DNA of 36,950 bases, taken from the NCBI GenBank assembly GCA_016783745.1, contig JADHVZ010000020.1:1-36950 (forward strand), written 5' to 3'. This document shows positions 1 through 36,950 of the stretch, in pieces. The translations under genes were made by a program, and so were the position numbers. The notes beneath the pieces were generated by a model that saw only the letters and a program-made list of their open reading frames with translations, ran no database searches and was not told where the DNA came from. How positions within the stretch are numbered: position 1 is the stretch's first letter; the number at the start of each line of letters is the position of its first letter. The stretch comes from Candidatus Omnitrophota bacterium (GTDB taxonomy: Bacteria > Omnitrophota > Gorgyraeia > JAHIPI01).

Positions 1-861
1 GATCCGCCCCTGTTTGAAGCTTCTGATCTATACGGCTACAGGTTGATCCCAAACCAGGATATACGCCGTTTTGGCAACCGTATATTTTATAATACTCAAG
101 GGTTGCGTAGTGAGCCGATCGCGCCTCAACCTTCCGCGGAAAGTATGCGGATTTTATGTATCGGTGATTCCATAACTTACGGAGGTTCGATTTTAGACCA
201 ATCGGAGACTTATCCGTATCAGCTGGAGTCTATTCTCAACTCCGGATCTAAGGAGCGGTTTGAAGTATTGAACGCATCGGCCCCCGGCTGGTCTATCCCG
301 GATGAAGAAAGTTATATATCGGCGCATGGGATATATAATAGCCATCTGGTGATCCTGCAAATCAGTAAAGATGACCTGTTTCAAATAAGGTGCAGTAAAG
401 ATGTGGTAGGAAATTCGCCGAATTACCCTAGCAGGAAACCGGTTCTAGCGCTACAGGAAATCTTTGTTAAATATCTACCCAGAGTTTTACATACGGTTAG
501 ATCAAAAATATCTGCCGCTGAAACAACTGTTAAAGCAGGCGTTGCCCCCCCGGAGGATCAGCTGAGGCTTAATTTAATAAGCCTGCAAAAAATTCAATAT
601 CAGGTAAACTCTTTGGATGGTGAGCTTATAGTGGTTTTTATCGGTTCGCGGACAGATGATGTTTATAAAACATCGCTCATCGAAGCGGGGAAAAAGCAGT
701 TTTTTGACGCGATCAATGCGTTGGATATTGATTTTGTCGATCTGGATGATAGGTTCAGCTCAAGCGAGGGAGATAGACTGCTTCGGGATAAAATACACCC
801 AAATGTGGAGGGGAACAGGGTAATCGTGGAAGCTTTAGCGGAGCATATTTTAAGGAAATAA
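1..861 (+). CDS. SGNH/GDSL-family hydrolase, 5'-truncated by the window edge
   Basis: The reading frame is open from base 1, so the true start lies upstream; a TTG at 43 is only an internal candidate. The visible 286 residues begin with a stretch resembling the N-terminal part of polysaccharide-locus SGNH proteins (GYRLIPN, then NTQGLRSEP). The nucleophile block is CIGDSITYGG and the C-terminal catalytic block is DKIHPN, which gives the Asp-X-X-His pair, so the fold looks intact. Such enzymes in capsule or EPS loci usually add or remove O-acetyl groups on the polymer or its precursors. The next gene encodes a WcaF-like acetyltransferase, which supports a sugar acetylation role. The substrate cannot be told from sequence. 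A lipase or peptidoglycan esterase role is less likely given the neighbours. Confidence 0.8.
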   Translation, partial: DPPLFEASDLYGYRLIPNQDIRRFGNRIFYNTQGLRSEPIAPQPSAESMRILCIGDSITYGGSILDQSETYPYQLESILNSGSKERFEVLNASAPGWSIPDEESYISAHGIYNSHLVILQISKDDLFQIRCSKDVVGNSPNYPSRKPVLALQEIFVKYLPRVLHTVRSKISAAETTVKAGVAPPEDQLRLNLISLQKIQYQVNSLDGELIVVFIGSRTDDVYKTSLIEAGKKQFFDAINALDIDFVDLDDRFSSSEGDRLLRDKIHPNVEGNRVIVEALAEHILRK

Positions 862-880
862 AATTTGTAAAGAAGCATGG

Positions 881-989
881 GTCACAAGGTCACCAGACAC
901 AAGGTCACAAGGGAGGAAAAACCCCTTTTAAGATCTGGTGACCTGGTGACGGGTGACCTTGTGACGTGTGTCTTGTGACCTGGTGACCT
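881..989. repeat. Intergenic palindrome of iterated GGTCAC/GTGACC words
   Basis: The left arm (about 881-910) is made of repeated GGTCAC-type words and the right arm (about 935-989) of their complements (CTGGTGACC, GGTGACCTTGTGAC). They can fold into a long imperfect hairpin around an A-rich centre (911-934). It fills the gap between the hydrolase and the acetyltransferase and ends about 12 bases before the latter's SD site. A second element of the same design but with a different word lies at 30056-30132. Confidence 0.75.
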
Positions 990-1013
990 TTAGCATCTTA
1001 AATGGAGGACAAT

Positions 1014-1571
1014 ATGCCGGAGATACTTAAAAATATAGACGCGTATACACAACCGAGTTATTCATTGAAAAATCGAATTATCCGGTTGATATGGAATATC
1101 GTATATTTTTTATTGTTTCGTTTCTCTCTCATACCCTTTCATCCCTGGCGTTCGTTTCTACTGAGGTGTTTTGGAGCAAAGATCGGGAAGGGTTGCCATA
1201 TCTATCCCGGAGTTATCATCTGGGCGCCATGGAATCTGGAGATCGGCGATTATGTGGGGATCGCCAGCGGCGTTCTATGCCATTCAATGGCTAAAATAAA
1301 ATTGGGTGACAAGGTAGTTATTTCTCAAGGTACGCGGCTGTATACAGGTTCTCACGATTACGAAGATCCGCGATTCCCCCTGGTTACGAAACCCATAACT
1401 GTTGAAACTAATGCATGGATAGCTGCGGAAGCCTTTGTGTTTCCGGGTGTGACTATAGGCAAAGGGGCAGTTATAGGGGCGCGTTCGGTCATTACGAAGG
1501 ATATGCCCGCGCGGATGGTATGCGCGGGAAACCCCTGCAGGCCGATTAAACCAAGGGAAATGAAAAAATAA
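1014..1571 (+). CDS. WcaF-like hexapeptide-repeat acetyltransferase
   Basis: 185 residues. An ATG also occurs at 1002, but GGAGG at 1004-1008 lies five bases before the ATG at 1014, so 1014 is preferred. A hydrophobic N-terminal segment (IWNIVYFLLFRFSLIPF, about residues 23-40) precedes a left-handed beta-helix with hexapeptide repeats (IGKGCHIYP, LEIGDYVGIA, IKLGDKVVI, VTIGKGAVIGA). The family hallmark TGSHDYEDPRFPL is present, carrying the likely catalytic His. Proteins of this family transfer acetyl from acetyl-CoA to a sugar during colanic-acid-like polysaccharide synthesis. Length is normal. The downstream glycosyltransferase follows after 17 bases, so the two are probably cotranscribed. 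The exact acceptor sugar is unknown. Confidence 0.85.
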   Translation: MPEILKNIDAYTQPSYSLKNRIIRLIWNIVYFLLFRFSLIPFHPWRSFLLRCFGAKIGKGCHIYPGVIIWAPWNLEIGDYVGIASGVLCHSMAKIKLGDKVVISQGTRLYTGSHDYEDPRFPLVTKPITVETNAWIAAEAFVFPGVTIGKGAVIGARSVITKDMPARMVCAGNPCRPIKPREMKK

Positions 1572-1588
1572 AATAGAGGACGATCGTC

Positions 1589-2434
1589 ATGAGGTTGCCG
1601 GTTTCGGTAGTAATTCTTACGCAAGACGAAGAGAAAAATCTACTTGAATGTTTAGAGTCCATTAATTGGTGTGATGATATAATTATTGTTGATTCCGGGA
1701 GCACTGACGGAACGGTGAGTTTGGCAGAAATGAAAGATGTGCGATTTGCACATCATCCTTTTGAATCTTTTGCGAAACAGCGCAATTGGATCCTCGATAA
1801 TCGAGATTTTAAATACGAATGGATCTTCTTCTTAGATGCGGATGAAAGATCGACAACCGAATTCAAAAATGACCTTTTCACAGCTTTAAACAAATCGGAC
1901 GGATCTGTTGCCGGATTTTATTGCTGCTCAAAGATGTTCTTAGACGGATGCTGGCTGAAAAGGTCAGGTTCATTTCCTCATTGGCAATTTCGTGTTGTTC
2001 GTTTAGGGCAGGGTAGATTCACAGACTATGGCCATGGACAAAAAGAACACAATATAAATGGCAGGTTGGAATATATTAGAGAACCGTATTTACACTACCC
2101 TTTTAATAAAGGGTGGAGGGAATGGCGAATGCGGCACAATAGGTATTCAGAAGAAGAAGCAATCGCTAGACTGAGGGACAGGATTAATTGGAAAGATATG
2201 TTCTCCAAAGATGGTTCTGTGCGTAATAGGGCATTGAGGCCTCTCCTTAGCAGAATTCCCGGCTGGCCTTTTATCCGCTTTTGCTTAGATTATTTCATAA
2301 GATTAGGATTTTTAGAGGGCCTGCCGGCATTGGTATACTGCTTAAATATGACAAATTATGAACTTAAAATCCAGATTCGGATGTGCAAATTGTCTATTTC
2401 TAACTTTAAAATTCCTAACAGAAGAGTTTTGTAA
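1589..2434 (+). CDS. Family 2 glycosyltransferase, WaaE/KdtX-like
   Basis: 281 residues with SD AGAGGA eight bases before the ATG. It has the GT-A start VSVVILTQDEEKNL, the nucleotide-binding IIVDSGSTDGT and the DXD-type metal site FFLDADERS. Near residue 150 comes the GHGQKEH region, followed by YPFNKGWREWRMRHNRY, which resembles the WaaE/beta-1,4-glucosyltransferase group that decorates LPS core or capsule. The C-terminal 80 residues hold a hydrophobic amphipathic stretch. It probably adds one sugar to a polysaccharide or lipid-linked acceptor at the cytoplasmic face. Third-position A/T use looks higher than in downstream neighbours (by eye), which is common in exchanged glycan genes. Donor and acceptor cannot be assigned. 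Confidence 0.85.
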   Translation: MRLPVSVVILTQDEEKNLLECLESINWCDDIIIVDSGSTDGTVSLAEMKDVRFAHHPFESFAKQRNWILDNRDFKYEWIFFLDADERSTTEFKNDLFTALNKSDGSVAGFYCCSKMFLDGCWLKRSGSFPHWQFRVVRLGQGRFTDYGHGQKEHNINGRLEYIREPYLHYPFNKGWREWRMRHNRYSEEEAIARLRDRINWKDMFSKDGSVRNRALRPLLSRIPGWPFIRFCLDYFIRLGFLEGLPALVYCLNMTNYELKIQIRMCKLSISNFKIPNRRVL

Positions 2435-2436
2435 AT

Positions 2437-2465
2437 TTGACTTTTCTATGGTTTTGATGTAAATT
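2437..2465 (+). promoter_or_regulatory. Predicted sigma70 promoter for the FecR/CHASE2-GGDEF pair
   Basis: TTGACT (2437-2442), 17 bp, TAAATT (2460-2465), each box 5/6 to consensus. It begins just after the glycosyltransferase stop, so the sensor pair likely has its own transcript. Confidence 0.5.
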
Positions 2466-2486
2466 AGCTTAAGGAGGATGATAATT

Positions 2487-2957
2487 ATGGGCATAATAAG
2501 GTTCTTGTTAACAATAGCATTAATAGTTAGTTTTATTTCATCAGGAGCGGCCGAAGAGAGCATGCGCTCTGCCGTAATAGTGAGTTTTGAAGGCAGAGTT
2601 GATGTGCAGAGGGAAGGAGAAAAATACTGGATCCCTGTCGAAAACGGGTCAATTCTTAACGAAAGAGACCTATTGAGGACAAAACCAGCCTCACGCGTGG
2701 TTATTGACGTGACCGGTATAACCGGTGAGGAGATCACTGTGGAAGTCGAAGAATCTTCCCAGCTTATGATAGTGGAATTTATTAAAGACGAGGAAAAGAA
2801 AGCGCATAAGACGCTTATCGATTTAGCTATAGGCAAGGTGCTGATCAAGGCAAAGGAAATACGAAGCGAGGAATCCGAATTTGAAGTCAAGACGCCTACC
2901 TCTGTTGTCGGTATCAGAGGTACCACCTTTGGTGTTGAGGTCGAGGCCATAGAATAA
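2487..2957 (+). CDS. Small FecR-domain protein, exported
   Basis: 156 residues from the ATG at 2487. The ATG at 2478 touches the SD (AAGGAGG, 2471-2477), whereas 2487 has a nine-base spacing. A signal peptide (GIIRFLLTIALIVSFISSGAAE) is followed by one FecR domain: IVSFEGRVDVQREGEKYW, then LNERDLLRTKPASRVVI, and the C-terminal hallmark VKTPTSVVGIRGTTFGVEVE. This is only the FecR core, without the anti-sigma N-terminus of true FecR, so it is probably a periplasmic domain. The stop is one base from the GTG of the CHASE2-GGDEF gene, which indicates translational coupling. FecR-domain proteins commonly sit beside CHASE2 cyclases, so it may be the periplasmic partner of that sensor. Ligand unknown. 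Confidence 0.85.
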   Translation: MGIIRFLLTIALIVSFISSGAAEESMRSAVIVSFEGRVDVQREGEKYWIPVENGSILNERDLLRTKPASRVVIDVTGITGEEITVEVEESSQLMIVEFIKDEEKKAHKTLIDLAIGKVLIKAKEIRSEESEFEVKTPTSVVGIRGTTFGVEVEAIE

Positions 2958-2958
2958 A

Positions 2959-4644
2959 GTGAAGATCAAAAAATTCTTCTTTTTTAATATAGCATTAGCT
3001 TTTATTGTATCTGCCTCGATATTGGCCCTCTCTAACGCCGGCTACTTGGAGCGTCTGAAGTTGGCGAGCTTAGACCTCCTTTTTCAACTAAGAGGCCCCC
3101 TTCCTTCCTCCGATAAGATCATCATCATAGAACTGGATGAGGACTGTATTTTCAAAGTCGGCAGGTGGCCGTGGAAAAGGACCTGGCACGCTGCTTTGAC
3201 AAATGCAGCGAAAGAGTTTGGCGTTAGAGCCCTCTATTTTGATATCTTGTTTTCCGAGAAAGCCTCCGAAGAAGAAGATCAGGTATTCAGCGCCTCCATC
3301 GAGGAAGCGAAAAATGTCTACCTTCCTTTTGCGTTTCCCGAGAAGACCACAGATATCGAGAACGCCCTGTTTCCGATAGAAAAATTTTCCTTATATGCCA
3401 GGGGGATAGGCTCGTTCAATAGCTATCCTGATGCGGACGGCGCCTTAAGAAGTCTGCCTGTGATTTTTTATGCGGAGGACGACGTTTATTTCCATATAGC
3501 TTTGAAGCTTGCCATGGATTATGACGGATCGAAGTTCATAGAGGTGAGAAACGACGATATAATCCTTTTTGATGCAAAAAATGAGATCAAGATCCCCGTG
3601 ATCGACGGCCGAAAGATGTTGATAAATTGGCTGGACAGGTGGAAATATACCTTCAAGCATTACTCTTACCTCGATGTTATCAATGCCTATCAGGATATGT
3701 CAGAGGGTAAAAAGCCGTCCATTAATACGGAATCGTTTAAAGATAGCATCTGCTTCGTCGGGGCTACTGCTATAGGGCTATATGATATAGCTGCCATACC
3801 TATTGAAGCCGAATATCCGGCTATAGGAGCTATCGCGACAGCTGTAAATAATATCATCGACAGGCGATTTATAAGGAGGATAAGCGATTGGAGGTATTGG
3901 TCTTTGATCTTTATCCTTGCATTGATCCCCTCTCTTTTGATATCAGGAGAGAGGGTCACAAGAGAGACTTTATTGACGGCGCTGGTGGCCGCTGTTTTTA
4001 TTGTCGGAAATCTATTTCTCTTTAAAAGGCAAGTATGGTTCGACCCCTCTCTGCCTTTGCTGTCACTTATTGCGGCGCATATAGCTGTGAGCACATACAA
4101 TTTTGTCCGGATATCCGCCGAAAGGAAATCCTTCTTTAATTTAGCTGTTACGGACGGCTTGACCCAGCTCTTTAACATCAGGTATTTTAAGATCATCATT
4201 AGGACAGAATGCATAATGGCTAAAAATGAAGCGCGCAAACAGTTCTGCATAATCATGACAGACATCGATCATTTCAAGCATTTTAATGACACCTACGGAC
4301 ATCAAGTGGGAGACCTTGTCCTGAGAAAGGTCTCCGATGTCCTGAAAGATGGTGTGCGTTCATCGGATGTTGTGGCCAGGTACGGCGGAGAGGAGATGAT
4401 CATTCTCTTGAGAGGAGCTAACCTCAAAAGAGGGCTTAGCGTTGCCGAGGAGTTGAGGAAGAAGGTGGAAAACCAAAAAATCACCGATACGAAAAATACT
4501 TATAATGTAACTATAAGTTTAGGAGTAGCCGGTTTCGATCTAAACGATAATGAAGAAAAAATTATACAGAGGGCAGACGAAGGCCTTTATAGGGCAAAAA
4601 ATTCGGGAAGGAACCGTGTAGAAACCGTAGAAAAAGATGCGTGA
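2959..4644 (+). CDS. CHASE2-GGDEF diguanylate cyclase
   Basis: 561 residues from a GTG. One N-terminal membrane segment (about 6-26) is followed by a CHASE2 sensor of about 270 residues (IIIIELDEDCIFKVGRWPW is its usual opening). Three more helices follow (about 314-386: YWSLIFILALIPSLLI; TLLTALVAAVFIVGNLFLF; PLLSLIAAHIAVST). The GGDEF domain covers about 395-558, with active site RYGGEEM (GGEE at 476-479) and the allosteric RSSD five residues ahead of it. It should therefore make c-di-GMP from two GTP and be product-inhibited. The CHASE2 domain faces the periplasm, next to the exported FecR protein encoded just upstream. Placement inside the polysaccharide locus suggests it tunes export or synthesis, which is inference. 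Confidence 0.92.
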   Translation: MKIKKFFFFNIALAFIVSASILALSNAGYLERLKLASLDLLFQLRGPLPSSDKIIIIELDEDCIFKVGRWPWKRTWHAALTNAAKEFGVRALYFDILFSEKASEEEDQVFSASIEEAKNVYLPFAFPEKTTDIENALFPIEKFSLYARGIGSFNSYPDADGALRSLPVIFYAEDDVYFHIALKLAMDYDGSKFIEVRNDDIILFDAKNEIKIPVIDGRKMLINWLDRWKYTFKHYSYLDVINAYQDMSEGKKPSINTESFKDSICFVGATAIGLYDIAAIPIEAEYPAIGAIATAVNNIIDRRFIRRISDWRYWSLIFILALIPSLLISGERVTRETLLTALVAAVFIVGNLFLFKRQVWFDPSLPLLSLIAAHIAVSTYNFVRISAERKSFFNLAVTDGLTQLFNIRYFKIIIRTECIMAKNEARKQFCIIMTDIDHFKHFNDTYGHQVGDLVLRKVSDVLKDGVRSSDVVARYGGEEMIILLRGANLKRGLSVAEELRKKVENQKITDTKNTYNVTISLGVAGFDLNDNEEKIIQRADEGLYRAKNSGRNRVETVEKDA

Positions 4645-4713
4645 TTTTTATATATAACTTGTTTATTTGTAAATAGTTACGTATTTATATCCATTTATCT
4701 TGATCCATTATTA

Positions 4714-4742
4714 TTGACACGGCATTGATTGGGCTATATACT
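4714..4742 (+). promoter_or_regulatory. Predicted strong sigma70 promoter for the second FecR gene
   Basis: TTGACA (4714-4719), 17 bp, TATACT (4737-4742). Start of transcription would fall near 4749, immediately before GGAGG (4749-4753), giving a very short leader of about 12 bases. Confidence 0.6.
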
Positions 4743-4760
4743 TTATATGGAGGTTATAAG

Positions 4761-5804
4761 ATGCGTAAAATCATCATAACGACAGCAGCTATAATAGTTG
4801 TGATCGCGGTTTTCAGTAATTACCATATGCCAAATGCTCAGGACAAGCTACAAAGGAGAGGTGAAGTCATAGAGATCGAGGGCAAGGCAGAAGTGAAAGT
4901 GGCAGGATCTGAGGCCTGGAAACCGGCAGAGTCTGGCATGGAGATCAGGTCAGGTGATATGATCCGGGCGCTGGAAGGGTCTTACGCTGATCTTAGCATA
5001 GATAAGCTTGAAGAAAGAAATGCTATAGTAAGGGTGGGGGAGTCAAGTACTATAAAACCGTATATTTTCGCCTCCGAAGTCATTATAAACATAATTACCG
5101 GCAAAGTGGTGTTTTGGGCCGCAAAAAGAGAAGGGAAGCTCGATAAATTTGAGATTCGAACCCCGAATTCCATTATCGGCATAGAGGGTTCTCACGGTAT
5201 TGTGAATTATGATGCGGGGGTTAATGCCACTGATACTTATCTTGAAGTCTCGGGCGGCTATATTATAAATATAGACTCAGGACAACATGAAGAGCTCTAT
5301 AGAGGCCCTAACTATGTCCAGGTGCAAAAAAAAGATATAAAGAAGGACAAGAAGAAAAAAAAGATCTATTCCTGGGACTTGCACGGATTTTACGGAAGCT
5401 ACGCCTTTGCCTATAAAGGCTTGCGCGAAAGGAGTACGACATCCGGAAAATATAACAAATCTTACTTCAGCGGAAAATACGCGACCACTATAGATTGCAT
5501 AACAGGAGAAGTGGCAATCGGACCTTACAACGAGATGCTAGGGCCCAACTTCGATGAAGGGATTACTCTGTACACGGGGCAACAAGTCAGAATAGAGGAC
5601 ACTATTTATATGTACTTAGGCGCTAAGTCGAAAGAGGAAGAGTCGGCAATAGCGCAGAAAGAAGATAAAGAAGAGAGGGATGCAGCAGAAGAAAAGAGGG
5701 ATGCAGCAGAAGAGAAAAAGAAAGAGAGAGAGAGAGAAAGAAAGGAAAAGGAAGATCTAGAATTAAAAGATGAAGTAGAAGATATACAAAAGGACGTGCC
5801 ATAG
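4761..5804 (+). CDS. FecR-domain protein with charged C-terminal tail
   Basis: 347 residues. The ATG at 4761 follows GGAGG by seven bases and begins a signal peptide (KIIITTAAIIVVIAVFSNY); upstream in-frame starts would lie inside the promoter. A FecR domain occupies about residues 35-150 (RGEVIEIEGKAEVKVAG, GDMIRALEGSYADL, IRTPNSIIGIEGSHGIV). The middle (about 170-290) matches nothing I recognise and is rich in Gly/Tyr. The last 60 residues are a Glu/Lys/Arg-rich helix with a direct repeat (RDAAEEK twice), likely a coiled coil or solvent-exposed anchor. It is the second FecR protein around the CHASE2-GGDEF gene. Its stop is four bases from the stop of the convergent O-antigen-ligase gene. 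Function beyond a periplasmic scaffold or sensor is unknown. Confidence 0.8.
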   Translation: MRKIIITTAAIIVVIAVFSNYHMPNAQDKLQRRGEVIEIEGKAEVKVAGSEAWKPAESGMEIRSGDMIRALEGSYADLSIDKLEERNAIVRVGESSTIKPYIFASEVIINIITGKVVFWAAKREGKLDKFEIRTPNSIIGIEGSHGIVNYDAGVNATDTYLEVSGGYIINIDSGQHEELYRGPNYVQVQKKDIKKDKKKKKIYSWDLHGFYGSYAFAYKGLRERSTTSGKYNKSYFSGKYATTIDCITGEVAIGPYNEMLGPNFDEGITLYTGQQVRIEDTIYMYLGAKSKEEESAIAQKEDKEERDAAEEKRDAAEEKKKERERERKEKEDLELKDEVEDIQKDVP

Positions 5805-5808
5805 CAGA

Positions 5809-8031
5809 TCAACGTATATCGATGCCCTCTTCTTTTAGACTTTTAATTAATAGCGAGCTAATATTCTTGTTTTTTATCATCGCATCCAGCGTTAGCTGGT
5901 TTTCGCTTAATATACGGGCCTTTGAGTAAAATATAAGGCCCTTTTTAAGCAGCCTATCCTTCCTTTCCGGTATGTAGGACTCATGAATTCCCTGCCAGAA
6001 TAACACGATCGCATAACCCATCTGAATGACCGGATTGTTAGGTTCAAGAAGAGAAGCTTGTTCATATAGAGCAGCGGCTTCTCTATAATACTTTTTAAGC
6101 AGCCCCACTTCCGCCTTTGCTGTCAAGTATGTAGTATTGTAGGGATTTAGTTTTATAGCTTTGTCAATAACACTATTTGCTTTATCGAGGGCCTCTTTTT
6201 TACTTAAATAACCTTTTTTATATTGACGGATGATGAAATCGTAATAGTTGTAATAGGTTTTGTCATTTTTCGCGTCCAATGCTATAGCGCGCTCAAAGGA
6301 AGACGAAGTGGCCCTGCTATCGGTAAGACGACCGATGATGAGCGGTTTTGATATTATAAAAGCAAGGAAACCAAAAATAACTATAGATAGTAAGTAAGAA
6401 AGGTTTTTGTTTATTTTCGTTTTCAGCGCTATTATTATTTTCGTTTCCATGTTAATTCTCAGATTTTTTTGCGGATCGAGGTTTATGACCAAAACTGATA
6501 AGGCCAGCAATATAACAAATAGTGAGGATATCGCGGGAAGGACCATATCGTAATCTATGCATTCGTGCAGGCCCCAGAATAATAGAGCAGAGAAAATAGC
6601 CGTACCGATGATATACTTATAGCCATCCTGAGACTCTCCGGTAATTTTAGCAAATTTTCTCAGGAAGATGAAAAATGGTATTAATAGGGCTGTGAGCCCG
6701 ATAAATCCCATCTCTATTATCGCTTCTAATACATCGCTGTAAATATGCCGGGGAATGGCCGCTATATGCAAAAGGCCGGGAGTCTGCCCCCACCCGTAAA
6801 CAGTTATAGTGGGCAGATATAAAGGGAGAATATCGGCAACCGACGAAAAGCCTATGCCGAAGAAAGGGCACTCTTTTAAAAAATTCGAAAAAGTTATGAA
6901 ATACATCGACGCCCTGAATGTATAGCCGCCGGGATCAAGGATAGTATACACTTCACTCAAAACCTGGCCCAGGCCCGCGTAAGCCGTGACGCCCATAAAT
7001 GCAAGACCTACTGATAACGCGCCAAAAAATACAGCTATCGCCGCCAGGCCTGCAAATAACGGAATAACGATTTTTTTAAAATACCCCCGGGAGCTCAGAG
7101 ACGAAACAAAAAATATAAAAGCAGCCATAAAGAACAATATGCCGGCCCGGGACTTTGATAATAAAATAGACGTTACCATAATAGAAAAAAGAATAAGCAT
7201 AAAAAATACTTTTCCGGCCAATACCTTCTCAAAAATGTTTTGAAGTACGGCATTCAGGGGCCGTTCCCATGAGACCTCCTGGGCCTCAAATATTTTTACA
7301 CAAATATACCCCAGGGTCAGCAAAGCTATAAGCGATATGTAAGCCGAAAAATGATTCCAATAAAAAAACGGGCCGAAGAAAGTCGGAACGCGAGGTGTTA
7401 CCATCCAATATATCTTTTTTGATCCTGTCAGGGCCTGCAGGGCTCCTATAGAGGCAATGAAGGAGCCCGCTAACGAGATCTTGAAAATAATATTGTCGAT
7501 CCCATCTCTGCCTCGAACATGATTGACGATCACTGTAAATAAAGCAAAGTAAAGAAAGACTTGTTTCAGTCCCTGAAATGTTCTGTGGGGAAGTTTTGAT
7601 ATAAATAGGATTTGAAAAATCAGGTATGATATGAATACGACAAAGAAGCCGTTTAATATAGTTTTTCTATATTTTATCGCATCGTGTCGGATAGCTTTCA
7701 ATAAAAAGACCAAAAATAAGAGAAGCGTGGACAATTCGAGCACCGTCCTAGCCCAAACGTGCTCACCTCCGAAGGCGATGGGAGTGAAAAATATAATGAA
7801 GGTAAGTATAGCCGAGATCACTGCATTGAATATAGCATTTATCAATTCACTTCTGATAGGACCTCGTTTATAAAAACTTAAGACGTCAGACGCACCGCGC
7901 ATGAAAGGCTTCAGAAGAAAAAAGAGACTAATGACAACGAGGATGCCCGCTGTAGCAATAGGCCAAAACTTCGGCTTATCAGAAACTAAAGCGGCGATCT
8001 GTATTATATTTGGAGGAGAAAATGCAAACAT
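5809..8031 (-). CDS. O-antigen ligase/polymerase-like membrane protein with C-terminal TPR domain
   Basis: 740 residues on the minus strand. About a dozen hydrophobic segments fill residues 15-560. Motifs typical of the Wzy/WaaL superfamily are ILLSKSRAGILFFMAAF and the periplasmic loop PRHIYSDVLEAIIEMG, whose His and preceding Arg match the ligase signature. After the last helix (about 540-560) comes a periplasmic TPR-like tail (KAIKLNPYNTTYLTAKAEV, ALYEQASLLEPNNPVIQMG). The architecture is usual in EPS loci, where such proteins polymerise repeat units or transfer polymer to an acceptor; sequence alone does not separate the two. Only a weak SD (AAGAG) precedes the ATG. It is transcribed against its neighbours and ends four bases from the convergent FecR gene with no visible terminator between. 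Confidence 0.85.
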   Translation of the reverse strand: MFAFSPPNIIQIAALVSDKPKFWPIATAGILVVISLFFLLKPFMRGASDVLSFYKRGPIRSELINAIFNAVISAILTFIIFFTPIAFGGEHVWARTVLELSTLLLFLVFLLKAIRHDAIKYRKTILNGFFVVFISYLIFQILFISKLPHRTFQGLKQVFLYFALFTVIVNHVRGRDGIDNIIFKISLAGSFIASIGALQALTGSKKIYWMVTPRVPTFFGPFFYWNHFSAYISLIALLTLGYICVKIFEAQEVSWERPLNAVLQNIFEKVLAGKVFFMLILFSIMVTSILLSKSRAGILFFMAAFIFFVSSLSSRGYFKKIVIPLFAGLAAIAVFFGALSVGLAFMGVTAYAGLGQVLSEVYTILDPGGYTFRASMYFITFSNFLKECPFFGIGFSSVADILPLYLPTITVYGWGQTPGLLHIAAIPRHIYSDVLEAIIEMGFIGLTALLIPFFIFLRKFAKITGESQDGYKYIIGTAIFSALLFWGLHECIDYDMVLPAISSLFVILLALSVLVINLDPQKNLRINMETKIIIALKTKINKNLSYLLSIVIFGFLAFIISKPLIIGRLTDSRATSSSFERAIALDAKNDKTYYNYYDFIIRQYKKGYLSKKEALDKANSVIDKAIKLNPYNTTYLTAKAEVGLLKKYYREAAALYEQASLLEPNNPVIQMGYAIVLFWQGIHESYIPERKDRLLKKGLIFYSKARILSENQLTLDAMIKNKNISSLLIKSLKEEGIDIR

Positions 8032-8061
8032 AATGATAGACTCTTAATTACGGCTAGTTAA

Positions 8062-8090
8062 AAGATACCACAATCTTCCGAAATAAACAA
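8062..8090 (-). promoter_or_regulatory. Predicted promoter for the O-antigen-ligase-like gene
   Basis: On the minus strand: TTGTTT (8085-8090), 17 bp, TATCTT (8062-8067). Weaker than the others in this window. Confidence 0.35.
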
Positions 8091-8110
8091 GGGGCGGGCT
8101 CCATTAATCA

Positions 8111-8139
8111 TTGAATTACAACGCTAATAATGGTATTAT
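8111..8139 (+). promoter_or_regulatory. Predicted promoter for the glycan assembly operon
   Basis: TTGAAT (8111-8116), 17 bp, TATTAT (8134-8139). It lies back to back with the minus-strand promoter and precedes a run of four tightly packed genes (8178-12519). Confidence 0.5.
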
Positions 8140-8177
8140 ATGTTAGAATAATAACGCAATAAATAGGGGAGTGAGAT

Positions 8178-9413
8178 ATGCGTATTTTGGTAATAGGGAT
8201 AAATTACTCTCCGGAGAAGATAGGAATAGGAGAGAATACAACCAGGATATGCGAGTATTTAGCCTCAACAGGGCATAAGGTCAGTATGGTGACATCTTTT
8301 CCACATTATCCCGAATGGAAAATATGGGATTCCTACCGCGGCAGGATTTTTATGCGGGAATCTATCAATGGCGTCTCGGTATACCGCGGATATATGGTCT
8401 TGCCGCGTTTTCCGCTAAATACATTTCAGCGCATCATCTATGATATCTCTTTCACTATATCAGCTTTTATAATAGGGCTCACAATAGGAAGAGCCGATGT
8501 TGTCCTGGCAGTGAGCCCGCCGCTTGAGGGAGCGCTCTCGGCTTATCTTTTGGCAAAGGTAAAGCGGGCGAAGTTTGTAATACAATTGCAGGACCTGGTC
8601 CCGGATCTAGCGATCTCTCTGGGTATACTCAAAAACCCGTTTGTCATAAAGCTGGGCAAGCTTTTGGAAAAATTTATATACGGAAAAGCGCGGAATATAC
8701 TCGTTATTTGCAAAGGTTTTATGGAGAACCTTAAAACAAAAGGCGTGCCTGAGTCAAAAATAGAGATCATTCCGAACTGTGTTGATATAAATCGAATAAG
8801 ACCTTTCATGGATAATAATTCTTTTAAGGATGATAATGGCCTGAACGGCAAGTTTATGGTCTTGCATTCAGGCAATATGGGCGCAAAGCAGGAACTGGAA
8901 AACGTTATTGAAGCCGCGCGATATCTTTTAGATCTGAAGGATATTATATTCATTCTTGCCGGCGACGGCCCGAGAAGGAAATCCCTGGAACAAAAAGCGG
9001 CGGGATCGCCGAATGTGCGCTTTGTGCCGTTACAGCCGAAAGACGTATTTCCTAACATGCTCAGCTCCGCTGATGTACTGGTGGTAAATCAAAATGCCAG
9101 GGTATTGGATATGGTGTTTCCCTACAAGCTGCTTAATTATATGTCAGCGGGCAGGTCCATCGTAGCGAGCGTCAACACAGAGAGTGAAACGGCAAAATAC
9201 GTGCGCCTGGCGGATTGCGGCCTCGTAGTCGCTCCAAAACAACCGCAGGCTCTGGCGGAAGCCGTGAGGAAAATCTATGTCGATAGGGAATTAGGCAGCC
9301 GCTATGGAAAAAACGGCAGGGTCTTCGCGCAGGAGAACTTCAGCCAGCAAAAAGTGTTGGAGAGATACACTCAATTCTTCAAAAATCTTGAAAAAAATAA
9401 GGATCAAGCATGA
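8178..9413 (+). CDS. WcaI-like family 4 glycosyltransferase
   Basis: 411 residues; AGGGGAG ends six bases before the ATG. The N-terminal Rossmann half opens with ILVIGINYSPEKIGIGENT and SFPHYPEWK, closely like colanic-acid WcaI proteins. The C-terminal half has the GT4 donor site (FMVLHSGNMGAKQELENVI, IFILAGDGPRRKSLE, FPYKLLNYMSAGRSIVAS) with the Glu of the EX7E-type region replaced by the WcaI-style VFPYKLL. It should transfer a sugar from a nucleotide donor, perhaps GDP-linked given the neighbouring GDP-mannose epimerase, to a lipid-linked intermediate at the inner membrane. It overlaps the next gene by four bases (ATGA), indicating translational coupling. Family assignment is firm; donor and linkage are inferred only. 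Confidence 0.88.
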   Translation: MRILVIGINYSPEKIGIGENTTRICEYLASTGHKVSMVTSFPHYPEWKIWDSYRGRIFMRESINGVSVYRGYMVLPRFPLNTFQRIIYDISFTISAFIIGLTIGRADVVLAVSPPLEGALSAYLLAKVKRAKFVIQLQDLVPDLAISLGILKNPFVIKLGKLLEKFIYGKARNILVICKGFMENLKTKGVPESKIEIIPNCVDINRIRPFMDNNSFKDDNGLNGKFMVLHSGNMGAKQELENVIEAARYLLDLKDIIFILAGDGPRRKSLEQKAAGSPNVRFVPLQPKDVFPNMLSSADVLVVNQNARVLDMVFPYKLLNYMSAGRSIVASVNTESETAKYVRLADCGLVVAPKQPQALAEAVRKIYVDRELGSRYGKNGRVFAQENFSQQKVLERYTQFFKNLEKNKDQA

Positions 9414-10396
9414 AACGTAAAAGAAAACTTTTAGTAGCCGGCGCGGGCGGCTTCATAGGGGGTCATCTCGTCAGGTATCTGGTGAAAAGGGGCTATTGGG
9501 TAAGAGGCGTGGATCTGAAATATCCGGAGTTTATGAAGACCCGGGCAGATGATTTCCGGATCCTGGACCTCAGAATAGCAAAAAATTGCCTTAAAGCGAC
9601 AGAGGGCATAGATGAGGTATTCCAGCTCGCCGCTAATATGGGCGGTATTAAATATATCACAGATGTTAGAACGGAAGTGATGAGGGATAATGTGCTTATA
9701 AACGTCAATATGCTTGAGGCCGCGAAAAAAAACAGGGTCTCAAGATATTTCTTTTCATCGTCGGCGTGCGTATATGCTACATATAAACAGAAGGAAGCGG
9801 ATAATCCCGGGCTGAAAGAAGGCGATGCCTATCCCGCTGATCCTGATAATGAGTACGGATGGGAAAAATTATTTACGGAGAGGCTCTGTAAAAATTATTA
9901 TTCAGACTATCATCTGAATACGCGCATAGCGAGATTTCATAATATCTACGGGCCTTACGGCACATATGACGGCGGCAGGGAAAAATCTCCGGCTGCCTTA
10001 TGTAGAAAAGTCGCCATGGCTAAAAACGGAGGAAAAATAGAGATATGGGGCGATGGTAAGCAAGCGAGATCTTATTGTTATATAGATGACTGTCTGATAG
10101 GCCTCGATCGATTGATGCGTTCGGCATACAGGGATCCGCTCAATATAGGCTCTGATAGGATCGTGACAATTGATAAGCTTGCTGATATCATAATAAACAT
10201 ATCCGGTAAAAAGCTTACTAAGGTCTACAACAAAAGTAAGCCCCAGGGCGTGAGAGGAAGGAATTCCGATAATTCTCTTGTAAGAAAGGCCTTGAAGTGG
10301 GAGCCAAAGATCGATCTGGAAAAGGGATTGAAGGCTACCTATTATTGGATAGAATCCGAACTAAGAAAGAGAACGCCGCGCCGTGCAAGAGGATAA
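9410..10396 (+). CDS. GDP-mannose 3,5-epimerase-like SDR enzyme
   Basis: 328 residues of the extended short-chain dehydrogenase fold. The NAD site is GAGGFIG (11-17). The sequence follows plant-type GDP-mannose 3,5-epimerase along its length: AANMGGIKYI, SSSACVY, NEYGWEK, RFHNIYGPYGTYDGGREK, GVRGRNSDN. All expected catalytic residues are present: Cys120, Tyr149, Lys153 and Lys192. These match the acid/base Cys, the YxxxK pair and the second Lys of the known enzyme. The predicted reaction is GDP-D-mannose to GDP-L-galactose (and GDP-L-gulose), in the cytoplasm. In this operon it would supply an L-sugar donor for the polysaccharide. A generic UDP-sugar epimerase is unlikely because the Cys and the second Lys are family-specific. 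Confidence 0.88.
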   Translation: MKRKRKLLVAGAGGFIGGHLVRYLVKRGYWVRGVDLKYPEFMKTRADDFRILDLRIAKNCLKATEGIDEVFQLAANMGGIKYITDVRTEVMRDNVLINVNMLEAAKKNRVSRYFFSSSACVYATYKQKEADNPGLKEGDAYPADPDNEYGWEKLFTERLCKNYYSDYHLNTRIARFHNIYGPYGTYDGGREKSPAALCRKVAMAKNGGKIEIWGDGKQARSYCYIDDCLIGLDRLMRSAYRDPLNIGSDRIVTIDKLADIIINISGKKLTKVYNKSKPQGVRGRNSDNSLVRKALKWEPKIDLEKGLKATYYWIESELRKRTPRRARG

Positions 10397-11096
10397 GAGA
10401 GCCTTTCCCTATAAATCACCTCCCGAAAGAATAAAAGATGGGTATAAGGAGATCTACGCTTTAAAGCAGCCATTAAAAGAGAGGCCGTGTAAATTAATTT
10501 TTGACAAGTTTTTTTCGTTTTTTATGGTCTGCCTGGCATCGCCGGTTTTTATTTTGATATTTTTAGCGTATTTACTGGAAGGCGCTGTAAACCCCGAAAG
10601 CAGGGGGCCTATTTTTGCGCCGTATACGGCATCATCATGCGGTAAGAGATTCAGAAAGCTGAAATTTAGAGTCACGAAAGGGGTGATGTTCAAGAAAAAA
10701 GCGATTATAAAAGGCGATTATCGCGCTTATCCTTCAGAATACAAAATTGAAAACCGTACTTATGTGGGGAGATTCTTAAAAAGATATTATCTGGACGAAC
10801 TACCTCAGATCTTGAATATTTTGAGGGGCGATATAAGCTTTGTAGGCCCGAGGCCGCTAGCCTGGTATCACTATCATAGAGATATCAAACAGGGAAATAT
10901 AACCAGAAAAATACTAAAAGCGGGGTTGTTCAGCTATAGCCATGTCAGAAAAGGAACGCCGGATTTTGGCAAACCGGAATTGGAATACAGGTATATAGAC
11001 GAGTATATGAGGTTTTCTGCATTCTCGCTTTTATGGACAGATGTCCAGATCATAGCGAGAGGGATAAAGATGATCCTGCAGGGGAAAGGATATTGA
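10383..11096 (+). CDS. Sugar transferase (bacterial sugar transferase family), short form
   Basis: 237 residues from a GTG at 10383 that overlaps the epimerase gene by 14 bases; an ATG at 10438 is an alternative. One hydrophobic segment (FFSFFMVCLASPVFILIFLAYLL, about 43-65) is followed by the phosphoglycosyl transferase core: KLKFRVTKG, then YYLDELPQ with the catalytic Asp-Glu pair, and NILRGDISFVGPRPL. This is the monotopic architecture: it moves a sugar phosphate from a nucleotide sugar to undecaprenyl phosphate. The KFRV segment departs from the usual KfRtM and the C-terminus (SYSHVRKGTPDFGKPELE) is unusual, so substrate or even activity may differ from the full-length paralogue encoded immediately downstream. 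Confidence 0.85.
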   Translation: MQEDKRAFPYKSPPERIKDGYKEIYALKQPLKERPCKLIFDKFFSFFMVCLASPVFILIFLAYLLEGAVNPESRGPIFAPYTASSCGKRFRKLKFRVTKGVMFKKKAIIKGDYRAYPSEYKIENRTYVGRFLKRYYLDELPQILNILRGDISFVGPRPLAWYHYHRDIKQGNITRKILKAGLFSYSHVRKGTPDFGKPELEYRYIDEYMRFSAFSLLWTDVQIIARGIKMILQGKGY

Positions 11097-11100
11097 TTTA

Positions 11101-12519
11101 ATGCAAGAGAGAATCTATATTTATAGAAGGTTGAATATGTTTGTGGATGCAGTTATTGCCAGCTTCTCCTTTATGGCAGCGATGTACCTCAGGGTCCATC
11201 TTGAAACAAGCTCTTTTGTAATGACGGAACATTATCGCAGATACCTCTGGTTAATATACGTGGTTATGCCGCTTTGGCCTTTGCTTCTCAATTTAAACGG
11301 CCTGTATCCGGCAAATAGACTGAGGACGATAGGACACGCAGTTCGCATTATCATAACGAGCAGTATGCAGGGGCTGTTCATTGTTATAGGCTTCCTCTTC
11401 TTATTCAAACTTCAAATAGTGAGCCGCCTTATAATAGCAGGATTCAGTCTTATCGTAACGGCATTGCTTACTTTAAAAGAAATCATAGTCATAGAGCTCA
11501 TTCGTTACTTAAGGAAGACAGGCGTAGACATAAGAAATGTTCTTGTAGCAGGCACAATTGATAGCGCTCGTAAAGTAATCGATATGATAGACAAAAATAG
11601 TTATTTAGGTTTAAAAGTCACCGGACTTTTAGTGCCCAAGGGGGAATCCCAGGGGAAGACCGCAGGAAAACATAAAATTTTGGGCAGTTTTGAAGAGATA
11701 GAAAAGGTACTTCATAGCAGTCCGATAGATCATGTTATTATCACTATCTATAGAAAAGAGTATAAAGAAGTGGATAATATTGTATTCCACTCTGAAGAAG
11801 AGGGAGTGGAGATCTGGCTTACCCCTGACCTCTTTAACGTAAGGATAGCAAAATTGGATGCCGATGAGCTCTGCGGCATGCCGATTTTTGTGTTAAGGAC
11901 TGCGCCGAGATTTTCCTGGCAAATATACATAAAGAGCTTTTTAGATAGAGTAAGCGGATTGATGCTCGGCATCTTGAGCTTGCCATTGATCGCTACAGCG
12001 GCTATTTTTATAAAACTTACTTCTCAGGGCCCGGTTTTTTTTAAGCAGGAACGGTGTAGCGTCCAGGGAAGGCGATTTATACTTTACAAACTAAGGACGA
12101 TGGATACCGATGCGGAAAACATGAAAAAAAAATTAGAAGCTAAAAACATCATGAAAGGCCCGGTCTTTAAGTTGAAGGATGACCCGCGGATCACGTCCGT
12201 AGGGCGCATATTACGAAAACTGAGCATAGATGAAATGCCTCAATTCTGGAATGTGATAAAAGGCGATATGAGCCTTATAGGGCCTCGACCACCGATTCCG
12301 GAGGAGGTTAAAAGATATGATGGTTGGCAGCGTAGGCGGTTAAGCATGAAGCCGGGGATCACCGGATTATGGCAAATATCGGGGCGAAGTGATATAACAG
12401 ATTTTGATAAACTAGCAAACCTCGATTTACAGTATATTGACAATTGGTCATTATGGTTCGATCTTAAGATATTTCTCAAAACAATATGGGTCGTGTTGAA
12501 TATGAGAGGGGCGACATAA
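11101..12519 (+). CDS. Undecaprenyl-phosphate glucose/galactose phosphotransferase (polytopic, WcaJ/EpsE type)
   Basis: 472 residues. Four N-terminal membrane helices (about 14-130) lead to a degenerate Rossmann domain (VRNVLVAGT-like, about 140-265), then a fifth re-entrant helix (GLMLGILSLPLIATAAIFI) and the catalytic domain. Motifs: PVFFKQERCSVQGRRFILYKLR, LSIDEMPQFWNVIKGDMSLIGP, and KPGITGLWQISGRSDITDFDKL. The DE pair and the basic cluster needed for transfer are intact. It starts polysaccharide repeat-unit synthesis by making a polyprenyl-diphospho-sugar at the cytoplasmic face. SD AAAGGA precedes the ATG by about nine bases, four bases after the previous stop. Two initiating transferases in a row is uncommon; this one has the canonical features. 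Confidence 0.92.
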   Translation: MQERIYIYRRLNMFVDAVIASFSFMAAMYLRVHLETSSFVMTEHYRRYLWLIYVVMPLWPLLLNLNGLYPANRLRTIGHAVRIIITSSMQGLFIVIGFLFLFKLQIVSRLIIAGFSLIVTALLTLKEIIVIELIRYLRKTGVDIRNVLVAGTIDSARKVIDMIDKNSYLGLKVTGLLVPKGESQGKTAGKHKILGSFEEIEKVLHSSPIDHVIITIYRKEYKEVDNIVFHSEEEGVEIWLTPDLFNVRIAKLDADELCGMPIFVLRTAPRFSWQIYIKSFLDRVSGLMLGILSLPLIATAAIFIKLTSQGPVFFKQERCSVQGRRFILYKLRTMDTDAENMKKKLEAKNIMKGPVFKLKDDPRITSVGRILRKLSIDEMPQFWNVIKGDMSLIGPRPPIPEEVKRYDGWQRRRLSMKPGITGLWQISGRSDITDFDKLANLDLQYIDNWSLWFDLKIFLKTIWVVLNMRGAT

Positions 12520-12572
12520 TATAGTTAAAAAATTAAAAGTTATTGTGGTAAAGATAAAAGCAGATCATACCC

Positions 12573-12600
12573 TTGACTTTTTCAAGAAATGATGTATATT
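12573..12600 (+). promoter_or_regulatory. Predicted promoter for the small membrane protein and export genes
   Basis: TTGACT (12573-12578), 16 bp, TATATT (12595-12600). It lies in the gap after the sugar transferase operon. Confidence 0.45.
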
Positions 12601-12659
12601 TTATATAAAGCTCAATCAATCATTATTCATGATTTACGATTGGGGAAAGGGGGGGAAGG

Positions 12660-12836
12660 ATGAAGATAGTCGTTGATATATTAATTGCGCTAGCTCTTAT
12701 GTGTTTTCTTGTGGCTGTGCTGTCTAAAGTTACTGCTATTGGCCTGTATGGTATGGGCGTAAAACCAATAGCGGCTTTGGTTTTTGGAAATAGCTGTTTA
12801 TTGCTGGCACTTGTTTTGAACAGCGTAAGAAAGTGA
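12660..12836 (+). CDS. Small two-helix membrane protein (58 aa)
   Basis: ATG at 12660, stop TGA at 12834-12836. The protein begins MKIVVDILIALALMCFLVA, and the second hydrophobic stretch is IAALVFGNSCLLLALVL; a short Gly/Lys loop (GLYGMGVKP) joins them and the C-terminus is SVRK. A very strong SD (GGGGGGGAAGG) and a promoter upstream argue that it is real. No family recognised. Its place just before the Wza/Wzc pair suggests a small accessory of the export machinery, which is inference only. The interval 12837-12994 contains a short hairpin (CCTTAAAAAGG) and a repeated ATGTTAATC, but no clear promoter. Confidence 0.6.
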   Translation: MKIVVDILIALALMCFLVAVLSKVTAIGLYGMGVKPIAALVFGNSCLLLALVLNSVRK

Positions 12837-12994
12837 TGGTAAAAAAAGACCCTTAGAAACGTCCCATTCCTTAAAAAGGATTCTAAAGAAAACGTACTAC
12901 CGTTTGTGACACATCTTTCATTGTCGTATGTTAATCAAATGTTAATCTTATGCTATTCTTAAAAAGATTACGACATACTTTAATTAGGGCGTAT

Positions 12995-14263
12995 ATGACT
13001 AAATATTTGAGGACAATTTTAGGTATTGTGTTAATAGCAGGATTTTCTTCTCCGGCCTTTTCGCAAACATCAAGGGTGACGACAGCTGATAACGTTCCGG
13101 GGTGGGGGTCGCCGCTGATGGGAGGACAGGAGCTTTTAGAATATCGTGTAGCGCCGGGAGACGAAATATTGATCTCTGTCTGGAAAAACGAGGACCTTAC
13201 AAGGTTGGTGACGGTAAAGGGCGACGGGAATATATCCTATCCGTTGATAGGGTCGATTCGAGCCGCCGGGATAACTGTTGAGGAGCTTCAAGAGAGCATG
13301 CAGCAGGCCCTTATGCCGTACGCAAGATCTTCAGCTAAAAATATTATTGAAGTCGGCGATACGCTTGAGATCTTTCTTTGGAGAAATCCGGCTCTTTCAA
13401 AAGAAGTAACTGTGAGGCCGGACGGGAAGATCGCTTATCCTTTAACGGGAACTATTCAGGCGGCAGGTTTTACTACGGAACAGCTTCAGGATAAGATGAA
13501 AGAAGGGCTTTCAAGATACATCAAGCTGCCCACGGAGAGCATAATGGAACCCGGCGATGAAGTAGAGGTTTTTGTGTGGAAACATAACGACCTTTCAAGA
13601 ACGTTAACAGTCAGAGGCGACGGAAACATCACATATCCTCTCATAGGGACGATCAAAGCAGCCGGCTTAAACGCGTACCAGCTTCAGGATATGATGGAAG
13701 AGAAACTGGCCGAATATATAAAGTTTCCCGATGTTTCTATTCTCATCCGAAAAATAACGGGAGAAGAAGTTGTAGGGGTCAGCAATAAAGATGTCGATGA
13801 CCTTGTGGTGTTTATCTCAAGTTATACTGATGAAAAAATTATTAAAATAACGGATATCACCGTTGAAGTCGTCTCTTCCGCAGGTAACAAGGTCCTGGTA
13901 TTCGGGGAAGTGGGAAACGAGGGAATATATTTATATAAAGGGACAATAACTGTGCTGGAAGCAATTGCAATGGCAGGGGGCATTAGAACAACGGGAAAGA
14001 GGGAAAGTATAATCGTGGTCAGCGGAAATATGACGGATAACCCTCAGGCAAGAAGAATAAATCTATTCCGCATACTCAGAAAAGGGACTCCAAAAACAGA
14101 TATTGTACTGACGCCAAATGACGTCATATATGTGCCCAGGACCTTTATAGCGGATGTAAACAGATTCTACGCGGATATACAACCGACGTTGGACCAGGGT
14201 ATGAGTATATTCGATTGGCGTGATGCGGCCAGGGCGTGGTATAGGCACACAATACCTGAATAG
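12995..14263 (+). CDS. Wza-like polysaccharide export protein with three tandem Poly_export domains
   Basis: 422 residues from the ATG at 12995, which has AGGG seven bases upstream and opens a signal peptide (YLRTILGIVLIAGFSSPAFS). An upstream ATG at 12950 lacks an SD. Three copies of the Poly_export unit follow with a 66-residue period: about 53-106, 119-172 and 185-238. Each has a (A/E)xGDxxxI/VxxW start, DGxIxYPLxGxI and a final LQxxM. One SLBB domain follows (VLVFGEVGNEGIYLYKGTI, about 300-345). No lipobox Cys is seen, so unlike classical Wza it may not be a lipoprotein. The usual design is one export domain and one or two SLBB domains. It should form the outer-membrane/periplasmic channel that works with the Wzc-like protein encoded 23 bases downstream. 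Confidence 0.9.
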   Translation: MTKYLRTILGIVLIAGFSSPAFSQTSRVTTADNVPGWGSPLMGGQELLEYRVAPGDEILISVWKNEDLTRLVTVKGDGNISYPLIGSIRAAGITVEELQESMQQALMPYARSSAKNIIEVGDTLEIFLWRNPALSKEVTVRPDGKIAYPLTGTIQAAGFTTEQLQDKMKEGLSRYIKLPTESIMEPGDEVEVFVWKHNDLSRTLTVRGDGNITYPLIGTIKAAGLNAYQLQDMMEEKLAEYIKFPDVSILIRKITGEEVVGVSNKDVDDLVVFISSYTDEKIIKITDITVEVVSSAGNKVLVFGEVGNEGIYLYKGTITVLEAIAMAGGIRTTGKRESIIVVSGNMTDNPQARRINLFRILRKGTPKTDIVLTPNDVIYVPRTFIADVNRFYADIQPTLDQGMSIFDWRDAARAWYRHTIPE

Positions 14264-14286
14264 CCAGTAGATATGACAGGATAACT

Positions 14287-16254
14287 ATGCCGGATACACA
14301 CGAGGAATTCGAGTTTAATATAGGGGATTACATCCAGATTTTTTTTAAAAGAAAATGGATAATATTTTTTAGCTTTTTAGTTGTTTTCCTGGCCGTCTTT
14401 ATTTATACCAACCTTCAAACTCCGATTTATCGAGCCTCCCTTCTTTTTAGGATCGAGACCCAAATCGTTCTACCTTCAGAAGTCGTATTTCCTTCTCCTG
14501 AGTTATTTATGAAGACAGAACTGTCTGATTATGTAAGACGCGTTACCAGCCGTCCCATTTTGGAGGAGGTAGCCGCGGAATTGGGATGGATAAAAGAAGA
14601 AATGAATGCCGAGAAGAGGGACTCTATAACTACGTGGATAATGGATAATGTAGAAGCAGTGGAACTTAAAAAAGGCAAAATGATACGGCTTTATTATAAA
14701 TCGAAAGATCCTCAGGAAGCCGCGCATGTTGTAAATACTATTTTTGAAATATTCAAGAAGGCGAATATCGAAGAAAGAAATATACAAATACGTAAGGTGA
14801 GGATGTTTGTGGAAAAGGCGCTCAACGATGTATCAGGTAAATTGAAGCAACAGGAAGAGAGATTGCGTGAGCTGACTACCGCAGGGACAATAGGTACGGG
14901 AAGCTCCATTATCGAAGACATCAACGCATTGGAAAAGCTGCGATCTACTTTATCGACCCAATTTACTGAAAGGCATCCTGAAATAGTAAGCCTGAATGAT
15001 GAAATCACCGCATTAAAGACAAAGCTGAAAAATCTACCAAAGGAAGAATTTGAATATAGGATCCTGGAAAGAGATATTAACATTGACGAAACTCTATACA
15101 ACGATCTAAAAGAGAGGCTGCAGGAAGTCCAGATCAAAGAAGTCGAAGAGATCGATAATGTGATCATGGTGGATCCGGCAAAGCCCCCTACCTGGATATA
15201 TTACCCGGACGCCAAAAAGAATTATTTTATCGCAGTAGTGCTGGGGCTTGGCCTGGGAGTAGCTTTAGCGTTTGTAGCTGAGCAGCTGGATACGTCAATA
15301 AGAAAGATCGATGACATTGAGGGTTTTCTGAAGGCCAGCGTTTTGGGCATTATTCCGTATTGCTCCGATAAGGATAAAGAAAAGGCAAAAGCCAGGAAAA
15401 AGTGGAGAAGCTTCTTTAGAAAAGAAGGTAGGGGCAAGGTGAAAGTAGAGCCGCTGGATGTGCTTGCGCTCGATGAATCCACTGACCAGCGTTTCATAGA
15501 AGCCTTCCGTATTTTAAGCGTGAATTTACAGATGCGCTTTGGCGAAGCAGGGGGTAGGTTAAAGAGCAAAATAATAATGTTTACCAGCAGCAGCCCGAAA
15601 GACGGTAAAAGTCTTATTACATCCAATCTATCTGTTATAATGTCACAGATGGGGTATAAGGTACTTCTTCTGGATACAGATACCAGGCGTCCCATGGTGC
15701 ATAAGAATTTCGGTTTAAAGAACAGTAAAAACGGACTTACGGACATATTGATGGGCGCTGTAGAACTTGAAGGGGGAACTAAGACGGCAACGGATATTAT
15801 GCTTGCCCTAAGTGATGCCGACAAGATCATGAATAAATCGTGGTTAAACAATCTCCATATTATAACCGCGGGCTCAAGCTTTCCGAATCCGGCAAATCTT
15901 TTTAATTCCGACAAGATGAACGACATCTTAGATCAGATGAGAGGTAAATATGATATTATTATAGTAGACTCTCCTCCGATTCTGACAGTAAGCGAACCTT
16001 CCATCATGTGTCCCAAGGTGGATGAGGTTATACTTATTTTCAGAGCAGGCTTTACATCAAGGCTTATTTTGAAGAGAGCTCGACAACAAATAGAGGGTAC
16101 GAGAGGCAAGGGGTCGCTATCAGGAATCATTGTAAATAATGCCAATGCTGAATCCGGACGATACGGTTATTACGGATATGACAAGTATTACGGGAAATAT
16201 GACCATTATTACGCCAAATCTCCCAGCGATTTAAAAAGGGGGGAAGAGAGTTAG
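14287..16254 (+). CDS. Wzc-like chain-length determinant fused to BY-kinase
   Basis: 655 residues. Wzz domain with helix 1 (WIIFFSFLVVFLAVFIY, about 23-40), a long periplasmic coiled-coil region, and helix 2 (NYFIAVVLGLGLGVALAFVAEQ, about 315-335). The cytoplasmic kinase domain has Walker A SSPKDGKSL (Lys441), Walker A' LLLDTDTRRP (Asp463, Asp465) and Walker B IIIVDSPPI. The C-terminus carries nine Tyr within 17 residues (RYGYYGYDKYYGKY onward), the autophosphorylation cluster. Cycles of phosphorylation control polymer length and export through the Wza-like channel. Gram-negative fused form. The exosortase-associated subgroup has this layout, but no exosortase gene is in the window. The next gene starts one base after the stop. 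Confidence 0.93.
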   Translation: MPDTHEEFEFNIGDYIQIFFKRKWIIFFSFLVVFLAVFIYTNLQTPIYRASLLFRIETQIVLPSEVVFPSPELFMKTELSDYVRRVTSRPILEEVAAELGWIKEEMNAEKRDSITTWIMDNVEAVELKKGKMIRLYYKSKDPQEAAHVVNTIFEIFKKANIEERNIQIRKVRMFVEKALNDVSGKLKQQEERLRELTTAGTIGTGSSIIEDINALEKLRSTLSTQFTERHPEIVSLNDEITALKTKLKNLPKEEFEYRILERDINIDETLYNDLKERLQEVQIKEVEEIDNVIMVDPAKPPTWIYYPDAKKNYFIAVVLGLGLGVALAFVAEQLDTSIRKIDDIEGFLKASVLGIIPYCSDKDKEKAKARKKWRSFFRKEGRGKVKVEPLDVLALDESTDQRFIEAFRILSVNLQMRFGEAGGRLKSKIIMFTSSSPKDGKSLITSNLSVIMSQMGYKVLLLDTDTRRPMVHKNFGLKNSKNGLTDILMGAVELEGGTKTATDIMLALSDADKIMNKSWLNNLHIITAGSSFPNPANLFNSDKMNDILDQMRGKYDIIIVDSPPILTVSEPSIMCPKVDEVILIFRAGFTSRLILKRARQQIEGTRGKGSLSGIIVNNANAESGRYGYYGYDKYYGKYDHYYAKSPSDLKRGEES

Positions 16255-16255
16255 G

Positions 16256-17086
16256 ATGTATGAGAAATACTGGGGCCTGAGGGAAAAGCCGTTTGAAAAC
16301 ACGCCCGACCCCCATTTTATGTATTATTCAAGAAAGCACGAAGAGGCGCTGATGAGGCTTCTCTACGCGATCAAAGAAGAAAAAGGCGCCGCAATGCTGA
16401 CAGGAGAATACGGTTCCGGTAAGACTGTATTGAGCAGGATAATCATAGACGAATTGATAAAAAATGAGATCTACGAAGTTGCGCTCATAATCCATCCCCA
16501 GCTTACGCCCGTTGAATTTATACAGGAGATCATCTACCAACTTGATAACGAGACCGCGGAAGGTACGAAGCCGCAGCTTTTACATAAACTGCAGAACATA
16601 GTCTATAAAAATTTTAACGAAGACAAAAGGACAGTGATCCTGATAGATGAATCACAGATCATAAAAGACAAAGAGACGCTTGAGGAGATAAGACTCTTCT
16701 TGAATTTTCAGTTGAATAATAGATTCCTGATAACCCTTGTTTTGATCGGCCAGCCTGAGTTGATAGACAAGATAAAAGAGATGCCGCAATTACAACAGAG
16801 GTTAGGGATAAAATATCATCTAACAGGCCTTGACCTTAACGAGACAGAAGAATATATTAAACACCGCCTTTCCGTAGCAGGCGCTAAAAAAGATATATTC
16901 GTAAAAAATACATATGAGGTGATATTTAAGTATTCAAGAGGGGTTCCGAGAAAAATAAATAACATCTGTGATATGTGCCTTTTGATCGGATTCGGGCAGG
17001 AAGTGAAGAGTGTCGATAGGGATATTGTGGAAAAAATCGCAAAAGACCTAAATGCGTGGGGAGCTACCTATGCCACGAATGTTTGA
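16256..17086 (+). CDS. ExeA-like AAA ATPase of exopolysaccharide loci
   Basis: 276 residues. It begins YEKYWGLREKPFENTPDP, the standard opening of the ExeA/GspA-type AAA family, then GEYGSGKT (Walker A, about residues 49-56), TVILIDESQ (Walker B) and a C-terminal RGVPRKINNICDMCLL sensor-2 segment. Members are found beside Wzc in exosortase-type EPS loci and in type II secretion. Here the first base lies two bases after the kinase stop and the 3' end overlaps the HD-GYP gene by 17 bases, so all three are coupled. It has no membrane helix and no peptidoglycan-binding tail, unlike full ExeA, so it is probably a cytoplasmic motor or switch of the export complex. The exact role is not known. Confidence 0.88.
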   Translation: MYEKYWGLREKPFENTPDPHFMYYSRKHEEALMRLLYAIKEEKGAAMLTGEYGSGKTVLSRIIIDELIKNEIYEVALIIHPQLTPVEFIQEIIYQLDNETAEGTKPQLLHKLQNIVYKNFNEDKRTVILIDESQIIKDKETLEEIRLFLNFQLNNRFLITLVLIGQPELIDKIKEMPQLQQRLGIKYHLTGLDLNETEEYIKHRLSVAGAKKDIFVKNTYEVIFKYSRGVPRKINNICDMCLLIGFGQEVKSVDRDIVEKIAKDLNAWGATYATNV

Positions 17087-18176
17087 TATGCTTAGAGGTG
17101 GCGGCGATGACGAAATGAAGAAAAAAAGAGATGAAGCCTTTGGAAAGGAAGCCCCAAAGAATAAAAAACCCCAGGACCCGCGTTCGGTCAATTTCCCAAA
17201 AGAGATCATCAGAAAGAGTGAAAAGTCTATTAAGAAGCCGGAAGACCATTCCCTGATGTCAAAGAAGCTCATATCCGCCGTCAAAAAAAACGGAGTTGAC
17301 AATCAGGAAGTGGCAAGGGGTATATATAAGAGCGCAATAGATACTATAAAAGCCTTACTTTCCAAGATCAGAAACAGGGAAAACATCAATCCCCTCATGA
17401 TCGATATCTATGCCTTGCTGGACAAGATTTTTAATCAGCTGCTTTTAGGCGACAACATATTGAATGATATATATGAAGAGAAGGAGGATGAGTATTTTTT
17501 GCCATATCATATAGTGAACATGTTAATACTATCTTTCTTCTTAGGTATAAATATGGGTTTTAATAAATCTAAGCTGAAGAACCTCAGTGTAGCCAGCATC
17601 TTTTGCGACGCGGGCATGGATGGCATGCAGGAGATGATAGCGCAGCCGAGGAAGCTGACTGATGAAGAATTTGAGATGATAAAGACCCATGTCCATAAAA
17701 GCCTTGAGATCGTCGAAAAGATAGATTCAGTCGGTGATATCGTAAAGGAAATCATCGGAATGCATCACGAGAGAGCCAACGGAAGCGGATATCCGAAAGG
17801 ACTTAAATCGGATGAGATAAACGCGTACGCGAAGATCATAGGGCTGGTAGACACTTACGAGGCTATGACTCATAACAGGGCATACCGCGGAGGTATGAGC
17901 GCTCATAAGACACTGAAAGTCTTGATCAATACATTGAAGGATAATTTTGATTACGATGCCATCAAATTACTTATAGATAAGATGTCCATCTTTCCTATAG
18001 GAAGCATTGTAAGGTTAGACAATGAAGAGATCGCGAGGGTGATCAGCGTTATTCCGGGGTCGCCTCTGCGGCCTGTAATAATGATTTTGAAAGACGCATT
18101 CGGGCAGTCTTCCAGGAACAGGACCGTGATAGACTTGTCCAAAGTGAATTCTCCGTCGATTTTGAGTCCTATATAG
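17070..18176 (+). CDS. Degenerate HD-GYP domain protein (His of HD replaced by Cys)
   Basis: 368 residues from the ATG at 17070 (GGGGAG six bases upstream; an earlier start at 17052 lacks one). The first 70 residues are charged and probably disordered. From about 150 a HD-GYP domain is recognisable: HIVNMLILSFFLGINMGF, then FCDAGM where ALLHDIGK/M is expected (Cys179-Asp180), KLTDEEFEMIKTHVHKS, HHERANGSGYPKG (232-244) and DTYEAMTHNRAYR. The GYP block is intact but the first metal His is missing. It may bind c-di-GMP without cleaving it, or have altered metal use. A C-terminal PilZ-like or SH3-like strand set follows (PIGSIVRLDNEEIARVIS). Transcriptionally linked to Wzc and ATPase, so it may read c-di-GMP for export control. 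Confidence 0.85.
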   Translation: MPRMFDMLRGGGDDEMKKKRDEAFGKEAPKNKKPQDPRSVNFPKEIIRKSEKSIKKPEDHSLMSKKLISAVKKNGVDNQEVARGIYKSAIDTIKALLSKIRNRENINPLMIDIYALLDKIFNQLLLGDNILNDIYEEKEDEYFLPYHIVNMLILSFFLGINMGFNKSKLKNLSVASIFCDAGMDGMQEMIAQPRKLTDEEFEMIKTHVHKSLEIVEKIDSVGDIVKEIIGMHHERANGSGYPKGLKSDEINAYAKIIGLVDTYEAMTHNRAYRGGMSAHKTLKVLINTLKDNFDYDAIKLLIDKMSIFPIGSIVRLDNEEIARVISVIPGSPLRPVIMILKDAFGQSSRNRTVIDLSKVNSPSILSPI

Positions 18177-18214
18177 TTTAGTAATAGAAATAAACGGAGG
18201 AATAACGAAATCGT

Positions 18215-19444
18215 ATGAATCTTGGTGAAGGGTTAAAAAAGATAGGCGTCAGCGCCTATATAGAGCTTATTAAAAAGCAGAAAAGACTGCTGATCAGTGA
18301 TACAACATTGAGAGACGGCGAGCAGGCGCCGGGCGCAAGCCTGGATGTTGATCAGAAACTGACGATTGCCAGACAGCTTGGATCACTAGGAGTAAATTCC
18401 ATAGAAGCCGGTTTTCCGGCGTCAAGTAAAGAAGATTTGGAAGCTGTAAAATTAATTGCGAAGGAAGTCAAAGGCCCGGTCATATCTGCGCTCTCCCGTT
18501 GCAGCAAAGGCGACATAACAACCGCCGCTGAAGCCTTGAAAGGCGCCAGGCATTGGAGTATCTCGTTATTTTTAGGCACATCCCCCATACTGCGAAAATA
18601 CAGTCTGAATAAATCCAAAGAAGAAGTCCTGGCGATAATGCGGGACGCAATAGGATACGCCAGAGGATTCACTGACAATATAGCCTTCGGGGCGGAAGAT
18701 GCCACACGCACCGAACCTGATTTTTTATATAAAGTATATAATGAAGCTATAGATGCCGGCGCGCGGGCTATAGGCTTTCCTGACACAGTCGGGTGGCTTA
18801 TCCCTGGCCAGGCAAAGGAGATGATAGAAGGGATAAAGAAAAATGTTCCCGGCCTTAACAGAGCTCTTTTAGCCATCCATTTTCATAATGACCTTGGCCT
18901 GGCAGTGGCAAATAGCCTGGCCGCGGTAGAATGCGGAGTGAATGTCGTCCAGTGTACGATAAACGGTCTGGGTGAACGGGCCGGCAATGCCTCTCTGGAA
19001 GAGCTTGTGATGGCCATCCGGACAAGAAAAGACCATTATAAGGTAAATCTAAATATCAATACAAAGGAACTTTTTAAGACCAGCTGCCTGGTATCGGAAT
19101 TGACGGGCATTGCCGTGTCTTCAAATAAGCCGATCGTAGGGCGGAATGTTTTCGCGACAGAAGCCGGCATCCATCAAGCGGCCCTCTTGAAGAAGGAATC
19201 CACATACGTAATAATCAAACCCGAGGAAGTAGGGCAGGATCGAACTACTATATTTCTGGGAAGGCATTCAGGCAAGCACGCGATATCCCATAAGCTGAAA
19301 AATTTTGGCTATAAAATGGGCAGTAAAGACAGTGAAAACCAGCTGGAAACTGTCTACAGGAAATTTAAAGAATTGGCTGTTACAAAAAAAGAAGTCACAG
19401 AAGATGAGCTTGCGAAAATCGCCCGGGAAGTCTTAAACAGATAG
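18215..19444 (+). CDS. leuA: 2-isopropylmalate synthase, short form without the regulatory domain
   Basis: 409 residues. DRE-TIM metallolyase barrel: [14 protein letters not shown] (metal Asp and DRE Arg), [42 protein letters not shown] (metal His pair) and [14 protein letters not shown]. The lid region [15 protein letters not shown], then [10 protein letters not shown], is of isopropylmalate synthase rather than citramalate type. It condenses acetyl-CoA with 2-oxoisovalerate as the first step of leucine synthesis. The protein stops about where the leucine-binding C-terminal domain would begin, so it is probably not feedback-inhibited through that domain. GGAGG lies 14 bases before the ATG, which is long, so initiation may be weak. 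Homocitrate synthase is a possible alternative. No other leu genes are in the window. Confidence 0.8.
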
Positions 19445-19448
19445 CCAT

Positions 19449-19542
19449 AAAAGGGGACAGACACTTTTTTTGTAGCGTTGTCAGGGACAGACACTTTTTT
19501 GAAGCTCTGTACGTAGCCTCAAAAAAGTGTCTGTCCCCTTTT
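19449..19542. repeat. Palindromic element with GGGGACAGACACTTTTTT units between convergent genes
   Basis: Two direct copies of the unit (19449-19470 and 19482-19500) are followed by an inverted copy (19520-19540). Unit 1 and the inverted copy match over about 22 bases. The element fills the gap between the leuA stop (six bases away) and the stop of the minus-strand gene, and the inverted T/A runs could act as a terminator on both strands. The same word is, from memory, common in palindromes associated with REP-type (Y1) transposases, but no transposase gene is visible here. Confidence 0.75.
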
Positions 19543-19930
19543 ACTTGTATAAGAACTCTATCGGATACTCCTGGACTTTTTGGCCGTCGCAGACAGTCGT
19601 TATCCACACGGCCTGAGGTTTAGATACTACTATACGAGGAAGTATGAGCGTCTGCTGGAATACCCGCTTTTCCCCGTTCCTTTGAGGTAATTCGTAGGAA
19701 TCCACTTTTAATCCACTTTCTTTTTGTCCATCCGCGATCGCGACGTCAATAGAATGCTTTTTGTCATCCAGATACCAGAACTGAAAGAACATGTAATTGC
19801 TCAAGGCGAAAGCCGTATAGGGGTATGAGGATTTCGGAAGAACGATGGTATGAAGAAAGCTGGCCATCGGCCGGAAGCCTGACTTGGATATAATGCTTTT
19901 TTTGATGACGAAAGAATTAATAAGTCCCAT
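19541..19930 (-). CDS. Hypothetical protein, 129 aa
   Basis: Not a family I recognise with confidence. The start (MGLINSFVIKKSIIS) is followed by a mostly beta-strand-like soluble protein with alternating hydrophobic residues, including KPQAVWITTVCDGQKVQEYP near the C-terminus, which resembles an immunoglobulin-like or sensory beta domain. No signal peptide and no membrane helix. No SD precedes the ATG; instead a TATAAT box sits seven bases upstream, so the message may be leaderless. It stands alone on the minus strand between leuA and tRNA-Glu, and its stop codon abuts the palindromic element. Function unknown. Coding confidence rests on length, a good promoter and normal residue use. Confidence 0.6.
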   Translation of the reverse strand: MGLINSFVIKKSIISKSGFRPMASFLHTIVLPKSSYPYTAFALSNYMFFQFWYLDDKKHSIDVAIADGQKESGLKVDSYELPQRNGEKRVFQQTLILPRIVVSKPQAVWITTVCDGQKVQEYPIEFLYK

Positions 19931-19937
19931 GCGTGAA

Positions 19938-19966
19938 ATTATACCATATAATTTACGAAATGCAAA
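19938..19966 (-). promoter_or_regulatory. Predicted promoter, likely for a leaderless transcript
   Basis: On the minus strand: TTTGCA (19961-19966), 17 bp, TATAAT (19938-19943). Transcription would start at or within a base or two of the ATG at 19930. Confidence 0.5.
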
Positions 19967-20000
19967 TAATATCGCATATAATACCGCATATAATATCTCC

Positions 20001-20029
20001 TTGACATAACTGACTATTTATAGAATAAT
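20001..20029 (+). promoter_or_regulatory. Predicted promoter upstream of tRNA-Glu
   Basis: TTGACA (20001-20006), 17 bp, AATAAT (20024-20029). The 5' leader to the tRNA would be about 137 bases; I see no known RNA in 20036-20172. Confidence 0.45.
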
Positions 20030-20172
20030 GTTTCCGCTTGCTCAATTCACAGCCCCGCATTTAAGAGTCAGCAAAACAAGTAAAGGGAAAAGGGGTAATA
20101 TGCTCCCCTGCGGAACGCTGCCCGTAAGAATCAGCTTATGTTGAAAATATTAGGTTGGATCGAGGGCCTTAA

Positions 20173-20250
20173 GGCGCTATCGTCTAGTCCGGTCTAGGAC
20201 ATTGCCCTCTCAAGGCAAAGACACGGGTTCAAATCCCGTTAGCGCTACCA
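20173..20250 (+). tRNA. tRNA-Glu, anticodon CTC
   Basis: Acceptor arm GGCGCTA (20173-20179) pairs with TAGCGCT (20240-20246) with one G-U. The anticodon stem is TTGCC/GGCAA around loop CTCTCAA, giving anticodon CTC. T arm is ACGGG-TTCAAAT-CCCGT, and CCA is encoded at 20248-20250. The diguanylate cyclase start lies 20 bases downstream, so the tRNA and that operon may share a transcript. Confidence 0.95.
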
Positions 20251-20269
20251 TTTTTATTCAGGTGCTATT

Positions 20270-20950
20270 ATGCCAAGGACAGTTCGCATTTTATTTGTTA
20301 TAGGATTCATTATTGCCATACTGGCGGTCGTACCCTGGATCTCCGATTACGCGGAGACAGGGCATTGGCCGGAGAGGCCGATGGAGTTTTTCAATGAGAT
20401 AACAGCCTCCGGCATAACCGTACTTTTAGGCGCGCTCATAATATTTTTAATATACGAACATCATAAGGATGTGGAAAGCCTTCTGGCTACCGACCACCTT
20501 ACCGGTGTTTACAATATGAGGTTTTTTTCAGACAAAATACGCTGGGTATTTGTGGCAAGCAGGCGGACTGGAATAGGCTCCACCTTATTGTTTATAGACA
20601 TAGACGGTTTAAAAAAATATAATGATACCTACGGTCACATGGAAGGTAACAGGGTCCTCGAGATGGCAGGTGATATATTATTGCGCAGCACAAGAAGGTT
20701 TGTCGATTGGCCGTTCAGGATCGGCGGGGACGAATTCGCGGTCCTGATGGAATTTTCCGGCAGAAAGTCTGCCGAAGCCCTTGCCCATAGGCTGAAAAGC
20801 AGGTTTAAAAAGGAGGGCGGCGGCGAAGTCACCCTTACAGTGGGGATATCAGAGATAAAAAACTCCATGAAGGATGAGAAAGATTGGATAGAGGCAGCGG
20901 ACGCTGAGATGTACCGTATGAAGGGCGTTGAAAAAGGAGTCAATGCATGA
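20270..20950 (+). CDS. Membrane-anchored GGDEF diguanylate cyclase, short
   Basis: 226 residues. Two membrane helices (RILFVIGFIIAILAVVPWI, about 5-23; GITVLLGALIIFLIYEHH, about 48-65) with a short periplasmic loop, then a GGDEF domain (about 75-222). The active site is RIGGDEFAVL and the inhibitory RFVD motif lies five residues ahead, so c-di-GMP synthesis with product feedback is expected. LFIDIDGLKKYNDTYGH gives the metal Asp and nucleotide-binding residues. Only a minimal sensor is present. It starts 20 bases after tRNA-Glu and its stop overlaps the TPR gene start (ATGA). The PilZ gene two genes down makes a plausible local producer-receptor pair. Confidence 0.92.
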   Translation: MPRTVRILFVIGFIIAILAVVPWISDYAETGHWPERPMEFFNEITASGITVLLGALIIFLIYEHHKDVESLLATDHLTGVYNMRFFSDKIRWVFVASRRTGIGSTLLFIDIDGLKKYNDTYGHMEGNRVLEMAGDILLRSTRRFVDWPFRIGGDEFAVLMEFSGRKSAEALAHRLKSRFKKEGGGEVTLTVGISEIKNSMKDEKDWIEAADAEMYRMKGVEKGVNA

Positions 20951-21759
20951 AGATGAGATATATTTTGTCAGATATGAAGTCACCGTTAATTATGACATGT
21001 TTTCTGATCATGAGCGCTTTTTTGGTCCCTCAGGCTTTTTGCGCGGATGATGCTGAGATCACCGCAGAGCCCTATCTATACGAAGGTGACATGCGTATGT
21101 TCGGCGGTGAGATGGAAGACGCCCAAAAGATGTACGAGTTTGTGTTAAAAGAAGATCCGGACAGCTACGAAGCGTTATGGAGATTATCACGGTTCTATAT
21201 CTCGCGCGGGATGGCGGCGGGAAAGACTAAAGACAAAAAGAAAGAATGGAGAAAGGCCAAGAAATACGGTGAACAGGCTGTAGCTATGGACCCGGAAGGC
21301 CCGGAAGGCCATCTTTATCTGGCAATATCAATGGGGAAGCTCGCGCTGTATTCCGCAGCGTCGGAGAAAGTAAAATTCGCCAGCGATATTAAAGCTGAAG
21401 CGGAGAAGACTATAGAGCTTGATCCGGACGAGCAGAAGGCTTATCTGACGCTCGGCGCATGGCACAGGAATGTGGCGACCGCATCGTCTATAGAAAAGCA
21501 GCTGGCTAAGATGTTTTTTGATGAGATACCGGAAGGCAGCCTTGAGGAATCATTGAAGCTGCTTTTGAGATCCCTGGACCTTGGCGGTAAAGATGTGCGT
21601 AATTATTATGAATTGGCTCTGACATATGAAGCGCTGGGCAATTATGAATCCGCGAAGGAAGGATTTGAGAATGCCTTAAATGCAAAACCGGTTTATCCGG
21701 AAGACGGTGAGTTGAAAGAGGGAATAAAGAAAGCGCTCAAAAAATCACGGTATAATTGA
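20947..21759 (+). CDS. Exported TPR protein of RMDN-like type
   Basis: 270 residues, AAGGAG seven bases upstream of an ATG that overlaps the previous stop. Signal peptide MKSPLIMTCFLIMSAFLVPQAFCAD; cleavage before ADDAE is likely. The rest is TPR-like helices: AQKMYEFVLKEDPDSYEALW, then KKYGEQAVAMDPEGPEGHLY, KAEAEKTIELDPDEQKAYL, and a C-terminal unit YYELALTYEALGNYESAKEG. The block GAWHRNVATASSIEKQLAKM followed by GSLEESLKLLLRSLDLG closely resembles the regulator-of-microtubule-dynamics (RMDN) TPR family, which also occurs in bacteria, where its role is not known. Being periplasmic and sandwiched between a diguanylate cyclase and a PilZ gene, it may scaffold envelope proteins. Confidence 0.8.
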   Translation: MKMRYILSDMKSPLIMTCFLIMSAFLVPQAFCADDAEITAEPYLYEGDMRMFGGEMEDAQKMYEFVLKEDPDSYEALWRLSRFYISRGMAAGKTKDKKKEWRKAKKYGEQAVAMDPEGPEGHLYLAISMGKLALYSAASEKVKFASDIKAEAEKTIELDPDEQKAYLTLGAWHRNVATASSIEKQLAKMFFDEIPEGSLEESLKLLLRSLDLGGKDVRNYYELALTYEALGNYESAKEGFENALNAKPVYPEDGELKEGIKKALKKSRYN

Positions 21760-21779
21760 TCGTATCTTAAGGAGAATAC

Positions 21780-22169
21780 ATGGAATATAAGAGGGATGAA
21801 AGAAGGCGCTTTGTAAGGTTTGATCTTAATGCCAACGTGAAATTCAGATTTTTCGATAATATAGATGAAGGCATCAAAGGAAAAGCCAAGGATCTTTCAG
21901 CCGAAGGGGTGTGCATAGTCACAGAAACAGAATTGCCGATCGATAAAGATATAGAAATTGATATTTCTTTCCCGGGCAGGAAGAGGCCGGTTAGAGTGCG
22001 GGGGAAGACAGCCTGGGTATATGAGATCAAGCGCCCGGATAAAAAAAAGACCGGCCATTTTGAGGCGGGGATCAAGCTATACACCGTAGATAAAGGCGAT
22101 GAAAACACGCTTTTGAAATATTATTGCGAGCGGATGGTAGGCACTCTCAGCCAGTACATGCATCTTTGA
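21780..22169 (+). CDS. PilZ-domain c-di-GMP receptor
   Basis: 129 residues with AAGGAG nine bases upstream of the ATG. The single PilZ domain has both c-di-GMP motifs: RRRFVR at the N-terminus and DLSAEGV (D/NxSxxG) about 30 residues later. Beta strands follow (IEIDISFPGRKRPVRVRGKT, FEAGIKLYTV). No partner domain, so it acts by binding another protein. It is the third gene of the tRNA/GGDEF/TPR/PilZ row. The likely local ligand source is the diguanylate cyclase encoded at 20270. Confidence 0.93.
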   Translation: MEYKRDERRRFVRFDLNANVKFRFFDNIDEGIKGKAKDLSAEGVCIVTETELPIDKDIEIDISFPGRKRPVRVRGKTAWVYEIKRPDKKKTGHFEAGIKLYTVDKGDENTLLKYYCERMVGTLSQYMHL

Positions 22170-22177
22170 AAATATTC

Positions 22178-22206
22178 TTGTGCGCGCGTCAAAACTGTGC
22201 TATAAT
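22178..22206 (+). promoter_or_regulatory. Predicted extended -10 promoter
   Basis: TTGTGC (22178-22183), 17 bp, TATAAT (22201-22206) with TGC just before it (extended -10). It serves the small membrane protein gene at 22244. Confidence 0.55.
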
Positions 22207-22243
22207 TTTTTATAAACAAACGGAGGAATAGGAGGTACGATAG

Positions 22244-22462
22244 ATGGGAAACATCGCGAGTATTATAGGCGGCGGAATAGCGATGGTCCTTGGAATTCTT
22301 GGCCTTACGTTATGGTGGGATCCTTTCCTTGCCATTCTAAAAGGCAGCGTCCCTGTCCTTCTGCTTTTAGGAGGATTGATCTCATTGATAGCGGGTATGA
22401 GTGAGATCAAAGAAGCCTCAAAAAAAATAAAAAAGAAAAAAAGTAAAGTGTTAGGAAGGTAG
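22244..22462 (+). CDS. Small membrane protein, two helices, basic tail (72 aa)
   Basis: ATG preceded by AGGAGG (about nine bases away). Two hydrophobic Gly-rich helices (IIGGGIAMVLGILGLTLWW and VPVLLLLGGLISLIAGM), then a Lys-rich tail (KKIKKKKSKVLGR) that should sit on the cytoplasmic side. It has its own promoter. No family with known function recognised. The 225-base gap after it (22463-22687) holds only the ribonucleotide reductase control region. Confidence 0.75.
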   Translation: MGNIASIIGGGIAMVLGILGLTLWWDPFLAILKGSVPVLLLLGGLISLIAGMSEIKEASKKIKKKKSKVLGR

Positions 22463-22583
22463 ACTTAACGAAGCCGGTAAGTAAGGTTAATAGCGCGATT
22501 TATAAAAATGCACTCATAGCTAATATTCGCTTTTAAGCTCGCCTACCAATACCCCAACAGATAGTTGTGTCCTTCAGCTAACA

Positions 22584-22599
22584 ACGCAATATGTAGTGG
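22584..22599 (+). promoter_or_regulatory. Candidate NrdR box upstream of the ribonucleotide reductase
   Basis: ACGCAATATGTAGTGG resembles the palindromic NrdR consensus ACACWATATWTAGTGT-like site at most positions and sits six bases before the -35 box. A poorer half-match lies about 29 bases upstream. NrdR is the usual ATP/dATP-sensing repressor of reductase genes. Confidence 0.45.
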
Positions 22600-22605
22600 T
22601 TCAGC

Positions 22606-22634
22606 TTGACTTTCCTCACTTTTTGTGGTATATT
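22606..22634 (+). promoter_or_regulatory. Predicted promoter of nrdJ
   Basis: TTGACT (22606-22611), 17 bp, TATATT (22629-22634). SD AGGAGGG lies close before the ATG at 22688. Confidence 0.6.
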
Positions 22635-22687
22635 TTTTTGTACTTAGTCTTTATTTTTTAATCTATAAATCTTCTAGGAGGGCGGTT

Positions 22688-25600
22688 ATGTCGGAATCGG
22701 ATGTAAAACTGAATATTTCTGAGAATGCCAAAAGAGTTCTCGAGAGAAGGTATTTAAAAAAGGACCTGCAGGGAAAAATAACAGAGACACCGAAAGAGAT
22801 GCTTGAAAGGGTAGCAGGCAATATAGCGCAGGCCGATGCCGCTTATGATAAAAGAGCGGACTTAAAGAAAATAAAAGAGGAATTTTATTCCGTCATATCA
22901 AGGTTTGATTTTTTACCTAACAGCCCTACCTTGATGAATGCCGGCAAGGACCTTCAGCAGTTGAGCGCCTGCTTTGTTTTACCTATTAGAGATTCCATGG
23001 AAGGCATCTTCGACAGCCTTAAATCAGCGGCACTAATTCATAAATGCCTCACTCCTGAAACTTTGCTATCTACGGAAAAAGGATTAAAACGATTAAAGAA
23101 AATAAGGATAGGGGATAAAATTCTAACAGATGAAGGGTATTTTAAGGTAAAAGACCTTTACGAGAACAAGGGGCAGATTGTATATGAAATTTCGACAAAC
23201 AGAGGTTTTATTATTAAAGGAACCTCGGAACATAAGCTTTTAGCCGTAAGCGAGAACGGTGATTTTATATGGCGAGAAATAGGAGAGCTTAACGAAGGTG
23301 ATTGGGTAGTCATGCAACCCCCCGGGCGATTATTGGGGGGGGACGACAGCCTGCCTGCTTTTAAGCCCAGCATGAGACGTCAAGTAAATTCAGGCTGTTT
23401 TAAAGCCCAAAAGGTCAAATTCTTAAGAAGATTGACTCCTGAATTGGCCGAGATGATCGGGGTTTACATAGGCGACGGTTCAAATCATAGAGACGGAATA
23501 AGATTTTCGGTTGGCAAAGATGATGATGAGATGGTCCAAATTATTAATAGATTATCAAAGACCGTCTTTAATAAAAAAGCGAGCGTATCTTCTACAGCAA
23601 ACAGAGGATATGAGGTTGCAATCTTAAGCATCTTAGTTAAAAAATGGTTTGAGTTTTTAGGTATTACCAAGCCTTCCTCAAGAAAAGCCCACATTCCAGA
23701 GATTATTTTTGGAGCAACCGAAGAAATAATATGCGCGTTTTTAAGGGGATTGTTTTCCGCGGATGGTTGCATACGAAAAAGCGGTCATATAACATTGACG
23801 ACTAGCTCCAGAGTCCTTTCGGAAGAATTGCAGTTTCTTATGTTCTATATCGGCGTACCTACACATAGAAGGCATTATAAATCTACGGACAGTTATCAGA
23901 TTTCTATTTGTACGAAAGAGGGATTTATTAATTTCAAACAAAAAATCGGCTTTCTACTTTCCAGAAAAAATGAAAGATTGGCAGGCATAAGTCCGGAGGA
24001 TATCTTTAAAAGGGGAGAGGTCATCCCGAACCAAAGAATTTTAATTAAAGACTGGTATGCAAAACTCGGTGACCGCGAAAAAAGGTATGAGGCGCGGCTA
24101 TCTTTTGATGATATTTTAAATAGATTTTCTGAGCCAAGAGAAATAAGCAGGCAGAGAATCACGTCTGTCTTGGAAAAAAACAAGATATGCCCGCAATTTT
24201 TGGAGACTCTCTTGAATAAAAACTATTTCTTTGTTGGAGTTTCCAAAGTTAACCCATTAGGGGTAATGGATACCTATGATATAACTGTTTCTGGCAGACA
24301 CACATATCTGGCTAATGGATTTATTACTCATAATTCAGGCGGAGGGACGGGATTTTCATTTTCGAGCTTGAGGCCGAAAAACAGCGTAGTAAAGACGACG
24401 GGAGGAGTCGCGAGCGGTCCGGTATCTTTTATGAAAGTATTTGATGCGGCGACTCAGGCTGTGAAGCAGGGGGGTACTCGTCGCGGAGCTAACATGGGTA
24501 TATTAAGGGTAGACCACCCCGACATAATGGAATTCATCACTTGCAAGGAGAACAGTAAAGACATAACAAATTTTAACATCTCCGTGATGATCACCGATGA
24601 GTTCATGAAGAAGGTAGGGGAGGGAGGTACATATTCTCTTATCGATCCTCACAGCAGAAAAAAGGTGGGTGAGCTCAATGCGAAAGAGATCTTTGAAGTC
24701 ATAGTCAAGATGGCATGGAAAAACGGAGAACCGGGAATTATATTTTACGATAGGCTGAATAAGGACAATCCCACTCCTAAGATAGGGTCTATAGAATCCA
24801 CCAATCCTTGCGTCATCGGGGATACCTTTGTGTCGACGGAAAAAGGACTGATGAGGATAAAAGGCCTGGCCGAACAATATAGCAACGGCGGCATAGATAT
24901 CTTTACGGATGATAGAGCCTTAGACATCCTTTACGGCGGCGGAGAATCCGGCAATTTAGCGGTAGAGACAAAATCAGGCCTTTCTTTGAATACGATTTCG
25001 CGGGCTTTTAAAACCGGAATAAAACCGGTGTTGAGGATTACAACGGAATCCGGTTATGAATTGGCCGCCACTCATGACCATAAGGTTATGACGCCTGATG
25101 GCTGGGTTAAGGCTGAAGATCTAAAAGAGGGTGAGGATCGGGTACTTATTCAGTCAAATCCGGGCCAGTTCAATTCTGATGATGAACTTCCTTTTGAGGT
25201 TCAAAATGAATATATAGGAGAGAACGGAAGAGCATACAAGCTTAATCTTCCTAATAAATGGTCAAAAGAATTAGGCCGGATTTTAGGTTGGCTTGTCGGC
25301 GATGGATGGTTGAGGGATGAAGACAAGAATCGTCGGGTAGGTTTTACGTTTAGCCGGAATGATAAGGAGATACTTGATTACCTTAAGCCTATTATCAACA
25401 GTTTCTATGGTTATGATATTAAGGAAGTGCTCCGGGAAAACGGCGTTTACCACCTTTCGTATCATAGCAAATATTTTGTGGAATTCTTTAAGAATTTAGG
25501 TATTAAAGCGTGGAGCTCAGAACATAAAGAAGCGCCCGAGTCGATTTACACTGCACCGAAGGAAGCCGTAATCGGATTTTTACAAGGCCTCTTTACTGCT

Positions 25601-27520
25601 GACGGCACAATCGGCATACAGGATACAAAAGGTGTAGCTTATATTAGATTGACGGCTAAATCTCAAAAACTTTTGAAAGATGTCCAACTATTACTCCTTA
25701 ATTTAGGGATAAGGTCAAGAATATATAACAGGTCAAGGCAAGAAAGGACAGGTTTTGAATATATTTCAAAAGACGGAAAAAAGAGTGTCTATAAACTCGA
25801 CGGTATATGTTACGAATTGTCAATCTCCAGAAATGCAATACTTTTATTTCTGGAGAAAGTAGGTTTCTTAGGCAATTCTCATTCCTCGAAAATAAAAAAA
25901 TTATTGGCAAGAAATTATCATGAAACGTCTTTTGTTGAAAAAATAAAGAGTGTTATACCTTGTGGTGAGCAGGAAGTGTTTGATCTTACCGAACCGGAAA
26001 CTTTGACTTTTCTCAGCAATGGTTTTATTTCCCTCGATTGCGGTGAACAACCACTTTTAGCTTATGAAAGCTGTAATCTGGGCTCAATCAATCTATCTCA
26101 GATGGTCTCGGGCGATAAAGTAGATTGGAATAGGATGGCCAGAACAGTCAAAGTGGCAACGCGTTTCCTGGATAATGTCATAGATATGAATAAGTTTCCT
26201 CTCTCGATAATCCGTGAGAAGACTCTCGAGAACAGGAAGATCGGCCTGGGCGTTATGGGTTTTGCTGATATGCTTATAAAATTGGGGATTCCCTATGATT
26301 CCGATGAGGCGCTCAAGAAGGCTGAGGAAATAATGAAATTTATTCTGGATAAGGCCCGGGAGGCCTCCGAGGCACTGGCCGAAAAGAGAGGCGCATTCCC
26401 CAGCTTTGAAAGAAGCGTATTTTATGAGAGGAAAGACAAGCCGCTGAGGAACGCTACGCTTACTACTATTGCTCCGACGGGAACGCTGAGCATAATAGCC
26501 AATTGCTCAAGCGGCATAGAGCCGATCTTCGCGGTATCATATGTAAGGAATGTGATGGATAACGATGAGCTTGTGGAAGTGCATCCTCTGTTTCTGGAGA
26601 TGGCCAGGGAAAGAGGGTTTTATTCCGAAGAGCTTATGAAAAAAATAGCGAAGGCGGGCAGCGTACAGGATATTGACGAAGTCCCCGCTGACATCAAAAG
26701 GCTTTTCCGCACTTCTCTGGATATTGATCCGGAATATCATATAAAGATGCAAAGCGCTTTTCAACGCTACACCAATAATGCGGTATCAAAGACTATAAAT
26801 TTCCCGAACCAGGCTACCGTGGACGATGTAAGAAAAGCCTATATGCTTGCCTTTGATAAGGGCTGCAAGGGCCTGACCATTTACAGAGATAAAAGCCGTG
26901 AAGAGCAGGTGCTTAATATAGGAAAGGTGAATAAGGAAACCGCGGCCATGGAAGAAAAGGCAAGGGCCGTGACTCTAAAGCCTAAGCCGCGCGGGCCGGT
27001 CACATTCGGCACCACTACGAAAGTAAGCACGGGATGCGGAAATCTATACGTCACTATAAATAACGATGAAGCAAATAAGCCTTTTGAGGTATTCATGCAG
27101 ATGGGTAAGGCAGGCGGATGCGCAATGAGTCAACTGGAGGCTATAGGGAGATTACTTTCCCTTGCGCTTAGAAGCGGCGTTAACTCGGGCTCGATAATAG
27201 ATCAGCTTAAAGGCATACGCTGCCCGTCGCCGAGCTGGGAAAAGGGAGGCGGCAGGATATTCTCTTGCAGTGATGCCATAGCGCGTGTCGTAGAAAGGCG
27301 TATGTCCGAGGCAAAAGAGCTGACAAAGAAGCTTGAAGAGGGCATAAACTATATAGATCCACCGGCTGAATCAAAGGGATCAACCGCAGGCGCTCAAGCC
27401 ACTAAAACTAAGGCCAGGACCGGAAACGTTGTAGGGGTGTGCCCTGATTGCGGAAGTGCGCTAAGACACATCGAAGGATGTCAGGTCTGCAATGCATGCG
27501 GTTTTTCCAAGTGCGGATAA
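22688..27520 (+). CDS. nrdJ: Adenosylcobalamin-dependent (class II) ribonucleotide reductase containing two inteins
   Basis: 1610 residues; the ATG at 22688 has AGGAGGG upstream, whereas a start at 22625 would lie inside the promoter. Removing inteins at residues 120-549 and 708-1117 leaves about 770 residues, a normal class II length. Extein motifs: QLSACFVLP (Cys95, redox pair), SGGGTGFSFSSLRP, ESTNP joined to CGEQPLLAYESCNLGS (the N-x-C-x-E radical site), ATLTTIAPTGTLSI, DKGCKGLTIYR, and a C-terminal CPDCGSALRHIEGCQVCNAC zinc-type cluster. The enzyme reduces ribonucleotides to deoxyribonucleotides with B12 and needs no oxygen, which fits an anaerobe. The only product that can work is the doubly spliced protein. 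A candidate NrdR site lies in front. Confidence 0.95.
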   Translation: MSESDVKLNISENAKRVLERRYLKKDLQGKITETPKEMLERVAGNIAQADAAYDKRADLKKIKEEFYSVISRFDFLPNSPTLMNAGKDLQQLSACFVLPIRDSMEGIFDSLKSAALIHKCLTPETLLSTEKGLKRLKKIRIGDKILTDEGYFKVKDLYENKGQIVYEISTNRGFIIKGTSEHKLLAVSENGDFIWREIGELNEGDWVVMQPPGRLLGGDDSLPAFKPSMRRQVNSGCFKAQKVKFLRRLTPELAEMIGVYIGDGSNHRDGIRFSVGKDDDEMVQIINRLSKTVFNKKASVSSTANRGYEVAILSILVKKWFEFLGITKPSSRKAHIPEIIFGATEEIICAFLRGLFSADGCIRKSGHITLTTSSRVLSEELQFLMFYIGVPTHRRHYKSTDSYQISICTKEGFINFKQKIGFLLSRKNERLAGISPEDIFKRGEVIPNQRILIKDWYAKLGDREKRYEARLSFDDILNRFSEPREISRQRITSVLEKNKICPQFLETLLNKNYFFVGVSKVNPLGVMDTYDITVSGRHTYLANGFITHNSGGGTGFSFSSLRPKNSVVKTTGGVASGPVSFMKVFDAATQAVKQGGTRRGANMGILRVDHPDIMEFITCKENSKDITNFNISVMITDEFMKKVGEGGTYSLIDPHSRKKVGELNAKEIFEVIVKMAWKNGEPGIIFYDRLNKDNPTPKIGSIESTNPCVIGDTFVSTEKGLMRIKGLAEQYSNGGIDIFTDDRALDILYGGGESGNLAVETKSGLSLNTISRAFKTGIKPVLRITTESGYELAATHDHKVMTPDGWVKAEDLKEGEDRVLIQSNPGQFNSDDELPFEVQNEYIGENGRAYKLNLPNKWSKELGRILGWLVGDGWLRDEDKNRRVGFTFSRNDKEILDYLKPIINSFYGYDIKEVLRENGVYHLSYHSKYFVEFFKNLGIKAWSSEHKEAPESIYTAPKEAVIGFLQGLFTADGTIGIQDTKGVAYIRLTAKSQKLLKDVQLLLLNLGIRSRIYNRSRQERTGFEYISKDGKKSVYKLDGICYELSISRNAILLFLEKVGFLGNSHSSKIKKLLARNYHETSFVEKIKSVIPCGEQEVFDLTEPETLTFLSNGFISLDCGEQPLLAYESCNLGSINLSQMVSGDKVDWNRMARTVKVATRFLDNVIDMNKFPLSIIREKTLENRKIGLGVMGFADMLIKLGIPYDSDEALKKAEEIMKFILDKAREASEALAEKRGAFPSFERSVFYERKDKPLRNATLTTIAPTGTLSIIANCSSGIEPIFAVSYVRNVMDNDELVEVHPLFLEMARERGFYSEELMKKIAKAGSVQDIDEVPADIKRLFRTSLDIDPEYHIKMQSAFQRYTNNAVSKTINFPNQATVDDVRKAYMLAFDKGCKGLTIYRDKSREEQVLNIGKVNKETAAMEEKARAVTLKPKPRGPVTFGTTTKVSTGCGNLYVTINNDEANKPFEVFMQMGKAGGCAMSQLEAIGRLLSLALRSGVNSGSIIDQLKGIRCPSPSWEKGGGRIFSCSDAIARVVERRMSEAKELTKKLEEGINYIDPPAESKGSTAGAQATKTKARTGNVVGVCPDCGSALRHIEGCQVCNACGFSKCG
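23045..24334 (+). mobile_element. Intein 1 of the reductase with LAGLIDADG homing endonuclease
   Basis: 430 residues (120-549) inserted in ALIHK/SGGGTG, between the first redox Cys and the Gly-rich nucleotide loop. It begins CLTPETLL (Cys1), block B is GTSEHKL (Thr179, His182), and it ends SGRHTYLANGFITHN with His-Asn before a Ser. The two endonuclease motifs ELAEMIGVYIGDG (about 252-264) and FLRGLFSADG (about 351-360) keep the catalytic acids, so homing activity may survive. A canonical class 1 intein, normal splicing expected. It looks more A+T-rich than the flanking extein. Confidence 0.95.
24809..26038 (+). mobile_element. Intein 2 of the reductase with LAGLIDADG homing endonuclease and C-terminal Asp
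   Basis: 410 residues (708-1117) inserted between NP and the catalytic Cys of the N-x-C-x-E site. It starts CVIGDTFV (Cys1), has block B AATHDHKVMT (Thr795, His798), endonuclease motifs LGRILGWLVGDG (about 862-873) and FLQGLFTADG (about 964-973), and block F EVFDLTEPETLTF. It ends SNGFISLD immediately before CGEQ, so the terminal residue is Asp and the penultimate is Leu, in place of the usual His-Asn. The +1 residue is Cys. Atypical Asp-terminated inteins are known from reductases, so splicing is likely but by a variant chemistry. Confidence 0.93.
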
Positions 27521-27538
27521 GGTGTACGGGGGTATAGG

Positions 27539-28825
27539 TTGAAAAAATTATTGTATGTTGTGCTGGACGGAGTCGGAGATCTTCCTATAGAAGCATTGGG
27601 CAATAAGACGCCTCTTGAGGCGGCTTATACGCCGAATATGGACGGCCTTGCCGCGGAAGGGAAAGGTGGCCATGTGTATACTGTAGGAGAAGGCATAGCC
27701 CCTGAATCTGATATAGGAGTCATCAGCATACTCGGATACGATGCGCGTAAATATTATACGGGGAGAGGCCCGCTTGAGTCATACGCAGAGGGGCTGGAAA
27801 TAAACGACGGAAACCTGGCGTACAGAGTTAATTTTGCGACAAAGGATCCCGGAAGCGATAAGATAATCGACAGGAGAGTGGGCAGGAATCTGACTACCGA
27901 GGAAGCCACTTTACTGGCGGGAGAGATAAACAATAAAGTGAAGTTGGCATCTGTGCCGGCATCATCGTTCATTTTTAAAAACACTATCGGACATAGGGGT
28001 GTTCTGGTCATCAGGAAAGAAGGCGGCAAGCTTTCATCAGAAGTGACTAATACGGATCCGGCCTATGGGAAAGAAGGCGTTTTTGGTGTTGCCAAGGCGG
28101 AATTTGAAAATGTGTTACTTAAATGTGAGCCGACTCCGGAATATAAAGATTCAGAAGAAGCGAGGTCAGCGGCGCTCCTTACGAATGAATTTATTGAAAA
28201 AAGCACTGCTGTCTTAAGCGGATCACCCATCAATAAAACGAGACAGGAAGAAGGCAAGCTTATTGCCAATCTCATCCTTTCTCGAGACGCTGGCGATAAA
28301 TTGCCGAAGTTTCCCCCGTTGAACGAATTATTCAATAAAAAGTTCGGATGTTTTGTGGAGATGCCTGTGGAAAGAGGTATTGCGCTTCTTACCGGCATGG
28401 AAATAGTGGACCTGCCTCTTCCTTCAGGAGACCTTAAGAAGGATTATACGCTGCGCGCCGCAAAGGTGCTGGAAGCCATAAAGGATTACGATTGCCTCTA
28501 CATACATATCAAAGGGCCGGATGAGCCCGCCCACGACGGGGATTACGGCAAGAAAAAGGAATCGATAGAACTGATCGATAAATATTTCTTCGGAGAGATC
28601 CTTCCAAAGCTAAATAAAGATGAGACCGTTATAGCGATCACCGCGGATCATTCCACGCCGTGCAAGATCAAGGCGCATTCCGCGGATCCTGTGCCGCTTT
28701 TGGTAGCAGGCGGCGGGGTATCGCCGGACGGCCTTAAGGCATTCGGTGAAAGCGAATGCCTTAAGGGCAGTTTGGGCAAGATGATAGGCCCTGAGATCGT
28801 CCCTTACCTCATGAAACTTCTATAG
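27539..28825 (+). CDS. apgM: Cofactor-independent phosphoglycerate mutase, archaeal type
   Basis: 428 residues from a TTG at 27539 with GGGGG-type SD. KKLLYVVLDGVGDLP gives the metal Asp10; GIAPESDIGVISILGYD has the nucleophilic Ser57; YYTGRGPLESYA and GPDEPAHDGD, and ITADHSTPCKIKAHSADPVP carry the remaining metal His/Asp residues. It interconverts 3- and 2-phosphoglycerate in glycolysis/gluconeogenesis without 2,3-bisphosphoglycerate. This is the ApgM group, not the GpmI group, and is common in archaea and some anaerobic bacteria. The ending (IVPYLMKLL) is duplicated 963 bases downstream, on the far side of the methyltransferase gene. Confidence 0.93.
   Translation: MKKLLYVVLDGVGDLPIEALGNKTPLEAAYTPNMDGLAAEGKGGHVYTVGEGIAPESDIGVISILGYDARKYYTGRGPLESYAEGLEINDGNLAYRVNFATKDPGSDKIIDRRVGRNLTTEEATLLAGEINNKVKLASVPASSFIFKNTIGHRGVLVIRKEGGKLSSEVTNTDPAYGKEGVFGVAKAEFENVLLKCEPTPEYKDSEEARSAALLTNEFIEKSTAVLSGSPINKTRQEEGKLIANLILSRDAGDKLPKFPPLNELFNKKFGCFVEMPVERGIALLTGMEIVDLPLPSGDLKKDYTLRAAKVLEAIKDYDCLYIHIKGPDEPAHDGDYGKKKESIELIDKYFFGEILPKLNKDETVIAITADHSTPCKIKAHSADPVPLLVAGGGVSPDGLKAFGESECLKGSLGKMIGPEIVPYLMKLL
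28793..28821 (+). repeat. Direct repeat copy 1: 3' end of apgM
   Basis: 29 bases that end just before the apgM stop codon. A second copy at 29756-29784 differs at two positions. The core TCGTCCCTTACCTCATGAA is shared exactly. Together they bracket the methyltransferase gene. Confidence 0.85.
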
Positions 28826-28860
28826 GGTCAGTTCCTCACACTGCATTCAGAGAATATTAT

Positions 28861-29736
28861 ATGACGTATAAGGCATTTAATATTAAAAATATATTACGAA
28901 ATCTTAGATATATTTTTAGATGGTGGCATGGATATATAACCTTGGATAGACCAAAAATTATTGGATATCCTTCTAATAATGCTGCAGCGAGAAAAAAAGA
29001 GATCGATAGTTTTAAATATTATAGAATAAACGTCATTGACTATAAGATTGATGTAGAAAGATATAATACATATATGAAGAAAGCTAATTATGGAGTTTTT
29101 GCAAATTATTTCAACGGGGGAAAAGGCAAGATATTCATGGAAAAGTCACTGGAGCATTGTCTGGCGGCAGACTTTTTGAATTTATCAAAAGACGATATAT
29201 TAATTGATATTGCTGGTGGCGGTTCACCCGCTTCCGATATTTATAAAAAAATTTATGGATGCACTACATATAAACAGGATTTACATTATCCGGCAGGATT
29301 GCATAATAACATCATAGGAAGTGATGCTGCTGCTATGCCACTTCCGGATAATTTCGCTACAAAATTGTCACTACACTGCTCTTTTGAACATTTTGAAGGC
29401 GATGCCGATATAAAGTTTATTAAAGAAGCACATAGGATTCTCAAGCAAAAAGGAAAAGTGTGCATATTGCCGTTATATATTTTTACCGATTACGCGATAC
29501 AGATCGATCCGGCTATCATGCCTATTGAGGATCTGAAAGACGAACAGGACACTATAATTTTCTGTCGTAAAAACTGGAAAAATCGGTTTGGCCGCTATTA
29601 CGATGTGCCTCATTTTGTCAAAAGGATTAAAAATCATTCTAAAGGTTTTGATCTAAGGATTTATTTTGTTCAGAATGAGAAAGATATCGACAGTTCTTGT
29701 TATGTAAAATTCATTCTGATGCTGGAAAAAGAATAA
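28861..29736 (+). CDS. SAM-dependent methyltransferase-like protein, A+T-rich
   Basis: 291 residues. The first 90 residues are basic and hydrophobic with no obvious domain. From about 115 a class I methyltransferase fold is seen: ILIDIAGGGSPASDIYKK (motif I, SAM-binding loop), GSDAAAMPLPDNFATKLSLH (motif II region), and EAHRILKQKGKVCILPLY (motif III). No glycosyltransferase or DNA-recognition domain. The gene is clearly richer in A+T and A-ending codons than apgM or purH on either side, and lies between the two copies of the apgM 3' end, so it was probably acquired. There is no SD before the ATG. Its substrate is unknown; sugar or small-molecule methylation is one possibility. Confidence 0.75.
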   Translation: MTYKAFNIKNILRNLRYIFRWWHGYITLDRPKIIGYPSNNAAARKKEIDSFKYYRINVIDYKIDVERYNTYMKKANYGVFANYFNGGKGKIFMEKSLEHCLAADFLNLSKDDILIDIAGGGSPASDIYKKIYGCTTYKQDLHYPAGLHNNIIGSDAAAMPLPDNFATKLSLHCSFEHFEGDADIKFIKEAHRILKQKGKVCILPLYIFTDYAIQIDPAIMPIEDLKDEQDTIIFCRKNWKNRFGRYYDVPHFVKRIKNHSKGFDLRIYFVQNEKDIDSSCYVKFILMLEKE

Positions 29737-29755
29737 AACAATTCCAGCGCGTTCC

Positions 29756-29784
29756 GAAATCGTCCCTTACCTCATGAAGCTTCT
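29756..29784 (+). repeat. Direct repeat copy 2: duplicated apgM 3' end
   Basis: 27 of 29 bases match 28793-28821. The copy lies 19 bases after the methyltransferase stop, outside any gene. From here to the purH start (29785-30275) no gene is seen; the stretch holds the hairpin element, iterated repeats, a dispersed repeat copy and the purH promoter. Confidence 0.85.
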
Positions 29785-29840
29785 CTAATAGCGTTGCGCT
29801 TGATATTATTAATATCCCCCTCGATCCCAAAACACATCGT

Positions 29841-30026
29841 GAAACTTCGGTCATTGCCTCAAAACACGCTCCGGATTTGGACAAAACTAAGGTCGTTCGA
29901 CCGGGGAACCCTCCGGAATTTCCAGCATCGTCAGTGCGGGGTCAGTTCCGGTCTCCCTCGGTCTCACTCCCAAGTTTTGTTTCCAAATCCTCCGCTATGG
30001 TTTTGAGTCAAGTGACTGAACTTTCA
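29841..30026. repeat. Imperfect inverted-repeat (MITE-like) element
   Basis: Left arm 29841-29888 and right arm 29973-30026 pair over roughly 45 bases with small bulges (left CTCAAAACACGCTCCGGATT against right AATCCTCCGCTATGGTTTTG). The central part includes a perfect hairpin GGTCGTTCGACC (29891-29902). No coding sequence that I believe. It has the size and shape of a non-autonomous mobile element. Confidence 0.65.
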
Positions 30027-30055
30027 CTATACATCTATTTCGCTCGATTATCTTG

Positions 30056-30132
30056 GTTTGGTTCTCGGTTAGCGGTTAGCGGTTCTCGGATTCTTTTCCC
30101 GAAAACCGAACACCGAAAACCGAAAACCGAAT
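30056..30132. repeat. Palindrome of iterated GGTTTTCGG/CCGAAAACC words
   Basis: The left arm (about 30056-30090) repeats GGTTCTCGG/GGTTAGC, the right arm (about 30098-30131) repeats CCGAAAACCGAACA. Same plan as the element at 881-989 with a different 8-9-base word. Confidence 0.7.
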
Positions 30133-30137
30133 TACAA

Positions 30138-30186
30138 GCGTCTCACGAAATAACAAACAAGTCGAGAGCACATACGATATATGTGG
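30138..30186 (+). repeat. Dispersed repeat, single-arm copy upstream of purH
   Basis: About 49 bases from GCGTCTCACGAAATAACAAA to the GCACAT...ATGTGG end. It matches the inverse of the left arm of the palindrome at 33226-33377 with a few changes. The end forms a small CACAT/ATGTG hairpin. Confidence 0.7.
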
Positions 30187-30224
30187 AGTTCTGGTGGAGT
30201 AAGCGGGTATCAACAATATCAAGA

Positions 30225-30253
30225 TTGACGTTACTAGCATATTATGATAGAAT
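30225..30253 (+). promoter_or_regulatory. Predicted promoter of purH
   Basis: TTGACG (30225-30230), 17 bp, TAGAAT (30248-30253). The start site would fall near 30260, about 16 bases before the purH ATG, with TAGGAGG as SD. Confidence 0.5.
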
Positions 30254-30275
30254 TAAATCCCTGATAGGAGGGGAT

Positions 30276-31850
30276 ATGAAGGTAAAAAGGGCGCTTGTAA
30301 GCGTCTCCGACAAGACCGGCCTTGACGAATTCGTAAAGGGCATTGATTCACTCGGCGTTGAGATAATCTCGACGGGCGGTACGGCGAAGTTTATCAGGAG
30401 CCTGGGCGTTGAGGTGAAGGATGTCTCTGAATTTACCGGCTTTCCCGAGATAATGGACGGCAGAGTAAAGACCCTCCACCCCAAGATCCACGGCGCGCTT
30501 CTGGCGCTCAGAGACAATCGCGAGCATATGGACCAGGCCAGGAAGCACGATATAGGCCTTATCGATATGGTCGTGGTAAACCTATACCCCTTTTCCGATG
30601 TGATCTCAAAGCAGGGCGTTGCCTTTGAAGAGGCTATAGAAAATATAGACATAGGCGGCCCTTCCATGCTGCGCAGCGCGGCGAAAAATTTCAGAGACGT
30701 GGCGGTTATCTGTGACCCTGGCTTCTATGCAAGCATCCTGGAAGGGCTTAATAATGATAAATGCTCTTTAAGCGAGGAAACATTACTCGGATTGGCAGTA
30801 AATGTTTTTAACAAGACCTCAGAATACGATAGAGCGATCACCGGATATCTGGAAAAGAAGAGAGCCATGACAAACGCCTCTCCGGAAATAATCTTTCCTT
30901 CGGAGAAGAATATAAATCTGGCAAAGGTCCAGGACTTGCGCTACGGGGAAAATCCGCATCAGAAAGCGGCGTTTTACCGTGACCGCACGGCAGGGGATCC
31001 TGTTTCTCTGCCTTACGCGGAACAACTGCACGGTAAAGAGTTATCCTTTAATAACCTCCTAGACTTGAATGCGGCTCTTGAGACCGTGATCGAATTTGAG
31101 GATCCGGCTGTATGTATAATAAAACACAGTACGCCCTGCGGCGTCGCGGTTTCAGAAGACGTTAAAGAGGCGTTTTTGGGCGCCCTCGATTGCGACAGGA
31201 TGAGCGCTTTCGGCGGTATAATAGGTTCAAACAGGCAGATCGATGAATCTACGGCAAGGGAAATAACGAAGGCGGGCTTTATAGAGTGCATTATAGCGCC
31301 GGGCTATGACAAGAAGGCAATAGAGGCACTTACGAAAAAAAAGAACCTGCGTATCCTGAAATTAGATATCAAAAAAGCACCTGATTCTAATGGCGGTCCG
31401 GATATAAAGAGAATAATGGGGGGAGCCCTCTTGCAGGAAAGAGATACTACGGACGTCAAACAGGAAGATTTAAGAGTAGTCACAAAGAAACAGCCATCGA
31501 GTGATGAGATAGATTCGCTTTATTTTGCCTGGAAAACGGTAAAGCATGTTAAATCTAACGCGATCGTGTTATGTAAAGATAAAAAGACTGTCGGAATAGG
31601 CGCGGGCCAGATGTCGAGAATCGATTCAGTATTAATAGCAATAAGAAAAGCAAAGGATAAGGCCGTGGGTTCTGTCCTGGCCAGTGATGCATTTTTTCCT
31701 AAATCCGATTCCATAGAAGCGGCCCGCAAGGCCGGAGTAAAGGCTATCATACAGCCCGGAGGCTCGATAGCCGACCAGGAAGTCATCGACGCTGCGAATA
31801 ATGCCGGTATCGGTATGGTATTTACCGGCATAAGGCACTTCAAACACTAA
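30276..31850 (+). CDS. purH: Bifunctional AICAR formyltransferase/IMP cyclohydrolase
   Basis: 524 residues; start chosen at 30276 because TAGGAGGGG precedes it and the protein then begins MKVKRALVSVSDKTGL as in the family. The frame runs on upstream to 29877 through non-coding repeats, and should not be used. N-terminal MGS-like IMP cyclohydrolase domain (STGGTAKFIRS, DGRVKTLHPKIHG), then the formyltransferase domain with VQDLRYGENPHQKAAFY, KHSTPCGVAV (catalytic Lys-His; Thr where Asn is common), SAFGGIIG and KSNAIVLCKDKKTVG-IGAGQMSR. It performs the last two steps of IMP synthesis using 10-formyl-THF. The folC and folE genes nearby make folate, a sensible linkage. folC starts two bases after its stop. 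Confidence 0.95.
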   Translation: MKVKRALVSVSDKTGLDEFVKGIDSLGVEIISTGGTAKFIRSLGVEVKDVSEFTGFPEIMDGRVKTLHPKIHGALLALRDNREHMDQARKHDIGLIDMVVVNLYPFSDVISKQGVAFEEAIENIDIGGPSMLRSAAKNFRDVAVICDPGFYASILEGLNNDKCSLSEETLLGLAVNVFNKTSEYDRAITGYLEKKRAMTNASPEIIFPSEKNINLAKVQDLRYGENPHQKAAFYRDRTAGDPVSLPYAEQLHGKELSFNNLLDLNAALETVIEFEDPAVCIIKHSTPCGVAVSEDVKEAFLGALDCDRMSAFGGIIGSNRQIDESTAREITKAGFIECIIAPGYDKKAIEALTKKKNLRILKLDIKKAPDSNGGPDIKRIMGGALLQERDTTDVKQEDLRVVTKKQPSSDEIDSLYFAWKTVKHVKSNAIVLCKDKKTVGIGAGQMSRIDSVLIAIRKAKDKAVGSVLASDAFFPKSDSIEAARKAGVKAIIQPGGSIADQEVIDAANNAGIGMVFTGIRHFKH

Positions 31851-31851
31851 A

Positions 31852-33201
31852 ATGACCTACCGGGAATCCCTCTCATATCTTGATTCCTTAATAAACTACG
31901 AAAAAAAATCCGACTTTGATTACGTAAAATCCATGAAATTGGAGAGGATGAGATCGTTTGCCCGGCGCATGGGCGATCCCCAAAAAGACATAAAAGCTAT
32001 TCATGTAGGCGGCACCAAGGGCAAGGGTTCAGCATCTTCTATGATAAATTCTATTCTTATGGAGGCCGGCTATGAGGTAGGCCTTTACACGTCCCCTCAT
32101 CTATTTTCGTTTAGAGAAAGGATGCGTGTAAACGGCGGGCCAATAGGCGAAGAAGAGGTAGTAAAACTTGTTGATGAAATGAGGCCCTATATAGAGCAGA
32201 TGGCCAAGGAAGGAAACAAGCCTACCTATTTTGAAGTCTGCACTATGATGGCTTTTTTATATTTCAGATCAAGGGATGTAAGGCTTATTGTGCTTGAAGT
32301 CGGAATGGGTGGCAGGCTGGACTCTACCAACATAGTAAACGCGATGGTCTCCGTAATCACCCCTATCAGTTTTGATCACACTCAGTTTCTTGGCAATACC
32401 CTTAAAGCAATAGCGTATGAGAAATGCGGTATAATTAAAAATAATGCTGTGACTATAAGTTCTTGTCAAAAAAAAGAAGCGATGGATGTTATAGGGCGAA
32501 TCTCCGTCGAGAAAAAGGCCCGGCTCCGCGTGGTAGGTAAGGATATAATTTTTGAAATCATAAATTCAGATATTGACGGACAAAGCTTCAGGCTATTTAC
32601 CGGATACCGGGAATATGCGCGGCTTGCAGTCAAGCTATTAGGCGGTTTTCAGATAGAGAATGCGGCAGCAGCGGTTGCCGCGGTAGAGGAATTAAGTGTG
32701 TACAATATATTTATACCGGAGGATGTCATAAGGGATGGACTCGATAAAGCGCGGTGGCCGGGCCGGCTGGAGCTCGTACATAAAAAGCCGTATGTAGTCG
32801 TTGACGGGGCGCAGGATGTCAATAGCATCTCAAGGCTTAAAGAGGCCGTGAAGGATATCTTTGAATATAAAAAATTATTTCTTATATTTGGAGCCATGCA
32901 GGACAAAGATATAGACGGAATATGCCGGCAGTTGCGCGGGATCTCGTATCACATAGTGACCACAAAAGCGAAATCCGGACGCGCCTGCCCGCCAGAGACG
33001 ATCAAAGAAAAGATGTTGAAGTGTGACAGTAAGCAGGACGTTGTAACTGCGGATACCGTAAGCGAAGCCGTAAAAGAATGTATCGGTTCCGCGGAACCGG
33101 ATGACCTTATCCTCGTAACCGGCTCGTTGTATGTAGTAGCAGAGGCGATGCAGGTTTTTGCTGAAGTGGATTTTTCAGCATCGACTATAAAGCAATGTTG
33201 A
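31852..33201 (+). CDS. folC: Bifunctional folylpolyglutamate/dihydrofolate synthase
   Basis: 449 residues. The ATG follows the purH stop by one base with no SD, so translation is coupled. Mur-ligase fold: P-loop HVGGTKGKGSAS (Lys-Ser), ExxxGMGGRLDSTN, VVDGAQDVNS, and the C-terminal domain with KKLFLIFGAMQDKD. It adds glutamate to dihydropteroate and to folates, supplying the polyglutamylated cofactor that PurH consumes. Length is normal. The 197 bases after it (33202-33398) are filled by a palindromic repeat. Confidence 0.93.
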   Translation: MTYRESLSYLDSLINYEKKSDFDYVKSMKLERMRSFARRMGDPQKDIKAIHVGGTKGKGSASSMINSILMEAGYEVGLYTSPHLFSFRERMRVNGGPIGEEEVVKLVDEMRPYIEQMAKEGNKPTYFEVCTMMAFLYFRSRDVRLIVLEVGMGGRLDSTNIVNAMVSVITPISFDHTQFLGNTLKAIAYEKCGIIKNNAVTISSCQKKEAMDVIGRISVEKKARLRVVGKDIIFEIINSDIDGQSFRLFTGYREYARLAVKLLGGFQIENAAAAVAAVEELSVYNIFIPEDVIRDGLDKARWPGRLELVHKKPYVVVDGAQDVNSISRLKEAVKDIFEYKKLFLIFGAMQDKDIDGICRQLRGISYHIVTTKAKSGRACPPETIKEKMLKCDSKQDVVTADTVSEAVKECIGSAEPDDLILVTGSLYVVAEAMQVFAEVDFSASTIKQC

Positions 33202-33225
33202 TATCCACTACGCTCAACAAAGATT

Positions 33226-33377
33226 CCACACATGTTACATGTTCTCTCGAATCGTTTGTTATTTCGCAGAGACGCTTGTCCGGCCCCAGCGAGGCCGGAC
33301 TTCGCTCGGCACCCCGCCAAGGCGGGGACGCTCTGCTCAATAAACAAACAATTCGAGAGCACATTTAAGATGTGTTA
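33226..33377. repeat. Large palindromic element with nested G+C-rich hairpins
   Basis: Arms 33226-33275 and 33330-33377 pair (left TCTCGAATCGTTTGTTATTT against right AATAAACAAACAATTCGAGA). The centre has two perfect hairpins, GTCCGGCC...GGCCGGAC (33278-33300) and CCCCGCCAAGGCGGGG (33312-33327). Each arm ends in a small CACAT/ATGTG-like hairpin. The arm sequence also occurs upstream of purH at 30138-30186. Confidence 0.75.
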
Positions 33378-33398
33378 AGTTTTGAATAGGAGATTTAA

Positions 33399-34772
33399 AT
33401 GAAGAGTTCTAACGATGACACAATCGTTGCGGTAGGGACGCCGGTAGGCGAAGGCGGGATAGGTATCATACGGCTGAGCGGCAGGGACTCTATAAAGCTG
33501 GCCGATAAGATATTCGTCTCATCAGGCAGCGCGAAGCCATCACAGTTTAAGACTCACACCATACACTATGGACATATTGTCGGGGTAGATGAAGTGCTGT
33601 TGACCGTGATGAGGGCTCCCAAGACATATACTAAAGAAGATGTGGTGGAGATAAACTGTCATGGCGGCATGACTGCCTTAAGGGGAGTCCTGGAGATCCT
33701 TGTAAGGCATGGCGCGAGAATAGCGGAGCCGGGCGAATTCACAAAAAGAGCGTTTTTAAACGGAAGGATCGACCTGGCGCAGGCCGAAGCCGTACTGGAT
33801 ATTATAAGGGCTAAGACGGACGCGGGCCTGAGGGTATCCGTAAATCAGCTTAACGGAGAGCTGTCACGAGAGATCGATCTTGCGCGAAGCACTATTATTG
33901 ATATATGCGCGGAACTGGAAGCCGCAATAGATTTTCCGGATGAGGATATTGAGGTTGGGACAGCCAAAGGCCGGCTTAAAAAGATCAAAGCAGTAAGAGG
34001 CAGGCTTGAAGGATTAGCAGGCACCTATCATGACGGCGCTATACTAAAGGACGGGATCACAGCTGTGATATGCGGGAGGGCTAATGTAGGCAAATCAAGC
34101 CTCATGAACCTGCTTCTTAAAAGGGATAGGGTTATCGTCACACATATGCCGGGAACGACCAGGGATGCCATAGAAGAGCTTGTAAGCATAAAAGGAATAC
34201 CTATAAGGCTGGTCGACACAGCCGGCATAAGAAAGCAAAAGGGTGCAGCCGAAAGGGCCGGCATGGACAAAAGCCGTTCTTATGTATCGGATGCTGATTT
34301 GATATTGTGTGTTTTAGACGGAAGCAGGCCGTTGAACAAGTATGACAAAGAGCTTCTTAAAAACGCTGACGGAAAATGCGCTATTATCATCATAAACAAA
34401 TATGATCTTGGGCTTGCCATGAACATAAAAGATATAAGAAAAATATCGAAGGGCGTACATATTATTAAGATATCATGTCTTGATAAAGAAGGCATTGATA
34501 GATTAGAGGACGAAGTGTATAATAAAGTCTGGAACGGCGGCGTTCGGTCTTCGCATGGATCGATGCTCAACAATATCAGGCATAAAAGCGCAATAGATAA
34601 AGCTATTGACGCTTTGGCCAGAGCGGAGGACGCGCTTAAAAAGAACCTGTCAGGCGAATTAATATCTATCGATATAAGGGAGAGCGTGAATTCACTTGGT
34701 GAAATAGTGGGCGAAGTCTATAATGACGATATCCTCAATGTGATATTTTCGAAATTTTGCATAGGTAAATAA
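33399..34772 (+). CDS. mnmE: tRNA modification GTPase MnmE (TrmE)
   Basis: 457 residues with ATAGGAG six bases before the ATG. N-terminal tetrahydrofolate-binding domain (DTIVAVGTPVGEGGIGIIR), helical domain, and G domain with GRANVGKSSL (G1), MPGTTRDA (G2), VDTAGIRK (G3) and INKYDL (G4). It ends FSKFCIGK, the C-terminal catalytic Cys motif that defines full-length MnmE. With MnmG it makes the 5-carboxymethylaminomethyl modification at the wobble U of certain tRNAs using methylene-THF and glycine. Sits after folate genes, consistent with its cofactor. mnmG is not in the window. Confidence 0.96.
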   Translation: MKSSNDDTIVAVGTPVGEGGIGIIRLSGRDSIKLADKIFVSSGSAKPSQFKTHTIHYGHIVGVDEVLLTVMRAPKTYTKEDVVEINCHGGMTALRGVLEILVRHGARIAEPGEFTKRAFLNGRIDLAQAEAVLDIIRAKTDAGLRVSVNQLNGELSREIDLARSTIIDICAELEAAIDFPDEDIEVGTAKGRLKKIKAVRGRLEGLAGTYHDGAILKDGITAVICGRANVGKSSLMNLLLKRDRVIVTHMPGTTRDAIEELVSIKGIPIRLVDTAGIRKQKGAAERAGMDKSRSYVSDADLILCVLDGSRPLNKYDKELLKNADGKCAIIIINKYDLGLAMNIKDIRKISKGVHIIKISCLDKEGIDRLEDEVYNKVWNGGVRSSHGSMLNNIRHKSAIDKAIDALARAEDALKKNLSGELISIDIRESVNSLGEIVGEVYNDDILNVIFSKFCIGK

Positions 34773-34788
34773 CAGGGAGTAAAGCCAG

Positions 34789-35349
34789 ATGGATAAAAAA
34801 AGAATCGAAAAAGCAGTGAAGATGATACTTGAGGGCATAGGAGAAGACCCCGGGCGGAAGGATCTTCTCGAGACGCCCAAAAGGGTGGCTGAGATGTACG
34901 AGGAGATATTCTCCGGATTAAATGTGGATCCGGAAAAGCAGCTTGAAGTCCTTTTTGACAAGGAGCATCACGAGATCGTCCTCTTAAAGGGCATCCCGCT
35001 ATATTCTGTATGCGAACACCATCTCATCCCGTTTATAGGAAAAGCTCATGTAGCATATATACCTAAAGGGAACAGAGTCACCGGGCTGAGTAAACTGGCG
35101 CGAGTGGTAGACATTCTTGCTAAGAGGCCCCAAGTCCAGGAGAAATTGACCACCGAGATAGCTGATATATTGATGAAAAAACTTAAACCCCTGGGCGCTC
35201 TTGTGGTAATAGAGGCGGAACATCTATGCATGAGTATGCGCGGCATAAAGAAGCCCGGCATAATGACGGTCACAAGCGCTGTTCGCGGAATATTCAAGGA
35301 AAACCACAAGACCCGCGCTGAGGCATTGTCCCTTATAAGGGGGTCATAA
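34789..35349 (+). CDS. folE: GTP cyclohydrolase I
   Basis: 186 residues, start 16 bases after mnmE; AGGGAG is the SD. Zinc and active-site residues are visible in [11 protein letters not shown] (Cys, His) and [11 protein letters not shown] (His, Cys), with [20 protein letters not shown] typical of the type IA enzyme. It converts GTP to dihydroneopterin triphosphate, the first step of pteridine/folate synthesis. It ends the mnmE-folE pair and is followed by two hairpins, one of them terminator-like. Confidence 0.96.
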
Positions 35350-35357
35350 ATAAGCGA

Positions 35358-35408
35358 CAGCCTGTCTTGGAAAAAGGAGACGCGGGAAGATAAAACCAAA
35401 ACAGGCTG
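35358..35408. ncRNA. Hairpin A of a tandem structured pair with a shared loop
   Basis: Stem CAGCCTGTCTTGG (35358-35370) pairs with CCAAAACAGGCTG (35396-35408), 12 of 13 Watson-Crick with one wobble or mismatch. The loop (35371-35395) is purine-rich: AAAAAGGAGACGCGGG... The next hairpin has an unrelated stem but nearly the same loop. Whether it acts as RNA or DNA is unknown. Confidence 0.55.
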
Positions 35409-35415
35409 CCAGGAA

Positions 35416-35473
35416 AATAATCCAACCCGGGAAAAGGAGGCGAAGGGAGAAAACCCGAGCAAGATTATTTTTT
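35416..35473. terminator. Hairpin B of the tandem pair; terminator-like
   Basis: Stem arms 35416-35431 and 35454-35469 pair at the base (AATAATC/GATTATT) and at the top (CCGGG/CCCGAG-type), with a 22-base loop AAAAGGAGGCGAAGGGAGAA. A T run (35468-35473) follows, so it could terminate folE transcription. It lies one base from the stop of the minus-strand gene, so readthrough on both strands meets it. Confidence 0.6.
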
Positions 35474-35474
35474 G

Positions 35475-35744
35475 TTATTCAGTTTTTGTGAAAATCCAGA
35501 TAGAAGAATCACCCCTCCTTGATTTATCGATCATTATACCCTGATCCCTTAACTCGGAAAATGTCTCTGCTCCAGCTCCTAATAGGCCCTTCTCAAGAAA
35601 ACCATCATTCAGGTCCAAAGAAAGAGAAGATACTACCCTTATCGACAGGTGTATCTCCGCTCGAGTGATCAAGGCGTGTGAAGTACCTAAAAAAATCAAT
35701 AATACCGCTACGACAATCAATCCGATCAACGCGTTCCTTTTCAT
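35475..35744 (-). CDS. Small exported protein under c-di-GMP riboswitch control (89 aa)
   Basis: Start at 35744 has GAAGGGGG nine bases upstream; starts at 35750 and 35753 are too near the SD and the longer frame to 35819 would begin in the terminator hairpin. The N-terminus is a signal peptide or membrane anchor (NALIGLIVVAVLLIFLGTSHA). The rest (ITRAEIHLSIRVVSSLSLDL, then FSELRDQGIMIDKSRRGDSS) is short and beta-like, family unknown. The c-di-GMP-I riboswitch, its terminator and a strong promoter sit upstream on the same strand, which ties expression to c-di-GMP. A surface or pilus-related component is plausible. Confidence 0.75.
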   Translation of the reverse strand: MKRNALIGLIVVAVLLIFLGTSHALITRAEIHLSIRVVSSLSLDLNDGFLEKGLLGAGAETFSELRDQGIMIDKSRRGDSSIWIFTKTE

Positions 35745-35792
35745 CGCCATCATCCCCCTTCTCACTTTTTGAGAGGAGGCAGAGAGTGTCGG

Positions 35793-35834
35793 CCGAAAAT
35801 AAAGAAACCTATTCTTCACTCAAAAGAATAGGTT
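35793..35834 (-). terminator. Intrinsic terminator of the riboswitch expression platform
   Basis: Minus-strand hairpin AACCTATTCTT (35824-35834 reversed) with AAGAATAGGTT (35806-35816 reversed), 11 bp perfect stem and a seven-base loop, followed by a T-rich tract (TTTCTTTATTTT). It lies between the aptamer and the start codon. Confidence 0.75.
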
Positions 35835-35837
35835 ATT

Positions 35838-35932
35838 TCGGGCTTCGGCAACTGACTACCTTCTCGCTTTCGCGAATTAGGCTCTAAAGTTTTGCGCCCC
35901 ACCCTTTCGAATGGTTTGCCTTTCTCGGCTTC
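35838..35932 (-). promoter_or_regulatory. c-di-GMP-I (GEMM-I) riboswitch aptamer
   Basis: On the minus strand the aptamer core reads GGCAAACCATTCGAAAGGGT, GGGGCGCAAAACTTTAGAGC, CTAA, a second hairpin TCGCGAAAGCGA with a GAAA tetraloop, and GGTAGTCAGTTGCC. These match the GEMM-I layout: GAAA tetraloop in one arm, CGCAAA...GCCTAA, and the closing GGTAGxxxGTTGCC. The terminator directly downstream implies control by transcription termination; whether ligand turns the gene on or off cannot be read with certainty. Confidence 0.92.
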
Positions 35933-35957
35933 AAAGCATTGTTCGATTGTCGATACA

Positions 35958-35986
35958 AGTATACCACGCGAATGCGACAAAGTCAA
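35958..35986 (-). promoter_or_regulatory. Predicted strong sigma70 promoter for the riboswitch transcript
   Basis: On the minus strand: TTGACT (35981-35986), 17 bp, TATACT (35958-35963). It gives a leader of about 207 bases that holds the aptamer and terminator. Confidence 0.65.
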
Positions 35987-36054
35987 TGAATTTTGTGTTA
36001 GTATTTCAAATAGTCAGTTTAATATTTTACATGCTTATTTCTTTATGATTTTTG

Positions 36055-36113
36055 TTGACTGATATTATTAAAAGTAATACAATCTAATTATAAATAACAT
36101 GACTTGTTATTTA
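36055..36113 (+). promoter_or_regulatory. Predicted promoter and 5'-terminal hairpin of the secreted protein gene
   Basis: TTGACT (36055-36060), 17 bp, TACAAT (36078-36083). A 9-bp hairpin (TAAATAACA at 36091-36099 with TGTTATTTA at 36105-36113) begins at the likely start of transcription. The 325 bases 35820-36144 contain only this, the riboswitch and the divergent promoter. Confidence 0.6.
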
Positions 36114-36144
36114 TTGAGGAGGCCTTTAAAAAGGAGGAGACGAG

Positions 36145-36666
36145 ATGAAGAAAGCAGTATTGATTTTGGGGATAATTGTTATCTGTGCATATTCTACAGT
36201 CGCAATGGCTGAATCCGTTGACGCAATAGTGCCATTACAACTGACTATTCCGTCACAATTCGGCTTCACGCTGGATAAGTATGCGCATGACTTCGGGACC
36301 GTCAATACAGGCTCTGGCGCGGAGGTAACAATAGGGATTTTCTGCCGTTCGAACCACGGCCTTGTTTGGCACATGGGAGTACAAGCAGACCCGTTCACTA
36401 GCACGACGAACGATATCATGCCAAGTGATCCCGGATTCAAAATGGCGGCATGGTCATGGGCCGAAGATCCGGATGATGCGGCTCAGGGTACGTTCAAGTA
36501 TGAAGGCCCTATTCCCAGCACGATTATGTATGACTTCTATGATTCTACGGAAGCGGAGGGCGGAGACCCGTTTGTTCCTATGACACTTGGGTTATATGTT
36601 AACGTTCCTTCGGCTCAAGCGTCAGGTCTTTATACAACAGACCTGATCATCACAATGCACGAATAA
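36145..36666 (+). CDS. Secreted beta-rich protein, unknown family (173 aa)
   Basis: Signal peptide KKAVLILGIIVICAYSTVAMA with cleavage before ESVDA; AAGGAGGAG precedes the ATG. The mature part is acidic and beta-strand rich: QFGFTLDKYAHDFGTVNTGS, GLVWHMGVQADP, and a C-terminus GLYVNVPSAQASGLYTTDLI ending ITMHE. The last strand pattern is like those of fimbrial/spore-coat-U-like sandwich domains, but I cannot assign a family. Transcribed divergently from the riboswitch gene and followed by a strong terminator, which suits an abundant surface structural protein. Confidence 0.75.
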   Translation: MKKAVLILGIIVICAYSTVAMAESVDAIVPLQLTIPSQFGFTLDKYAHDFGTVNTGSGAEVTIGIFCRSNHGLVWHMGVQADPFTSTTNDIMPSDPGFKMAAWSWAEDPDDAAQGTFKYEGPIPSTIMYDFYDSTEAEGGDPFVPMTLGLYVNVPSAQASGLYTTDLIITMHE

Positions 36667-36697
36667 TAGCTCGGGCACTGTTAGAAACAGATGTTGG

Positions 36698-36729
36698 AAT
36701 GGGGCAAGTACTACTTGCCCCATTTCTTT
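36698..36729 (+). terminator. Rho-independent terminator
   Basis: Perfect 12-bp stem AATGGGGCAAGT (36698-36709) with ACTTGCCCCATT (36713-36724), loop ACT, then TCTTT. It ends the secreted protein transcript. Confidence 0.85.
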
Positions 36730-36768
36730 AACCCAAAAGTTAGGAATCAAAAAAGGTTGATTATTTTC

Positions 36769-36822
36769 TTGACATATAGGCTCTGATATGATATAGTTGT
36801 TGTGAGGCCAAAATAAAGGCCT
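36769..36822 (+). promoter_or_regulatory. Predicted strong promoter with 5'-end hairpin
   Basis: TTGACA (36769-36774), 17 bp, TATAGT (36792-36797). A small hairpin AGGCC/GGCCT (36805-36822) with T tail begins at the predicted transcript start. The leader to the next ATG is about 115 bases. Confidence 0.6.
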
Positions 36823-36918
36823 TTTTATGTTCGCCTTAACTAACGACCTTTAAAAAGTGTTTAGTGACGACATAAAAACGGAAAAAACGAACAAAAAAAG
36901 GAAAAGGGGGTGACAAAG

Positions 36919-36950
36919 ATGAAAAAGCTAATCACGCTTTGCGTTACCGC
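36919..36950 (+). CDS. Start of an exported protein, cut by the window end
   Basis: ATG at 36919 with AAAAGGGGG eight bases upstream. Ten codons are visible: MKKLITLCVT, a typical signal peptide start. Nothing more can be said about the product. Confidence 0.65.
   Translation, partial: MKKLITLCVT

What the first reader, a model, noticed from the sequence alone, without database searches (positions are those of the whole stretch)
24809..26038. Asp-terminated intein ending directly at the catalytic cysteine of ribonucleotide reductase
The intein's last residues are ISLD before CGEQ, so it lacks both the penultimate His and the terminal Asn. The +1 splicing residue is the thiyl-radical Cys of N-x-C-x-E, so no active enzyme can form until it splices. 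Inteins ending in Asp are rare; as I recall, one from Carboxydothermus hydrogenoformans reductase was shown to splice by a variant route. A missing His-Asn pair would suggest an independent case or a relative.
Basis: partly seen in the sequence, partly recalled or inferred. Interest (0 to 1): 0.72.

Follow-up and report, generated by a model that had tools for sequence, protein, structure and literature searches.

The report
Aspartate-ending intein at reductase radical cysteine
A self-removing protein segment interrupts this bacterium's only detected DNA-building-block enzyme exactly at its radical cysteine, and it ends in aspartate instead of the usual His-Asn; the same unusual ending is conserved in at least 22 genomes of bacteria and archaea, so it is a maintained variant and not an error.

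Summary
Confirmed. 24809-26038 encodes a 410-aa LAGLIDADG intein in an Omnitrophota class II ribonucleotide reductase (NrdJ). It ends ISLD, directly before CGEQ. Empty-site homologues read ESTNPCGEQ, which fixes the boundary, and the +1 Cys aligns with T. maritima NrdJ Cys322, the NxCxE finger-loop cysteine. I collected 66 inteins at this site. They end in Asn (29), Asp (22) or Gln (15). The 22 Asp forms come from Omnitrophota, Bacillota, Heimdallarchaeota-group and DPANN genomes, so an assembly error is excluded. All keep Cys1, Thr B:7, His B:10 and Asp F:4. Both histidines implicated in Asn cyclisation are gone in all 22: F:13 is Leu/Phe/Tyr and the penultimate residue is never His. In the window genome this NrdJ is the only RNR found. 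dN/dS is about 0.1. Most likely it splices, with Asp410 replacing Asn in step 3, probably through a cyclic anhydride; splicing itself was not tested. What is new is the breadth, the concerted signature and the mosaic ancestry. The Asp-F:13 association rests on only 4 supported independent contrasts.

The parts
22688..27520 (+). Class II (B12-dependent) ribonucleotide reductase nrdJ, interrupted by two inteins; 771 aa after removal of both (counted from the GTG at 22685). ATG 22688 assumed as start; the mechanical ORF begins at GTG 22625.
   Evidence: NF006417 1147 bits, PF02867 and PF00317 hits; spliced length
23045..24334 (+). Intein 1, 430 aa, ordinary ending ITHN with Ser +1, between HK and SGGGTGF
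24809..26038 (+). Intein 2, 410 aa, Asp-terminated, inserted NP^CGEQ
24803..24808 (+). N-extein Asn-Pro, first half of the NxCxE finger-loop motif
   Evidence: alignment to 1xje; motif PMC9669993
24809..24811 (+). Cys1 (block A), nucleophile of step 1; Cys in all 66 inteins collected (required by the collection pattern)
25070..25081 (+). Block B Thr88 (B:7) to His91 (B:10), invariant in the 58 aligned alleles
25301..25303 (+). Asp165, first LAGLIDADG acid (VGDG)
25601..25603 (+). Asp265, second LAGLIDADG acid (TADG)
25982..25984 (+). Asp392 (F:4); Asp in all Asp- and Asn-ended alleles of the aligned set
26003..26005 (+). Leu399 at F:13, where Asn/Gln-ended alleles have His; Leu/Phe/Tyr in all 22 Asp-ended alleles
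26015..26017 (+). Ser403; Ser/Thr in 21 of 22 Asp-ended alleles, Ala/Val/Cys in most others
26030..26035 (+). Ser408-Leu409 (G:5, G:6); no penultimate His
26036..26038 (+). Asp410 (G:7), the intein's last residue, codon GAT
26039..26047 (+). C-extein CGE: Cys+1 is the reductase radical cysteine (aligns with T. maritima NrdJ Cys322)
   Evidence: PMC9669993

Best explanation
Intein 2 is an active class 1 intein with an Asp-type third step. Cys1 forms the thioester, helped by Thr B:7, His B:10 and Asp F:4. The N-extein then moves to Cys+1, which is the radical cysteine of the enzyme. The carboxylate of Asp410 then replaces Asn: it attacks its own backbone carbonyl, forming a cyclic (succinic) anhydride that releases the C-extein. 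The final S-to-N shift rebuilds NPCGEQ. A carboxylate needs no deprotonation, so His F:13 is no longer needed and is replaced by a hydrophobic residue, and the penultimate His is also lost. Shown: sequence, boundary, conservation, co-occurring changes, no second reductase found. Inferred: that it splices, and the anhydride step.
For: Asp at the end of 22 allelic inteins in four phylum-level groups of two domains. Invariant Cys1, Thr B:7, His B:10 and Asp F:4 in the Asp set, with F:13 always Leu/Phe/Tyr and G:6 never His. Published models give His F:13 the role of deprotonating the terminal Asn, and name Asp cyclisation as the step-3 substitute (PMC4031507). dN/dS about 0.1. No other RNR barrel and no NrdD in the window genome; 14 of 17 Asp-intein genomes tested lack a second barrel, so a non-splicing intein should be lethal. 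In five Bacillota-group genomes both LAGLIDADG acids are lost or not recognisable while the Asp end is kept. AAT to GAT is a single-base change.
Against: No splicing was observed here. The anhydride route is chemical inference. From memory of the 2004 abstract, the Carboxydothermus intein still cleaved at its C-terminus with Ala in place of Asp, which cyclisation of that residue cannot explain. The Asp/F:13 association is perfect (22/22) but rests on 4 supported independent contrasts (sign test p 0.125), because the intein body is mosaic. The genome is about 93% complete, so a second RNR could be missed.
Confidence: 0.62

Rival explanations
1. It splices, but Asp410 acts as a general base (or only positions water) so that the C-terminal bond is hydrolysed after branch formation; no cyclic intermediate forms.
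For: Loss of both step-3 histidines fits any carboxylate-based route; Ser/Thr at 403 and 408 could hold water. Recalled: C-terminal cleavage persisted in the Carboxydothermus Asp-to-Ala mutant.
Against: Uncoupled hydrolysis risks cleavage without ligation. The review treats Asp cyclisation as the default substitute while allowing other mechanisms.
Confidence: 0.25
2. The intein is decayed and no longer splices properly; it only cleaves, and the host makes little or no enzyme from this gene.
For: Two canonical step-3 residues and the terminal Asn are missing.
Against: Only RNR found in the genome, dN/dS about 0.1, intact LAGLIDADG acids, and the same ending conserved in 22 genomes.
Confidence: 0.06
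3. The Asp codon is an assembly or sequencing error for Asn (GAT for AAT).
For: It is one base away from Asn.
Against: Asp in 22 independently assembled genomes, with GAT and GAC codons and linked changes at 399, 403 and 408.
Confidence: 0.01
4. It is a direct relative of the Carboxydothermus hydrogenoformans reductase intein, so nothing here is independent of that case.
Against: The Carboxydothermus sequence could not be reached. The length recalled for it (345 aa) matches neither the 372-aa Bacillota nor the 410-aa Omnitrophota forms.
Confidence: 0.5

Closest known systems
Asp-terminated intein of Carboxydothermus hydrogenoformans (Amitai, Dassa and Pietrokovski 2004, J Biol Chem 279:3121, cited in PMC4031507)
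   Same: Ends in Asp; reported to splice; reductase host (recalled)
   Different: Sequence, insertion site, F:13 and G:6 states not available here; length recalled as 345 aa against 410 aa
Class 1 inteins (Cys1, Cys+1, terminal Asn)
   Same: Blocks A, B and F:4 intact; LAGLIDADG domain; fold close to TliVMA/PhoVMA inteins
   Different: Asp at G:7; no His at F:13 or G:6
Gln-terminated inteins (Chilo iridescent virus RNR; P. abyssi Pol II; 15 alleles here at the same reductase site)
   Same: Variant terminal residue in step 3; same insertion site; up to 64% identical to the window intein
   Different: Gln alleles keep His F:13 in 14 of 15 and have Met at F:15
Inteins lacking the penultimate His (A. 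aeolicus R2, Chen et al. 2000, cited in PMC8772380)
   Same: No His G:6
   Different: That intein is in the class I R2 subunit and is not known to end in Asp

Membership tests
Intein (HINT splicing domain with homing endonuclease) | Splicing blocks A/B/F and an LAGLIDADG domain in one insert | tested here: met
   PF14890 50.7 bits, PF14528 78.9 bits, TIGR01445 42.5 bits, all over cut-off; model fold matches VMA inteins
Intein (HINT splicing domain with homing endonuclease) | Removal restores the conserved host sequence | tested here: met
   Joined extein reads ESTNPCGEQPLL as in empty-site alleles and aligns through the junction with 1xje
Class 1 intein | Cys/Ser at position 1 and Cys/Ser/Thr at +1 | tested here: met
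   Cys1 and Cys+1
Class 1 intein | Thr B:7, His B:10, Asp F:4 | tested here: met
   T88, H91, D392, all conserved
Class 1 intein, standard form | C-terminal Asn preceded by His | tested here: not met
   Leu409-Asp410; the literature admits Gln/Asp variants and about 5% with another G:6 residue
Class 3 intein | Cys at F:4 | tested here: not met
   Asp392 at F:4
Asp-terminated inteins (Carboxydothermus type) | Terminal Asp | tested here: met
   Asp410, 22 allelic cases
Asp-terminated inteins (Carboxydothermus type) | Common descent or same insertion site as the Carboxydothermus intein | not testable with these tools
   Paper not held; the genome could not be named or located
Any intein | Splicing activity (ligated exteins) | not testable with these tools
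   Needs expression; indirect support only

The most novel reading that the evidence does not exclude
Asp-terminated inteins form a distinct catalytic subtype in which a carboxylate does step 3 without either step-3 histidine. At the reductase radical cysteine this subtype has arisen, or been swapped in as a short C-terminal cassette, several times in bacteria and archaea, and many hosts depend on it for their only reductase.
Probability: 0.4. Interest if true: 0.75.

Novelty: new member of a known kind. Interest (0 to 1): 0.55.

Why it matters
One biochemically reported Asp-terminated intein could be dismissed as an oddity. Twenty-two, with a shared multi-residue signature and mostly in organisms with no other detected reductase, make it a real solution to C-terminal cleavage. 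Three endings (Asn, Gln, Asp) at one identical extein junction, on bodies up to about 65% identical, give a natural comparison set: the chemistry of step 3 can be tested with the exteins held constant. Histidine-free C-terminal cleavage would also interest protein engineers.

Tried and rejected
Viral contigs: a single-sequence scan found nothing and an alignment scan gave no Asp-ended allele at this site. Phages: only a Moorella phage carries an intein here, ending VVHN. Plasmids: one weak unrelated hit. The Amitai 2004 paper is not held, and no held paper gave the Carboxydothermus sequence. Considered and rejected: a junction at the internal PCGEQ (it would cut off blocks F and G); assembly error; pseudogene. 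A single origin of the Asp allele for the whole intein is rejected by the AU test (p 1e-5); a single origin of only the C-terminal cassette is not excluded. A 45-row tree of residues 355-410 groups all Asp forms, but that is partly circular: with the trait columns removed, 33 columns no longer do.

Full report
WHAT IS THERE. The ORF covering 22625-27520 is a class II, B12-dependent ribonucleotide reductase (NF006417, 1147 bits; PF02867, PF00317, PF12637) with two inteins. Intein 1 is 23045-24334 (430 aa, ends ITHN before SGGGTGF). Intein 2 is 24809-26038 (410 aa). It starts CVIGDTFV and ends NGFISLD, directly before CGEQPLL. The same nrdJ as the named Omnitrophica record L033 turns up as a same-class relative (G140) in a search of the window's phylum, so the window is from Omnitrophota.

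BOUNDARY AND CYSTEINE. Homologues without this intein read ESTNPCGEQ (L012, L013, L069, L070, L072, L073), so the insert lies between Pro and Cys. The joined extein aligns across the junction with T. maritima NrdJ (1xje, E 1.5e-57), putting the +1 Cys on residue 322. In RNRs the NxCxE finger-loop cysteine carries the catalytic thiyl radical (PMC9669993). Before splicing, this loop is split and the +1 Cys is held in the splice junction, so active enzyme should require splicing (inference).

IT IS AN INTEIN BY EVERY TEST AVAILABLE. Pfam Intein_splicing 50.7 bits and LAGLIDADG_3 78.9 bits; NCBIfam intein N-terminal domain over cut-off. The intein C-terminal model is not among the hits, as might be expected for a non-standard end. 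AlphaFold mean pLDDT is 90, with closest solved folds TliVMA and PhoVMA inteins.

THE ASP IS CONSERVED. Searches of relatives, genome contigs, Omnitrophota, the phyla of a Pacearchaeota and a Heimdallarchaeota genome, and a Bacillota phylum gave 66 distinct inteins at this site: 29 Asn, 22 Asp, 15 Gln. Asp ends occur in 8 Omnitrophota (window, L006, L033, L034, L035, L038, L052, L056), 6 Heimdallarchaeota-group (L039, L127-L131), 3 DPANN (L040, L045, L113) and 5 Bacillota-group genomes (L147-L151). Codons are GAT 20 times and GAC twice. Pairwise dN/dS is about 0.05-0.16.

A CONCERTED SIGNATURE. Over the 58 readily alignable alleles (22 Asp, 21 Asn, 15 Gln), the positions that best separate Asp forms from the others are all in blocks F and G. 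Position 399 (F:13; seven residues after Asp F:4, as in Mtu RecA, numbering recalled) is Leu19/Phe2/Tyr1 in Asp forms, against His20/Asn1 in Asn forms and His14/Ser1 in Gln forms. Position 403 is Ser/Thr in 21 of 22. Position 408 is Ser in 20 of 22. Position 409 is never His. Cys1, Thr B:7, His B:10 and, in Asp and Asn forms, Asp F:4 are invariant. The penultimate His alone is not diagnostic, since 10 of 21 Asn forms have Ser there.

WHY THAT MAKES CHEMICAL SENSE. [quoted passage not shown] It lists Asp and Gln as residues that can cyclise instead. A terminal carboxylate needs no deprotonation, so losing His F:13 together with Asn is what a carboxylate-driven step 3 predicts. Cyclic anhydride formation is my preferred form; water activation by Asp is the main rival.

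FUNCTIONAL DEPENDENCE. In the window genome (93% complete) the RNR barrel family is found once and NrdD not at all. Fourteen of 17 Asp-intein genomes tested have no second barrel; G091, G237 and G802 do. In L147-L150 both LAGLIDADG acids have become Ser or Asn, and in L151 the second is Ser and the first motif is not recognisable, yet the Asp-ended splicing block is kept.

EVOLUTION. The Asp allele is not one clade on the intein body: 7 changes, AU test p 1e-5. Segment comparison shows mosaics. The window intein's residues 1-110 are closest to the Gln-ended allele of a same-family genome (L004, 73%), while its last 14 residues are closest to other Asp forms (86%). L038 and L131 carry a Gln-type second endonuclease half with an Asp end. 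Either short C-terminal cassettes are exchanged (plausible during homing repair), or the same residue set evolved repeatedly. With the trait columns removed, the C-terminal block has too little signal to decide. AAT to GAT is one base, CAA to GAT two, so an Asn ancestor is the simpler source (inference).

LIMITS. No splicing assay. Only 4 supported independent contrasts for Asp against F:13 (all concordant, p 0.125). The sample of genomes is not random. The Carboxydothermus intein, the one reported to splice with a terminal Asp, could not be retrieved, so membership in its lineage is untested. Details of its mutants and length are recalled from the abstract.

VERDICT. The intein is a new member of the known but barely sampled Asp-terminated kind. 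The new points are its breadth across two domains, the linked loss of both step-3 histidines, and the mosaic history.

Noticed in passing
window 23045-24334: A second, ordinary intein in the same gene (ITHN, Ser +1) at the HK^SGGGTG site.
   Followed up: partly
L004:1501-2727 and L005:1495-2724 (minus strand): Gln-ended alleles in same-family genomes lack the penultimate His (VTRQ, VTAQ) and have Asn at F:4; L005 also has Ser at F:13. Doubly atypical inteins.
   Followed up: no
L147-L151: Asp-ended 372-aa inteins whose LAGLIDADG acids are Ser/Asn (or unrecognisable in L151), yet the endonuclease region still shows dN/dS near 0.1; why a dead endonuclease is conserved is unexplained.
   Followed up: partly
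L046:2525-3370: Moorella phage MTATph1 reductase carries a 282-aa VVHN intein at the same NP^CGE site, a possible vehicle for transfer.
   Followed up: partly
G000 contig C47 about 36290-36412 (L003): Another intein-like ORF in the same genome, ending VHN before SHSAAYAM, which looks like DNA polymerase III alpha.
   Followed up: no
intein residues 262-365 across alleles: The second endonuclease half comes in two types (SW...IFG, mostly with Gln ends; SY...ISR, with Asn/Asp ends), with crossovers in L038 and L131.
   Followed up: partly
G091 C43, G237 C75, G802 C197: Three Asp-intein genomes hold a second RNR barrel gene, possibly an intein-free reductase.
   Followed up: no

Follow-up and report, generated by a model that had tools for sequence, protein, structure and literature searches.

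Hairpins located directly behind the stop codon of a riboswitch-controlled small gene have been recognized here as a real, conserved and previously undescribed RNA element of one Omnitrophota family. They were found in a stretch of 36,950 nucleotides (the window), contig C3 of an Omnitrophota genome, and the locus is common to all four genomes of the family, where it comprises a c-di-GMP-I riboswitch, a terminator, a hairpin that involves the Shine-Dalgarno (SD) sequence, a gene of about 90 codons for an exported protein, one or two hairpins and a convergent folE. Within their minus-sense loops the hairpins carry the 16S rRNA 3′-tail motif CCUCCUUU, so by their letters the loops are anti-Shine-Dalgarno (aSD) sequences. 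The explanation that accounts best for these observations, and to which we give roughly even chances, is a c-di-GMP-controlled 3′-UTR module which would be made only on riboswitch read-through, form the transcript end and offer its aSD loops to ribosome-binding sites (RBSs).

The features of the locus in the window are collected in Table 1. The RF01051 aptamer has been detected in all four genomes with scores above the gathering threshold (76.6, 73.1 and 66.4 bits in the three relatives). Matches to a sigma-70-like promoter, one of which lies upstream of the aptamer, numbered 3 against 3.1 expected by chance. The small protein has a hydrophobic N-terminus (signal or membrane segment) and a conserved C-terminus W[IL]FTKTE, and it matched no Pfam family, DUF1127 included. 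In the leader of its gene the strand CUGCCUCCUCUC (window) hides the SD sequence and carries the CTGCCTCCT motif, the same as in the 3′ loops of the relative L001; the 3′ loops thus repeat the cis aSD motif of the 5′ leader. The c-di-GMP-I leader (35745-35834, minus strand) contains two successive controls, the terminator and then the SD-hiding hairpin, both of which all four genomes retain. Divergent from the riboswitch gene, the window (36145-36950, plus strand) and L149, L150 and L151 encode exported proteins of about 170-220 amino acids which belong to no Pfam family. Behind the set, L150 encodes a WxL-interacting-like protein (weak match) and a T2SS-T3SS_pil_N protein, and in G003 the divergent exported-protein genes precede a protein with the T2SS-T3SS_pil_N domain; the set is perhaps a surface-fibre assembly locus.

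Table 1 Features of the hairpin locus in the window
Feature	Position	Strand	Remarks
folE (GTP cyclohydrolase I)	34789..35349	+	Convergent; named by its own motif and relatives
Hairpin A, distal	35355..35411	-	16-bp stem TGGCAGCCTGTTTTGG/CCAAGACAGGCTGTCG, 25-nt loop TTTTATCTTCCCGCGTCTCCTTTTT; from fold, stem scan and covariation
Hairpin B, proximal	35414..35471	-	Outer 9 bp, internal loop, inner 4-6 bp, 22-nt loop TTTTCTCCCTTCGCCTCCTTTT; from fold and stem scan
Small gene, 89 codons	35475..35744	-	Start put at the ATG behind SD GAGAAGGGGGAU
SD hairpin of the small gene	35745..35778	-	CTGCCTCCTCTC pairs with GAGAAGGGGG; from fold and the leaders of four genomes
Intrinsic terminator, after the aptamer	35799..35834	-	AACCTATTCTTTTGAGTGAAGAATAGGTT TCTTTATTTT; U-run in four of four genomes
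c-di-GMP-I riboswitch aptamer	35844..35930	-	RF01051, 78.2 bits
Sigma-70-like promoter TTGACT-17-TATACT, TG before -10	35958..35986	-	Upstream of the aptamer; consensus match only

The strand of the element was assigned from its folding. The minus strand of the 131-nt hairpin stretch folds with -44.5 kcal/mol (z -6.3, none of 200 shuffles as good), whereas the plus strand reaches -29.9 (z -1.45), and this difference is due to wobble pairs: the stems of six hairpins contain seven pairs that are G-U when read in the minus sense, but not a single one that would become G-U in the plus sense. The sense-strand z values in the three relatives are -5.5, -5.4 and -3.7; the two strands of L001 fold nearly equally because its stems are devoid of wobble pairs. 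The minus-strand fold and the wobble pairs together imply that the element, if it is RNA, belongs to the small gene as its 3′ UTR and not to folE. The purine-rich loops described in an earlier sequence-only reading of this DNA had been taken from the wrong strand, since in the window only the minus strand folds better than chance and its loops are pyrimidine-rich (UUUU-YCUYCC...RCCUCC-UUUU; UUUUAUCUUCCCGCGUCUCCUUUUU in A and UUUUCUCCCUUCGCCUCCUUUU in B). An element of the folE transcript that would expose SD-like purine loops, either to a CsrA-type protein or as a ribosome decoy, is very improbable. The plus-strand loops do contain GGAG/GGAGG and the plus strand of L097 folds better than its shuffles (z -3.95), but every wobble pair lies in the minus sense, the plus strand of the window has the low z value given above, folE homologues elsewhere in Omnitrophota are not accompanied by the hairpins, and CsrA (PF02599) was found in none of the four genomes (assemblies 74-95% complete) while control genomes were positive. 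The CsrA-like GGA site suggested earlier is likewise not supported, as GGA and GGAGG lie on the worse-folding strand, the sense loops lack GGA and no CsrA was found in the four genomes; what had looked like an SD-like core is anti-SD instead.

The description of the hairpins as a tandem with unrelated stems has been confirmed, with 8 of 20 and 8 of 22 aligned arm positions identical between A and B of the window. Their loops agree at 19 of 27 positions, which mononucleotide loop shuffles reach in 62 of 5000 cases; to call them almost identical was slightly overstated for the window, but it is right for L001 and G003 (L097), two of the three tandem genomes, in which A and B share the same loop core (CUGCCUCC in L001 and CUACCUCC in L097; CCCUCURCCUCC identical in both hairpins, 0 of 5000 shuffles). 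The core that occurs twice is CCCUCUACCUCC in G003 and CCCUCUGCCUCC in L001, the A and B cores of the window being less alike. This agreement means either that both loops have the same partner or that they have been homogenised by gene conversion. In 381 kb of the genome, with 58 hairpins of strong stem, only A and B combine a long stem with a loop of 16-30 nt in which pyrimidines make up at least 85% (the stretches used for background statistics amounted to about 0.12-0.38 Mb per genome).

Both stems and loops bear signs of selection, as far as the four genomes that carry the element allow a comparison. For hairpin A in three genomes 100% of the cells pair and four pairs are changed on both sides (1 of 500 shuffles); the count of covariation is confined to A because MAFFT, when given both hairpins in one alignment, puts the inner stem of B in the wrong place. 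In hairpin B the outer stem differs between genomes, each version with its matching partner (AAAATAATC/GATTATTTT, ACTAATCCC/GGGATTAGT, GAGATAGTC/GGCTATCTC). Between genera the identity amounts to 71-81% in the hairpin region, 62-70% in the preceding ORF, 71-75% in folE and 85-92% in the aptamer; the hairpin region is clearly above the preceding ORF in five of the six genome pairs and about equal to it in L001/G002 (71 vs 70%). The loops of B are 78-91% identical across genera and its arms about 50-70% in most genome pairs, while in A stems and loops are conserved between genomes to about the same degree. The structured motif with a selected loop, as surmised from the window alone, thus recurs in all four family genomes with compensatory changes in the stems.

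The loops also bear on the view that the hairpins are only a two-way terminator or insulator which separates folE from the small gene, the loop having no function of its own. It draws on the way in which A and B fill the entire gap between the convergent stop codons, with spacers of 3 nt (stop codon of the small gene to B), 2 nt (B to A) and 5 nt (A to the folE stop codon); the hairpins had been correctly placed between folE and the riboswitch-controlled gene. It also draws on AUUUUUUU, which follows the distal hairpin of G002, on the U-run at the end of the distal hairpin of L097, and on plus-strand B, which runs into UUAUUUUUUGUU. Yet the hairpins do not look like intrinsic terminators as commonly defined (GC-rich stem, loop of 3-8 nt, immediate U-run): their loops of 21-25 nt far exceed ordinary terminator loops, and the U-run is clear only in G002, where it is antisense to the last codons of folE, partial in L097 and, on the sense strand, weak in the window and L001. 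Neither the conservation of the B loop while the outer stem changes nor the agreement between A and B is expected of a neutral loop, and we consider a pure terminator doubtful. The search of Rfam revealed no family at 35330-35500, the best E value at a permissive threshold being 0.49, far below gathering, with chance matches only.

The tandem pair is present in three of the four family genomes and a single hairpin in the fourth. L001 (= G001), the nearest genome, has the same two hairpins in the same place with other stems, the pair of G003 was found by a covariance model built from hairpin A, and G002 (L111), with one B-type hairpin, was found via its small protein. The search of related genomes with a covariance model, proposed as a check in the sequence-only reading, has thus yielded further instances with compensatory stem changes in this family only: covariance models revealed no hairpin outside it (R1 on 292 genomes of the class, R2 on 384 genomes of the phylum), and weaker R1 matches there lacked the loop. 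The loop pattern alone gave chance matches in many genomes, none of those examined being within a comparable long hairpin. Neither a DNA search nor the covariance model detected dispersed copies in the genome of the window, this locus being the only one, and no such hairpins surround the other c-di-GMP-I loci in these genomes, which belong to a PilZ-like protein and to pilin-like genes. An element acting at the DNA level, be it a protein-binding palindrome or a mobile repeat, is hardly tenable: the inverted repeats are strong and share one intergenic site, which would suit it, and palindromic repeats do exist in the genome, but the element has a single copy per genome in one syntenic place with no dispersed copies, its loops are conserved in a strand sense, and in duplex DNA a G-U pair would have no meaning. 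We found nothing in favour of the DNA-binding site suggested before.

Several other features were noticed in the family. At L121 1613-2297 and L115 1677-2291 further c-di-GMP-I riboswitches precede a gene that by eye resembles one for a PilZ-type protein, and that of L117 precedes pilin-like genes; in L121 a nearly identical palindrome (AGGGGACGTGTCACTTGTGGG...) stands on both sides of the riboswitch-PilZ-like unit (1277-1339 and 2428-2486). REP-like dispersed palindromes AGGGGACAGACACTTTTT...AAAAAGTGTCTGTCCCCT, of which there are several copies within the sampled part of the genome, lie at 19483-19538 of the window, L136 3966-4025, L147 13076-13134 and L141 61-114. Dispersed imperfect palindromes in which CGGTTTACGG/CGGTTTTCGG units enclose a short centre of variable sequence were seen at L139 9924-9994, L142 5369-5436, L146 13069-13140 and L132 7768-7847.

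The 16S rRNA of the window genome ends with GGAUCACCUCCUUUCUAAGG. Nine letters of this tail (ACCUCCUUU) recur in the loops of G002 and G003, and GCCUCCUUU is present in those of L001 as well as in loop B of the window; loop A of the window has the weaker GUCUCCUUU, with GUCUCC instead of CCUCC. When loop A was compared with 325 predicted RBSs of its own genome, the RBS of the small gene ranked in the top 0.9% and that of the divergent surface-type gene at 36145 in the top 1.2%. In the other three genomes the loops showed either no preference for their own or neighbouring RBSs or one that did not exceed that of the 16S tail (local background), and loops of foreign genomes often paired with RBSs as well as the cognate ones; on present evidence the aSD action would therefore be general. 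A specific target, sought by RBS pairing in the four genomes and by comparing cognate with foreign loops, was suggested in the window alone and inconsistently. Loop B (UCUCCCUU) is predicted to pair with the own SD sequence of the small mRNA (AAGGGGGA) over 8 bp, one of them G-U. Hfq was found in none of the four genomes, with assemblies 74-95% complete; aSD pairing does not strictly require Hfq. A c-di-GMP-gated two-loop mimic of the 16S tail that would repress translation in trans, with the divergent surface-protein operon as the first target and with Hfq and CsrA apparently absent, is unlikely on this evidence; if true, it would provide a second-messenger riboswitch with trans-acting targets.

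The conserved C/U-rich loop could also be the site of an RNA-binding protein that acts on stability, localisation or S1-like recruitment of the ribosome, with no base-pairing to mRNA. Two copies of the loop on one RNA suit a dimeric protein and the loop is strongly conserved, and neither Hfq nor CsrA was found as a known partner. The conserved core, however, coincides with the 16S 3′ tail, which a protein site does not need, and no candidate protein has emerged; we regard this explanation as quite unlikely.

In the 3′-UTR module that we prefer, transcription would start upstream of the aptamer on the minus strand, and the layout suggests that c-di-GMP, by raising or lowering read-through, decides whether polymerase passes the leader terminator. 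Upon read-through the mRNA of the small protein and both hairpins would be made together. The stems may protect or end the transcript and would hold open a pyrimidine loop of 21-25 nt, a copy of the 16S rRNA aSD, which would pair with SD sequences and lower translation initiation. Its target could be in cis, by the predicted pairing of loop B with the SD sequence of the same mRNA, or in trans, on other mRNAs with strong SD sequences such as those of the divergent surface-protein operon, and the module may be released as sRNA. The small regulatory RNA and terminator roles considered earlier are both plausible.

The kind of element is already known, and what is new is its place and its coupling to a riboswitch. 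Multi-hairpin anti-SD RNAs have been described from alphaproteobacteria (PMC3927594), among them the cuckoo/CcsR group with tandem hairpins, aSD loops CCUCCUCCC and variable stems (PMC3927594) and SmelA075/SmelA099/RS0680a with the same architecture and the same proposed action (PMC3927594), and CcsR of Rhodobacter is released by cleavage of the 3′ UTR behind a small-protein gene (PMC8625941, PMC10253847). Three of the four Omnitrophota genomes share with the cuckoo RNAs/CcsR1-4 (RS0680a, Rhodobacter) and SmelA075/SmelA099 (Rhizobiales) at least two hairpins, the same aSD loop and compensated variable stems, and with CcsR the location in the 3′ UTR of a small-protein gene. In contrast to cuckoo/CcsR, none of the seven Omnitrophota loops contains the motif CCUCCUCCC, and a longer CUCCC...CCUCC flanked by U stands in its place; the host gene does not belong to DUF1127, Hfq was not found, and a c-di-GMP-I riboswitch heads the transcript. 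By analogy the element would work like cuckoo/CcsR, a family of processed, stress-induced sRNAs, but we do not count it among them, since it has neither their loop motif nor a DUF1127 partner. A hairpin pyrimidine loop able to block RBSs is also known from RNAIII of S. aureus, CyaR and AbcR1, with their anti-SD seed loops (PMC3927594); the Omnitrophota element differs from these in that its hairpins are paired, have long stems and large loops, and follow immediately on a stop codon. The RF01051 aptamer, the terminator expression platform and the SD hairpin are those of c-di-GMP-I (GEMM) riboswitch genes, but of the c-di-GMP-I loci of these genomes this is the only one whose controlled transcript ends in aSD hairpins.

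As far as a literature search for 'Omnitrophota' and 'riboswitch' shows, no description of riboregulation in this phylum was found. If the Omnitrophota element is independent of the alphaproteobacterial RNAs, as it appears to be, the same solution has evolved again, in genomes in which Hfq and CsrA were not found and under a c-di-GMP riboswitch. If our reading holds, the locus would constitute a compact link from a second messenger to the control of translation.
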